Shown here: in pieces, positions 1-64,000 of the stretch | Numbering within the stretch: the stretch's first letter is position 1 | How the letters are laid out: each line of letters opens with the position of its first letter | Source: Saksenaea vasiformis B4078 | Taxonomy: Eukaryota; Mucoromycota; Mucoromycetes; Mucorales; Saksenaeaceae | Direction: 5' to 3' | Length of the DNA stretch: 64,000 nucleotides | Assembly (NCBI GenBank): GCA_000697055.1 | Contig: JNDT01001843.1 | Span: 1-64,000 of the forward strand | Translations under genes and position numbers: made by a program | The notes under the pieces: model-generated | What the model saw: the letters and a program-made list of their open reading frames with translations, nothing else | Told to the model about the DNA's origin: nothing | The model's database searches: none

Positions 1-1099
1 TAAGGTAATTGAACTGCCTCTTCCGCTTCGACTCCATCAGATGCAGTATTGACGCTCGAAGCTGCGCATGTTTTAGATCCACATCTTCCACCTCTTTCCA
101 ACGGAAGCGTAGTAGCTTCTTTCTACGGACAAGAATAATATATTCAGGAAACATATAAGAAATGATGCAGAATCAATGAAATGGACGAAAACCAACAAAT
201 CAGGGGCTTGTAAACCATATTCTGTCTTCTTCACCTCGTCGGCAACACCCATATTACACGCGCATCCATTTTTTTTATTATTTTGCCAATTTCTGAATTA
301 CCCAGCGTACCTTGTTGTATTAAACGTGCCTTTCAAGATCTTTCTAACTTTTTTCCCAAAACGGACTCATACCACTTCAGTGCATTGATTGATGGATTCA
401 GATCGTTATGTGCTGTACGACCGCGGAAACTTCACGGACATAAAATTAATCGTTGGGATCCGCATTTGACTGCAATCCATACCTGGGCACCTAAATGGGC
501 GCGTGGGCTCAGCCCATTTTTCTTATGGGCTCGCATTTGGTCCAATGGTGTGCCTGCTCTGGGTGCTTGAAGCGCGCAGTTTTATTGAGCAAGTTATCCA
601 ACACCTGCAGAATATGAAAGGACTAAGAAGGCAAATCAAATGAACCGTTACAAAAAGAACATCCCAAAGGACCAAAGGGTGTGAGAAGAGACGGTTTCGA
701 TGTTATTTTATATGCAGAGATGGGAAGATGGCTATTGCAGTTGTTCAACCTTGACGGAACTAGTAAACTGATTGGCTGGGAACAGTACTACTTTTGCAAG
801 GATGATGTTGCGTTTTATGGATATTTAACAGTACTATTTATAAGAAACGTGTAATAATCCCCAATCACTGCAAAATAGTGGTTGTAACGTCGTATATGGA
901 ATCCAGCGGGATACAGCGACAGATCTATAATCAATGCCGGCCACAACAGGTTTCTGATGCATGAGTTTACCTGTACCAATCATCATATACACATGAAAAG
1001 TGGAATCAATGGACCCGTAGTTCTATCTCCAATCGTATCCCCATTGGAAAGACTACGATGCTTATCGAGGCCCGCTTGAAAGTACTAAAGCGAGGTTTC
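1..1099. other. Non-coding flank with no recognisable gene
   Basis: I see no supported gene here. Short open frames at 176-388 and 283-570 lack recognisable domains or splice context. The only structure is the repeat copy at 410-508, annotated separately, and a short TA-dinucleotide run ending near 1118. The stretch lies on the 3' side of the minus-strand XPG-Fanzor gene, so it may be the tail or flank of that mobile element; this is inference. Confidence 0.5.
410..508 (-). repeat. Diverged copy A of Fanzor-associated non-coding repeat
   Basis: This roughly 99 bp segment aligns with 1121-1219 in the same orientation, at about three quarters identity by eye. Shared blocks include the exact string TACCTGGGCACCT and matching parts such as CCGCG and TTCACGG. 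No reading frame is shared or conserved between the copies, which argues for a non-coding element. The other copy sits just 3' of a Fanzor-type gene. This copy has no recognisable protein beside it, so it could be a solo remnant or element end. Confidence 0.55.
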
Positions 1100-1120
1100 T
1101 TATATATATATATATATCAG

Positions 1121-1219
1121 GTGCACTACGAGCCGCGAAAATTTCACGGGTATAAAAATTAGTTGTCGGACTGCGAACTTGACATGTTGCATACCTGGGC
1201 ACCTACGGGCGCAGAGGCC
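1121..1219 (-). ncRNA. Candidate Fanzor guide RNA (omega/fRNA-like) region
   Basis: On the minus strand this lies about 20 bases beyond the stop codon of the XPG-Fanzor gene. TnpB omegaRNAs and Fanzor fRNAs are usually encoded at or just beyond the nuclease gene. A diverged second copy exists at 410-508. The minus-strand text has short pairable pieces, for example GGGCCTCTGCGCCC, and just 5' of it a self-complementary CTACCTTGACAAGTAG; the downstream edge runs into a TA repeat. That it is a guide RNA is inference from position and repetition. It could instead be a transposon end or a repeated 3' UTR. Confidence 0.4.
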
Positions 1220-1241
1220 CAATCTACTTGTCAAGGTAGAT

Positions 1242-4200
1242 TCATTCTTGCAATTTCCTTGAAGGCCGAACGAAGCAGGCCGGACGTTTTCCATGTTTCA
1301 ACATAGAAGCGGCAATAGAGGATATGTTGTGTGCAGCACTTCCATCTCTGTGAAAAACCCCTTTGCACTTGTCGCAAGTGAGAACTCGGATAACTTCAGT
1401 TTCTCCATTATCCGCTGCCTTTTTACCTCGGTTGGCTACCCTCTTGAGGTACTTCACAAAAGATACTTTCCCACTTTGTATGCATCGGCAGCATATCTTT
1501 GACGTGCAGTACTCATCGACGCGGCATACCTGGTGTTGTTGGTCGCAAGCTTTGATATGCCGTCGTAGTCTGTTCGTCAGTCTGGTATTCATAGCGGATA
1601 GAGCCCCTGGTCGATGGCTGGTGGAAGTACCGTCTATACCGAGCGCAAACAAAATAGGTTTTCCCTGATCGCTGGTCGCATCTTGTTTTGTAGATTCGAT
1701 AATAACATGACAGGCTTTGTCGAGACTTGAGCATATGGATAGGGAGGTATCCCAGGATTTGCGCATGACAGACTTATTGCTGTAAAAGTTCCGTAAACGT
1801 AGCCCACGGCCTCCTTCCTGCCAAGCTCTGACATAGAGTAATAGCTTGTCTATGTTTGACACCTGAGAACCGCCGCCCAAAGTTGCTTCATCTTCGTCAA
1901 TGCCGTGTTTCGCTTCGCGATCCTGAAGCCACAGTCCATTCATCGTGCTTCATCCGTACAGCTCATTTCTCTTCAATGTAAGCTGCACTCCTTGTTTATC
2001 CGGCGCGGATGGCAAGAAAAACGATGCTGCGGCATATGTCTCTACAAAATCGAGGCCTACAACACCATCAAAGCCGGGAAGTATATCTGTTGCTTCTGTT
2101 TCCTTGCTCTGTCGTATTCTTTGACCGAGTGTTCGAACTTCTGGCAGGAATGGTGGCTTCTGGTGGAAGGATGGAGTACACCAGTCGGTGTATAACGTAA
2201 AAAGCCGTACACTGTCCGTTCGGAACATTGGTTTGGATGTATACCTTGGAAGCTTTGTACCGGGGGTACACTTGCGCAATTTCCTTGCGTAATCCCTTTT
2301 AGTCCTCTTCACGACATTATGCTGTCTTCCATCGATCGATGCCTTGACTGTGGGGTGAAACAGGAATGTAAAACTGTCTCCTCGCTTTCGGGCTGTCGCT
2401 TGCTGAGATTGATAGTTTTGCCACGAGCGTTTTAATCCGCCTTCTGTAACGGATAATGGTGAGGTTTCGTTGATCTTCGGACTGGTAATAACGCTTACCT
2501 CCGAGCCTCTGTCCAGTATAGAGATGCTGAATGTTTGTAAGCATTCGTATAACGTGTAGGTTGGTGAATGGTATGCAAACGTTACGACTAGGAGCAGTCG
2601 GGCATAGATGGTATGATATATCGTCTGGGCACTTTTCAAGGAACATTGCAAGTAAAGGTAAAAGCAAATAACCCTTCGTTTGCTTGTCTTCTTCACTTTC
2701 TTCATCGTGTTCTTCCTCTTCAATATATTGTACCTTCCTTTTCCCTTTCGATGAAGTCGGAATCTGTTCTTTTTCGCCCTTTCTTGGAAGTGGACGTGAC
2801 ACGGCTAAACAGTCGAACAGATCAACGGTATCATTGTGAGTACTGGACTTGTACAAAACATCTTCCAAGGAACTTCTCTGTTCACAAATAAATTCTTCTA
2901 TGTCAGATTTGACATGATCGCTGGCGTTATCAATCAGCAGCTGCACATCGTTGCACTATTCAACGTTGACAATGGATTCCTGTGTTTTGCTGATGTCGAG
3001 AGGTATATACCAGATCCTGGCAAAAATGTACTCTGCAAAGGCCTTGTGTCCTGGTCAGCCGTCCGGCACCGTTGCCTTGCGTCGAAGCTTGGCAGAGACA
3101 TCGTCTACGGACATACTCTTTCCTTCTGCAGCGACTTTCTGTACCATCTTTTTTATCTCCGTCACAAACTTGGTAATTGATCTGCGCGTCGCAGGATCAA
3201 GCTTCCGAACAGCTTGCTCAACTCCTGTCAGAGACGGACATACGTTGGATTTGTTGCCTGTTGCTTCATCCAGCAGGTATTGAGGGAAGTTATCGTCTCT
3301 CGGCCACTTTTGCGGCCTTTGCGCCTTGTGCTTTAACCGAACACCGATATAGTCTACTGAGTTCTTTATAAAGTTCGAAAGGACGCATTGTCGAAAAGCA
3401 ATAACGAGTTCTTCAGCCATCTGGGCAACAACAGCGGTACGGTACTGGTATGAAGGTAGCCGTGGAACTTCGCTCCATTTGTTTCTGTAACCAAGAAACC
3501 ATACTTTCCGTGCGTATAGCAAAGTATTCTTGAGCTCCGGCGCGTCGCCCATGAGCGAGACCAATGAGGTTACACTGCTGTCTTCGGGGTGGGCAATGTA
3601 AGTGTTCGGGTTTTGAACAATACCATTCGCCGGCAAGTAAGCATCTTCAACAGCTGGCGAGTGCATGATATATGGTAGCCTGTTTGGTTTCGCCCCTGAA
3701 TATCTCATGGCCATGAGAATGATCCATTGCCAAGTATTGCTGGCATTATCCCGTTGCCCTTCACCTCCTTTCATGTCAGATTGAAAGAAAGCGCGAAATA
3801 CCTTCTCTCTGCATTCGATGTTTAACGTCATGGCCGCGCGCAGAGCAATGTTCGCCATTTGTAGAGCGATTTGTCGTACCAATGACATGTCAGCTACTTC
3901 TTTTTGGATAACGTCGCAAATGATATTGGTCTGAAGCACTGCGATATGTTGATCAGAGGGGAATCGCTGGCTAGCAGCTGATAGGACAGACGAGTACAAT
4001 CCCGAAGTTAAGATTATCGTCGCTCTCGACATCTCGTGCAAACTGATATCTTCTCCACTGGAAGCGTCCTCGTACGAAATTCGCTTTGGGTCCTCTTTCT
4101 GCTTGCTCGATCCAGCTTTGGCACTGGAGGCTTTTCTGCGCTTGTTACGCTTTTTTCCTGCCGAGGGCGTTTTCTTCGGTGGCCGGTAAACTCGAAGCGG

Positions 4201-5679
4201 GCCTGTTTCCTCTTCGACGGTGTGGGATTTAGCTATATGACGAGCTTCGACGAAGGTGTAGCGACTACTTGCTTGTTGGTTTGAAGCAGGAGCTGTGACT
4301 CTTTGTACAGGACTTTCTTCGCTGTTGACCTTTTTCAGGATGTCTACATCAACTACACGCATACACGGATAGCCAAATCGGATCTTTGCGCCGGTACCAG
4401 TAAGACTGATAACAGGGGCGCAGAATTGGTGCCACGCGATTCTGAATCGATCCGCTTCCATCTCTGAGATTCTGTCGAGGCAGTCGATCACCTTCAGATA
4501 ACGGTTATTTACCATTTAACTATTTTTCTTTCTTATCTTTACATTATTCACTATATCGTCTGCAAAGGTCAAATCCGCACCGGTATTGATGACAGCCTTC
4601 TTAATCGTTGCAAAGAATTTATTCTTTATATTGCGGGCGTAATCGTTTCCAGAATTGCACCAATAGCTATCAGACGTCTTTCGGCCTAACTGATGTCAGA
4701 TTTTGAGCTAGGAAACTCCATATAAGTACCAGGATATAGTCGTTTTCGTCGGTTTTTCTCAAATCAAGCTTATCAAGCAGCAATGCCTTCGTTGTCACAC
4801 GACCCGGAAAGTTATTTTTGCCGTAATCAATGCGTAGCACCCTCTGTGAAAATAAGATAAAATAAGCATGCGTTCGTGGTTTACTCTTACTTACTATAGT
4901 TTCCAAAGCACCACCGTACATGAATAAATCACCGTCAGGCAAATATATTGCCGCTTTAAGCGCTGTTTGGTGAGCCAGTGCCGCAACGCAAGGATCGGCC
5001 TCGAATGGTGCACGAAAATACAGGTTACGTTGATTGGTCTGTGACGAGTACTTGTGAAATCCCAGGGAAGAGAGGTGCTACATATAGCATGAGCATCCAG
5101 TAACTGTTACTTATTGGACGTACCTGCTCTATGGAATCTTTGATTTCAACGGAAAATCGGACCCATGCTCGCGCTTGCTTTTCGAACCTTTTCTGGTGTT
5201 TTTCCTTATTCAACCCTTTCATTGCTGCGACTCGAGCAGCATTGAACGCAGCTTTTGATTTCTGTTTTCGAATTTTATTCGTAGGCTGTTTGGCAGGTAG
5301 TTGATCACCATCGATGACAAGACAGATTCGGCGATTAGGGAACCTGTGGCTGCGCAGCAAATCGACACGGTCTCTCATAGCTTGTACAAATTCAAATACG
5401 CGCTCCTGTTCATTACAGGTTGGCAATGACAGTGATACGCCTGTGCAAAATGCATTAGAACTACGTGAGGCAAAGATGGTATTGCATACCTTCACGATGT
5501 TGTACCCGTAGTTTGAGCAGATCCTGGCTCACAGTTTCTTGTAGCAATGTAAAGAACACAGCACATACATCGACAAAAAAAATCTCGACACTGTGGTCGT
5601 CCAGATAGCTTACGACAGAAGTCGTTTCGTGATAGGCTCCTGCAGAATTTGCGAAGTGATGGAGGCCTTTGATACCCAT
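1242..5679 (-). pseudogene. XPG/FEN1-like nuclease fused to Fanzor/TnpB-like RuvC nuclease
   Basis: The start MGIKGL at 5679 is typical of XPG/FEN1 proteins. The XPG part keeps an early Asp (FFVDVC), IDGDQLPAK, EADPCVAALA, PDGDLFMYGG and GNDYARN. A roughly 470-residue helical, partly Lys-rich middle follows. The C-terminal part has RuvC-I-like VVGLDFVETY, VDEYCTSKICCRC, a second zinc pair LTCDKCK and RuvC-III HRDGSAAHN, and ends 'RP...' like other Fanzors. In-frame introns near 4500 and 2945-3068 would remove the TAA, TGA and TAG seen in genomic frame, and an intron near 2490-2550 fixes the frame change. One in-frame TGA (1950-1952) remains, hence the pseudogene call. A weak-donor 66-nt intron could also remove it. 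Length would be about 1,300 residues. Some donors are non-consensus, and the one-gene reading is inference. Confidence 0.6.
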
Positions 5680-6278
5680 GAAAAATAAAAAGAGAAAGAG
5701 AAGGGTGCGAAGCCAATGATTCTCATTTTTCATTCTTTTATTGTATTTTATTTTGTTGCTTGTTGATCTATCCAACTCCAATTACTTTGGTCTAATATTG
5801 TCATTACTCACCACAGGGATTTCCATGAACTAACGCCCTGTTGGTGGTCACTGTGAAACCGCTCTAAAACCACTATCATGGTCATGATCTGGAGCTGCGA
5901 AGATTTATCAAATTTTCTGTAGGACCTGATACGCTTTCGCAAAGAGAGATTAGGGACATAATATTTAGGACTTGGATGCAAAGTATTGGCAAATGTGCAA
6001 TATCGCTTACCTGCATGTCACATAGCCATAATGGAGCCCGCATCTAATGTCCGAAGGACAGGAGTAGGGGCAGGCTTTTTTTTTTACTATTATTTTGAAA
6101 CAGGTTCACTTCTTCCGATAGGAAAATAAGAAACCATCACTGGACCACATCAATGTCAAAAATGGAACATGGTCCTTATTCGAGACATTGTTACTCCTTC
6201 CGACCAGACGTGAAATCAAATAATGTTGTGGTGAATCCGAGAGCACAAACACCTCCACTGTTAATTCATAGTAGCTTT
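5680..6278. other. Gap upstream of the XPG-Fanzor gene
   Basis: This stretch probably contains the promoter and leader of the XPG-Fanzor gene. At roughly 6150-6260 on the minus strand there may be one further exon of the truncated transposase-like gene (reading ...VFVLSDSPQHYLISR...). I see no independent gene. Confidence 0.35.
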
Positions 6279-7189
6279 TCATATATATACATTCCTCATA
6301 TAGTCACTATTACTACTGGAAAGATTGCATTCAATTATAATTATATTTACCTTATAAAACCCATTGTTAGTCTGCTGTTCTATAAGTCTTCGCGAAGAAA
6401 TCAATTGGTCATCATGCAGCCGGTAAGTCTGCCTAAACGTATCGTGCCACCAGCGATAGACTTGTGCCGAAGTAATGTCATACTCGGGAAATTGGTCAAC
6501 AACATCTTGGTACAGCGACTGTGTATCTTGATGTTGTGCGTTCTCAGCAATATATGGACGAACTTCTGCTGGCATCACTCGTAATGATTGCGGCTCAGGA
6601 CGGGGGTGACACAGTGGATGATAAACCTCCAAGCGAATGCATTGGTGGTCATAGTCGATCAAACCACTGATCAGTCCCTTACAATCGTAAGTAGTGACAC
6701 GAGTATGAAACCGCCTGCGTTGATCCTCAGGGACATGGCTCTGTGCATCTCTATCTTGCGAGCAAGCAGCATAAAATAACACGCCACGCTTCAACTGCGG
6801 ATCAGTGATTTTTTTGACATAATAGTTATATCCATCACAAAGCTCCACAGCAGTAATGACCTTCCTCACAATGTCATTCTCAGTCAATTGAGCTAATTCG
6901 TCAGAAAGTCTGACAGCACCGCTGAAGCAAAACCGACTGTTATCAGTTTGCATATCTGTTGTTTCTTCTGGTAGAATGAAATGCTCAGCAGATCCTCCAA
7001 AAGAATCGACTGCACCAAAGGAACAGGATCCCTTGTTCCTGGATATCGATTTATGCAGTCTTGACACGTCTTGTACTGGCGCCTTCTTCCAACAAACTGG
7101 GTACTTGCCTTGTGCGTTTTACAGCACTTGCAATACACCATAGTGTTCTCTTCGCGCTGGTTGAGATTCGTAGCTAAATTTTCGGACAT
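6279..7189 (-). pseudogene. Truncated transposase-like protein, N-terminal part
   Basis: The protein opens at 7189 with a small Cys motif (CKCC...TCQDC), often seen at the start of fungal transposon proteins, then moves after an intron into a frame ending near 6342. The later part has a Cys-containing strand (YDCKGLISGLI), His residues in a CHPRPEP context and a stretch ending WWHDTF...DQLISS. This order resembles the N-terminal half of MULE-type or related fungal transposases. A donor follows 'NNGFYK', and I see only a short continuation near 6150-6260, so the catalytic domain is missing. It lies on the same strand, 600 bases upstream of the XPG-Fanzor gene. The family call is tentative. Confidence 0.4.
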
Positions 7190-7421
7190 GTTTGGTAGAA
7201 GAAAAAGCAGCTAAACACGGTGATAACGGAAAAACACAAAGAAATACGGGTGAGCGATTTTTCAACCGGATAATATTATGCCGCCGTAAATTTTCTGCAG
7301 TCCGTATGGCAAGTATATATATCGGATTAACCACGTGACTTTGAAGCGCTGTCTTTTTTTTTAAAAAAAAACGGGAGAAGTATCCCTCTTGCGTTACGTA
7401 AAAACATCTTCCGTTTGAACC

Positions 7422-9568
7422 ATGTCAATCACACCAGTGACGGAGGAAAACAGAGCCAAAGCTGAAAAGATTAAAGCGGAAGCAAATTCTTTGTTTGCAG
7501 GTAGTTCAGGCAGTATAACTTCATCGACGCTGGTCTGAACACCTGCCTAGGCAAACGTTTTCCGGAAGCCATTGAGAAGTATACAGAAGCCATCGAGATC
7601 AATCCCAATGTTGCTACTTATTATACCAATCGTGCCTTCTGCCATCTGAAACTAGAAGCTTATGGCTATGCGATCGCGTAAGTTGATGGTGTGCCTTTCT
7701 CGTCTCATCGTATATTTTAGTGATGCTGATAAGGCATTGACAATCGATCCGACACTGGCAAAGGTAGATAGTCTCAACAAGCATAAATCTTCATGTCTAA
7801 TGTGTTATGACATCTATTCTAGGCAAACTACCGCCGTGCATCAGCCAATATGGCATTGGGGAAGTTTAAGGAAGCTTTGAGAGATCTGAAAATGGCAAGT
7901 GTTGCGCGCAGCAATGCATTGATAATCCTTTGTTTCTTACGTAATTGGCATTGTAGGTTGTAAAACGTGCGCCAGGAGACAAGGATGCGAAAGCAAAACT
8001 AGATGAATGCGCAAAAATTGTGAAACGAATCGAATTCGAGAAAGCGATTGAGGTACAGTGAACTATCTCACGAAGAATTTATGTCCTGATTCCACAAATT
8101 AGCATGATGACCAGATACGAAGCGTAGCCGATTCATTGGATGTCGATACAATGAGTACGTGTAATCGTGCCTTTACAGTGACCTGACTTGGTTCCTGTAG
8201 CTGTGGAGCCTGCATATGACGGTCCTAGAATTAGTGAGGAAACAAAGGAGATTGACGAAGAATTCGTGAAACAAATGATCCAGAGATTCAAAGATCAAAA
8301 GAAAATTCACAAGAAATTTGCATTCATGGTAAGCTGTTCTATACTTGCAACGAATTTAGCGCTTGAACTACGTCATACAGATCATTTTGGCTATCCGTAA
8401 CATGATGCTGAAAGAACCTTCGTTGATTGATGTAAGCGTGCCAAGCGATGGTAAATTGACTGTATGCGGTGATGTACATGGTATGTACAACAGTAGGACC
8501 ACAGGTGTTTTTCTCACATATCATTCTAGGTCAATTCTACGATTTCATCAACATCTTCGACACCAACGGATATCCATCGCTAAAGCATGCTTATCTCTTT
8601 AACGGCGATTTTGTGGATCGTGGCAGCTTCTCAGTCGAAGTCATTCTCACTCTGTTCGCTTACAAATGGCTCTATCCTAAGCATCTTTATCTGGCTCGTG
8701 GTAATCATGAGACAGATAACATGAACAAGGTGTACGGTTTTGAGGGCGAGGTGAAAGCGAAGTTCAGTGAAATGATGTTCAAGGTTTGTGACAAGTCGAT
8801 CCTGCGTTTTAGCTGTAAAGTGAACACATGCATCTACAGCTGTTTTCAGAGACTTTCAATGCCTTGCCCTTGGCACATGTCATTGGACAGAAGATCCTGG
8901 TGGTTCATGGTGGACTTTTCTCGAGAGATGATGTGACGTTGGACGACATACGTAAAATCGATCGTCTTGCGCTTCGCCAGCCTGGAAATGAAGGTAGGCC
9001 ACCAGTCATAACAAAGCAGGTTTACTGACGTTTAATGGTCAGGTCTCATGTGTGAGTTGCTTTGGTCTGATCCTCAACCTCAGCCTGGTCGAGAACCAAG
9101 TAAACGTGGTGTTGGTATACAATTTGGCCCCGACGTGACAAAGAACTTCTTGGAAAGAAACAACTTGGGTATAATGCAACGAACTATGCCGATCGATGTA
9201 CTGATTCATTTTGTTTCTAGATATGTTGATTCGAAGTCATGAAGTGAAAGAGGAAGGATACGTTATTGAACACGATGGAAAATGCGTTACTGTATTCTCT
9301 GCACCAAATTATTGGTAAGTTCTTACGATCTCCTATTCATCTAAAATTCATTTCTCTCTTTCCAGTGACACTGTGGGTAATAAAGGTGCATGGATCAACA
9401 TTACACCTGATATGAAGCTCGATTATGTGACATTTGAGGCTGTGGTATGTTGAAATTTTAGGAGGAACCGGAAGGGATTATTGACAAGCCATGTTCTTTT
9501 CATAGCCGCATCCTAATGTTCGGCCGATGCAATATGCTAGTCAATTCAGTGGGTTACTGGGGATGTAA
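7422..9568 (+). CDS. PPT1: Serine/threonine protein phosphatase 5 (TPR + PP2A-like)
   Basis: Spliced exons begin [16 protein letters not shown] and encode TPR repeats ([21 protein letters not shown]), then a PPP-family catalytic domain. That domain has [14 protein letters not shown] (canonical GDxVDRG), RGNHE, HGGLFS and FSAPNYC. The end [18 protein letters not shown] is typical of PP5. Family members dephosphorylate Ser/Thr residues and work with Hsp90 through the TPR domain. Exon 1 is 7422-7500, followed by a 50-nt intron (7501-7550). At least ten short introns are present and no disruption was seen. It is divergent from the transposase-like gene, whose start lies 230 bases away, and convergent with the next gene. 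Confidence 0.93.
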
Positions 9569-9777
9569 GGGGGGAAGGGAGAAACTTAACACTTCCTCCC
9601 CGTGCATAGCGGCTTATCATGGCTAAGTTTAGATTTTTCGACATGGCAAACCTAGATGTACTTAATTTTTTTTTCTTTGTTCATTTGTAAAACAATCATG
9701 CAGTCAACGATCTTATGTATTAGCCACCGATGCGATTTGATGAGAAAAGTGTATCAATTGTTTGGTTTATTTTTTTA

Positions 9778-10797
9778 TTAATTACAGGGAGTGAGGTGAG
9801 GTGATGTGTGGGGAAATGGTACGAGATCCATTCGCAAACACTGCTGGTTGTCGCAGCAACAGCTCATTCTAGTATCCGATTTCTCATCGAGTTGGCTAAA
9901 CTCTTCTTCATCCAGAATAGATTCCATCGATAAGATTTGGATTGCTGCTTCACGTAAAGTCTGCATGCGCACCATTTTTGGATATTTCAAAGCGAGAAAC
10001 TTGCAGTTATCTCTTTTACGATTGCGTAACGACCAGCGCTTGATACCCTTTAGCCTTGAATGCGGGGCTTTCTTGGAGGAGGATGGCATTTGGGTAAAAA
10101 AAGTAATTCCAGAATCGCGTTTTGGACTTGGTAATGGTTCTGGCGTTGCGAACAGTAGGGAAGCTAAAGCCTGTTGCGTACCACACAGTGCGTAAGCCAA
10201 GTTGGCATTGCTGAGTCCACGGAGTCCATGATGTATCATACTGGCTTTATCCTGTTGGTACTGCGAAAAAGTTGGCGCCTTTGGCATTTTCCTTTTTTTC
10301 TTGCTTTTTGTTGCCGACCTCGGTAGCAGTTTGTGAAACCAGCGAGGAGATTTGATAACATGTTCTTGTATGATGTCTTCTTCGATTGCTTGGGTGTCTA
10401 AGGGTACCATCGCTTTGATTTCGGCCAGACGTCGGCGCTCTAGTTTTCGTTCTAGTTCAAGGACCGTGATCTGAGATTCCACAAATTCCTCGATGCATTG
10501 TCTCTTTGGATTTGAAGAATACTGAGGAAAATGTCAGCAAAGAAGCGGTAACATGCTGATCGCTATTTCAAAAGGAAACATTACTGCATTTGTATGTATC
10601 TGTAAGTTTTCTTCCGTCAGAGGAGCAGTGCACAATGATGTTAATTCGAACTCTGATATATGTGGACAGCATGAACTGAATTCTTCTTCTTCTTCTTCCG
10701 CTGCTAGGAAGTCCGAAAAGGTTGTTGATGATGAACTGGATTCTTCGGGATGCAAGACACGTAACGTATAGGGTGGATAAGAGTAGCTATGCTTCAT
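9778..10797 (-). CDS. Hypothetical protein, acidic start and basic middle
   Basis: Two exons join in phase. Exon 1 starts MKHSYSYPPYTLRVLHPEE and ends before a GTAATG donor near 10587. The acceptor TTTCCTCAG near 10537 leads into YSSNPKRQCIEEFVESQ. The N-terminal part has Ser and Glu runs (EEEEEE). The middle has a predicted helix with many charges (LELERKLERRRLAEIKAM) and a Lys-rich patch (KSKKKRKMPK). I recognise no domain. An open frame extends upstream to 10971, but that part is hydrophobic and out of character, so I chose the ATG at 10797. It could be a regulatory or nuclear protein from its composition, but no function can be assigned. Confidence 0.6.
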
Positions 10798-11304
10798 TGA
10801 AAAATAAGATAGAATAGAATAACGATAACGTAAAATAAAGTAAAGTACAAGAAAAATGATCGTTGCAGTTTTAGGAGAAGAACAGCTTTTTGATTTTCTA
10901 CAATGAGTGTACCTAATTTCAGATGATGTAAACACACCCCTTCCATCTCTTTCTGCGTTTGGTTTGTTCATTTTAGCTTCTAAGAAAGAAGGGCTAAATC
11001 GTGCGTGTGATGCACCACTTCCTGCAGTCTCCTACTTTCAGAACATGGTATTTTGCAAAGCATGGCAGCGTCAATATAACTTATGACAGGTCCGACATTG
11101 CGCATTGTCGATCTCTTATGTCGCATGTGATATACTCTCGTTTAGTATTTCAAAATTAAGGAAGACAATGAGTTGCGAGAAGGGGGGAGAGAAGATAAAT
11201 AACTTTCAATATCTCAATATTTGCACTGTCACTGGACAAAACATTAAAAAGACGGGGAATATACAGGTTAAAAGAATTACAGTAAATACATCAATGGTAC
11301 AAGT
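10798..11304. other. Intergenic stretch between two minus-strand genes
   Basis: This holds the likely promoter of the hypothetical gene at 9778-10797 and the 3' region of the STIMATE-like gene. No further gene or RNA is seen; the short plus frame at 11105-11404 has no supporting features. Confidence 0.5.
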
Positions 11305-12318
11305 TCAACGTAAGCTAGTACTTGTTCGTAACTCATACAATGGTTCATTGGACAGAGAGGATGTCGGACTCGGTTTGTCCACCTGTGATGTCGTCAGGAA
11401 ATAGGCCTCTTCTTCCCCTTCCAAGGTATTCGGCTCTAATTGCTCTTGATCGTAATTATCATTCACGGGGAGGAGTGCCTCGTCGTCGGAATTAAGATGA
11501 ATTGAATCAACAGCCTTGTATTTCACTATGGTATCCACGATCCAGAATTGAATGACATTCATGACGAGAGGGAATCTTTACAAGATCGTTAGCTTAGCCA
11601 TAGGTTTGTAACCCTCTCTCGCTCTCTCTTACATTAGCATGACGAATACGATTTGTAATTTGTAGTTACTCATTGTCCAACGAAGTACCCAGCTACCAAA
11701 ACCTTCAAGCCAAGGACATATATGGAAGATCGCCACCACCACAACCTTCATAACGATCAAAGCAATGATGTACACAACTAGTTGCTTCGACCACTGGCGT
11801 ATCTGAGACTGTAATGGAGGTTCACCATAGACGCCACTTTCCAAGTGTGTAATCTTTTTTAATCCTTTAAGGACACCCCACAGTATTACAACGCCCAGTG
11901 TTGTGTCGACAAAAATATTCAAGAAATACCTACATTACAACATTAAGGTTTTGTTTTCTTTTTTTGTTTTTGTTTTTAACAAAAACAGTATACAAATACG
12001 TACCACACACATGGGTTCCGTTGTTCATTCTCTGATCCCCCAAAGACGGATGCAGCAACGACATTGAGCGAGTGGATCACAATCCCACCAAGTAATTGCT
12101 TGCTAACGTCAAACGCCCTGTCGATAATGATCAGTCAACACTCGTCTTTGTTCTTTTCTGTACCATATACGAATAGGTCGCTGTGGTATTTCTCTTTGTC
12201 GTTTAATGATGAGTGTAGAGAATGCAGCACCAGCAAGACATAGTTGGATAAAGATCGCAAAGGAATCCATAAGCTTGCACCCCGCTTCCGTGTCGTCTTC
12301 ACCTCTTGGTAATGGCAT
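11305..12318 (-). CDS. STIMATE/YPL162C-family vacuolar membrane protein
   Basis: The start MPLPRGEDDTEAGCKLMDSF leads into DSFAIFIQLCLAGAAFSTL and KRQREIPQRPIRIWY, a pattern I associate with the STIMATE (TMEM110)/yeast YPL162C family. Later exons give FDVSKQLLGG, an Asn-rich loop, the membrane helix FVDTTLGVVILWGVLKGL, a second long hydrophobic segment (VVYIIALIVMKVVVVAIF) and an acidic tail. Four to five membrane segments are visible, with three or more short introns. Family members sit in vacuolar or ER membranes; the animal homologue regulates calcium entry. An upstream in-frame Met at 12468 exists, but the added sequence is low-complexity leader. Confidence 0.8.
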
Positions 12319-12468
12319 CGCAACTACGTATGTTCCGGTTATGTGTGTGAGTGTATGTGTGTGCGTGAAGAGACTGAGTGCGGGGTTTCTGACCCCGCGA
12401 GAAAAGCCCAGTACCCAAAAAAGTGCATGCAGCAGCAAAAAGGGGATAATCGGACATCTCATTTTCAT

Positions 12469-14691
12469 TTTGCGATTGCCAGATAATTCATCTCGAAAGT
12501 TTCATAGTTGTTGTAATAATCGACGTCCGTACGATACATTCTCGTTTATTAGTGTCTTTACCAATAAGCTATGCATTATGCATCATGCGCTTTAACCCGT
12601 CTACTTACATTGAAGCAACGGTTGATAAAAATACACCTACAGGAGGTGCAAAAAAAGGAAAAGGAAGAAAAATAAATGCGGAATGAATGCCCTTTGGAAT
12701 GTATGGGATTTACTGCTAACTATTCTCCGGATACACAATGAACTCGTGGGATACTATGCTCGTGTCTTTTTCATATAGCTCATCTACTGATTCAGAGCGA
12801 GACGATATGAACGTTCAGGAACAAAAAAGCAATGCTGCTGTTGTCATTTATACATGCATAGTCAAGCAGTACTGCCGCAACAACTGCGCAGCACGCTTCT
12901 GTTGTTTCGACAAGCTGAACTCCGTAATGTAACACAAGAAGAGCTTGGCTTTTTGAAAGAAAAAGAAATGAGAGCAAGATCATAATCCCCATTTCATGTC
13001 ATTACTCAAAATACATCCTTACTGTTAATGGATACGTCGTATTATGTAGTATGTATATGTGCATGTGCACATTAATACTATAGTAACTTACCCCTTGTTC
13101 TCCCTGGCTTATGCGTTTATCAAGTATTGGAAAGAAAAACACATAGTGAGCGTAGTTAGTGCGTGCGTGCCATTTGATATGACTCCTTATACAAATCTTT
13201 TGCGTAACAAGTTATCAAGAAATAGCGCAGATCGTCTGTCCATAACGATTTATAGGTTCTTCTCCAAGGCAGTTGAATTATTCATGTTGTAATTTATATC
13301 GATATCTTTACCTCGTAGTTCATGCTATATTGTACCATATTCTCGAATCTATCTACGTTATATCATTCATTTCTATTTTATATCATGCGATACTAATACA
13401 GCTACTGAGTAAAGCTTGCATATAGCGATCCAAAAAAGATAAATGATAAATCTGGATTTCGTGAAGAATAATTCGTCAGCTTCCTTACGCTATATTAGAC
13501 TCAGGTTCTATGCTTCTATTCTTCTGCATTGCATTCTTATTAATTACGGCTTCCGTCATCTGATACAAGAGATTCTTCAGATGATGGGACGTGATCAGCA
13601 TTTAAGGGGGAATCTAACACTTTTGGTCTCTGTTCTCACGGAACTTTGGTTGAACGCATATTCAAGACCGCTTACGCCTTCTGCATGCCATTTCGATTGC
13701 ATGATCCCTGCCCCAAGTCTGTTAGATGTGGTGGCGCTCTATTATTTGAGCAAACGTTGCCACGCACTCTGCATCATCCATCTTCCACAATATAGACACT
13801 GTATTGACTTATGCTCTCTGCAGATGTTAGCAAAAGGAATGGCCATCCATAGAAGACATAAATCCAATCTCCCGTCCTACCGTTTGAGGTGCGTAACGCA
13901 AAAGTCGCAAATATGTGATGCCAGCGTTCAGACGCCAATAAAACGACCCCGACGTTACTCTCGTCACTCCGAAATGTCCTATGCTACTTGAAGAAAATAT
14001 GTAGTCGTTAAAGATCAGATCCATGCAAGTCGTTTGCTACTGCAACAAATTGATGCCTTTATTCATATTCCTCCTTAATGCAGATCGTTTGTGCTTCTGT
14101 AGCTGCTGCGTAGTCCCTTCTCTCTCGTCCCCGGCGTGGCTGGATAGCCTCGGTGTCCGCTCCAGTAGCTGATCTGTCCTTTATAGATGCAATACTTATA
14201 ATAGCATGAAAAATGGTTCAGTAAGTGCTATATAGCTGGCAGAATATCTCTTGTCACTTATGTCGTATACAACATCCGTTTTACGTCTGTCTGCAAGTTG
14301 GAGCATTTCCTGCCACACGGATGGAAAGAGTCTGATCATTTAAACCTGAAGATTGCTTGCATTAAAAGGATACTCTTGGCTAACCCTTTTCCCACCTTCA
14401 GTATAAATGTGATACGGTTGAAAGCCTACAGTGATCGAACTTGGGGAATAATTCATTGTGGAAGATGTGATGGTGCCACAAAGAAGGTAGTAGAAGGAGG
14501 TAGTGATCGGCAGCGTGGAGGAGTCTTTGCGTTTCTCCACTGACAACATAGACTAAAGCAGGAGTGCTAACACGACACGTTATAACATCCACCGTAGTCA
14601 AGCATGAACCAAGCTTTGATAGTAAGGAAGATAGGCACGTGGTACCAGTAACGGTTCTTTCGGTCCAATTTTGTCCCGACGCAACGTTATC
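12469..14691. other. Long intergenic region without recognisable gene
   Basis: About 2.2 kb separates two divergently transcribed genes. A 182-codon plus-strand frame (13443-13991) is open, but it has no recognisable domain, splice context or matching gene-like composition, so I do not call it. The AT-rich part at 13300-13440 and a TGTG-rich patch near 12340-12365 are simple sequence. No tRNA or rRNA was seen. Confidence 0.45.
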
Positions 14692-17149
14692 ATGCTTGCT
14701 TCCAACCTGCTGCTCTTTTCTTTATGCTGCATTACTACATTCGCGTACAAGACCATTGTCGATGTACTGTCAGAGGATGAACGTTTTGGATCCTTAATCT
14801 TCCATTTGCAACGAACGCGCTTAATTCCTCGCATTAATCAACTGCCAGCTGGCACTTTGTTTGCGCCTGACAACGACGCATTTGCAAAGTTTGATGGCCA
14901 TGTCGATGCAGCAACTCTTTTATACCACCTTTTACCTTCCGGTATGACTACGGAACACTTCTATCACGGCCAAATCTTGGAATCATCGTATATCCGACCG
15001 GGATTTCTTCCAAACGATGAGGGTCAACGCGTAAAACTCACGTATCAAGGCATCCTAAGAAGGAAGATCTTCGTCAACAACGCGCGGATCACGCAAAAGG
15101 ACGTTTTTGTTAATAAAAATACTTATATCCAAGTCATAGACCGTGTATTAGAACCTCCTGAGACAATAGGTAAACCGTCGCTCTAAGGCAGTTGCAACCT
15201 CTGACAAATACATAGGTCGGAATCTGGAAAGGATGGATAGGGCGTTCTATGATCTATCTCAATTAACAGGAATTGAACAACTGTTAAACGAGGGTCGCCC
15301 TTTTACTCTCTTCCTACCTCGAAAAGACTTGTTACGGCCCTTTAATGGCATCGAGAAATCTTATTTGATGTCCACGTATGGTAAGACGGATCTCGGTTTG
15401 CTTCTCAATTACACAGTGATGGATGGTGCCATCTATGCTTCGGACTTCCCAAAAGGCAAAACCGCATGTAAGCTTGGTATTACACAAGTCAATCGTATAA
15501 ACTTGGATAGATACCACTTTGTCCAACGACAAGGTTCTAGTTACCTCTGATAACGATGCAATCACTCTGAATGGTATCCGCATTGTGCGAACGGATCATC
15601 TAGCATCCAATGGTAAGACGCATGGTCTAAAAATGTAATTGAGCTTACATTGCTCCAGGAGTTATACATGTTTTGGACAGTGGGCTCGTCCCAGCTCGTT
15701 TGACATTTGATACTCGCAAGTATCTGTACGGAATCAATGCTACCAAGATGGTTTCCTTGATGGATAAATATGGCTTGGGAGACTATCTTAATAAGCATGC
15801 AGATAGCTTCTACACGTTTCTTGTCCCTTCCAACGACGTTCTAGATGAAGATACTATCCCAAACGCTGCCAAAGAGGATTGGTTAAGATATCATATCGTG
15901 AAATCGCCGTGGCTTCCAGAAACGCTGAAAGATAAGACATTACTTCGATCCGAGTTTCGACCAGCTGAGTTGGGCGGAGCATCACAAAAGATTATGGTGC
16001 ATACAGATGGTCAAAGGCAAGTATGCGTTGATTCCATGCATTGCCAAGCCATACGGTTCGGTGGATCAAGGGTGCTTAACACTATAGGTATTATTACAGG
16101 ATTCTGTTATGCTAACGGTGGACTAACCCATAGCAGTGCAAGATAAAAACGTTATATACGTCCTGTCAGAACCTCTGACGCTTCCTAGTGACATTCTGAC
16201 GAGTTTGGTCTTTGATCTCGAATTGTCCAACTTTGTTGCTACACTTTACATCTCTGAAGTCGTGCATGAAATAAGATCAACAAAGGGGATCACAGTGTTT
16301 GCTCCAACAAACGATGCATTCCAGCAACTGGGACTAGTAGCAAAATACATTGTTCGCCCGGCCGCTAGGCAGCAGTTGCAATCCGTTCTTCGTAATCATG
16401 CTGTTCCATCCCTTGTCTATCGAGCAGACATGGAATCAAAGCATTTGAATGTCTCTACATTTGCAAACGTTTCGATGCACATTTTTGAAGAAAACGGAAA
16501 GATTACTACAGGCGATGCTACTATTAACGACCGCGACGTTATTGTCTCCAGCGGCGTTGTTCACAAGCTGGATCGGGTACGGATCCCCGACACAGTTCAA
16601 ATCACGCATCTGGACCTACTTAAAGCCCTTGATGCCAGCACCATGCAAGAGATACTGATGCGGGCTAATATATCTGAAATTGCTGAAAACCATATCTTTC
16701 TGGTGCCTACGGACAAAGCATTCGATCGAATCGATGTTACGTCTTTGCTAAGCGATACAGAGAAATTGTTGCGAATCGCAAAGCTACACATCCTCAAAGT
16801 CCCTGAGCAAGTCACTGACGAATACACCACTTTCCTGCCTTCAGATTACAGTATCATAATTTATGATTCTGGCTACCGCCGGGGAACCGTACAGGTGAAG
16901 GGGATCGATGATGTTTATGCGCGTATACTGGGTAGAGGAAACGTATCCAATGGATATGTTTTAGAGATCGACCGAGTACTTATGCCTGTGGATGATGCAC
17001 CCGCCAATGGGGCGATGCAGAGGTTCATGGAAATTGTACGCATGATCTCTCCATTGCTTGCCATCCTTATCGGTCTATGTGGATGGTTTATCCTCCCACG
17101 GCAAAGGGCCAGGAGACAAGGATACCGAGCAATCCGTAGTATTATGTGA
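14692..17149 (+). CDS. Fasciclin (FAS1) repeat membrane protein
   Basis: Five exons (14692-15169, 15216-15467, 15511-15612, 15659-16087, 16134-17149) sum to 2,277 bases, an exact multiple of three, giving 758 residues. The start MLASNLLLFSLCCITTFAYK is a signal peptide. Repeated FAS1 features follow: TLFAPDNDAFAKF, FTLFLPRKD, YTFLVPSND, TVFAPTNDAF and IFLVPTDKAF, so at least four or five FAS1 units. The C-terminus has one membrane helix (ISPLLAILIGLCGWFIL) and a basic tail. FAS1 proteins mediate adhesion or cell-surface functions; a fungal homologue is vacuolar. An open frame from 14671 begins with TTG, so I used the ATG at 14692. Confidence 0.9.
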
Positions 17150-20100
17150 GTAGAGCTCATATTGTGTAAAAAAATGTTCGCCGACTGGAGTGGACTCGAC
17201 AAGGAGCTTTAACCTATCCTACGTGTTTTGATGTATACTATTTATTGGATCGATTTGCACACTAATCTATATAGCATCATTTATGTTGTGCTTTACCAGT
17301 GTGTACATCTCGTATATGTATATTTGTGAATGTTGGCAGCTTTTATATATATAAAGCCATGTTGATGTGTCATGTACAGTTACGAAAATGATGCAAAGTA
17401 TATATCGGTGTTGGATATGCATAACGTTGCTGATGCGGTCTGAGCTTCACGATTTTGATCTGAATGACAGAGTAACTTCTTCGTTTTGAGCTGATGTCTC
17501 TGCTCGCTTTGGGAATGAATGTCGGTCGACACACAGCGTGTCTATCCCGCAATTTCAGTATTTGTTAACTTCGAAGCAGTAGCTGTATATACTCAACATT
17601 TTGATTAGACAAAAATGGTTTTTGTGTTAAACTACGTCATAGTGACGTATCACCAACTTTATTCTCTTTTCTTTTTTTCTTTTTAGTATAGGAAGAGATT
17701 GGGGATGTGGAAACTGTAGGAACGTTAAAAAGTTGCTGTGTGTTTCTGTCCAGCTCAGATAATAGGGGAATATTCGGTGCCTGGACGAGGTTGTCCTGAT
17801 CACTGTTGTTTACTCCTCTTGTCTGGCTCAGGCAAAACTTTCGACTGATATATTTTGTGAAAATGAATAAAAACAGATGTTTACTAACCTCCTGGGTCAC
17901 TACATTGACGGTCAAGTCGTGCTCGAAGCATATTTCGAGTGGTAGTGTTCAGTGTTCAGATCGCCGGGCGCTAATTTCGATGCCTCGCTGAGCACTCCAG
18001 ACGAAATTCGCGGTCCGTTGAAGAATTTTCTTTAAAGATGAACTTTCTGAATTTCGCTGCTAATGTGATCGCCTATGTAGAAGAAGACGTTGGTGCAGTC
18101 TTTGATACAATCTCTTCGATTGGGATCGGCTGGCTCTTCTCGACCGAGCTACAGTGGTCTCCCGATAACTTCAGTCCCTCAAGATGGTCAGGAGCGATTG
18201 GAATATCTGGGAAATTGAAAGAACTTTGACGGTTTGTCTGCGATTTGCAGCAAGGATAACGAAAAGAGTTGAAAGTTGGAAAAAAGATCTAGGTGAAGTT
18301 ATCAGAGGTCGATTGTATGATATATCGTCGCTCGGTTTTCAAGCAACATTATAAGAGTGTGAGGATAAGGAATAGAATAATATTTCATCCAATAACACTT
18401 ATATATAGGCGTATCCATCTGAGCATGACTCACGCTTACGTCAATACAAGAAAAATGCTCACTATTATCTTGCAAATCCAGAATCCTTGACAACTTCCCT
18501 TTTTTTTATCCTATGGAAGACGAATGTCACTCAAGACAAATTAACCTTCCAAAAAAGAAAAAAAGGGTCTCACGTTGCAAAAGGAAATCCTGAAAAAGGC
18601 ATGTTGCGATGGGATACAGCATAGATCAGCCACCTCAAAGTACATCCATCCCCAACTTTGCAATACTTCGATTCCTGGAAGCTATCCCAAATGACTGAGA
18701 CCGGAAAAAGTTAAGGTACACTATGTAACGTTGATCGTACTATTATGGTTTAGCAATAGCGCCATCCTAGTAAGCTACATTCAGACTTGTGCCTCGGGCT
18801 ACATCCAAACTCAAACAAAAAAACGAATGATAGAAAAGAGATCCTTATGTGCTCATAACGGATATGGCAAGTAGAGTGAAAGACCATGTCATTCGATGCA
18901 GTTTCGTGTTTGTATCTGCATATATGACATGTCAGCAGCAAAACAAACTGCGTGCGGCAGATCATTCCATGAAACGTGATCAGGTGTTTAAGTTTCGAAG
19001 ATTCAGTTTCCGCCTGACGGTAGCAGTGCTTACTCTTATACAGCATCAACTGGATGTATGACTGGATTGTATAAAAGATCATGTAGGTACGCAAAATAAG
19101 AATATCAGAATCAACCAAAAATGGTGTTCAGGAAATGAAACGCGAATTTGCCACCACTACCACCTGCACGGACGCTGTTCCACCACGGCAAAACAAACTC
19201 AGCTCTTAAGTTTTCGGCTGCTTTTAAGAAAATGCGTTAATGACAATTACAGAAACCCTTATATCTGCGCTTGTATACCATCGGATTGTATTCTTCCGGC
19301 GGCCAGTCGCTGAAAATACTAATCTTGCGGTCATGAATCCAGCTGTATGCGCAAGGCATGTGGATTGCGGACTAAATTCCAGCAATAAACAATTCTTTAA
19401 GCGGCGACTACATAGCTATGGACAAATCATGGCGCGTATCATCTTTCATCTCGTTGTCAAGTGCTGCAGTGCCTCACTCAGCATCGGAACAATCTTTATT
19501 CAATTGTAAATTGGCCGCATAAAAAAAGTACAAAAAACCCGGGGGACCTCACCGCCGAAACGTGGCATTTTTCCGTTTAAAGCTTTGATCAAAAAGAAAA
19601 TATCCTATCGATAGAAGCAGCACCAATCAACTGCTACTTATAAATTCGATAGCTAAAATTGTGGATGAGTGTTATTGTGCGCTGGGACCCATCGCTGTCA
19701 AATAGCGCTTTATCTTGTGATTTGTCCGCTCTGAACTTTAAAAAGCATAGGTTCTTCGTTCCCCCATTCCCTCGGCTATATTCCAACCGGGCGGCCCGCC
19801 ATTTTTCGGTGCCACCATCCGAAAATAAGTACCTCGTGGTAAGATCTGTGCTACAATTTAGCTGTTTTACAATGGAACACCCTTTTTTGTTATAACATTG
19901 TTCGTGTCGGACAGTGATTTTTTCCTTTTTGCTGACAGCCTGACAACAAACCAATAGGAAAACCCAACGTGTGCCCTTTTTCTTAATTTTGTTGGAATTA
20001 CCGATAATGTGGATGTAAGTATAACCCTGCAGGTCATACAGACGTCCCGTACGATGGGAATAAGAATCCCAAAACTCAGTAGATGGTGCTAGCCATATAG

Positions 20101-20987
20101 TTTGTTTCAGATATGCAATGGTTCACAAGATGAGTTATTTAGAAATTAGCAAAAAGAGTGAAAAGTAAAGATGGAAACTTCATGCTGCTTCCATTTGTAA
20201 CAGAGGTCCCCGAAAAAGTTCCCAGATTACTAATGTATTTCATCCTATTGGATACCATCGGGTACACATCAATCATCATCTTTAACCTATGGTGTTCAAC
20301 AAGAGGCATGGAGTACGAAAGATTACATAAACAACCCAAGTAGTTAACGTTTTGCTATAAATCCTCCCAGTTTCGGATGTTGTCTTACAAGCTAATTTAA
20401 TTGATAGCAAAAGGATATGTGATGTTGATAACTACTCTTACCTAAGAGAGATAGGTTAATTCGTAAAAAATGGCAACTAATAGTTACCAAGTTACACAGT
20501 CGATTCAGCCCCCTTCTCTCTCCATGCAGTTTGTATATATTGATGATTAGATTTACAAAATGATGCAATTTGATTTCTAGACATTTTTTAATCGGGATGA
20601 GAGAAACTATGTACCAAAAAGACCACTAAAGGAGGAGGGGGAAAGGCAAGAAAAGCAAAAGAAAAAAAATGGAAGAGAAAAAAAAGGGAAAAAAAGGATT
20701 CATACGAAGTATTAATCATGCACTACATATAATCTCTTTTATGAAAGGAGGTTGAATGGAGAAGGGAGGAGGAAAATGACAGGAGAATGAATAAATAATA
20801 ATAATGAACTTAATCCATGCGAAAATGAAAAAGAAAAAGAAATATGCATACACAGCAGCTTAGCCATGTGAGGGAGAGAGAGATAGAGAGAGAGATATTG
20901 TTTTACATTGTTGCGTGTTCATGTACGGTTTTTTTTTCTTTTTTTTTTCTTGGGGTTTTTTTTGTTCGATAACGCACATTTATTGCC
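17150..20987. other. Long region with no confident gene
   Basis: Nearly 4 kb. At 17637-18230 both strands have short open frames with plausible splice signals: a minus frame at 17637-17915 and a plus frame from 18038. I cannot join either into a convincing protein. Near 19630-19950 both strands are again open but featureless. From 20620 to 20720 there is a purine-rich tract and at 20872-20900 a GA repeat. No RNA gene or mobile element was recognised. Confidence 0.4.
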
Positions 20988-23275
20988 TCATTTCCGGCTG
21001 ACCAATGTTTTCCGGGCGGCTGGAACAGCGGTAGGTCGTTTGGTATCAAGTCGACTAACACCACGCGAGGAAGGTGAAGGTAATAATGTTCGTCGGGTTG
21101 ATGTGGTCACGGTATCTTTGGGCAACGGTTTTGTAGTAGATCTCAGGTTTCTGGTTGTTGTGGTGGCAGTTGTGCGAGGATGAGTTGGTTTCGTTTTTGC
21201 CGGTGTGGTAGGTCTCACTGGTGTACTGGAACGAACTATTGTGCGAGGAGTGGTAGTAGTAGACGGGATTGCAGGGGTACGTGGTGTGACGAGTCGTGGC
21301 TCCTGGGGAACGCGTTCCTTGAGCCGTGCGATTTCACCCAGGGCTTCATCGAGTTGACGTTGCATGTCTTTTCTGGATTCAGCTTCTTTCTGTCTCGAAA
21401 TTTCCATTTCTTGCATGAAACGTGCCATTTGGTCCTCGAGCCTGTTACAGGTTTCGACTTCCTTTTGGAGACGTGCTTCAAGAGGCTGAACTCGGGCCAT
21501 AGCTGATTCGATTTTACGTTCATAAGCCTGTCGCATGTCAACTTCTCGTTCGACTCGCTCGTACAAGGTCTTTTGCTGTTTGTCGATCAAAATCGTCATG
21601 TCTTCCACAGCATTTTCAAAGGTCACACGCATTGCTGTTTCTTGTTCGAGTCGTTCCTCGAGCTGCTGGATACGTCTACTCATTTGATCCACTCGTCGCA
21701 GATGAATGTTGCCACACATACGTACAAGATCAGTGACCAGTCTTCGCGATGATCGGGGTTGTTTGCGGCATTGGTAACCTCTCCAGAGTGCCTGAATCTT
21801 CGTGGCGGCTGCGTGCCGAGAATCATCTTTTTCCATGAGCTGTGACACCTCCTCTTCGGAAAGCGGCAAAAACACGGAAGCTGACTCAATAGGCATTTCT
21901 TTTTCGTACTCTTCGTCATCGTAACCTTCATCACTTCCGAGTGAGGTGGTACAACGTTGAACCACAGTGACTGGAGAGTACTTGGCTTTGTTCAATTTAA
22001 TCACGATTTTCGACGCGCTGGTGAACTGGCTGTCGTTGTCTCCTTCGCTATCGACGTCCGTCAATAGTTCAGACTCATTGCTGTAAATAGGTAAATCTTC
22101 ATCCTCGGAATTCAACCGTGACAAGACTCGGTGATGAGGGTGCGTATAAGTTGAACCTAAAAAGGCATCGGATTCTTAATACTGAATGGCATGACAAAAT
22201 AATAAAAGAAAGGAAGGCTTTCTCTTTACCTCTGATGGAGAGGGAGCTTTCGGGTCGTGCTTGGAAGGAAAACGACTCGTTCCAGTGGACCTTGTCTTCT
22301 TCATCGACACGATCCAAACTGGACGAAGCATAGGGTTGCCATCGGGACGATGTCAGGAAAGACGAAGGTCCGACGGGCTCCATATCCTGTTGGGCGGGTT
22401 TGGTCTGGGTAACGGTTGCGGTTGAGTCGCATGACTGTTCTCGCACCCGTCTCTCACTGCACGCAGGAGATGGAGTACGAGGGAACAGCCTTGCTTGGGC
22501 AGGGAGCTGTAGAGGTGACAGTCTACCGTCGTCGACTAGCTGCATTTCTTCTTCTTCGTAAACTTGCAGATTTTCTGTGGTCATTTGCGTCTCGTGCGGC
22601 CATGCGTATCTGTCCATCTGATCATTATAAGGATCGTAGAACTGATCCAGGTGATCATTAGCGTGATCGGCAGGTCTAAATACGGATGACGTCGGGATGT
22701 GATCCGATCTCATGGTTTCCAAAAACGCTGCCAGATCATCTTCATCATCTTCTTGGTCGGATTCGAAGGGCATAAATGAACGTGCTGCAGTTGAGGTCGA
22801 GGTGGTAGTGAAAGAAGACTCATCAAAGAAGGAAAAAGCGTCGTCGTCCTTGTCGAGCAGTGCGAGTTCTTTAAGGCGACATTTTGGCGGGAATTCATAT
22901 CGGTGCTGTTCCGGCGCAAGGTTTTGAGGTACGACAAACACGTCACTTTCGTCTTCGTCGACTTCATCAAAGAAATGATGTGATGGCTGCTGTATGATGT
23001 CGTGAATGATGATAATAGAAGATAAAGGAAAGAATAAAAAAGAAATAAAAAAAATAAAAGGTAAGTGCCACGAGTAAAGCGACCATATTTGCCCAATTAA
23101 CACTCTACATTTGTACTACTACTCTTTTTCGCATCCCGCCCACACCAACCACGTTTTCTCTATTGTTTACCTGATCAGGTCTGTACATGTTTACCAGCAC
23201 GTCATCCGCGACCAGCGACGAAGGATGACGGAGCATGATAGGTGCAGTATTAAAACGACTAACTTCGTCTGCCAT
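20988..23275 (-). CDS. IQ-motif coiled-coil protein, cytoskeleton-like
   Basis: Three exons (23171-23275, 22230-22989, 20988-22156) total 2,034 bases, giving 677 residues with matching phases. The start is MADEVSRFNTAPIMLRHPSS. The first half is acidic and disordered. An IQ-type motif (AATKIQALWRGYQCRK) suggests binding of calmodulin or a light chain. A long coiled coil follows (MSRRIQQLEERLEQE through QLDEALGEIARLKERV). The tail is Thr/Pro/Arg rich (TPARPT-like repeats) and strongly basic, as in microtubule-binding regions. I cannot name an orthologue. A role in cytoskeleton or polarity is inference from architecture only. Confidence 0.8.
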
Positions 23276-25161
23276 GATGTAAGTAAATAATTTTGTTGTT
23301 TTGCCAAATTCAGGATTGCGCCAGTTCTGGCAGGGGTCTATAGAATGAGAAGAATATTGTTCTATAACAAGACGGAAAAAAAGAAATAGGGAATGGCTGG
23401 TGCCAGGCGGAAGCTAGAGGAGAAAAGGGGAAAGGGAGGGAAAAGTGAATGGAATGGGTTTAAGCAGAGAAAAGAATTACGATAATTGAGAATGCAATTC
23501 AGAGGGGAAAGAAAAGAAGGAGAAAAGAAAGAAAAAAAGAAAAAAAGAAATCTACTGTCAACGTGGCGTCTTATAGTCGTTCAGGTCAGATAGTATGCTT
23601 TCACGAGGCAGATGTTAGGAAAAGGAAAAAGCGAAAGAAGAAAAAGGCCGAGAACCACAAGCGCGCTATATATATAGGTCATTTAATGGGGTTACACTGG
23701 GATCATCCCTTGTTTCTTGATGGCGAAAGAGACAATAAATCTCAGCCAGGCAAAGCCAGAAAAGGCTCAGCGTCGAACACGGTGAACCACCATTGGTGTG
23801 CCTGACGGTACTTGTGCCACCTTGCCATGTGAATAGCACGAACAATGATAGAAGACAATAAAAAATCAATTTTCATCACGCCCTTAAGCAGAATGACATT
23901 CCCCAACAAGAAATGACAGCTTCAGGGTCCTTTACTATGAATTCATTCTACTCTTTTCTTTTTTTTCCAAGTTGGACATATTCCCGTTTAAGATCGGAAT
24001 AAACTCGGCCTGCAGGACGCATGGGCGTCTTTCTTTCTCTGTCCGTGGAACGGTGCGCGAACTATGTGCGACTTTGCTCAGTATCCACTGAAACCTTCTT
24101 CTTTTAGACTCTAGGGTGTAGTAATTCATGGATGTTGATCGACTTTAACCCCTGAATGTCAAAACAAGCGGTAATATAACATTGGCGTTTGAATAAGAAA
24201 AGAATTTCTTACACAAACACGTACAAAACCTAAACACACAGCTGTATGCGCCCGCAGTAGTCTGATAACCACTTCACCCACCTCGGTTAGCTTACGAAAA
24301 ATCAGGATACCAGTCAACAAAGAAATTCATTCGACTTTTTCACATGTCTGCTAACACTTCTCATTTTTTTAGTCATTGCACCACTCTCCACGTAATCCGA
24401 GCTTTCCGTGTTAGACAAATTTACGTTTTTACACATGCACACAGAGGAACGCCTCACAGACCAACTTAAGCTTCTTGTAATACATCTTTATCAACCGAAA
24501 TCTACTCATTCCACTTTGTTACTTTTCCCCCAACCAAAATTACTATATTGTTTCACGCTGTTGTACCGCAAAAAGTAAAAAATGACTCACATACTGCGGA
24601 TAAAAAAAAAGCATACTGTTTCTCCTTTTCATGTCGTGGCTCGATATTCATGGCGCAGGAATCTTCTATTTTTATATTGACAACAGTAGTTACAATACCA
24701 TATCATGTTCTTAAAAAAACTAACAACAACAACAACAACAAGGAAAAAAAAAAGCTTTTGGCACCACATCCGCCACTTTCATATGATTTTGAGATAGGTA
24801 ACGATTCTGTTGTCCTGGGAAACAAGTGAGTCAAGCAAAATTAAAATAGCTAGATCTGATCTCAGAAAAGTATGATCATCCATTATTCACGGTTTCTCCT
24901 GTGAGATGCATGACAAATGTACCGAATGTAGTTCATTTCATGTTTAATTGCCCGTTAGACAGCCATCCAATTAAGCGTCGTTACCAAAGAACACGTCAAA
25001 GTCCGCCAATGCAATGCTGCTAATCTGAGACCCTCCTCCCTTTCTGAAATGAACCCTCTTTCTTGGCACAGCAAAGCAAAGGCAAAGCAATTTTAAGTTT
25101 AGAGACTTTATTGCTATATCAGGGTATCCTTTTTTTAAGAAAAAAATTTTTTTTGCATGTG
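23276..25161. other. Intergenic, purine-rich promoter side
   Basis: Contains a strongly purine-rich plus-strand tract (about 23400-23560) just upstream of the IQ/coiled-coil gene, and a CAA/AAC trinucleotide run near 24720-24740. No gene with recognisable features was found. Confidence 0.5.
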
Positions 25162-26545
25162 TCATAACTGCTCCGAGAGGATTGTCATTCCGGATAACAA
25201 TCGTTGCTCGGTCGTTATCGGTTCGTACCAGTGGCCATGGTAATTCAAGTTTTTCTTCGTCTTCATAAACCCCTCCACTGATTTTCTTTCTATTTCAAAC
25301 ATCTCCTGCGTAACTCCGTATCGATTGTCAAAAGCTTGTCTGTTCGTAAAATATTCAAGCGTCTCCAGGTTCGGGAACAGGCGACACAGGCTCTCAAAGC
25401 CAGATTTCAACAACGGAACAGTGGTATATTTAGTTATTCGGAGATGCCGTACCGATGTGCCAGGCAAAATAGGCTGTGTGTGTCGTACGTTGTGAATTGA
25501 GCGTGGAGTGGTAGTATCATACGGCCGAAAGCGACGTCGTTCCCGATCCACCGAAACCTTATTGCTAGTAGCCAGGACTTCGTATCCCGCAAGGTCACGG
25601 TTTGATATGCAAGCAAGGTCATGCAGTTCTAGGGTATGTAACCATTTGCATTTACTTACAAGTTCCCACAACGCATGACTCGATATGTTCCCTGAAACAG
25701 AGCTGTCGCTTAATGAGACAGCGCTGTCAGCAGTAGATGGACCGCTGTGTGCTGCTCTGGATCTTACTCCTGATAATGTTAAAGATTCTAAGTATGGCCA
25801 ATGACGTGTCATCGTCATCAATACCGCGTCGTCGACGCCAGTGTGAAGTCCATGGAAATGGCGCATATTAGGACAGGTTGCTACGACAGCTTGCAACAAA
25901 CTGGATGAATGAAGACCGTGGTCGGCATTGTTTGCGTACACAAGGGTGGTCAACGATTTGCCGAAACAAGGTATCGCGCAAAAGAGCTCCGTCATTTCGA
26001 AATCCAGATCACAGCCGAGAATGGTGATCGCGCGAATACAATCCTGATTCAGTTCCAGCAGGCGGTTCATAGCATCTGAAAACTGGTTGTGGAGTTCGAA
26101 TCCATGTTTCAGATACTCCTGACGGCGACGAGTAGGCTGCAAAGCGCGGATGTGGGAGAAAAGCAGGGGCTCCTGTTGTGTTGAAAAATGAATAGGCACT
26201 ACAGTGTTCTGAATAAATTCTGAGTAACAGTTTTGGATTGTCAACGACTTGATTCTGGGTCCAATAGAAATAATTCGCTGCAACGCGAGAACGAGCGTCT
26301 TAAATTCGAGATCTTCGAGATAAACATGCTGATAAAGGTAAGGATCTAGACAAACTCGATACCATCGACGACAAACACTAACAAAGGAGAACAGTGTTTA
26401 GATGCCTCCCAAAAAGGTAAATCCATAGAAATCACAAATCTTTCTTTTTTGGGGGTGAAGTCTACCTTGCAACTTGCCACCGATGTAGAAGGGGTAAATA
26501 TGAAAATATGTCCAAAAGAATGGTATCCGGCAAGACATCATTCAT
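25162..26545 (-). CDS. F-box protein with leucine-rich-repeat-like C-terminus
   Basis: Two exons (26466-26545 and 25162-26377) total 1,296 bases, 431 residues. The intron has GTAGAC at the donor, CTAAAC as branch site and TTAG as acceptor. The N-terminus (MNDVLPDTILLDIFSYLP, then VCRRWYRVCLDPYLYQHV) is a textbook F-box. The rest shows spaced leucine/hydrophobic strands (LTTLVYANN, LESLTLSGV, LHTLELHDL, LETLEYFTN) like degenerate LRRs. F-box proteins recruit substrates to SCF ubiquitin ligases through Skp1. The substrate is unknown. The ATG at 26545 directly precedes the F-box, which supports the start. Confidence 0.85.
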
Positions 26546-27575
26546 TGTCGAAAGGAATGTGAGAAAAAAGTAATAAGTACGGCAAAGAAAGAAAAGGGTT
26601 TCAAAACAACTTGATCACCCGTTCTTTTATACAAATATATATTGTTGTGTGAGATTGAAAAAAAAATATAATCCAAAGATGATCATGTCTCGCTGTAATA
26701 ATTGCAGTTGACCAATGCCGTGCGTAGGTTCTTATACATGTCTTACTGCCTCCGCAATAATATTTTGCCGTACCAAAGAAAAAGTTTCAGGTACAGGCCA
26801 CCCTTCCTTTTCTTTTTTTTAAAAAAACCATCTCATTCGCCACGTTGTCATGACGGCTGGAGAGTTGATAGACCCAATGACCAAAAACGGGAGATCAATC
26901 CTTTATGCAAGGCGCTGAACAAAAAAAAATGTGGCTGAGTAGAATGCAATACATCCTGGTATTCGCAACGGTTTCATTCATTTCTTTGCGACAACAGCAG
27001 TGAGTTATGTCTTTCCTTGGACAACCGTCGGATGTCGTATTACCAAAAAGCTATATCGGACATCGCACAGATAGGTTGGACGCATAGATACGTACGACAC
27101 GCAGACGTGTACCTGGAAATCCTTTTTTTTTTTGGGTATGTGTTCTTGTCGGGATGAGAGGGAACTTTGACTCAGTTGTGTGGTGATATCATGGCTGGAT
27201 CCACCGCCTGTCACGATTGGTTGATACATGACAAGAAAAAAAAAACTTTGCTAGTTGACGGAGTTTTCAGGAGGGGCTTTCCCCTCTTTCCTTCGGGGTC
27301 TTAAAACAGGTTATTGTTGTTTGTGGTACTGTTACTGGACGGGCCAACCTATGCAATTGACAAAATGCAGGTACCGCCTGTATTTCCCACCAGCTCCAGC
27401 ATTTCTGTCAGTCATAACCTTTTTGCAAGCTGTTTCTTTTCTTTCTAGCAATTTGACTACGCAAGGGATAATCTTTTTCTACTCCCAGAACCCCTGAATT
27501 CGGTTATCCCCCTTTATATTTTCACTTTTCTTTGTTTTACTCTTGTTTTACACAATTGATTATCCTACTGCAGCA
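26546..27575. other. Divergent intergenic region
   Basis: Separates the F-box gene (minus) and the 27576 gene (plus), so it should contain both promoters. A pyrimidine-rich run precedes the 27576 start. No other gene was recognised. Confidence 0.5.
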
Positions 27576-28955
27576 ATGTCTGAAATGCATTGTGTGAACT
27601 CCACAACAGCCGAAGACTTGTATCGGGAATTGGAACAACTCTTGCATTTCCTCGTTTCCGACGAACATCAGAAATTTTGTATCAAGCAACACATCGCAAC
27701 ACGCCAACAACTACATCGAATACGGCAAACAATGAAGAATGGCTATCGTCTGATACCCACAGATGGTCTGACAACGAATATGAATAATGAAGGCGTTCGA
27801 CAGCCATTGATACAAGCTTGTTTGGAAATGATGGAATATTACAATAAGGCTTGTCAGCAACGACACATTAGGCCTCACTCGCAAACCACAATTGAGCAAT
27901 TAAATGCTGAATGGAGGGAAATTAGTATTGATTTTGACCCAAAAGCCAAGGAACAGCATCATTTTCGGCAGCTTCTCGACAATCTGGAGTCACTTCGGAA
28001 AGAATGGAAAAGGCATCAACAAGTGTTGCGTATTCTGACGTCAATGCTTACTACTTACGAGCTCAAGGCGGGGGCTTATGTAGTTTTGGTTGACAGGCAC
28101 AATCATGGCCAGCTTGGGCTGAAGAACAAAGCCACAGGCACTCGACACATTGTATTTGAATGCAATCGGCTGTCAAAAGAAGAACAAATGGAGATCGTGT
28201 CGGGAATCTGCAATCGCTTTGCATCAATTTTTGCGCAGAACGCACAGTGCAATCTGGCCCAGATCGACGCCCAAATTCGGAAGGCGCAGCTGACAACGCT
28301 AGCTCGCAAGCTACGACACCTTCAGGAACGAGTCTACCTGGATGTCGAGAACACAAGCGGCACCAGCTCCAGGCAGGGCTTAGGAATGTATCAGAGTCAC
28401 CGAGGTTCAGTGTCCGTGACTCCGTCTCTGTGGTATCCTGAGGACGCCATGGAAGTACAGACTATGCCAATGCCATCATTTGCGCCATCACCATGGGAGT
28501 GGTCCGATCTCCTGAAATCACGCCAACCTTACCAGCCAATGCTTTTTGGCTTGATCCAACGAAAGCGGAAGCCGCGCTCGTCCCTGACCTCCCAGTTTAA
28601 GGGGCTGTTTTCTTCTAGAAGCCCGCAGCCCTCTGTAACCACGGAAACAGAAAGTGTAACCTTTGCAACGCTGTCACTGGATCGGTTGTGTCGCCATCTT
28701 GTTCGCGCCGGTCGCCAATTTTACGAAGATGTGATGACAAGTACCCGTCTAAGGTATAATCAAGATAGCCATACGCTCCAGGAAATTGGTCGGGAGATTG
28801 TGGAAACGTACGGAGCACTAAAACTGGATGGCGCGAGAACAGCTGTGCAGCGAGTGTTATCGATCCTACACGATATGGATTTGATAGATAACCGATCTAG
28901 TGAAGTGGACATGGATTCCCAACAAGCCGCTGCCGCTTCAACATCAGACCTTTAG
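27576..28955 (+). CDS. Conserved-looking hypothetical protein, helical
   Basis: A single open exon of 459 residues starts MSEMHCVNSTTAEDLYRELE. An upstream TTG-initiated extension is rejected because an ATG lies at 27576 after a pyrimidine-rich leader. The protein is largely helical, with coiled-coil-like stretches (LDNLESLRKEWKRHQQVL, LARKLRHLQERVYLD). It has a loop of Ser and Pro in the middle, a basic patch (QRKRKPRSS) and an Ala/Ser end. No domain or family is recognised. The long uninterrupted frame and steady codon use support a real gene. Confidence 0.75.
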   Translation: MSEMHCVNSTTAEDLYRELEQLLHFLVSDEHQKFCIKQHIATRQQLHRIRQTMKNGYRLIPTDGLTTNMNNEGVRQPLIQACLEMMEYYNKACQQRHIRPHSQTTIEQLNAEWREISIDFDPKAKEQHHFRQLLDNLESLRKEWKRHQQVLRILTSMLTTYELKAGAYVVLVDRHNHGQLGLKNKATGTRHIVFECNRLSKEEQMEIVSGICNRFASIFAQNAQCNLAQIDAQIRKAQLTTLARKLRHLQERVYLDVENTSGTSSRQGLGMYQSHRGSVSVTPSLWYPEDAMEVQTMPMPSFAPSPWEWSDLLKSRQPYQPMLFGLIQRKRKPRSSLTSQFKGLFSSRSPQPSVTTETESVTFATLSLDRLCRHLVRAGRQFYEDVMTSTRLRYNQDSHTLQEIGREIVETYGALKLDGARTAVQRVLSILHDMDLIDNRSSEVDMDSQQAAAASTSDL

Positions 28956-31606
28956 CACGCCATAATACGAACTTGTTTTAAAATAATTGATCTCTACTGC
29001 TTAATTTCTACGCTATTCAGCTTGTATAAGAACGGTATCATTTTTCTCTCTCTCTCTCTCGTTGTACAGGAAAATAAATCAATTGTTATTTTAATTTTTT
29101 CATGAGCTCTGTAACATGTGTTCGGGTCACATGCGAATCGAGCGTGGTAACCAATTTCTTGTTAAAACTGGATTACAGCTGATTGCTAAAAGGAATAATG
29201 AGAGTCTTAACGATCTGCTAGTACGGATCCACTTGACTATACAAATGTGGCATCGTTTCTTCCCTGCTACTACTAGCAAAACAGATACCAAATGTGTTGT
29301 CCACATGCAAAAAGACGAGTAGATCGTTGACGAGCACCATCATATGAAAACTGCTCACAACCTCATATAACATGACCCATGCAGTCCAATCCAACGGTTA
29401 GCTAAGTTATACAAATAGAACCGGGGCGGGCGATAAAGTTTAATTCTGTATTTTCTGTTTTGGGCTGAATTGTTGGCAACAATTATACGTTTCTATCCTA
29501 CCTATTTGTGTTTTTACGGCTGATATTTGACAGTTGAGTAGCAAAACAAATACGCATGTGATATGATGGAAAAGACAGAAATCGGAGGCTGTGGAAGAGC
29601 CCGGTCTCTGACAAACCTATAGGAAAACGTACAAGGAAGGAGGCACACGAACACCAATTTACAATGCTTTACCACAAAGACGCGTATCATAGCGGGGAAG
29701 ATAGAAGTACCTAATAAAGTTCGAACACCGACTATCCTCTGGCGGGGGATATTAAAAAGATTGCCCGACTTTGTCAGCAGGCCGACATGTTTCATCTGGT
29801 ACGTAGCAAACACGTGTCAAGAACTTTGGCTCGCAAGGAGCCACTCTTCTTATGTAAGAAGCTATCTTCTGACTTTTATTAGAACTTTGTACGTTGTAGG
29901 CTGTTTGCAAGGGTAGTTATGACAGTAATCCATCTTAAGCTATGTCTTCTTTTCGTAAGCGTTCAAATAGCGATTCAACTTTAAGGGAACAACCCAGCCT
30001 TATCCTCTTCTGGATAGAGGACTTAACAAGCAACGTATTTCAACTTGGTTTAAGCTCGTGAAGTTGTCAGCTTTCTCCTTTTCTTCTATCATCCGTCAGA
30101 AGCTTAGTTCCTTCACGTGCATAAGTTGCTCCATGATTTTGCTGTTTATTGAACGATTCTTATGCTATTCTAAATAAATTATGCGCCCATGAAGAGCCAA
30201 GTTTGCACTAAAGAAGGAATTAGATATGCGGTTATCAGTTAACGAACTGACGACAAACTCGTGCTCTACTTAACATCAATTTGATCCTAGATGGAAACAG
30301 AGGTTATCCGATCGGCATAAAAATCATTCATGGTTAGTAAATGGAAGACACTTCCGTCTCATTTTGCTTATCCTGAAGGTAATAAGGCCTACAGGCCTGG
30401 ACCGTGCCCGCACCTGAGACTTGTGGGGCCGTTGCTCCCAGTCCCTAGTAATGAAGTACTCCTGGGGATGGATTACAGTTCCAAGAGCTCTCTTACTCCC
30501 GACTGCTGATACTGCAGACATAACAACTACTATTTGTCTAGAATTTTCTAGAGGTTGCAGATTCACAGTTCCTAAGCCCTAACAGGAAGGGCTGCACCGC
30601 TCCTCGACACAGGGCAGGATCGATTGCAGCCATTGCCTACTTTGTATTAGTAATTGTGCTGCTCGCAAATCATTTTGCATTGGGCGAATGGATGAAGCTC
30701 GCATTGACTTCAGATGTATTTTTCGCTGTTACCGATCGGTATCGATATGTCGTATAAAATTTCATACTGCAATGGTCATCCAAACAGTTGGATAGACCTC
30801 CGAAAGTATTCAGCATGAGGAAGCCCTTCCGGGATGAGAAAATGCTCTCAATTGACCAGTAAAAGCTCTCTTCTTTGCTTCAGCAATTGATGCTGTAAAA
30901 ATACCGTAGAGGCTAAGCAAACAGATATCAAAGCTTATCAGAAGCACTTACCGCTATACACGCTTACGGCAATCCAGTAGACTTTGCACCGGTGAAGGAC
31001 CACGCTTATGCAAGGTAAAGAACAATCTGAAGCAAAACTTAACAATTAATAGAGCATGCGTGGCCATTTCTTTGTGCAAATTCAACGTCTTCGCTCACGA
31101 AAGATTAATAAATAAAGCCAAGAAACAACAACAATAATAATAATTAACAGTAACGGCTAGTGGTACTTTGTTATATTTTATATGTCTAGATTATTCACTC
31201 AACATGTGTACCAGCTATCAGTTATAATACGATTGCGAATATGAATAAAAAACTGAAAGGAGATATTTGATTTGATAGAGGAGCGACGGTTGTGATGAGC
31301 TCGGACTTGCAGGAAAATCTAGGAGCTTTCTATAATCATGTATCAAATTCGCCTACGATGTGGCATAGTGGTCAGAGACCCCTATCCTTGCCTCTCTCGT
31401 TGGATCTGGATATTGGTGAGACTATACCAACACCGACGGCAAAAATTCCAGGCTCAGATGAGGCTTCGAAATGATCTGCAGCGCCCGGCAGATTTGTGGA
31501 CTCCCGGATTGTGTGACCGCCTTGTTTTACCGGACATCGCACGGCTTAAAGTCATTGACTAACGTTGAGATCACATTTTTCCTCCCTTTCGATAAGTTAA
31601 TTCACC
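28956..31606. other. Long gene-poor region before RPS30
   Basis: About 2.6 kb. A CT repeat (TCTCTCTCTC) is at 29046-29061 in the likely 3' UTR of the preceding gene. Several small frames (29116-29322, 29514-29813, 30324-30566, 31292-31562) have no supporting features. The last part should hold the RPS30 promoter. Confidence 0.45.
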
Positions 31607-31929
31607 ATGGTAAGGATTATCATCAATCCATCCATCGCATAATCGACGGAATGACTAAGGATACGCCATCTACAGGGTAAAGTCCACGGTTCTTTGGCTC
31701 GTGCCGGTAAAGTCAAGTCGCAGACCCCTAAGGTCGCCAAGCAGGAGAAGAAGAAGTCCAAGACTGGTCGCGCTAAGAAGAGACAGGTCTACAAGTATGT
31801 TAAAAAGGATAAGTTGTTGTTGGTTCTAACCTAGATTTACCTTTTTTTTTCAGCCGTCGTTTCGTCAATGTCACCGCCATGGTTGGTGGCAAGCGCAGAA
31901 TGAACCCTGCTCCCACTGCTGGCCCATAG
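31607..31929 (+). CDS. RPS30: 40S ribosomal protein S30 (eS30), unfused
   Basis: Three exons (31607-31609, 31676-31794, 31854-31929) sum to 198 bases, 65 residues. The first exon is only the ATG codon. The product starts [20 protein letters not shown], then [19 protein letters not shown] and ends NPAPTAGP. This is eS30 of the small ribosomal subunit, rich in Lys/Arg as expected. In animals S30 is made as a ubiquitin-like fusion (FAU); here ATG is spliced straight to GGTAAAGTC, so no fusion partner exists, as in yeasts. Confidence 0.93.
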
Positions 31930-33108
31930 ATGCGCTAGGAAGGAAAACACTCGTTTATCTTGATTTCTTTTCACTATAAAAAAGCATTTGGACAATTTGG
32001 CCATGGAATTGCAAATTGAGAGCTGTTGTGATCTTCATGTGTACATGTTTTGACGGACGAGGAATCAGCAATGACAAAGGAGAGGATTTTTTTTTGTTGA
32101 GAACGATGGAAAACGCATGGTTTCGATTACTTTTCTTTTATGTTCATTTTTGGCTCCTATTCGCTAGATGATGCGAGGATCATGGACGAAAAGCGACTAT
32201 GTGTGTGTAGTAGGCTGCTGTTGTCTACAGAGTTGCTAGTAAGGGAAGATAAAAGCGAAACAGAAGAATACGGAAACAGTTTACGCAATGTGGATGCTGA
32301 AACCGTTCTATTCTGAGCTTATTCGCTTTTGACAGCTTTGAGCTTATGGGGCGGCTTGCGATACTACCTAATCTGCGTGTGATAAAGCGAATATGAAGCC
32401 CTTCACACCCTCTGAAGCATTCACCCACACTTTGAGGCAGCCTCTACTGCTTGTGAACTTTTTTTTGAAACTGCTGTGGATGTCAATGATCGCAAACGGT
32501 ATAATTGTTAGCAGCATGTGCTGACGATCACTGCTTGAAGTTAAGCGTCTCTCGAGAGATCCCTATGCAGTTATCCGCTACAGTGACCGTCGCTTTCTAT
32601 GTCTCCGCAGTGCAAGTAATGGATATATCTGACTGAGTTCTCTAATGTCCATGATCTTAGACTAGCATTTCTGCATAGATTTCAAAAGAGGTATAAGGCG
32701 GCGCAAATAGGCGTTGTACCGGTGTTTATTGATGATGTCTGCAGAAAGCATAACGATCGATTCTGCCATCCTGCCATAGTCGACAGCAATGAAAATTTAA
32801 CTTGATCGCATCTACCAACGATACCTGTGACATAGGAATTAATGGAGACGCTCTTATGAGCCATTCGACGGCGTAGCGGGCACTTACAAGACGTTATAAA
32901 AAAGGCATTCGCTCTTCACTGAACTAACATCATTACAGTTTTCCTGCTGATAAAAAGTACTAAATATTGGTTGAAAGTGCGCATGAAGACGCTATACTGC
33001 TGTAGACCTAAATAAGATTTTTATTGCGATAGTTAAGTAGCAGTTTGCTAGAAAGGGATACAGAGAGCATAACATAAGTACAAGCGAGGGTCAAGGTACG
33101 ACAGAAGC
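31930..33108. other. Intergenic, start of accessory block
   Basis: No gene recognised. Small frames at 32225-32428 and 32682-32864 (minus) have no features. The next gene downstream is the 3' end of the first Crinkler gene. Confidence 0.45.
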
Positions 33109-35390
33109 TCAAATTACGCGCTCTTCTTCAACTGTGACCGTGTGACCCTCTAAATCCTTCCATTTGGCGCTCAATCGAACATCTACAAAGTCTGTATCAT
33201 GCCAAATATGGATCACGTAGACGCCCGCAGCTAATATTCCGTCCGTTGGCCAATGTGGGTTCTGGAGGTAGTTGTGTTGCCTTGTGAAGTGGACCACCCA
33301 CCCCTCGTTTGCTCCGATAAGGTTTTTATAGTCGACTGTTCTTTCAATATGTTGCTGGACCTGTTGAGCAGTCTCGGTCGCCACTAGTTCTAGTACAGTT
33401 GGCTGCGAGTTTCGTTCTTGGAGCACGATATCACAGCATAGGCTGCCAATATGGTATTGGCCTTTGACTCGATACTGAATTCGTGCAAGCCAGTTCGTAC
33501 AGATTCTTGTCAACTCTGAGTCATATACGCTCTCTTGAGGCACATACCCGTTTGGCCAATTGTTTACAGGAACATGTACCTTTTTGCATGACAGGTGGCG
33601 TGCTCTAGCTACCAAATCCTTGTCGAAAAAAGTGAGAGCCGACTTGACAACCTCCAATATATCCAATGAACCATCGTTTTTCATTGGAGGAACAGAATCA
33701 GGAATATCAGGATATGCGCGTGGAATGACGATCTGTCGAATAAAAGAGTCCATAAGGGGTGATGCAATTTTAAAGCCGTCTTCTTCAGGTTCTAACACGC
33801 CTAGAGCTGCAAGCTCTCCTTCGGTCTCGCGGTGTTTCCACCAATGAGTTCGGATAATGCTGTCGTTTGAGTTGCCGAGATAGCGAGAACGATAGTGGGC
33901 TAGGGCAGAAACCTGTGTCTCTGATTTCCCTGTGAGATCTTCAACTAGTCTTTGGAATGTTCCATATCGTTGCATTTGAGAGAGAAGTCTATTCTGAACA
34001 TTTCCCCAATGATCGATGTCAAGTCGTTGAGGGCGACGTATATCGTTAATGTATTCCTCGATTGCAACACCACAAATGTTGACCAGTCCCGCATGTCTGC
34101 AATTAAAACACCATATTTAGAACTTCGGAGAATCCGAGACCGAATAATAAGATCAGTAATCGTTTACCCATTCGTCTTTAGGAAAATATCTTCAATGACT
34201 TTGTCGTCAACAGGCGTACCGCGCTCCTTTGAAAATTCGTGGCAGAGTTCGAGAACTTGGTCCACCGAAAGGTCTTTGATTTGAAATCTGGTACCGATAT
34301 TGAATGAGTGCCAGTCCTTGCTTAGTTTGGTTTAAATTGAGAATGGCATACGATCCAATGGAAACAATCGAATGAATGACAGTTTTTTGGTTTTCCTCAC
34401 CCCTATAAGGATCATTTCGGATAGCACGGATTATAGATAGCACAGAAGAGCAGGCTTCAGCTGCGTCGTCCTGATGGAGTTTATCAAACTCATCAAAGAA
34501 TATAACCACGGGACGATTCCACCTTTCGTGACAAGCAGAAAAAGCATACACAAAGCCGTAACCGTCATTAAAACTGGTTGGAATCCTAAAGATTTCCATT
34601 GCTGTGCTAAGGCTCTTCCAGAAGTTTTCTGTACTAGAGGTATCAATATAATGGAAGTCAACACTGTTTCGAAAAATTATCAGTTATCATGGCTGCTTGT
34701 ATGATACACCCTTGGATTAAAAAAATTCACTTACTATATACATTCATAGCCAAGTCTCGTAAGCGTAGATATAACATCCAACATGCGGGAGGATTTTCCG
34801 GAAGCTCTAGCTCCGTACACCCGTACAAAAAATGCACAGCGGTGTAGATCTTCGATAAGAGGCTTATTATTCTTTCTTTGATCAGCATAGTAAATGTCTT
34901 TGCGCTACTCTTTGTACAACATGCCCCTTGTGAAATTGAAATGTTTGCTTTTCAACTCTTAAAAATATACATGGAAAAATTCACGAATGAATAAGGTATT
35001 GTCATAATAGTCTTTCCGTATTGATCAAATAAATGAAGTTTTACCTGATCGAGGCAGTTGTACAACAATGTGGATCGTTTCCTCTGGAGGCCCTTGTGGA
35101 AACAGCGCTGAAACGCGTGTTGCCGAAGACGGCTTCGTTTTCTCATTTATGGCACTGAGCATGATGGAACCTTCATCTTCATCGCTGATCGGAATTGAGA
35201 CACGCCAGAGTGTGAGCTTGAACGCATCGATGTTTTTAAAATCATCAGCCTTTTTACTCTTGATCAGTTCTTTGAAGCTGCCAACAGTCTTTGTTGACTC
35301 GATCTTAACAGGGAATGCCTTTGATAAGGGGCAGCCGTCGACCGAACAGAGCAGAAAAAATGGTGTGTCCACAGTCGAAGAATGCGACAT
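33109..35390 (-). pseudogene. Crinkler (CRN) family protein 1, P-loop and nuclease-like
   Basis: The start MSHSSTVDTPFFLLCSVDG begins a ubiquitin-like Crinkler N-domain (FPVKIESTKTVGSFKELIK, LTLWRVSIP). Later exons give a P-loop (VYGARASGKSS), a Walker B-like strand (VVIFFDEFDKL) and an SIGSYAILNLN strand typical of CRN ATPase modules. The last exon has a region resembling PD-(D/E)XK nucleases (CCDIVLQERN then VLELVA). Fungal CRNs are thought to act in interactions or conflict. Most exon junctions keep phase, but near 34320 I need a single-base frame change with no intron, so the copy may be broken or the assembly wrong there. Confidence 0.7.
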
Positions 35391-35900
35391 GGATCAGTGA
35401 TTGATAATGGGTGAGTGCAAGAGAGACGAAGGTGCTGTCAGACCACTGCGCAATAATGATGCATTTTTGGATCTCCGAAACTCTATTTCGAAACTCTATT
35501 TACCGTGTCTCCCTTCAACTGGCAATGATGAGTGACAGTGGGTCTGACACACGCGCGTACATCATCGTCAATGGCATGTGCATAGCAAAACCCAAGTACG
35601 ACCATTTCTTCAACCGCTAGAGTGAATCATGGACATTTACCATGGCGGTCATAAACCCCCAAAAAAAGGGCAACCTTAATGGGTTATCAGAACAAATCTA
35701 TCACTCCTGCTGTCATTTACAACGTCCTCTTGTGGAGGACGACGTGTTCTGTTTTACAATTTGCTAAACTTCTTATTCTCACAGTTCAGCATTAGTTTCA
35801 TTAGTACCGGTTGTAGAAGTAAGTGGGGATTACTTGAGATCGCCTTGCTTGCAATAACTCTCCGGCTATAACCGCTTCCTACAGCAGAGATTGACAGATA
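35391..35900. repeat. Upstream repeat of Crinkler 1, paired with 38218-38720
   Basis: This flank matches the flank of the second Crinkler gene. Shared blocks include GATCTCCGAAACTCTATTTCG, ATTTACAACGTCCTC, CAGCATTA followed by CATTA, and GCAGAGATTGACAGATAGAT. The order and spacing are the same, so promoter and gene were duplicated together. Confidence 0.75.
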
Positions 35901-36260
35901 GATGCGAGTTACGGTAAACTTGAGCATCCATGAATTCCTCCATTGGGTATGTTCGAACGAAGTCCCTTGGCCGGAGCGTAACCCTTCCCAACCAACAATT
36001 TGTTTTGCCAACAAGAGCAGCACATATGTCTGCAATTTTTGGGTCGTGTTCCCATGTGTATAAAAGGTATTTCTCAAATGTTTCGCGCAAAACTCTCAAC
36101 ATCATATATTCCCAAAAATCTTCATGGGTTGAAACACGGTCCCTTCCTTGGCAAAATATTTTCGGCTGTTTTCGACCGTCTTCGTGACGAACGATTCGTC
36201 AACTGTTGTCATCGCACGACTTACATCGATTTCATTCCACCAAAACCAGTGCTCCACTAA
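35754..36260 (-). pseudogene. Remnant of a repeated accessory gene
   Basis: A minus frame (35866-36105) reads through KIADICAALVGKTNCW and RPRDFVRTYPMEEFMDA. The DNA here matches about 100 bases at 39680-39790 (CCTTGGCCGGAGCGT shared exactly, plus GTTTTGCCAACA). The two copies have lost a common frame, so both look like decaying pieces of one gene family. Function is not assignable. Confidence 0.4.
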
Positions 36261-36429
36261 CTCTATAAGCACACCCTTAATCGCAACCCAGCACTCACCA
36301 AGTATGTAATGTCAGTAAAGTAAAAGTCCCAATATATTTTTTTGATGGATTCCAGGATTCTTTGTTCCTTTTACATTTCTCACCCAGACGGGAAAGCTCA
36401 CCGCATAGTTTTCCTATAATATGCTACCT

Positions 36430-38217
36430 CTACCAAGTCACCTCCATGGCCTCTGTAGTATGGATGGCTTCCTTCCAACTACCGCCTCCATTCTGCGAGA
36501 TGATATCCTCGATAGCAGACACAATGGGACGGTAACGACCGGCAAATTTCGTATGCATCATATCAATCGCCTCCTGAGGGAATAGCTCATCTAGAGCCCT
36601 CTTTGAGTCATTATCCGGTAGTGAATAGCGCAACTGGGCAATGTATGCTCGCAGTGACTCCTGATCTGTCCATCCTGGGGATCCCACGTACTTGAAATTG
36701 TCTGAACCTTCCTTTACACCGTCTGCAGAGCCTCCAACCCAGCAAAGAGTATCAACGCTTGGACCTGTCTCGCAGGTAATGAGTGCAAGATTAGATGGGC
36801 TGACGGCTTGAAATCCATGCAAAAGAGGGGATAATAAGGATTGAGGGGAAGCTTCCTGAGTCTTTGGCACGAAGAACCCATTGAGCGCATCACGCAGCTG
36901 CTGAGCTTCATCGATGACGATAAACAGCTTACTGGAGGCTTCAAATTTTGGCAAGCCTTGACGTTGAAGAAGTGCAAGTAATTCACCTAACACCCAATTA
37001 ACATAATCCTCCAAATCATCATGTTCATAATGTTGAAGCCTGAGAAGGTGTTGGAACAAAGAATCAAAAATGTCGGAGAAAAATACGTGAGGACAGGCCT
37101 GCAAGAGAGTCCATCGTGCACGTGTAAATGTGGTATTGCTGCCGGCGACATTCAGACAGTGTCGAAGAATCAGGAGTCGCGAAAGAAAAAGCAAACATGT
37201 CAGCTTCCTCGCAACGATATCGTTCTTCTTCTGATCGATAGCGTCCTTCCCCTGTTGCACGGTTAGATTGTCATTCATGGCGTCCTGAAGCCGGACTATG
37301 TCTTCCGACCCCCAATCTCTGCGATCTGCGTTGAAATAGAAACCCCAACTTTGCGAGAGCGTCTCAAGAACAGAACGAGTTTTGCCACCTCCGCCGACAC
37401 TGAATATAGGGGTTATATTGGGGTTTTCCCTAAGATGGTTCAATACAGATGCAGAAGCGGAGCTCATTGACGTTATGTCACCAATCTGTGAATTAGGAAG
37501 ATTGAAAAAGAGTAATGTTGGTCGTGCTTCTGGTAGATCGGCGTCTGAGATACGACGCGGCTTTGGTAGACCATGCACAGCTCCAGTGGTGAGTGGTAGA
37601 GCTCCGTGGCCACGTACAAATGAACACAGAAACTCCTCGACCGCTGATCCAGATGCGAAGAATCTGTCTGTGGTTTTCTTGACATCGTTAGCAACGTCTG
37701 CTGTTTTCAAGTAAAGAAATAATCAGATATGACAAATGCGAATGTATTGTTGAACAACTAGGAGGGATTGGCATATACACTTACCAGACAGCAGGCTCAT
37801 GAGGTAAGGCCATCCCGTGTCTATGAGAAAACTAGATGATTACTATGCAAAAAAATTCGCTAAGTTACCTGATGGAGGCCGCTGCACCATGATGCGAATT
37901 GTGTCCTCCGGAAGCTCTTGAGTAAAAAGTTTTGAAAGGCGGAAGAATGGGCCTAGCTCCTCCTTGAAATCTAAAGAGTCAAGCACAACAGCATTGTATC
38001 TGTTGGCAGGGATGTGTGGGATCGAGATACGCCAGAGTTTTAGCCAGTTACCACCAATGTCGTCGAAAGTGGGACGCTTTTTGTTCTTGATTGTATATCT
38101 GGCTTGACAGACTAGAGTTCTTGCTGCAATCTTGATAGAGAATGCTTTTGCTAAAGGTTCTCCATCGACCAGACAGAGCAGCGACAAAGGTGGTTCCACA
38201 GCGGAAGAATGCGACAT
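36430..38217 (-). CDS. Crinkler (CRN) family protein 2, P-loop ATPase
   Basis: Three exons are joined in phase. The first (start 38217, MSHSSAVEPPLSLLCLVDG) encodes the Crinkler ubiquitin-like N-domain. A 37-nt exon (SDTGWPYLMSLLS) follows, then a long exon from near 37700 to the stop at 36430. The long exon has a P-loop-like glycine run (FSVGGGGKTRSVLETL) and a Walker B-like strand (KLFIVIDEAQQL). The C-terminus ends in a helical segment (RYRPIVSAIEDIIS). It has about 560 residues and appears intact. The target or partner is unknown. Its N-domain and upstream region are duplicates of Crinkler 1. Confidence 0.78.
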
Positions 38218-38720
38218 TGATTGGCAGGTGGTGCGCGCGAGTGCAAGTGAGAGAAGGATGCTTCAGGCCACGGCGCAATAATAATGCAATTTTTGATCTC
38301 CGAAACTCTATTTCGACCACATGCTACCCTTAATTTAGCAGTGATGAATGATAATGGGTCTGGTTCATGCCCGTAAATCGAGATCAATTGTTTATTTGTC
38401 GCCTGCAGTGAGTTGTGATCGTCTAACGTGGCGATCATGGACAAAAAGGTTTGGCAATCTTACTGACTTGTCAGAATAAACCTATCACTTCTGTTATCAT
38501 TTACAACGTCCTCACGTGGGGCATGACGTGTTTTGTCGATTACTTGCTAAAATTCTTGTTATCAGAGCTCAGCATTAATCTCATTAATACTGGTAGTAGA
38601 AGTAGGTGACGATTCCTTTGTTTCACCTTTCTTGCAATAGCGCTCTGGCTGTAACTGCAAGACCGCTTCCTAAAGCAGAGATTGACAGATAGATACATAC
38701 AGTAGACGAAAAGGGCAGAT
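38218..38720. repeat. Upstream repeat of Crinkler 2, paired with 35391-35900
   Basis: See the paired entry: the same ordered blocks occur upstream of Crinkler 1. The match fades beyond the GCAGAGATTGACAGATAGAT block near 38680-38697. Confidence 0.75.
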
Positions 38721-39123
38721 TTTTTAGAGATATACAGATTCTAAAAGTGAGGGAATTACAACAGAATTACAATGGAACTACAATGCTCTTGTTTAGGACA
38801 AAAAGAGTCGCAAGAAGCTGCATTTGAGAGAGTTCCCACCGTAGGAGGAAGTCTCCAAGAAATATCACGACAATGAGTACAGTAATGGTAAACGCCTCTA
38901 GAAGAATATTAGAGGGAATCGATGTAAGAAGGTTCATTGCCAGAAGAATAGCTCGCACGAGGAACTATTGAGAGGAACAGTGTAGGAAGTGAAGTCGACG
39001 TGATTTTGAGGAAATATCGCGGCGAAGTCGCTTTTATTGACAGTGATCACAATTTATTCCATAGCCTTATCCTCAGATTTGACAAATGGATGCTGTGGTT
39101 ATATTTCAGTCCAAACAGCGTGT

Positions 39124-39660
39124 TCACGCCCAAATGAGTACACCACAGATCGTTGGCTTGGTGCTCTTCACCTCCTTCTTTTTTCTCTCCGCAATGACGG
39201 CGTTGCGGCAGTAGTAGACCACATTGTTGTGATCCTTCTCAAAGCGTCGCCGTTGCATCATCGTGCGGATCAGGGCTCTCTCTTTCAGGAAGGTTCGTTG
39301 AGTGATCTTGCCCGAGAGCGACTTGAGGAACAACTTCAGCACTTCGCAACGTCTCAACTTCTCTCTTCACATACTCCGTCACCACGAGATCCACCCATTG
39401 CCCCGACCCATACATTGCCTGCACGCGGTCATGGTCGAACTCCGTTTACTGACGTCGCACTGTAACGCACGTGCCGCTTTGTCCAATGAGATGCATACGA
39501 TGCGGCACAGATCATAGCACCCAATGCCGTTCACGGTCAGTTTCAAGATCAAATTATCCGCGAAAAAACGTTGGTCCACCTCGTGAACATGGTTCAACAG
39601 AACAAAGTCGTCGAAGCGTGAACTATTGAACCCAACCAATTATTTCTTCTCGTGCCTTGG
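39124..39660 (-). pseudogene. Relic of a B-type DNA polymerase exonuclease domain
   Basis: In two frames of the minus strand I read GFNSSRFDDFVLLNHV, then YDLCRIVCISLDKAARAL, and further on VVYYCRNAVIA and STKPTICG. This order resembles the DEDD 3'-5' exonuclease part of family-B polymerases (FNSxxFD motif, late YCRNDV-like motif), such as those of linear plasmids or large viruses. Frame changes and a missing motif Asp show it is dead. The origin (plasmid, virus or transposon) cannot be told. Confidence 0.33.
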
Positions 39661-39678
39661 TTGTTGCTGTAGGCATCC

Positions 39679-39870
39679 ATGAAACCCTCCATCGAGGTAT
39701 GTTCAAACGAGGACCCTTGGCCGGAGCGTGGCCTTTTCCGACTAAAAATATCCGTTTTGCCAACAGACCGGCCGCTGTTCGGAGCAAGTCCTCAAGAAAA
39801 TGTTCCTGAGGAAAGGAGCATTAGTTTGGCATACGGTCAATTTCAATGGATGCGATTCAGGTTCTCGTAG
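39679..39870 (-). pseudogene. Second copy of the repeated accessory gene remnant
   Basis: Homologous to 35930-36040 at DNA level (CCTTGGCCGGAGCGT and neighbouring blocks). On the minus strand it reads LVGKTDIFSRKRPRSG and SFEHTSMEGFMDA, immediately 5' of the polymerase-like relic, so both may once have belonged to one gene. Confidence 0.4.
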
Positions 39871-40705
39871 TTTGAGACTTCAATGAGTTGTTCCTGTGAA
39901 GACTTGTAGGTCTCAAAAGCGAACTAGAAATATTACATCGTCATTTGCAAACGAATAAACTCAACTTATGTCCACTTGCCTGTGTTAATTTCTCATTGCA
40001 CACTCGCTACCCTCATTGTAACTTTTTTCCGACTCCCGAGCCCTTTTCGACCATCTAGCTTCGGAAACAGCAGTTTCAGCAGACTCGAGTCGCTGTTTGC
40101 ACTTTGCGATATACTTCCTCTCTTTTCTCAAACACCGCTTGCCGTGATCGCGTATATGCTTCCAGTCTGAATCATTACGTTTCCGTTATTGCTTGCTCTC
40201 GGGTACCTTCTTTGCGATAATTTCTTCATATTTTGCCTCTCTGTTGGGCGCTAGGTACACGCGAAGTAAGATTTGGACAACATACTCAAGTATCTTTCGG
40301 AGAAGGCTACCAGACCACATATTCTGCAGATTTGTTGCCAAAGGTACTACAGCATTGAAGACTCTCAAGGATGTACCTGGAGCTGTTTTTTGGTGCTTTG
40401 TTCAGGTTTTCGAGATGTAACTGTTCCCATAAAGGATGTAGTGCTGCTCTCTTACTTTGTCGTGACCTAGGTATCGGGCACTCATATATTGAATATGTTC
40501 TTGTCTAAACAATTTCTTCTTTGAAAGTAGCCCAGTAAGATTGTGATGCAAAGGCATTACTTTAATAGATACTTCGCTATTTAGAAAAGCCTTCTCTCGA
40601 ATCACGCAGCCTGGAAGCAATTCAGAGACCGGGAAATCCGATATTCCTTCATTAGAAACAACGCATTCTCCTATAAGGGTTCAATTTATTGAATTGGGAC
40701 ATAAG
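39871..40705. other. Accessory gap without recognisable gene
   Basis: Only short frames interrupted by stops on both strands, for example 40186-40368 and 40402-40620 on the minus strand. Likely decayed accessory sequence. Confidence 0.35.
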
Positions 40706-41104
40706 TCACTTTTGTTCTACATACCCGTCTTCACGGAGATACCGCGGCGAGCATATTCCAAGCATCAGCGCTCGTACAATCGCTGAGACCTCAGAGATAT
40801 CATTCGTGATACGAAGCGCTGTATCCGAGATGGCACTATAGAATATGCTTTTGTGTTCTTCGGGAAGATAAAGCCATACAATCTCTGATAGAGGCAACGT
40901 GTAGGTCCGCGGACGTAGTTCTTTTATCCACTGTGCATTAGTGTGGTCATCGGCTGGGGAATCAAGTTCTTCGACTATTTCTTGTTCCGCTTCTTCAAGC
41001 AATGTATCGAACAAATGCACTCTACTCAGCGGCGCCATCAACATAATAATGGGCCATACTTCGTTGAACCATTTTCGGTCCGAATTTTTCTCCTTCATTG
41101 GCAC
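40706..41104 (-). CDS. Hypothetical protein fragment, helical
   Basis: An open frame of 132 residues (MPMKEKNSDRKWFNEVWP...) with a predicted helical, acidic character and the segment LPLSEIVWLYLPEEHKS. No domain is recognised. It may be a fragment of a larger accessory gene, since the sequence 3' of it is broken by stops and the upstream side shows no exon. Confidence 0.3.
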   Translation of the reverse strand: MPMKEKNSDRKWFNEVWPIIMLMAPLSRVHLFDTLLEEAEQEIVEELDSPADDHTNAQWIKELRPRTYTLPLSEIVWLYLPEEHKSIFYSAISDTALRITNDISEVSAIVRALMLGICSPRYLREDGYVEQK

Positions 41105-41444
41105 CTTCCAAGTCGCTCCTTGGGACCCTTATTCATTGAGCTTGGTTTTGCTTAAATTCTTGGAGTTTGCCCGTCAGACCGCTTTTTCTTTTTCCTTTTT
41201 TAGACTACCTGGCAGCGAGTTGACCCTTGGCCATGGCTTTTAAGTGCCGTGTGGATGCCCTGGTTAGACAATGAAGTAACTCATCCTTGGAACTGATAAA
41301 CGGGACTCTTGCACGATTTCCTGGTGTAGCCCTTCCCCTCAGTGCTGGGAGAGACGCTTTCCTTCCCCCAGTAACTTGAGCCTGTGCAGTTCTTCGACGG
41401 CGCTTATGACATGAGATGGGTGAGAAAGAAGAAGAAGCTGATTA

Positions 41445-41954
41445 ATGATTTTCAACTACGTCAATAAATCAAGCGACAACATTTTTGGAAAATTGATCTA
41501 TCACAGTTTGACCTCAGACTTCTTTGATCTGTCATGGTTTGATACCGGATTTTTTTTGTTACGATGTCTCACAAATCAATATAGACTGTCAATCATAGCA
41601 CCTATTCTCACAAGCATCGTCTCCGGAGAGAACAAGCAAATCGCGAAGGTAGAGAAGCAGCTCCGAGTTCGACAACGGCAAAACCGCCTATTTATCTTCG
41701 TCAATGAGTTCAACACAAGTAAGACGCAGTTACAGAAATGCAGAACACCAGAGAATCGAATTGGGAAAATCAATAGAGCAGTCTGTTGTATCAATCCAGA
41801 ATGTCTTACCCTATTTAAAAGTCACACCACCATGGGCCGAGACATCAATGCTTCACGAGACATCGCTTTGAAAGGAATTACGATGTCGTCTCTCCGGTGG
41901 AAACCCTTTGCCTCCCTTCAGTTCTGGGTACACAAGCGCTTTCTAGTTCGATAG
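41445..41954 (+). pseudogene. Fanzor/TnpB-like C-terminal relic
   Basis: A 169-codon frame carries the end of a Fanzor-like nuclease: FVNEFNTSKTQLQKC corresponds to the VDEY-x-TSK-x-CxxC segment, CCINPEC to the second zinc pair and MGRDINASRDIAL to RuvC-III. The first Cys of the first zinc pair is lost (SKTQLQKC). I see no RuvC-I segment upstream, so only the C-terminal third remains. It is on the opposite strand to the other two Fanzor-type genes and lies in the Crinkler block. Confidence 0.65.
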
Positions 41955-42079
41955 CCTCTTTGCTGGTCAACCAACCCAGGTTCGACAGATGCAAGGCCCG
42001 GAAGGGCAATTACTGCGGCAAGTTATTTGGCTTTTCACGAGTTGTATCGATTGTTAAACTTCAGTGCAGAAATAGTGGA

Positions 42080-43170
42080 TTATAGTGACTCAAGCCGGGA
42101 AAAAGCACGACCTCTCGGATTATCTGATCGAATACCATAAAAAAGTTCTCAAGGCCGGTAAAAAAGGAAAGCGTGCCCTGTCAGACATGGAACTCATACA
42201 AGTTGACTGCGTTATTAGGTCAGCAGTTATTGATTTTAACCTCTGTTTTTAGGTCTTTGAACCTTGTATTTTACTTCGATAGAGACTTGGATGAAAGTAT
42301 CACAAACGGAATCTGTAACAGTATCCACAAAGGCGTCATCATGGATTTAAGGATTGATGAAGGGGAGGTGACATTACCTGATCAAGTCTACGCTTGACTA
42401 GATAGGGCTCAGCGAGTAAGCGAAAATGCGTACATACTAGAACTCGTTGAGTAAACCGATACTAATGAACGCTACTGTAAAATTTAGGCTATTGATGAAA
42501 CAAAACCTGTTGCGAAAACTACTGTGGAAATATTGAACGATGCTTTATCTTTAACTGATGACAACATGTATATTGTAGCAGACATCATACATCGACTGTA
42601 AGTCTTTGAACATTGATATTTCTCGTAGCCTACCGTATTTATTTGCCTTGTTCATCCTTAGTGCACCGCGATTCATATCTTGGAAACGAAAGCGGGTCGT
42701 AGAAGACACATATATCCATAACCATATTTCTGACTTCCTTGACGTTATTTTCGGTTCTGATAATTTATTGAATCATGAATGATAAGTGGATATGATCAGT
42801 GCACGAGGATATCCTACCCAATATTTTCAAATAATATAGGTGCAATAATGGTCTGAAGAATGTCACCACACCCGTGGTTCGCAATAACGGAAATAAGACG
42901 AAGATCGTATACTAGCCGGATTTTACTGTCTCAGCGACCTCAAAGGGCGGTGAAATACTGAAACCGTTGGTAATGGAAGTCAAAGTCTCTGAAAGAAATT
43001 ATGGCAGCAAGAATAAGGCCAAGACTTCAGAGCTAATGAAAGTAATGCTTGACGCCATCCATACCCGCAACTTGTAGCACAATATCGTATTTGGTTTACT
43101 GGTGAATGGTAATTGATACAAAATGGCGATACATATATCCCACTCAAGCCCGCTGTTCCTTAGGATACGA
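42080..43170 (+). pseudogene. Broken PD-(D/E)XK-like protein of a repetitive family
   Basis: Fragments in order on the plus strand: a Lys-rich start (DLSDYLIEYHKKVLKAG), then ETKPVAKTTVEILNDALS, then a stretch containing PDFTVSATSKGGEI and VMEVKVSERN, then KVMLDAIHTRNL and FGLLVNG. PDF followed about 18 residues later by EVK resembles the PD-(D/E)XK nuclease core. TAG codons directly before PDF and after RNL, plus other breaks, show it is not functional. The family assignment rests on this short motif only. Confidence 0.4.
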
Positions 43171-43254
43171 ATGTCGAGCCTATAAAATGATACTGGAACA
43201 TGAGGTCATTTATGCCATGATTCACATGGGATCTTTTCATACGGTGCGTGACTA

Positions 43255-43428
43255 CAGTAGATACTTGTTATAAGAATATTTGATATAAGGATAATCTCAA
43301 TATAAGAATATTTTTTAGGGGAACAAACTTGGTGCACACTATATTACGAAGTTGACTTGAAAAGTATTCTCGATAAAGGGATAAGTTTGCTGTCTACCAA
43401 TAGTATCTTTATATCGAGTATACTACTG
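43255..43428. mobile_element. Small TA-flanked inverted-repeat element (mariner/pogo-like MITE)
   Basis: The left end CAGTAGATACTTG and the reverse complement of the right end CAGTAGTATACTCG are similar, and their inner parts both contain TATAAGA/TATAAAGA-like text. TA flanks both ends (43253-43254 and 43429-43430), as expected for Tc1/mariner/pogo target duplications. At 174 bp it has no coding capacity. Confidence 0.45.
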
Positions 43429-43430
43429 TA

Positions 43431-44189
43431 TTAATAACAGACAGCTCTGGCGCTCTGCATCTGCATCTGGTGGGCGCCGCTTTGGGCCGACCTCCCTGAT
43501 TACTGGTGCTTTTGCAAACCTTCGGTTAATCTGCTACATACTCAACATTTGTATAAAAAGTGTTTGACTCCGGTTACCGCTGGTACTACTTTGAGTGCAT
43601 GACCCGTGGGCATCATTATCAGATATATCAGCTGCATCCATAACGTTAATTCCATTTTCATCGACGACATTGCGTTGATTTTCTTAATAGTAGAAACTGA
43701 GAGTCGTGTAAAATGAAAAGAAAACGACAAACCGAAACCAACAGATCATCTTTTTTTCCCGAATGCGACAAGCTATTGCGGAAACGCTATACCTGCGTTG
43801 TTGAGGTTTGCCGATCAGTTACTGCGCAGGATTATCCGAGTTAGAGAAAAGGTGATTGACAATAGAGTTTGTCTCGAGCAAAATTTATACGCAAATGTTT
43901 AATATCAATTCTGTTTTATCTGAGTTTTAGTATGCAAAACATTCAAATGTAATAAAGCAACTATCTGATATCCTCCGTATATTTCATCTGGATTGTGTCA
44001 CTCCATACATTTGGGGAGAAAACTTCATTTTGAGGCCATACTACTTACAAACTCCGCCATCTTTGTTTAGAATTTCTCTCGGGCGGTGTCCGACCCGATG
44101 GATTCGCGCCGGACGTGGGCTTTGAGGCTGGTTTTAGCTTTCCATCCAAGATACCGTTGAAACCCTCTCTTTCATCGTCCTAATCCATC
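43431..44189. promoter_or_regulatory. RPS3A upstream region
   Basis: No gene recognised. The stretch ends at the RPS3A start. The 5' leader just before it has AAACCCTCTC (near 44160), similar to telobox-like AAACCCT sites found before ribosomal protein genes in several eukaryotes. Confidence 0.35.
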
Positions 44190-45254
44190 ATGGGTAAGCA
44201 GACATCGATCCTCCTCATGCCATTCTCATCTAAATCTATGTTTGATGGATGTAATTAGCTGTCGGCAAGAACAAGTACGTGATTACTAGAAAAAAAAAGA
44301 TTTCGGTCATATGCTATACGCGGTATTAATTCGAATGTCTTTCCATTAGACGTCTCAGCAAAGGAAAGAAGGGTTTGAAGAAGAAGGTGTAAGTGTGAAC
44401 TATTTTCGTTGCTGGTGAAGGCGGTTTGATCTAACTTGTCAATGTAGCGTTGACCCCTTCACCCGTAAGGACTGGTATGACATCAAGGCTCCCTCCATGT
44501 TCGATGTTCGCCAGGTCGGCAAGACCTTGGTCAACCGCAGCCAGGGTCTCCGTAAGTCGCGTTTTTTCTTTTTTTCTTTACTCGTCGACAGTTTTGATCT
44601 CATGTGCTATGGGTAGGTAACGCCAACGATTCCTTGAACGGCCGTGTTGTCGAAGTTTCCCTTGGCGAGTTGTCCAAGCAGGAAGACCGCGCCTTCCGTA
44701 AGATCCAGTTGAAGGTTGACGAAATTCAGGGCAAGAACTGCCTCACCAACTTCTACGGTATGGACATGACCACTGATAAGCTTCGCTCCATGGTCAAGAA
44801 GTGGCAGACTCTCATTGAGGCTTTCGTCGACGTCAAGACCACCGACGGTTACCTCGTGCGTCTCTTTGCCATCTCCTTCACTTCTCGTCGTCAGAACCAG
44901 ATCAAGAAGACGACCTATGCTCAGTCTGCTCAGATCCGTCAGATCCGCAAGAAGATGTTCGAGATCATGACCGAGGAGGCCGTCTCTTGCGACCTTAAGG
45001 AGCTCGTCATCAAGCTTACTGGCTCTGCCTCTAAGACTGCTCAGGACGCCATTGCTCTTCGCATTGAAAAGGCTTGCCACGGTATCTACCCTCTGCAGAA
45101 CACCTACATCCGCAAGGTCAAGATCCTCAAGGCTCCCAAGTTCGACGTCTCTGCTCTCTTGGCCCTTCACGGTGGCGCTGCCGCTGCTGCTGATGAAGTT
45201 GGTGCCAAGGTCTCCAAGGACTTTGTTGAGCCCCCTGTTCTTGAGAGCGTTTAA
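44190..45254 (+). CDS. RPS1: 40S ribosomal protein S3a (eS1)
   Basis: Five exons (44190-44193, 44259-44274, 44350-44388, 44448-44551, 44617-45254) total 801 bases, 266 residues. The product begins [19 protein letters not shown] and continues [28 protein letters not shown] and [13 protein letters not shown], all hallmarks of eS1/S3a. It is a component of the 40S platform. The first exon holds just ATG plus one base. Codon use is strongly biased to C-ending codons in exon 5, as in highly expressed genes, which also makes the antisense strand spuriously open. Confidence 0.95.
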
Positions 45255-45919
45255 ATAAACAAAATGTAGAGAATCTCGCTTCATTTTTGAACAAATTAAC
45301 CTGTCTCTGTCTTTACCCAGTTTTGAACATGAAAATCAGAGTACTCGCATTTCAGTTTCGTCGAAAGGAGTGCCTCTCACTTTTCTCCACATGAGGAAAT
45401 ACTTCCATTACGGCATCGCATTAGTGGAGGTGGTTGTCTTGAGAGAAGTCTGCTGTCGACAACGCTACAAGGGCTTGGACCTAAGGTCATTTCACATGTT
45501 TCGTAGGCTTGTCAACCCTAGATAGTAACTGTACTATCTTGATTTACTCTGATTGAACAACAAGCTGTCGGCATCTCTGCGGTTCGCATAAAGTAAAAGA
45601 CGGTTCATCCGTCGAACGGAGGATTTACTCGTCTTTTTTTTTTCCTAATGCGGGATATGAAAACATAGGGTGTTTGCATTTCACCTGTTGATCGAACACC
45701 TAAACTAATCTATGTAACGTTTTTTTGGTGTGCATGAAGAGTACATCTTTTGGTTTGATGTAAAAGCACGTGCTTCTCTGTGCAAAAGCTTCATGGATGC
45801 TCAGCGCGAAATTGACTGAGCATCAACGCAAAATGATACGTGTGCGTGACACAAACGCATACTCGAAACCCCGTATTTTTTTGTCAGCACGAATCTTCCA
45901 TTTTCGCACCTTTCCCCAC
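45255..45919. other. Intergenic between RPS3A and the SDR gene
   Basis: No gene recognised. It should hold the RPS3A 3' UTR and SDR promoter. The open frame that begins at 45770 is the SDR first exon extended upstream. Confidence 0.5.
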
Positions 45920-46982
45920 ATGCACATTCAAGGAAACGCGTTCATTGTTACTGGTGGAGCCAGTGGTCTTGGTGAGGCCGTTGTTAAAGAACTATTAAAG
46001 CGTGGAGCCAATGTTTCCGTATGTATTTTCTGGCTCACTACGCCTTGTACTTAATATCCCTGTTATATAGATCTTTGACTTGAATGAGGAAGGAGCGTAA
46101 GTACATTCAATACATGGCAATGAGTGGCACCTTATCAACTATCATGGTTAGACAAGAACTGGCAAAGAACCTGGGTGACCATGCATTTGCACCTGGGAAG
46201 GTAGACGTTGTGTCTGAAGAGGCCGTTCAAAAAGCATTGGAGAAGACGGTGGCTCACTTTGGCAAGATTGCTGGAGTCATCAATTGTGGAGGCGTTGCTA
46301 CAGCTGCCAAGGTAAACTTTGTTTGTACGTTGGCAATAAGTTTGCTAAAAAAAGACGATCAGATCGCTAGACGTGGAAAATCGTCTCATACCCTCACGAT
46401 GGATTTGTTTGATTTTACGATTCGCGTGAACCTGCTTGGTACCTTTAATGTATGTCGTCAAGTTGCACAGATTATGGCAAATCAGGACCCGTTTAACGAA
46501 GATGGTAAGAAGAGGAAAAAACCAATAGAACATTGAAGCTGACATGGAGGGACGGGGGGGGGAAAAAAAAAGGTGAGCGGGGGGTGATCATCAACACGGC
46601 GTCAGTCGCCTTTCAAGATGGACAACAAGGTCAAGTAGCCTATTCAGCATCCAAGGGAGGCGTTGCATCTATGACTTTACCGATGGCCCGCGATCTGGCT
46701 CCCGCAGGAATCAGAGTCATGACCATCGCGCCTGGTATCTTCGGCAAGTATTTTCATGCTCAAAAAGTACGGCGATGTATACTAATTGATAGAATAGAAA
46801 CAAACATGACAAGCGTAATGAACGATGCCGCCAAGGCAAAGATCATTAGAGATGCCGTGTTTCCAGAACGCATGGGCCAACCCCATGAATTTGCCTCGTT
46901 AGCTGCTCACATCATCGAGAATGGCATGTTGAACGGAGAAATTATTCGAATCGACTGTGCAAGTCGATTGGGTAAACTTTAA
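45920..46982 (+). CDS. Short-chain dehydrogenase, HSD17B10/3-hydroxyacyl-CoA type
   Basis: Six exons (45920-46018, 46071-46096, 46152-46311, 46363-46504, 46573-46743, 46798-46982) total 783 bases, 260 residues. The start [20 protein letters not shown] contains the TGxxxGxG cofactor motif. Later parts give NCGG, the catalytic Ser in [10 protein letters not shown] and the YxxxK site in VAYSASKGG, then IAPGIFETNM and [15 protein letters not shown], as in 3-hydroxyacyl-CoA dehydrogenase type 2. It probably acts in mitochondrial fatty-acid or branched-chain degradation. The last intron uses a GC donor (GCAAGT). It ends 11 bases from the convergent THI6. Confidence 0.88.
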
Positions 46983-46993
46983 AAAAAAGAATT

Positions 46994-48832
46994 CTACATG
47001 ATCCGACGCAACTTTTGAGACTGCATGATAATCGAGTCGGGACTATTCGTCACAATAAAGAGTTTGTCCAAAAGAGCTGCTCGGAAGGAACCTGGTCCTT
47101 CAACTCCTTTGGTGTCTGCAGCCAATTGAGAAGCAATGTTTAAAGTCAAGAGCCTAAACAAGTGGGTGTTAGGACGCTTTTTTCTTTTGTCTCCCCTCTC
47201 TAATTACCCGGCTACTGTGGCAAGCAAGTAATCGTTGCGATTTGCTAACACAAGTTTTTGAGTACATTTTGTGATTCTATAACGTCTTGTACCTGCAATA
47301 AAGCAACCAACCACAGATGTGGCCATACAGCCGCTTCCAGTAATGATCTCCATGAATTCGTGACCATTATCAATTGCAAAGACCCTGTGGCCGTCAGAAA
47401 CATAATCTGTAGGTCCCGTCATTGCTACCACGCAACCTATGTAGTAAATTTGTTCCATAAGAATCGGGAAATGTTTATGCTTTTGCTATTCAACCGTACC
47501 GTGCTTCAGGGCAAGTTCTTTCACGGCCATGACAGCGTTTTCTTCTCCTCCATTGCCTCCTATCGAGTCAACACCTCTTGAGCGACCGCCACGACCAGCC
47601 ATCGATAGAATTTCGGCCGTATTGCCCTTGATGACGGTCAAATTGCACTCTTGCAGAAACCGTTGAGCTACATCCTTCCGGAATTGAGTAGCGCCTACGC
47701 CGACTGGATCAAGTACAACTGGGTTGCCACAGCGAGAATTGGCCTGCGCAGCCAAGATCATGGTGTCGATATCATTCAAAGTGCCCATGTTTAGCACCAA
47801 GGCACCATTCACTGCTGCCAATTCCTCCATTTCGGCGCGGTTAGTAGACATGATGGGGGAAGCACCTAAATAAAAGAAAGTTCAACTACTATAACCCTTG
47901 AGGGAAAATTTAAAACCTATACCAACTGCGAGTGTTGCATTGGCATTGTCATTGATAACCACATAATCTATCATACATGACTGAGAATAGCATTCACAAA
48001 GGCAGAAGAAGAACTCACTTGTGATATGATGTACCATAGGCGAATTTTGTTTGATATTCTTTGCAGCATTGATGGCGAATTGTACAGCTTCATTCGTTGC
48101 TTCAAAATTGTTAATCGTACTGAATGTAGCACGAATATCGCTTAACCATTCGGCGCAAACCGTTTTTGGGTGGGGACTTGACATGATCGCTGACACAATA
48201 GCTAATCCATCCAGCTTCAGCTTTCCTGCTGAGCCTAGCAGCAAGGCTCTGGAATTTTCGGGATTAATCCCACCAATGGCCACGGTGGGTACAGGATGAG
48301 ATTCGATGGAAGCCAAAATGTCTAGCGACACCCATACATTAGCGCTCAAACAAGCGAGATAATTTGCCTCACCTTTAACGCCCGTAATGCCGAGGGGCGT
48401 TTTCGTAAGTTTCTTTGTTGAGGTAAACCATACGGCACCAATGCCAAGATAGTCAGCGCCCTCACGAATGGCGGTGGCCGCTTCCTCTGCATTATTGACA
48501 GAGACTCCAATGACTTTCTCATGGCCGAGAATTTTGCGTGCCATGGTAAGCGGCATGTCGTCTTGTCCTATATGAACACCATCGGCATCCACAGCTTGGG
48601 CGACATCGAGGCGATCGTTGATAATGAGTGGAACATTGTACTTCTGCACAAGTGCCTTGACTTTGAAGGCCAGCTCAATAAAGGGGCCTGTGTCCAGCTC
48701 TTTCTCTCGTAGCTGCACAAGTGTCACACCGCCTTGGAGAGCCAATTCGACCTGTTCCAGGAAAGTCCGGCCCTCAGCAACAAGCGTGCTATCTGTCACC
48801 AAATACAGCGAATAATCGATCTCTTTAGCCAT
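46994..48832 (-). CDS. THI6: Bifunctional thiamine-phosphate synthase / hydroxyethylthiazole kinase
   Basis: The N-terminal ThiE domain starts MAKEIDYSLYLVTDSTLVAE, with GVTLVQLREKELDT, LIINDRLDVA, DGVHIGQDDMP and VAIGGINPENS. The C-terminal ThiM domain has HHITNYVVINDNANATLAVG, VVLDPVGVGAT, VIKGNTAEI and the Cys site GSGCMATS. Six introns were followed with correct phases; the last exon reads LLTLNIASQLAADTKGVEGP. THI6 condenses HMP-PP with thiazole phosphate and salvages thiazole. The fused order matches fungal THI6. I saw no TPP riboswitch upstream. Confidence 0.93.
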
Positions 48833-50516
48833 GCTGTAAAACGAGCGTTCGCTTTTTCGCGATGGTGACTCACGGGTAGAGATAGATTCACATCACACGT
48901 CACGTACGGCAAATTAGACGCTTTTGATTAGTCTACGATCATTCCCCTGGCTGGCATCCCCACGCTAAAAAGCCTGAGAAGAAAAGGTGGAAGGAAACTT
49001 GAAAAGTCTCATGGAAGCGCAAAGAGGAAAAAAAGTGTGAAAATAGGGGAGAGATAACAAAGAAAAGAAGTTGAGAAACAGAGAAAAGATATCAGGCACT
49101 GTGGGATCCATATCTAGTACAATAGAGAACAAATAGCTCGAAACATTCAGAGATAATGAGAGAGGAATGCGTTCGCATGCGAAGGCGTTCCAGATTAGCC
49201 TTGAATCCGACTAAAGAAGTGGAAGCGTGGACTGCTTTGAAGTTCGGTAGAACGCAGCGATGATGCAGCGCATTGCTTTCTCGTAGCAGTAGAAGGATAG
49301 CTAAATCATAAAGTCGCACGCTAAAATCACAGGTTCCGTAGAAGGCGTTGCATTTCGAAGAAGGGCCATGAACCGAAACAGGGCACCTATCATTAAGATA
49401 GAGCACGTTGCTAAACATAACTGGATAGATGTATAAATGTTTAGCAATATGTGAGAATGGTACGATCCATGCTGTGTCTCTCCATCAGGAGGGGTTAACC
49501 GTATATGCATGGTGTGGATGGATATGATTAAGGCATTGCACCGCAGTTCTAGAGATGTTTTTGTAATAGAACAGAATATTAGGGTTATGTATAAATATCT
49601 ATGTTTTGCTGTCATTAGGCTAATTAAGCTTTGAGCAGCCAGTATTAAGCAACGTATGACTGATGCAAACAAAATTATGCACCAAGTCAATGAACGCTTT
49701 CCTCATCAGGTGAAATTTCCTCGATTAAGCTCCCTGGATCTTTGAGTATTTGCTAGAACAGCCTGAACTAGTTGCCGTCTCATTATGTCCTACAATGACC
49801 ATCAACTATATGGAACCAATGTCTCCAAGTAATCCCTAAGAGGTCGGTACTATGTATCCTGCAAAACGTCTATCTTCAACAACTTTACAAGGTACCTCCG
49901 ATATCTTGGAACTGACCGTTCACACGTGAGTGTGGCGAGCCTTGCATTGAACATTTGATTTTTGCTATAGCAGGTGCTGCGTGGACTCACTGTTCAAGAG
50001 GTGTACGTCTCCTCCTTCACAAGATAATCCGCGGGTTCGGCCCTGTCATATGCACCAACGACATGATCTGTCCTGGCTTACAGCAAATCAGTACGCGAAT
50101 GATGGCAGCACTTCATGTATCTATATATATATACACATATAAGAAAGGTCGCTAAACAGAGCTGAAACACTTGTGCATTTTATATTGTATTCAATGTATC
50201 CAGTTTTGTGTGATAAGTATTTTCTAGTGATACGACATTAGCGTTCACTAGGAAGACGACATGACAGTACAGAAAAGGTGTATCATATGGTCAATTTTTT
50301 TTTTTTTGCAACGTGATCTCGGTGCTTCAGGTCAATCTGACTGGCAAAACAATTTCCCTTCATGCCCCTTTTTTTTTTCTTTTTTTGCTTTTACCAGCCG
50401 GGAAAACCAGTGCATTTGCTTATTACCATACCCGCCTCCTCCAGCCACATAAAACAATGGATAGAATCCTCTTGCAGTGAAAGAACATATGAAGATGGTA
50501 TCGCGGGTGGTTGAAT
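48833..50516. other. Intergenic, upstream of THI6
   Basis: About 1.7 kb between the THI6 start and the calmodulin-like gene's 3' end. A purine-rich stretch lies at 48975-49090. Minus-strand frames at 49092-49690 lack features. A small TA repeat is at 50119-50132 and poly-T patches at 50290-50390. Confidence 0.45.
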
Positions 50517-51167
50517 TTATTTCGCGCCCATCATGACCTTAAACTCTTCGAAGCTAATCTTGCCATCTCCGTTCATATCTGCTTCTCGAATCATGGCATC
50601 CAGTTCGTCTTCTGACAATGTCTCGTTCAACGATCGCATCACATTGCGGAGTTCTTCACGGTCAATCAACCCATTGCCATCAGCATCGAACACTCTAAAA
50701 CTTTGTTAACATTATGGTAACTTCCTGTTATCAGCCACATTACCGGAAGGCTTCCTTTAAATCGTCACCTTCGTTCCCAGATTTAATGTTCTTTACCAAG
50801 CTAAGGAATTCTTGGAAGTCAATGGTTCCATTGCCATCAGCGTCAACATCGTTCACCTAACGTTACACGGTAAATAATAAAAGAAACCGGGCGAAGGTTA
50901 AACATACCATATCTTGAAGTTCAGCATCATTTGGGTTCATGCCGAATGACCGGAGCACAACGCCAAGTTCTTTCGCGGTAATGGTGCCGTCGCCATCTTT
51001 GTCGAATAGTTGAAATGCTTCACGGTACTCCGCGATTTGTTCTTCTGTGAGTTGATCAGACTAAAAACGTAGCAAATACAGCCAAAACAGAAAATGCTTT
51101 AGGTAAAGACGCGTAACATTTCCCCCCCCCCCTTTTTTTTAGATATCAAAGAAAATGTTTTTACCAT
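50517..51167 (-). CDS. Calmodulin-like protein, four EF-hands
   Basis: The start codon stands alone in exon 1 (51165-51167), spliced to [20 protein letters not shown] at 51060. Four EF-hand loops are visible: [36 protein letters not shown] and [12 protein letters not shown]. The end is FKVMMGAK. The overall length is that of calmodulin. The first hand is nearly canonical, while linker and third/fourth hands differ clearly from standard calmodulin ([18 protein letters not shown]), so it is either a divergent calmodulin or a paralogue. Three introns have correct phases. The first intron contains a poly-C/poly-T run. Confidence 0.88.
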
Positions 51168-52701
51168 AATAAAAGCAGTAAAAAAGAGAAGGAAGAAACC
51201 TCACCAAAAGAGAATAGGAAAAAAAAAAAGAGTTGTGTGTGTGTCTGTGACTTGGGTCGTACAGAACCAACATCGAATTGACACTTTTTCAATGATTAAA
51301 TACCAGGGCCAGCCTATCCACCAAGCCGATTGAAATGTGTTTCCATAGCATAAAGTCGTCCATTGCTTACATGAATCGGGATATGCGACTGACACAAAAA
51401 AAAATCAAATTCATTCGGGAAGCATAAAGCAACGAAGCGTGGCAAGAACATATGATCATTCTTTTGAAGAGTGATCCCACGGGACGGGACCTGTGTTGAA
51501 ATGTTACAGTTGAAAGATGAATTTGGTTTCCTATCAATCTGCCAATTCTATTGCAATAGGAAAGAAGATATACTCATCAAAAGATGACTCCGTTGTCCAA
51601 ATAGACAATGACTCCAATGCATTAAGCGTAAAACATATGACAGTCATTCCAACGCGGGCCATGCAAGTTCCAGGATAGGCAGAAGGATGCAGGTGTAATC
51701 TTGGGATGGATGATTGATAAGACAATGAGAGACTGCCTTATATATTTATTTCGTCTCCATGGAACTTAGGATAAAAAGGAATACTTATTAACGCTAGCAC
51801 GCACATACACCATTTATGGAGTGGCTTTTCAGTAGCGGGCTCGGCAAAGTTCTATTGGCTCAGAAAAGAAGGATATAATTTACTGCGTCGGGTAATTGGC
51901 AACATCCATATCGGATCAAGGAAGCCGGAACGAATGGTGGAAGTTCAATGCATTTTGTTTAGTCGAATTTTTTTTTTGTGGGACGTGTCCTGCTTATTCG
52001 CCTTTAAATCTATAAAAATTTTTGCGGAATGCAATCGGAACAGCGGGATGAACACGATTTAGTCTACTTATCTACCATGAAAATTCGCACGTAACAATTT
52101 ATGAAATTATAATGATTGGTCGGTGATTTGTTTTATGAAAGGTAAATTAATGGCATGTGGTCTGGATTGTCCCAATCCTCAAACAATGAAGCTTGGTTTA
52201 GGTGCTTCCGTCAATACTTCAATTCAGTTGAACTAGGTCTTGTGCAACAAACTGCCGTACACAAGACTGGGTCACTGACTAATACGAATGGCTATGCAGG
52301 CAAGCTATCCATAAACGTCCTGGTCTCGTTTGCTCAGAAATGTCTCTGAAACTCTGAGCTGCGGGCTTTCTCATCTCTATCGAATCGTGATACACCAGCA
52401 AAGAGACCAATCGTATCGCACTTCAATCCGCTTATGGGTAAGAATACTAATGGCGCCGTTTCAAATATGTATGTCGTGCTTTAAAATAGTTGTCGCCTAT
52501 TGTCGCGCTATCATCATAGGGCCCACCACACATTACCTGTATAGTTACATTTAGTCCATCAATGATGTGAGTAAGAAAGAGCAACCGTAGAAATTGCTCA
52601 AACTTGGTCCGTTACAAGTATCCCCAATCCTGGTCGGTATATCTATGAAATTACCTTCTCTTTTAGCCATAGATGAGAATTGTTCAGTTTGGTAAACCTC
52701 G
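51168..52701. other. Intergenic, no gene recognised
   Basis: Frames at 52155-52349 and 52330-52554 have no supporting feature. A GT repeat lies at about 51234-51244. Confidence 0.45.
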
Positions 52702-52844
52702 CACTATGGGAAACCCGGTTCCTGATCGACTACTTTTCCTAAGTAAAGAGGTGGTCCATCAGGAACTGGGGTGGTACAGGTCCCTGATAGACTATGTTTT
52801 TACTTAGGAAAAGTAGTCAATCAGGAACTGGGTTTTCCATAGTG
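52702..52844. mobile_element. CACTA-like miniature inverted-repeat element
   Basis: The element begins CACTATGG and ends CCATAGTG. Its two 46-bp arms (52702-52747 and 52799-52844) match as inverted repeats at 43 of 46 positions; the three differences are all transitions. It is flanked by TCG on both sides (52699-52701 and 52845-52847), the 3-bp target duplication typical of CACTA elements. The 51-bp centre holds another diverged copy of the CAGGAACTGGG segment. No coding capacity. Confidence 0.7.
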
Positions 52845-54275
52845 TCGGGAGAATATGGAGAAACGCAAGCATAGCATTATCCTGGAAGCATCATGACATA
52901 TGTCTTAAGAATTATGCACAAGAGTAATATAAATAGCAAAATGATGCCATTTACTTGATGTATTTGTCCCTTCCGAGCAGAGTAACTTTCAAGGATCTAG
53001 CATAATGCAGGTAGCAGCATCGATGCTTACTTGGGCAGATCTCTGTCCATCATTTTTTCTTCTCGACAGAATTCGATTTTCCCAATTAAACCTGATGCAC
53101 CAGTCTGTTTTGAGCCTTTACTCTCGTAGCAGATGTTATATAGACAGCAGAGATGCCCTCATTAGACCAAATGTCGTACGTTTCCAATTCATAGGAAATA
53201 AACTCATCAAGAAAAATTGCAACGCACTATTTCTCTTAGTCCCTTCGCGTTCCATAGCACAATGGGCTGTTTGTCCTCATGAAATCATGGGCAGTGCTAT
53301 GATTGACCTTGAGATCATCGAGCTGGTGTACTAAACACCAAGTCATAGCGGCGACAACAGCAAAGGAATCAGCAGCAATGATATAATCTTTATCGCTTTC
53401 AAGATATATTTCATGGTCTATATATTACACGACCCATCTTAGCCTCGTGAAACTGTCTACACGCAATTAGTTCGTTGCAGATGCATTCATATATTCCTTA
53501 ATTCCAGCCTGAAGAAGCTGGCATTGTGTCGAGGAGCGTAAGAAGTACAACCGCTTTTCTCGGTTATCTCCTTCGAATGGTAATCCTTCTCCCTAGTCCA
53601 TCCGCTTTCAGACGCATTCGCTTAAAAAAAGTTGCCCACAAGCCTTACTTGCAAATCTTAGGTAGCTGCGCAGATAAGAGCAACAAGTGACATGTTGATT
53701 TACTCTGGATTCCTCTTCGGAAGGGATTCATCTGATGACTTAGGCGCGGACGTCCAGCATACCATGGCGTCATTCACTGCGAATACTTGATCCCGAGACT
53801 ATGCTGGTCAGCGAGTCGCGTGCTGATATCAAATAGGCTGCTGGAAACTTGGATAATGTCTCGAGAGAGCCCTGGGCAGCACCCAATTGAAAAGAAATAA
53901 TCCAGCGCCGCGACTGGACCATCGTGGGGAAGACCGTACGTATGAAATGTTTCGCTTACATCCCCTGTTCCTGGGCAGCTGGATCCGCGAGTATCTGAGC
54001 CTAAGTGTTGCTGCTGAATGGAGATCCTCTTGCTTGTCATCGTGTACTCTCTGTCCAGCAACGTGTAAAGCGGTAAGCTACCTCCTTCTACTGCTATCCG
54101 TCTCGGGCGACATCTATTTTTAAAGTGCAGCAGATATTTTTGAAACAGCGACACCGTGTGAAATATTCGCGGTTTCAAGATAAGCATCACATGAACCCCG
54201 CTAAACTATAAAGCGCTGGCAGCTAAAAATCTTGGAACTTCTTGTTTCTGTTCTATCTCTTAATTCAACCAAACA
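52845..54275. other. Intergenic, upstream of ornithine aminotransferase
   Basis: No supported gene. The frame at 53005-53334 is open but featureless. Promoter of the aminotransferase gene expected near the end. Confidence 0.45.
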
Positions 54276-55772
54276 ATGTCTCAACCATCTAGCAAGCAAG
54301 TTCTTGAATTGGAACACACCTATGGTGCCCATAAGTATGTATTTATTATTATTATTTTTTTTCAGATTTACAACAGGAGACTAATCTATATTCATATCAG
54401 CTATCATCCTCTCCCAGTCGTCTTCTCCAAGGCAAAGGGTGCATGGGTATGGGATCCTGAAGGTAACAAGTATATGGACTTTTTGTCGGCGTATTCGGCC
54501 ACCAACCAAGGTCATTGTCATCCAAAGATCGTCAAGGCATTGTGCGACCAAGCTCAGAAACTGACACTCTCGTCCCGTGCTTTTTACAATGACGTCTTTG
54601 GCAAGTATGCAAAGTATGTGACCAAGTATTTCGGCTACGACATGGTTTTGCCCATGAACACGGGTGCGGAAGCTGTTGAGACCGCCATCAAGCTTGCACG
54701 CAAGTGGGGCTATGTCAAGAAAGGTATTCCAGAGAATGAGGCTGTCGTGCTGAGCTGCACAGACAACTTCCACGGTCGTACCGTTGGTATCATCAGTATG
54801 AGCACAGATCCCGATTCCTACAGCGGCTTCGGTCCATACCTCCCACTGGTTGGTCCCAAGTGCCCAAAGACCGGACGGGTTATCCGTTACAACAACTATG
54901 AGGATCTTGAGGCTGTCTTGGAAGCGAATGGCAAGAACGTTGCCGGTTTCTTGGTTGAGCCTATTCAGGGAGAGGCAGGGTAAGTCGATATATATAAGGT
55001 TAAGGAGATGAAAATGAATAACACGATTCGCCACGCTTTTTAGCATCATGGTTCCTGATGACGGTTACTTGAAGAAGTGCTACGATCTGTGCAAAAAACA
55101 CAATGTTCTCTTCATTGCAGACGAAATCCAGACCGGCTTGGCCCGTACTGGAAAGATGCTTTGTTCCGAACACGACCAAATCAGACCCGACATGATCTTG
55201 CTGGGCAAGGCCTTGTCTGGAGGTGTCTATCCCGTTTCGGCCGTCCTTGCCGATCGCGACGTGATGCTGTGCATCAAGCCCGGTGAGCATGGATCAACTT
55301 ATGGTGGTAACCCTCTGGGATGTGCTGTTGCCATCGCCGCCTTGGAGGTCATCAAGGAAGAAAACTTGGTCGAGAAGGCGGATCGCTTGGGTGAGAAGTT
55401 CAGAGCCGCCCTCCGCGCCATTGACAGCCCCCTACTTCAGACAGGTAAAAGACGGCAAAAAAAAAACCGAAAAGAAAGACAACGTTTGTATTCTAAGACT
55501 TTTCTTTATCTTGTATAGTGCGAGGACGTGGTCTTTTGAATGCCATTGTGATTGATGAATCCAAGTCGGAACGCACTGCTTGGGAGCTGTGCTTGCTTCT
55601 CAAGTCCCGAGGTTTGTTGGCCAAACCCACCCATGTTAACATCATTCGTTTGGCTCCACCTCTCTGCATCGCCGAGGAAGAATTGATGGAAGGTGCCAAG
55701 ATCATTGGCCAAGCTCTTAAGGACATTGCCACCATGAAGGCGGAAGATATCCCAAATGAGTTGGAACATTAG
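54276..55772 (+). CDS. CAR2: Ornithine aminotransferase
   Basis: Four exons (54276-54334, 54401-54979, 55044-55444, 55519-55772) total 1,293 bases, 430 residues. Features of class-III PLP aminotransferases include [85 protein letters not shown] and the PLP lysine in [19 protein letters not shown]. The enzyme converts ornithine and 2-oxoglutarate to glutamate semialdehyde in arginine breakdown. Length and motifs match the fungal family, with no disruption. Confidence 0.96.
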
Positions 55773-56910
55773 ATTAGATCCATAGTCTATTCTATTCTCA
55801 TCTCATCTCATCCCTTTCTCCCTTTTAAACAACCTTTTTCTTCTCTTTGTTCAATTTGATCCTTTTCGCAGCGGAATAGCCTCATTTCGCTAGGTACATA
55901 AAGTTTGCTGCACCAAAATAAAACATACAGAATCGTTGCCGCTGAAGCCGAAGCAAAGTAGTGTGGGAAAATAGCAGTTCCTCTGTGCAACAGCATGTCG
56001 CAGAAAAACCGGTGCCTGGATCTAACGATCAAAGTTAAAAATGTTCCATGTGATATCTGCGATGAAATCCAACAAAGTTCAAACCCACCCTCCAACGTGA
56101 TGATGCACTTCGTACTCCGCACGACCAACTCTCTGCTCCATTGGTCTCTTGAGGGCTACTGCAAAGCGCGGATCGCCATTTATGTACATCAATCCAGGAA
56201 AAACCATGTAACGGACTTTGAACGGTACGAAAAGCCATAGGGTGTAGGCTAATCGCCTGCCGAACTATCATACGTCAATCTGTCGTTCACTTATAAGGGA
56301 TTGGCGTAAATCGAAACCGAGTTCAAATTTTTTGGATATCCAAGGCACATCGACCATACATTGGGTTCACTGCGAGTGCTTATTTCGTTCAACTTCTATC
56401 TTCTGCAAACAACATCAATGAATGATGTATTGTTGCTGTTGCGTCTAGATTTAGTATAGTGTTGTTTCCGTGATGTGAGTACAGCAATCATTATGTGCTC
56501 TTGTATGCACATGTGTTATTTTTCCTTTTAGTAACCTTGGGTATGGCTGCTTAGCAGCAGGTTATTTTTTGATGATATCGGATGGTATTAATCATGGTAA
56601 TGCTAGATGAATAGTTAACTTGTCAAGTATTCCGTCCGTACTGTAAAAGATAAAGAAATGACGCAAAAATTCCAGTGACCGCAAAGACCCAGGTGCGGCA
56701 GCTTTGTAATCGTGCAGGCCACAGGTAAACAATGATCTTGGTAGTGTTAAGTGGAGGATGCTAATCTATATGATATCGTATTTCAAAGACCGGTGCTAAA
56801 ATGCAGCTGTTTGGAAACGCGGGAACTCCACACTCACTGTCCAAGAATCGTCATAGACCAATGCGCGATTTGTTTTCTTTATTATTATCATTATTATTAC
56901 TATTCTCAAT
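55773..56910. other. Convergent intergenic region
   Basis: Lies between the 3' ends of ornithine aminotransferase and MLH1. Small frames (55808-56271) have no features. No RNA gene recognised. Confidence 0.5.
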
Positions 56911-59757
56911 CTAGCATCTTTCAAAGATTTTGTACAAATCAGATAAGCTTGCTAGACGCGTGATGCAGTTGCCCACGTTGGCGTCAACGAGGCTTGATGG
57001 TGCAATAAAATGGCTCTTGAGGCTCGGAAACACAAGGTGCTGCACCTGCCACAAGTAGCGCTTATGTTGTGTTTCATACTCGGCATCATCAACCGCTTCT
57101 GTCTTCACTGGAGGCTCTGCACTGAACAGAATAGCTAATTCTCGTGCTATTCCTTTGAAACAAGGTTGTTCTTCGTCCCAGTCCACCTACAGTCGATAGA
57201 AGATGAGAAGGAAAGCTAGACCAAAAAAATGCCAGGGATCTTACCTCTGTCCCTAAACGCAACAAAAATAGAGGAAGCTTCCCTATAGTAGGTATATAAC
57301 TTCTTAAAAGCATAGGCAAACTGATCAATCGTCCGTCATCTGATATTTTCATTGAGAAGTATTGCTCCAACATCTCCGCACGAGATACTAATTGATTGGA
57401 GATGATCTATAAATCGAGTCAACAAAAACGCATCTCGTGGACAGGTAAAGCATGCCTTTGCGATATCTTCTTTCGCCTGAAGTCTATCTGGCAAGTTTCC
57501 TTCTTTCTCTTCTGAATCCAATGCAATCATAACACATTCTTCAATGGACACAGGGTTTGTCAAGTAAATGAAACCGAAGTTGTTGAATTCGCTTAATACA
57601 ACTTGGTAAAATAACTCTTCACTAAAGATATTCCGTCATTAGCCACGTTATCTACCTCGATCTAGAGACGCTACCTGACAACGGCATAATTGACTAGGTA
57701 CAGATTGGTCTCGTGCTGTATAAGGCATAATGTATCGTCGACACATGCGACAAACGAATGATTTGAAAAGATCTCGGTCAAACCTAAACGAAGGCGGTTG
57801 AATAAGGCGGTTTCCGAGGTTGCTTTGGACTACCTTTGTGTTCAGACCGTGCAACGTCCTTGCGTAGTGTCAATATGCTTGTCAGGCGAACATCCACTCT
57901 TGCTTTCTTTGTTCTTGATATCCTTGGCTCAATGGGGTGTCTCTGCTGATCGACATCCATGGGCTCTGTCGTTTCTGTGGATTCCCGCGGGCTTGTTGGT
58001 GCACCATCGTCTTCCATACTTTCTGGTAGCTGCTCTTGCATTTGATTACTGGATTGTATGGGACTAGGTGCATAAAGAAACGTGTCCAGCGTATTCATTC
58101 TACTATCTGTCCGGACTTGATTGTATACCGCCACCTTACTACCTGAAGGCCTTGCAGGAGCTACAATTGCATATAAGAATGTTATATGAGCCGAAGTTGC
58201 TCTTATCGAGATGATTCCTTACGATTTTCATCGGGAATTTGGGGTGCCCCTGGAAGTAATGTCTATCAATGCGAGACATGTAAACAGTAATTTCCAAGCT
58301 AAACGAGACAATAGATCGGTTACCTGCGTGTAAAACGTTCTTGAGAAGTTTGCGTTCTCCAGCTTCTCTTGGAAAGCAGTAGCTATAGTGTCGACAATCC
58401 GATCTTCGTTTAGGAAATGTACCTGACAAAACAAACAAATCGTTGTTAAAGATGACCTTGCACTCGATCCATTCTTACCTCCCGCTTCGTTGGATGCACG
58501 TTGACGTCAACGCTCTTTGGGTCAATATCAAGACTGAGATAGACAAATGGATGTCCGCCCTTTGGTAGCAAAGTAGAATAGACATTCTCTATCATTCGTT
58601 TAATCATGGTATTATCCACCGCACGGTCTACAGCAAAAGTTAATATAATTGTCTTAATTGTGTACATCAGCTTACGATTAATAAAAAGAAGCAGATTCAT
58701 CCGCTTCACGTGATAATTTGCATTTGACAGGTATGCATTCATCTTGAATCCTAGATTCGGAAATTCTTCTTCCGCGTGTAAGAGCTCTGATGCCACGGAA
58801 GGTCCATAGAGTTGTCGTATGTTGTCTGCAATGCCAGCGGTGGAGGATGTCTGTATATCCGTTCCCGTCGCACCTTGCTATCAAACCCAAAGTTAATACG
58901 GAGAAAATGCGTCCATTCTCACATACTTTTCTACAAGTGAAGCTGACACTGGAGTTGTGGATGGCATAGCGGGTAACAATATCTAGTATACGATTGTACT
59001 CTTCGCTTGGCGACTTTAGTGCTTTCCGTCGTGTCGGTACGTTGTAAAACAGATCCTCAGCCTAAAACTCTCTTTGTTAGTCCAGCAAGCCTAAGCAAGG
59101 AACATCCCGTACGGTGATTTGTGTGCCATCATTGCCAGCACACGGCTTTGGATCTGCACTTTGTCCTGGGCGCACGGGTACCAATTTTCCATCTGAATAA
59201 TTTGCTCTGACGACAAATCCAATCAATATTCATTTCTTTTCTATCTGACGGTAGCAGGTAAGACCAACCTGAAAGCGCATTGTGAACCACGCGTCTTCGT
59301 AGTGATTGTCACATGGGCTACGTGTGATATACTAGCCAGCGCTTCTCCACGAAATCCATGCGTTTCTATTCGGGAAAGATCCTCAAACTTCGATAATTTA
59401 CTCGTGGTGAAGCGCTCGCAGACTATCGGCATGTCTTCGCGCTACATGATGAAATGGTGTGAATCTACAGCGTAGCATTCGCGATCCCTCCTTACACGTA
59501 TGCCATGACCATTATCTTGTATCTGTAATAATTTAAGTCCACCGTCCTTTACCAGGATCTGGATCTGCGTTGAACCAGCATCAAGGGAGTTCTCAATCAG
59601 TTCCTTCAACGCATTGGCTGGTCGATGAATGATCTAACGCTATCATAAGCATATTGACGCGGTGATCGTTTAGCTGACTGCTTGCCTCTCCTGCGGCAAT
59701 TCGATTGACAACGACTTGATCGAGTCGCCTGATCGTTGGTGGGGGAGTGCTGACCAT
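56911..59757 (-). CDS. MLH1: DNA mismatch repair protein MLH1
   Basis: The start [20 protein letters not shown] leads into AAGE, then [20 protein letters not shown] (the GHKL ATPase Glu/Asn motif), [36 protein letters not shown] and [15 protein letters not shown]. The C-terminus ends [13 protein letters not shown] is the conserved end of MLH1. It is a MutL-family ATPase working with PMS1 in mismatch repair. About a dozen short introns; the first uses a GC donor after AAGE. A Ser/Thr-rich linker lies at about 57800-58130. Its 5' UTR appears spliced (donor ACAG-GTAAGG, acceptor TTTCAG, 59778-59840), placing the leader beside the upstream Fanzor stop. Confidence 0.94.
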
Positions 59758-59872
59758 GATACGAAGGGCTCCGTGACCATATCTGTAACCCTGAAATCCC
59801 CGATTGTTAGACCATTTACGGAAATCAGACCCAGTCCTTACCTGTCATACAAAGTGACGAGTGAGCAGTTCC

Positions 59873-62800
59873 TTACTGCCTAACTGTCCTGGACAGTGCT
59901 GCCGGGCGAGATGCTAATTGGCATCCTGATTCGATGTAGCGAACAAATATATCACGAATATTTCGGCCGGCATTAACATCCCTATTCCAAAACTAATCAA
60001 ATAGTTAAGTATCAACGTGTTAAGCCAAGCAGTACGGCTTACTAGAAATGTTCTGATTCCTCGTCTATCATATGCGCACTGAGGGCACAGTCGGATAGGA
60101 TAGACGATATTTCTATAATTGTTGCGAGCTATTCCTGTGTTAAAGAAATATTTATACCAGCCGGACTAAATCATACCGGGTCGGCGTCTATTGGGGCATT
60201 CACTGCTTAGATGCAGAATCTGCTCGTCGTCACTTAAGCAATATTGACGTTTGTGCTTGTGATGCCGGCGTCTGATATACTTCTTACTAGAGATCAATTC
60301 ATATAAGTCAGGTTTCCACTGTGTCCATTTGTTTCCTAAACATACCGATGATTACACAATTGCATGTTATAGTCACGGAAATCGACTGTGTCGTGATGAC
60401 ATATGCTGCATACTTTGCTGGTTTTGTACTCGTCTACGCATATGACTGGACATCGCTGTGCTAGCACCTTGCGAAAGGTCTACATGGATAGTAAATGTTA
60501 ATAGGATTCTCACTACCAAGGGAACTTCAGCACCCTCACCTTCACCGGTAACGGTGCATACGTCTTGTAGCCTCCACTATGCAGGTCGGCATCTCCGTAT
60601 GCTACAAATGCCCGCCGCTGGTCACGTCTACTGTTTTGTGCCTCACGATGCTGACGACGTTGGCGATACCGCGCTTTTTTGTTCTGTTTTTGCACATTTG
60701 CAACTGGAGGCTGACGCAGAGAGATAATTAATGAACGAAGAATAAGCAGACAAATGCTCACCAGGGTTGAATTGGGATAAAATCCCCCGACTTGATCCGC
60801 GATAACATCCATGGTCATACTTCTGGAAGAGTCCTGCAAGGCACGCCTTTCCCTGTGTCTGTAATGACGGTTGAACTCATCCGTCCTGGAAATAATCCAT
60901 TCAATATGACCACATATTGACAAGAACATTCTGTAGCTACCTCTGTTTTTCGCTAAATTGTGCCGTGAGAAAGCGCTGGAATTCCGGAACAGATGAGGCC
61001 GTCTTAGGATGTTCCGAAAGACGATCGTAGACTTCCTGCATGTTGGCAATTTCACGATTTTTCCTTTCTATCTGAAGGCTCCAGTTAAATTTGGAGCTGG
61101 CTCTAAAAAAGCATGCAGTTATTGCACTGACTACATACAGGATCTTGTTCTTACTGATAATAATTATTTGTAACGCCAAATGTGTGGTTTTCTCTCGCCT
61201 CTTGATCATGAAGGTCATCTGCAGTATCCACAGCAGTTACAAGAGAACGAATCCCTAAGATATATATATATATATAGCTTCTGTTGAGTTCCTTGTAGAA
61301 AAAAAAAATACCAGGATCGATTCCCACTATTCGAGTTATCTCAGGATCTAAGTCGCGCGCGGCTGTTAAACCCCTAGGTTCCTTCTTCAAATGATAGATG
61401 CCATTATGCAAAGTAGAGAAATCCCTATCGCGAGGAAGGAACTGAAAGTCTCTTTGGGAGGACGGATAAGATGCTGAAATGCAACCTTTCTGTTAGCGTG
61501 CTCCATGGTATAACAAAAACTGGACTGACCTTGGTTTGGTTTGCGAGATTTAAATCTGACTGCCGCCATAACACCATCCGTCTCAAAGCCATAATCAAAC
61601 TCCACTTCTGGTAGCTCATCGTTGTTTATCCCTTATATGAAAAATGTAAGGACGTTACTTCCATGCGGTTGAATATAACCAGACCTTGTGCCCGGCGGCG
61701 GCGAGGCATCACTCTTTCAAGACAAAAAATTGCTTCCCAAAGTTGTTCGCGGTATATCATGTCCTTGAGCGCATTATTGAAGGTATGAAAGCCTTGCAAA
61801 GGACCCTAACGTAAGAGTGCCAATTTTTTCTTTGGTCAATCTATGGTTTTTTTTTTACGAGACACCTACCGCTAGATTTTCCGGGAGATCGGTGGTAACG
61901 TCTTTAAGCGCCCAGTAAAGTATTTTACCGGTTACGGGAAAGTAACCTAGTGTAGTATTATTGCTTAGCTCATATTATGGTTCAAACAAGGTCACCAGGT
62001 TTCAGCTTACCTATCTGGTTTTTAGACATTGGAACGAGAGTCCAGCCTTTTCCATTGAGTTCATTTGTTTGCTTAAGCATTAATGCTGAGAGACGAAGCA
62101 TACAGGGAAGCAACCGCTGGTTTTCGTCGTCACTGAGGTCTGCGGTTATATCTACAATGCCAAGGTTTTCCTGGTAAACATTCTGAAACTCTCTAGGAAG
62201 TTCCCAACGGTAAGTAATCTTGGGGAAGAAAATAAGTTGATATCTTGTCTTGTCATACTCATAAAAGACTTCGAGGTCGGTGATTGAATCATCATCTAAA
62301 GTTGTCCATGCACTACGGTCAAAAAGTTCTTGTGCTGTTATTCCCTGGACACATCTGGATGCTACAAATTGGAAGCAAGGCGATATCACGTAAACAATGT
62401 AAAGCAAATACATTAAGCAGTGGAGTAATACCTAGGCTTCTCGCATCGTGTCGCTGATTTTGCGGGTGGCTCGCAAATAGTTCATCGAAAAAGGCAACGA
62501 AGGTTCGCTTCATGTATATTTGAAGATTCGACGTGATGTGTAGGTATGTGTCTATAAATACGAAAAGTTTGTGTTTTCTTCCTCTCAAATAGTTCCACTT
62601 ACTAGCAACTATTTTCCCCGCAAATGACGGGGCCAGCTCTCTCATCATGTATGTCAACGTGGGAAGCCGGTAGTTTTCTGCAGAAAGTATAAGATTATTT
62701 AGCCTTACAAATTTACATGTATACCTTCTCCCGTCGCTGGGTTCATTCTGCAAGTATCAAAAAAGTTCTCGAAAGTCTGCCGTAGATCAACACACCAGCG

Positions 62801-63283
62801 GTAGTTAGACTATTGAACATGGGAGCAGATTTAGTTATCCTGTTAACTTCCTAACATCGCTACGTACAAACGCTACCCGAATGTTTGTGCCGGTATCTCG
62901 GGTCAGGATCATTTTAAATGCGGCAATAAAAAAGACTTCATCATGGATAGGAGGAAAAGTCTCGAACTGGCCGTCGATCCAACGATGGATGTGCAAATTG
63001 ACAAGGAACATTGCACACTGACAAGCGGTCGCGTATTCTTCTGCCACTGAACGAAAGACGCCCTATATCAGCTTGTACTTAATATATATGAAAGAGTTTA
63101 TATGAGAATTCTATAATGCAATACCCTGAGTTGCTTGTGGTTTTCCTGCAGAAAATTGCGAAGCTTCAATTTTCGAACAAATAAGTAGTCGCGACCAGGC
63201 AGCTGCGAGATGGGGGTGTTTTGATACCCATACCGTCTCCTGCGGGCCGGGGGCTCTCCAACTTCGTTGTGTTGTCTATCCAT
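59873..63283 (-). CDS. Intact intron-rich Fanzor (eukaryotic TnpB-like RNA-guided nuclease)
   Basis: I followed 18 exons with consistent phases from MDRQHNEVGEPPARRRRYGY (63283) to the stop at 59873-59875, about 805 residues. The helical N-terminal half includes AEEYATACQCAMFLVNLHIH and GKGWTLVPMSKNQI, typical of Fanzor lobes. RuvC-I is IVGIDPGIRSLVTAV (about residue 465). Then comes AFVAYGDADL, where TnpB has its Glu, and VDEYKTSKVCSIC (about 669), the relocated Glu motif plus first zinc pair. The second pair is LCPQC (about 752) and RuvC-III FWNRDVNAGRNIRD (about 770). Known Fanzors are RNA-guided DNA nucleases of mobile-element origin. Two donors (GTTAAC, GTCTGG) are weak. The guide RNA was not located. 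Confidence 0.82.
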
Positions 63284-64000
63284 GTTTTTGGGAATAAAAA
63301 GGAAGGGAGATTTGTTGTCAAATAGTTAGATGGAATATATGTGAACTCGTAGGACTGTTGTTTCGTTATCCATGATGGGCCGCTGCTAATAGACTAACAC
63401 TTTTTGCTCCTTCGTGTCTGCTGAGCCTTTCAAGCAAGGTATGGCCAGTGCAAACAGGCAGCTAGCTTTGTAAATGACGACGTACTGACGGGCCGCTGCT
63501 TTCAAATATGCATGTAAGTAACTATTGCGATAAGCGCAAGGGCGATCTGTCCAGAATTCTGTGACGGCGACCGAGAAATATCTTTGTACAACTTCCATAT
63601 CGATATCAATGGAAAATGATTAAGAAGTGTCATTCTCTTTGTCATTGGGTCCTCTGGCCAGGGGACCAGTCATCCAGGCCATAGGACTTGTTTTCGTTTT
63701 GAATATTTCGAATGGATAGGCTCAGGAACCAGAAGGCAGATAATACGTGGGCAATACAACAACGTTGGATCAAGAGATTACTGATTATGCGTTTTTTTTA
63801 AAAAACGCATTTGGCTTGTGCAACTCATATATCGGCCTACCATCCATCTTACTGTCTTGAAAAAATATTTATCAGTAAAGGAACAAAGATTAAGAACTTC
63901 TCTACCTGTCAGATTCTTGTATACGGATCTTGTGAATTTTGGGGGTACGTTACACGAGGGGTACTTGCGTCACACCTGCCAAAAGTAGAATGTAACATAA
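63284..64000. other. Upstream flank of the intact Fanzor gene
   Basis: No recognisable gene. A minus frame at 63386-63598 is open but featureless. A perfect 24-base palindrome of GCGT and T/A runs lies at 63787-63810. The Fanzor promoter should lie just above 63283. Confidence 0.45.

Follow-up and report, generated by a model that had tools for sequence, protein, structure and literature searches.

A gene joining FEN1/EXO1-type and Fanzor-type nuclease domains in a TIR element of Saksenaea vasiformis

Results

Architecture and decay of the fused gene

The window analyzed here is a 64,000-nucleotide stretch of Saksenaea vasiformis B4078 (contig JNDT01001843.1, positions 1 to 64,000). On its minus strand (5679-1242) lies a gene with an N-terminal FEN1/EXO1-type nuclease, a middle region of ~664-670 residues, and a C-terminal Fanzor-type RuvC/zinc-finger domain. 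The nuclease domain (residues 1 to ~300; 4630..5679) is spread over five exons and has 7 of the 7 expected acidic positions. It is followed by a 51-nt GT-AG intron (4492..4542), which takes out an in-frame TAA lying between this domain and the middle region (~664 residues; 2499..4491), and then by the Fanzor-type C-terminus (1242..2443). All FEN1-type and Fanzor-type motifs quoted in a first-pass annotation are present in the minus-strand sequence: MGIKGL begins at 5679, EADPCVAALA and PDGDLFMYGG lie at ~5002-4910, GNDYARN lies at ~4650-4630, and VDEYCTSKICCRC, LTCDKCK and HRDGSAAHN are all inside ~1520-1320. The gene-model introns, taken from spliced-alignment offsets, are 5489-5441, 5123-5051, 4894-4844, 4729-4686, 4542-4492, and 2498-2444. 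Judged jointly with the whole mechanism discussed below, it seems on balance that the main gene of the element encoded a single protein of ~1370 residues, with a 5′ nuclease, then a middle lobe, and at the C-terminus a zinc-finger-bearing RuvC nuclease of Fanzor1 type. The middle region probably corresponds to a REC/WED-like lobe belonging to the Fanzor part. For exon 6 and exon 7, AlphaFold models (pLDDT 30 and 36) were too poor for use, and an NCBIfam search returned no match.

The window copy is a pseudogene, because it carries three in-frame stops and one 1-nt frameshift. Two of the stops (near 3055 and 2956) are in the middle region, within the 2900-3100 stretch, and the third (1950-1952) is in the Fanzor-type C-terminus. 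The frameshift at ~4654 falls in the nuclease domain, at a site where relatives read AERRLxxIxxMSGNDY. The first-pass annotation had joined the parts by phase-correct introns throughout, which does not hold: all three stops correspond to sense codons within exons in the sister copy C289, and the splice near 4650 that was proposed to reach GNDYARN masks the frameshift, with relatives using another acceptor. The proposed joins near 4650 and in 2900-3100 are thus lesions, since the frameshift and stops lie there, and introns at 2900-3100 were ruled out, C289 being open there save for its own lesions. Every S. vasiformis copy with a spliced reading that was inspected has at least one lesion. The in-frame TAA and the intron at 4542-4492, also claimed in that annotation, are present as described, and the intron position recurs in sister copies; this conservation suggests splicing across 4400-4600.

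The TIR element and its 3′ end

The fused gene is carried on the minus strand by a TIR element that is 6196 bp long as delimited (1119..7314), with TIR matches at 1119 and ~7311 whose alignment is imperfect. The 5′ end at 7314 reads ACTTGCCATACGG... and the 3′ end at 1119 reads ...GTGCACCT, and both end sequences recur in the sister copy C618. The 3′ limit is the firmer of the two, since the window element and C618 also have GTCACGTGGT in common 15-16 nt beyond the 5′ end. A target-site duplication GATATATAT is found at 1110..1118, within a TA run and weak by itself, and again at 7315..7323, and C618 is flanked by an exact 10-bp duplication, GTTGTACAAG. Both ends and a duplication were therefore found in two of the five copies tested, the window copy (9 bp, TA-rich) and C618 (10 bp, exact), and not in C662, C545 and C501; C265 is also without a detectable 5′ TIR. 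A Helitron-type 3′ end (a hairpin then CTGA) was abandoned as a candidate after the TIRs and target duplications appeared. A second ORF (279 aa; 6279..7118, minus strand) lies in the element, and Pfam returns nothing for it at E 0.1. No MULE transposase was recognized in the element, by a Pfam scan that covered the second ORF and not all of the other frames, and we therefore use only the label “MuDR-like”. A short repeat element (410..1109, minus strand), with a longest frame of 75 aa, adjoins the fused-gene element, and its 3′ ~100 nt are similar to 1119-1221. The fused-gene element has probably inserted into this short repeat (nesting); the joined flanks match the repeat only 3′ of the junction, and the 5′ side has just TTAATCCGATATA by eye.

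A candidate guide-RNA (omega-RNA-like) scaffold is located at the 3′ end of the element (1119..1225, minus strand), with modest and mixed support. The 3′ end is shared among copies and has some compensatory pairs: pairing holds in 87.5% of cells vs 32-52% when slid, and both sides have changed in 9 cells across 4 pairs. In two of the five shuffle measures the candidate does not stand out (57 and 407 of 500), each of the six 3′ ends folded by itself gains little over shuffled sequence (z +0.21 to −1.71), RNAalifold recovers one hairpin only from the 3′ ends, and an Rfam search of the candidate scaffold gave no match. These results weakly suggest a guide RNA at the 3′ end of the element.

Sister copies and relatives

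The fusion suggested by the first-pass annotation is borne out by other copies. Among the 18 loci with a FEN1-profile match in this genome, 14 have the FEN1, middle and Fanzor modules in the same order on one strand and the remaining 4 are truncated or deleted, as counted with profiles built from five fusions, four of which come from the S. vasiformis genome itself. Spliced alignment places an intron at the residue of the 51-nt intron (308) in C401, C289, C618, C545, C662, C57, C277, C501 and C542, among the copies listed, and at residue 305 in C280; C265, with a frameshift there, is modelled differently. Five distant copies lack the 51-nt intron and read on in one frame from the last FEN1 motif into the start of the middle region; open frames of 767-783 aa occur in three of them. 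The search for the same two-domain order in other Mucoromycota, proposed in that annotation, found a 1416-aa protein of Lichtheimia hyalospora (K492DRAFT_200548, hereafter P0002) that aligns over 100% of the fusion (E 3.4e-249) and shares 28% identity with C662. It is separately annotated as a “hypothetical protein”, open throughout as annotated, with no Pfam domain listed.

The window copy, with a TAA between the halves unless the 51-nt intron is taken out, could be read as two neighboring genes, FEN1-like and Fanzor-like, that co-travel in one element and are wrongly joined by the gene model. We regard this as very improbable and ruled out separate neighboring genes on the grounds that five copies run over the join in one frame and that P0002 is a single protein; the intron position is also found again in other copies. 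It is also evident from these sequences that the halves are not always separate genes. C637 and C226 were considered as stand-alone FEN1 genes and rejected, both ending at contig ends. The 3.5-4.1 kb upstream of four other TNB loci out of 149 matches (C531, C666, C382 and C525) contain no match to the FEN1 profile, and of these loci only C382 and C525 matched the Fanzor profile of the FEN1-Fanzor family at E 0.01. No relative was found in plasmids or, in one scan with P0002 as the query, in viral contigs, and the only match in a further protein search was the query itself.

Features of the two halves

In the FEN1/EXO1-type half, M1, G2, K4, G5, L6, D37, D103, E191, D193, D213, D215 and D282 (P0002 numbering) are the same in all five aligned fusions. 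The seven acidic positions, as assigned here, are those that we take to bind metal in the XPG/FEN1/EXO1 family. A profile of the five fusions matches human EXO1 (PDB 3qea) with E 6.7e-10 over profile positions 73-247, and P0002 alone as the query gave no EXO1-type match to solved members. Pfam XPG_I stayed under its cut-off of 24.9 bits in the window exon (16.5), C662 (16.3) and P0002 (15.9), and we therefore call the domain “FEN1/EXO1-type” and do not file it in that Pfam family. A GIG helix-hairpin motif usually follows the last Asp in the XPG/FEN1/EXO1 family; none was recognized by eye here, where the sequence reads SGNDYxxNI...SFATI....

The Fanzor-type half has the RuvC acids D1103, E1282 and D1338 and four Cys (C1289, C1292, C1328 and C1331, window protein numbering). 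The window protein exactly fits the Fanzor motif D-X(125,275)-[TS][TS]XX-C4 finger-X(5,50)-RD, as given in the main text of Bao and Jurka 2013 (PMC3627910), through D1103, T1285 S1286 K I C1289, the other three Cys, and R1337 D1338. The D, E, D triad is invariant in the five aligned fusions, its E being equated with that of SpuFz1 by motif position and not by structure. Against the Pfam Cas12f1-like_TNB cut-off of 26.3 bits, C662 scores above (28.9) and the window copy (24.0) and P0002 (22.7) below. The fusion profile matches SpuFz1 with E 0.0033 over ~90 positions, and a profile comparison links it to another Fanzor ORF of the S. vasiformis genome with E 4.1e-6 (probability 87). The rear Cys pair of the zinc finger is altered in P0002. 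The profile searches of both halves envisaged in the first-pass annotation thus matched EXO1, gave mixed TNB scores (above the cut-off in C662, below it in the window copy and P0002), and stayed below the cut-off for XPG_I. Since the EXO1 match reaches E 6.7e-10 and the Lichtheimia match E 3.4e-249, chance is not the explanation. These comparisons show a genuine fused architecture, of which the window holds a decayed copy.

For C618-C501, dN/dS is 0.17 in the FEN1 part, 0.22 in the middle region and 0.23 in the Fanzor part, and the corresponding ratios for C277-C501 are 0.18, 0.21 and 0.21; the two pairs are not independent, C618 and C277 being near-identical. Between close copies, constraint is relaxed (C401-C265, dN/dS 0.75 and 0.74). 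The low ratios of the two pairs with C501 indicate that selection acted on both halves.

Discussion

Fanzors are RNA-guided nucleases of eukaryotes. We lean toward the reading that the locus is a decayed MuDR-like TIR transposon with a fused gene, the product of which would have combined RNA-guided cutting and 5′-end processing on one chain. RNA from the 3′ end of the element may guide the Fanzor half to cut the empty donor or an allelic site; the tethered 5′ nuclease would then trim or resect the 5′ ends, or remove flaps, after the cut; and repair could thereby be routed through homologous recombination, with the element copied back. A broader proposal, which we offer only tentatively, is that selection keeps an RNA-guided nuclease that carries its own EXO1/FEN1-type 5′ nuclease across a fungal transposon family, as a natural “cut-and-resect” machine whose breaks would be committed to homologous repair.

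The FEN1-type domain could instead serve transposition, clearing 5′ flaps or overhangs at the gapped junctions of a cut-and-paste TIR element, with an independent job for the Fanzor half and the fusion as a packaging convenience. Cut-and-paste transposition is expected to leave gapped joints with 5′ overhangs, 5′ flaps are substrates of FEN1-family enzymes, and the fused gene does sit in a TIR element, two copies of which are flanked by 9-10 bp duplications. However, host FEN1/EXO1 should already do junction-flap removal, we know of no other TIR elements that carry FEN1, and among the loci read only cut loci or fragment copies have the FEN1 domain and no Fanzor half, so we consider this role unlikely. 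A role on RNA or R-loops, in which the domain trims the 5′ end of the guide or the displaced strand and matures the guide complex and not the DNA break, appears more doubtful. The candidate RNA is directly 3′ of the fused gene and 5′ nucleases of the FEN1 superfamily can act on 5′ single-stranded ends, but EXO1, the best match among solved structures, is a DNA exonuclease, and the guide RNA is a candidate only. It is less probable again that the Fanzor half has lost RNA-guided cutting and become a DNA-binding or structural part, leaving the FEN1 half as the working enzyme. Although the TNB and SpuFz1 matches are weak and the P0002 zinc finger is partly altered, the RuvC D, E, D residues are kept in all five aligned fusions, and in the two informative pairs dN/dS is about as low for the Fanzor half as for the FEN1 half.

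To return to cutting and 5′-end processing on one chain, fusion to a 5′-end-processing nuclease, with both halves selected, points to a post-cut step, namely end resection and homologous repair. This bears on the role of Fanzors for their transposons and makes the resection/repair idea directly testable. Such a protein would be a natural counterpart of laboratory RNA-guided nuclease-exonuclease fusions. In the portions of the literature covered by our searches, Fanzor and XPG were not found together, and passages of one paper that mentions Fanzor together with flap endonuclease describe no fusion.

Like the EXO1/FEN1/XPG family, the fusion has the MGxKGL start, the seven acidic positions, and the N then I region order; it differs in being joined to a Fanzor, in its XPG_I score below the cut-off, and in the GIG motif not recognized by eye. 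P0002 is a three-module protein as here, and differs in its altered rear finger Cys. The MuDR-like Fanzor1 elements ROr-4, PBl-3 and MCi-4 resemble the present element in coming from Mucorales and in having TIRs, 9-bp target duplications, and no MuDR transposase reported in the main text of their description (PMC3627910), where “XPG” and “FEN” each occur 0 times, the protein sequences being in the additional files. Portions of the published accounts of SpuFz1 from Spizellomyces punctatus (PMC10432273, PMC11423790) describe a similar RuvC spacing (D383-E541-D606 vs D1103-E1282-D1338 here), a four-Cys finger, and carriage by mobile elements, also with “ghost” copies without the ORF. In contrast to SpuFz1, to which its sequence similarity is very low, the fusion described here has an additional FEN1/EXO1-type N-terminal nuclease of ~300 residues.

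The fused gene and its copies in the genome

It is evident that the minus-strand motifs from which the first-pass annotation read a FEN1-type nuclease fused to a Fanzor-type nuclease are all present in the window sequence, where the gene runs on the minus strand from an ATG at 5679 to a stop codon at 1244-1242. The profile matches expected for the two halves were obtained at lower scores: the FEN1 half lies below the cut-off of Pfam XPG_I (16.5 of 24.9 bits), and the Fanzor half is near but below that of Pfam Cas12f1-like_TNB (TNB, PF07282; 24.0 of 26.3 bits), so relatives are needed to back the fusion claim. DNA and protein searches were run against the 38.7-Mb assembly (window on contig C401), in which further copies form three groups, of 76-97% DNA identity, roughly 50% protein identity and roughly 25-30% protein identity. 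Three module profiles (FEN1 part, middle, Fanzor part) were built from P0002, a 1416-aa protein of Lichtheimia hyalospora, and four copies of the Saksenaea genome. At E 0.01, the FEN1 profile finds a match in 18 of the 23 merged loci, and those without one are five loci of a short element that adjoins the fused-gene element. The two-domain order recurs among homologues: in 14 of these 18 loci (C232, C238, C277, C280, C289, C376, C395, C401, C428, C501, C545, C567, C618, and C662), the three modules follow one another in a single order on one strand. The FEN1 module of C280 and C289 is reduced to its last part, and the stretches analysed for C376 and C395 stop within the Fanzor module. The remaining four are C265 and C57, which end at a contig end, C257, which lacks the middle, and C542, a 5′ fragment; C637 and C226 are additional FEN1 halves at contig ends.

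No intron separates the FEN1 part from the middle region in C232, C238, C376, C395, and C428, where the final FEN1 motif (NDYxNN) abuts the start of the middle region in one frame. The open frame across the join measures 767-783 aa in three of these copies (C232, C238, and C376) and reaches 519 aa in C428 and 134 aa in C395. The copy C545 (61821-68238 of its contig) is a mosaic, sharing 75-92% DNA identity with C662 over residues 1-420 and 81-90% with C501 over residues 1021-1371; judged by these identities, it is a product of module exchange between elements. The fused gene of C280 is broken by an inserted sequence (about 3511-5579 of C280_9445_17344), the translation of which reads like a pogo/Tc1-type DDE transposase. 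The load of Fanzor/TnpB-type sequences in the genome is heavy, with at least 149 TNB matches at E 0.01 (150 of 388 candidates scored).

Relatives in other genomes and catalytic residues

Using an alignment of two spliced fusions as a query against about 5.8 billion proteins (8000 candidates scored; E 0.001), we have identified a homologue with both halves outside this genome, namely P0002 (K492DRAFT_200548; E 3.4e-249, 100% query coverage, 28% identity), the sole match among the candidates scored. The middle region as sole query found one protein, P0001 of Apophysomyces sp. BC1021 (597 aa, 46% identity), and a search with the end of P0002 returned no protein other than P0002. Lichtheimia and Apophysomyces both belong to Mucorales; since the search depends on shared 5-residue words, missing matches elsewhere mean little.

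Five fusions were aligned (P0002, C662, C428, the window copy, and C545). The GxKGL start is invariant among them, as are seven acidic positions, which we take to be those typical of FEN1/EXO1. The RuvC residues D, E (within VDE), and D are likewise invariant. The rear zinc-finger pair of P0002 reads CEHNN (residues 1370-1374), and its fourth Cys is therefore lost. The window protein exactly fits the Fanzor motif published in PMC3627910, and the triad of SpuFz1, the Fanzor1 of Spizellomyces punctatus, is given as D383, E541, and D606 in PMC10432273 and PMC11423790. The fusion profile matches human EXO1 (E 6.7e-10) and SpuFz1 (E 0.0033); P0002 as a single-sequence query matches neither. The FEN1-part profile was also compared with five host loci of the XPG family in the genome and matches a single one (E 1.7e-4), for which EXO1 is again the best solved relative. 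Profile comparison of the Fanzor part with another Fanzor ORF in the genome gave E 4.1e-6 and probability 87.

Selection and decay

We calculated dN/dS in three segments (FEN1, middle, and Fanzor) for all 28 pairs among eight copies, the majority of which have at least one segment saturated or missing. Finite dS in every segment was obtained for two deep pairs only, C618-C501 (dN/dS 0.17, 0.22, and 0.23; dS 1.5, 1.3, and 0.8) and C277-C501 (dN/dS 0.18, 0.21, and 0.21; dS 1.5, 1.3, and 1.0). Since C618 and C277 are near-identical, these do not count as independent pairs. Two segments of C545-C662 yield 0.25 and 0.21, and the third is saturated. Constraint is relaxed in close pairs, with 0.75 and 0.74 for C401-C265, 0.62, 0.61, and 0.28 for C618-C277, and 0.53 (middle) and 0.44 (Fanzor) for C401-C289; FEN1 values involving C289 are meaningless because most of that part is lost in C289. 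Therefore, selection held both halves on the deeper branches, and the recent copies are decaying. The window copy carries three in-frame stops, the positions of which are sense codons in its sister copy C289, and one 1-nt frameshift, and at least one lesion is found in each copy of the genome for which a spliced reading was inspected. Certain script-reported frameshifts common to all five distant-group copies are probably alignment artefacts; private frameshifts are also present in each of the five.

Borders of the element and its second ORF

Matches of terminal inverted repeats (TIRs) place the window element on the minus strand between a 5′ TIR at 7314 and a 3′ TIR at 1119 (6196 bp), with GATATATAT at either side, inside a TA run. 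The copy C618 (85252-90857) has an exact 10-bp repeat, GTTGTACAAG, at both borders; no duplication was found beside a 5′ TIR in C662, C545, or C501, and the search for a 5′ TIR in C265 gave none. The sequence GTCACGTGGT lies 15-16 nt outside the 5′ TIR in both the window (7339-7330) and C618 (85226-85235). It occurs only four times on both strands of 282 kb of loci, repeated stretches included, and is absent from all 19 of the 3′ flanks checked. This sharing, which leaves the 5′ limit of the element slightly uncertain, may reflect a target preference, a common host repeat, or a misjudged 5′ end. Pieces of a PPP5-type serine/threonine phosphatase gene at 8182-8936 (plus strand) are probably of the host.

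A second ORF of 279 aa (6279-7118, minus strand) has no Pfam match. Its relatives lie within a few kb of fused genes on the same contigs (C265, C501, C545, C57, and C662). Others are no more than about 1.5 kb away from TNB matches (C531, C666, and C599), and the orientation varies; a FEN1 part was looked for upstream at C531 and C666 and not found. By this proximity, the ORF is a possible second protein of such elements.

A candidate guide RNA at the 3′ end

The short TIR element at 410-1109 belongs to a family with at least 55 matches to 300-1250 of the window (40 of 73 candidates scored). The terminal ~100 nt at the 3′ end of the fused-gene element are found again at the 3′ ends of these short elements (at least 55 matches; 11 aligned) and of other fused-gene copies. 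The predicted fold comprises a closing stem of AGGTGCCC with the terminus and two hairpins. Over 20 sequences (8 fused-gene copies and 12 short elements), 87.5% of cells are paired, as against 32-52% in slid controls, and four pairs (9 cells) show changes on both sides. The observed values were reached by 1 of 500 shuffles for the covariation score, 1 of 500 for both-side-changed cells, and 3 of 500 for percentage paired, a test in which kin sequences may outdo shuffles without any structure. As many covarying pairs as observed were reached by 57 of 500 shuffles, and as many pair types by 407 of 500. Six 3′ ends folded one by one are barely above shuffles (z +0.21 to -1.71), RNAalifold gives one hairpin, and Rfam has no match to the 3′ end. 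Terminal repeats could also be due to DNA-level constraints, such as transposase binding. The 3′ end is described as a candidate guide RNA.

Proposed mechanism and relation to known systems

DNA cutting by Fanzors is RNA-guided, according to PMC10432273. By family resemblance, the Fanzor half would make such a cut, and most simply the EXO1/FEN1-type 5′ nuclease tethered to it would act on what remains afterwards, that is, 5′ ends or flaps; the EXO1 match points to a putative resection step. At an emptied donor site, an RNA-guided cut followed by 5′ resection would favour copy-back of the element from a sister or homologue.

The literature search returned no paper combining "Fanzor" with "XPG", or TnpB with fusion and XPG, and an earlier mention in additional files is possible. 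The label "Fanzor flap endonuclease homologs (Fendons)" is used for viral genes in the accessible part of PMC11071296, in which no fusion is described. The window element resembles the MuDR-like Fanzor1 elements of Rhizopus, Phycomyces, and Mucor, which are described in PMC3627910 as having 9-bp duplications and no MuDR transposase.
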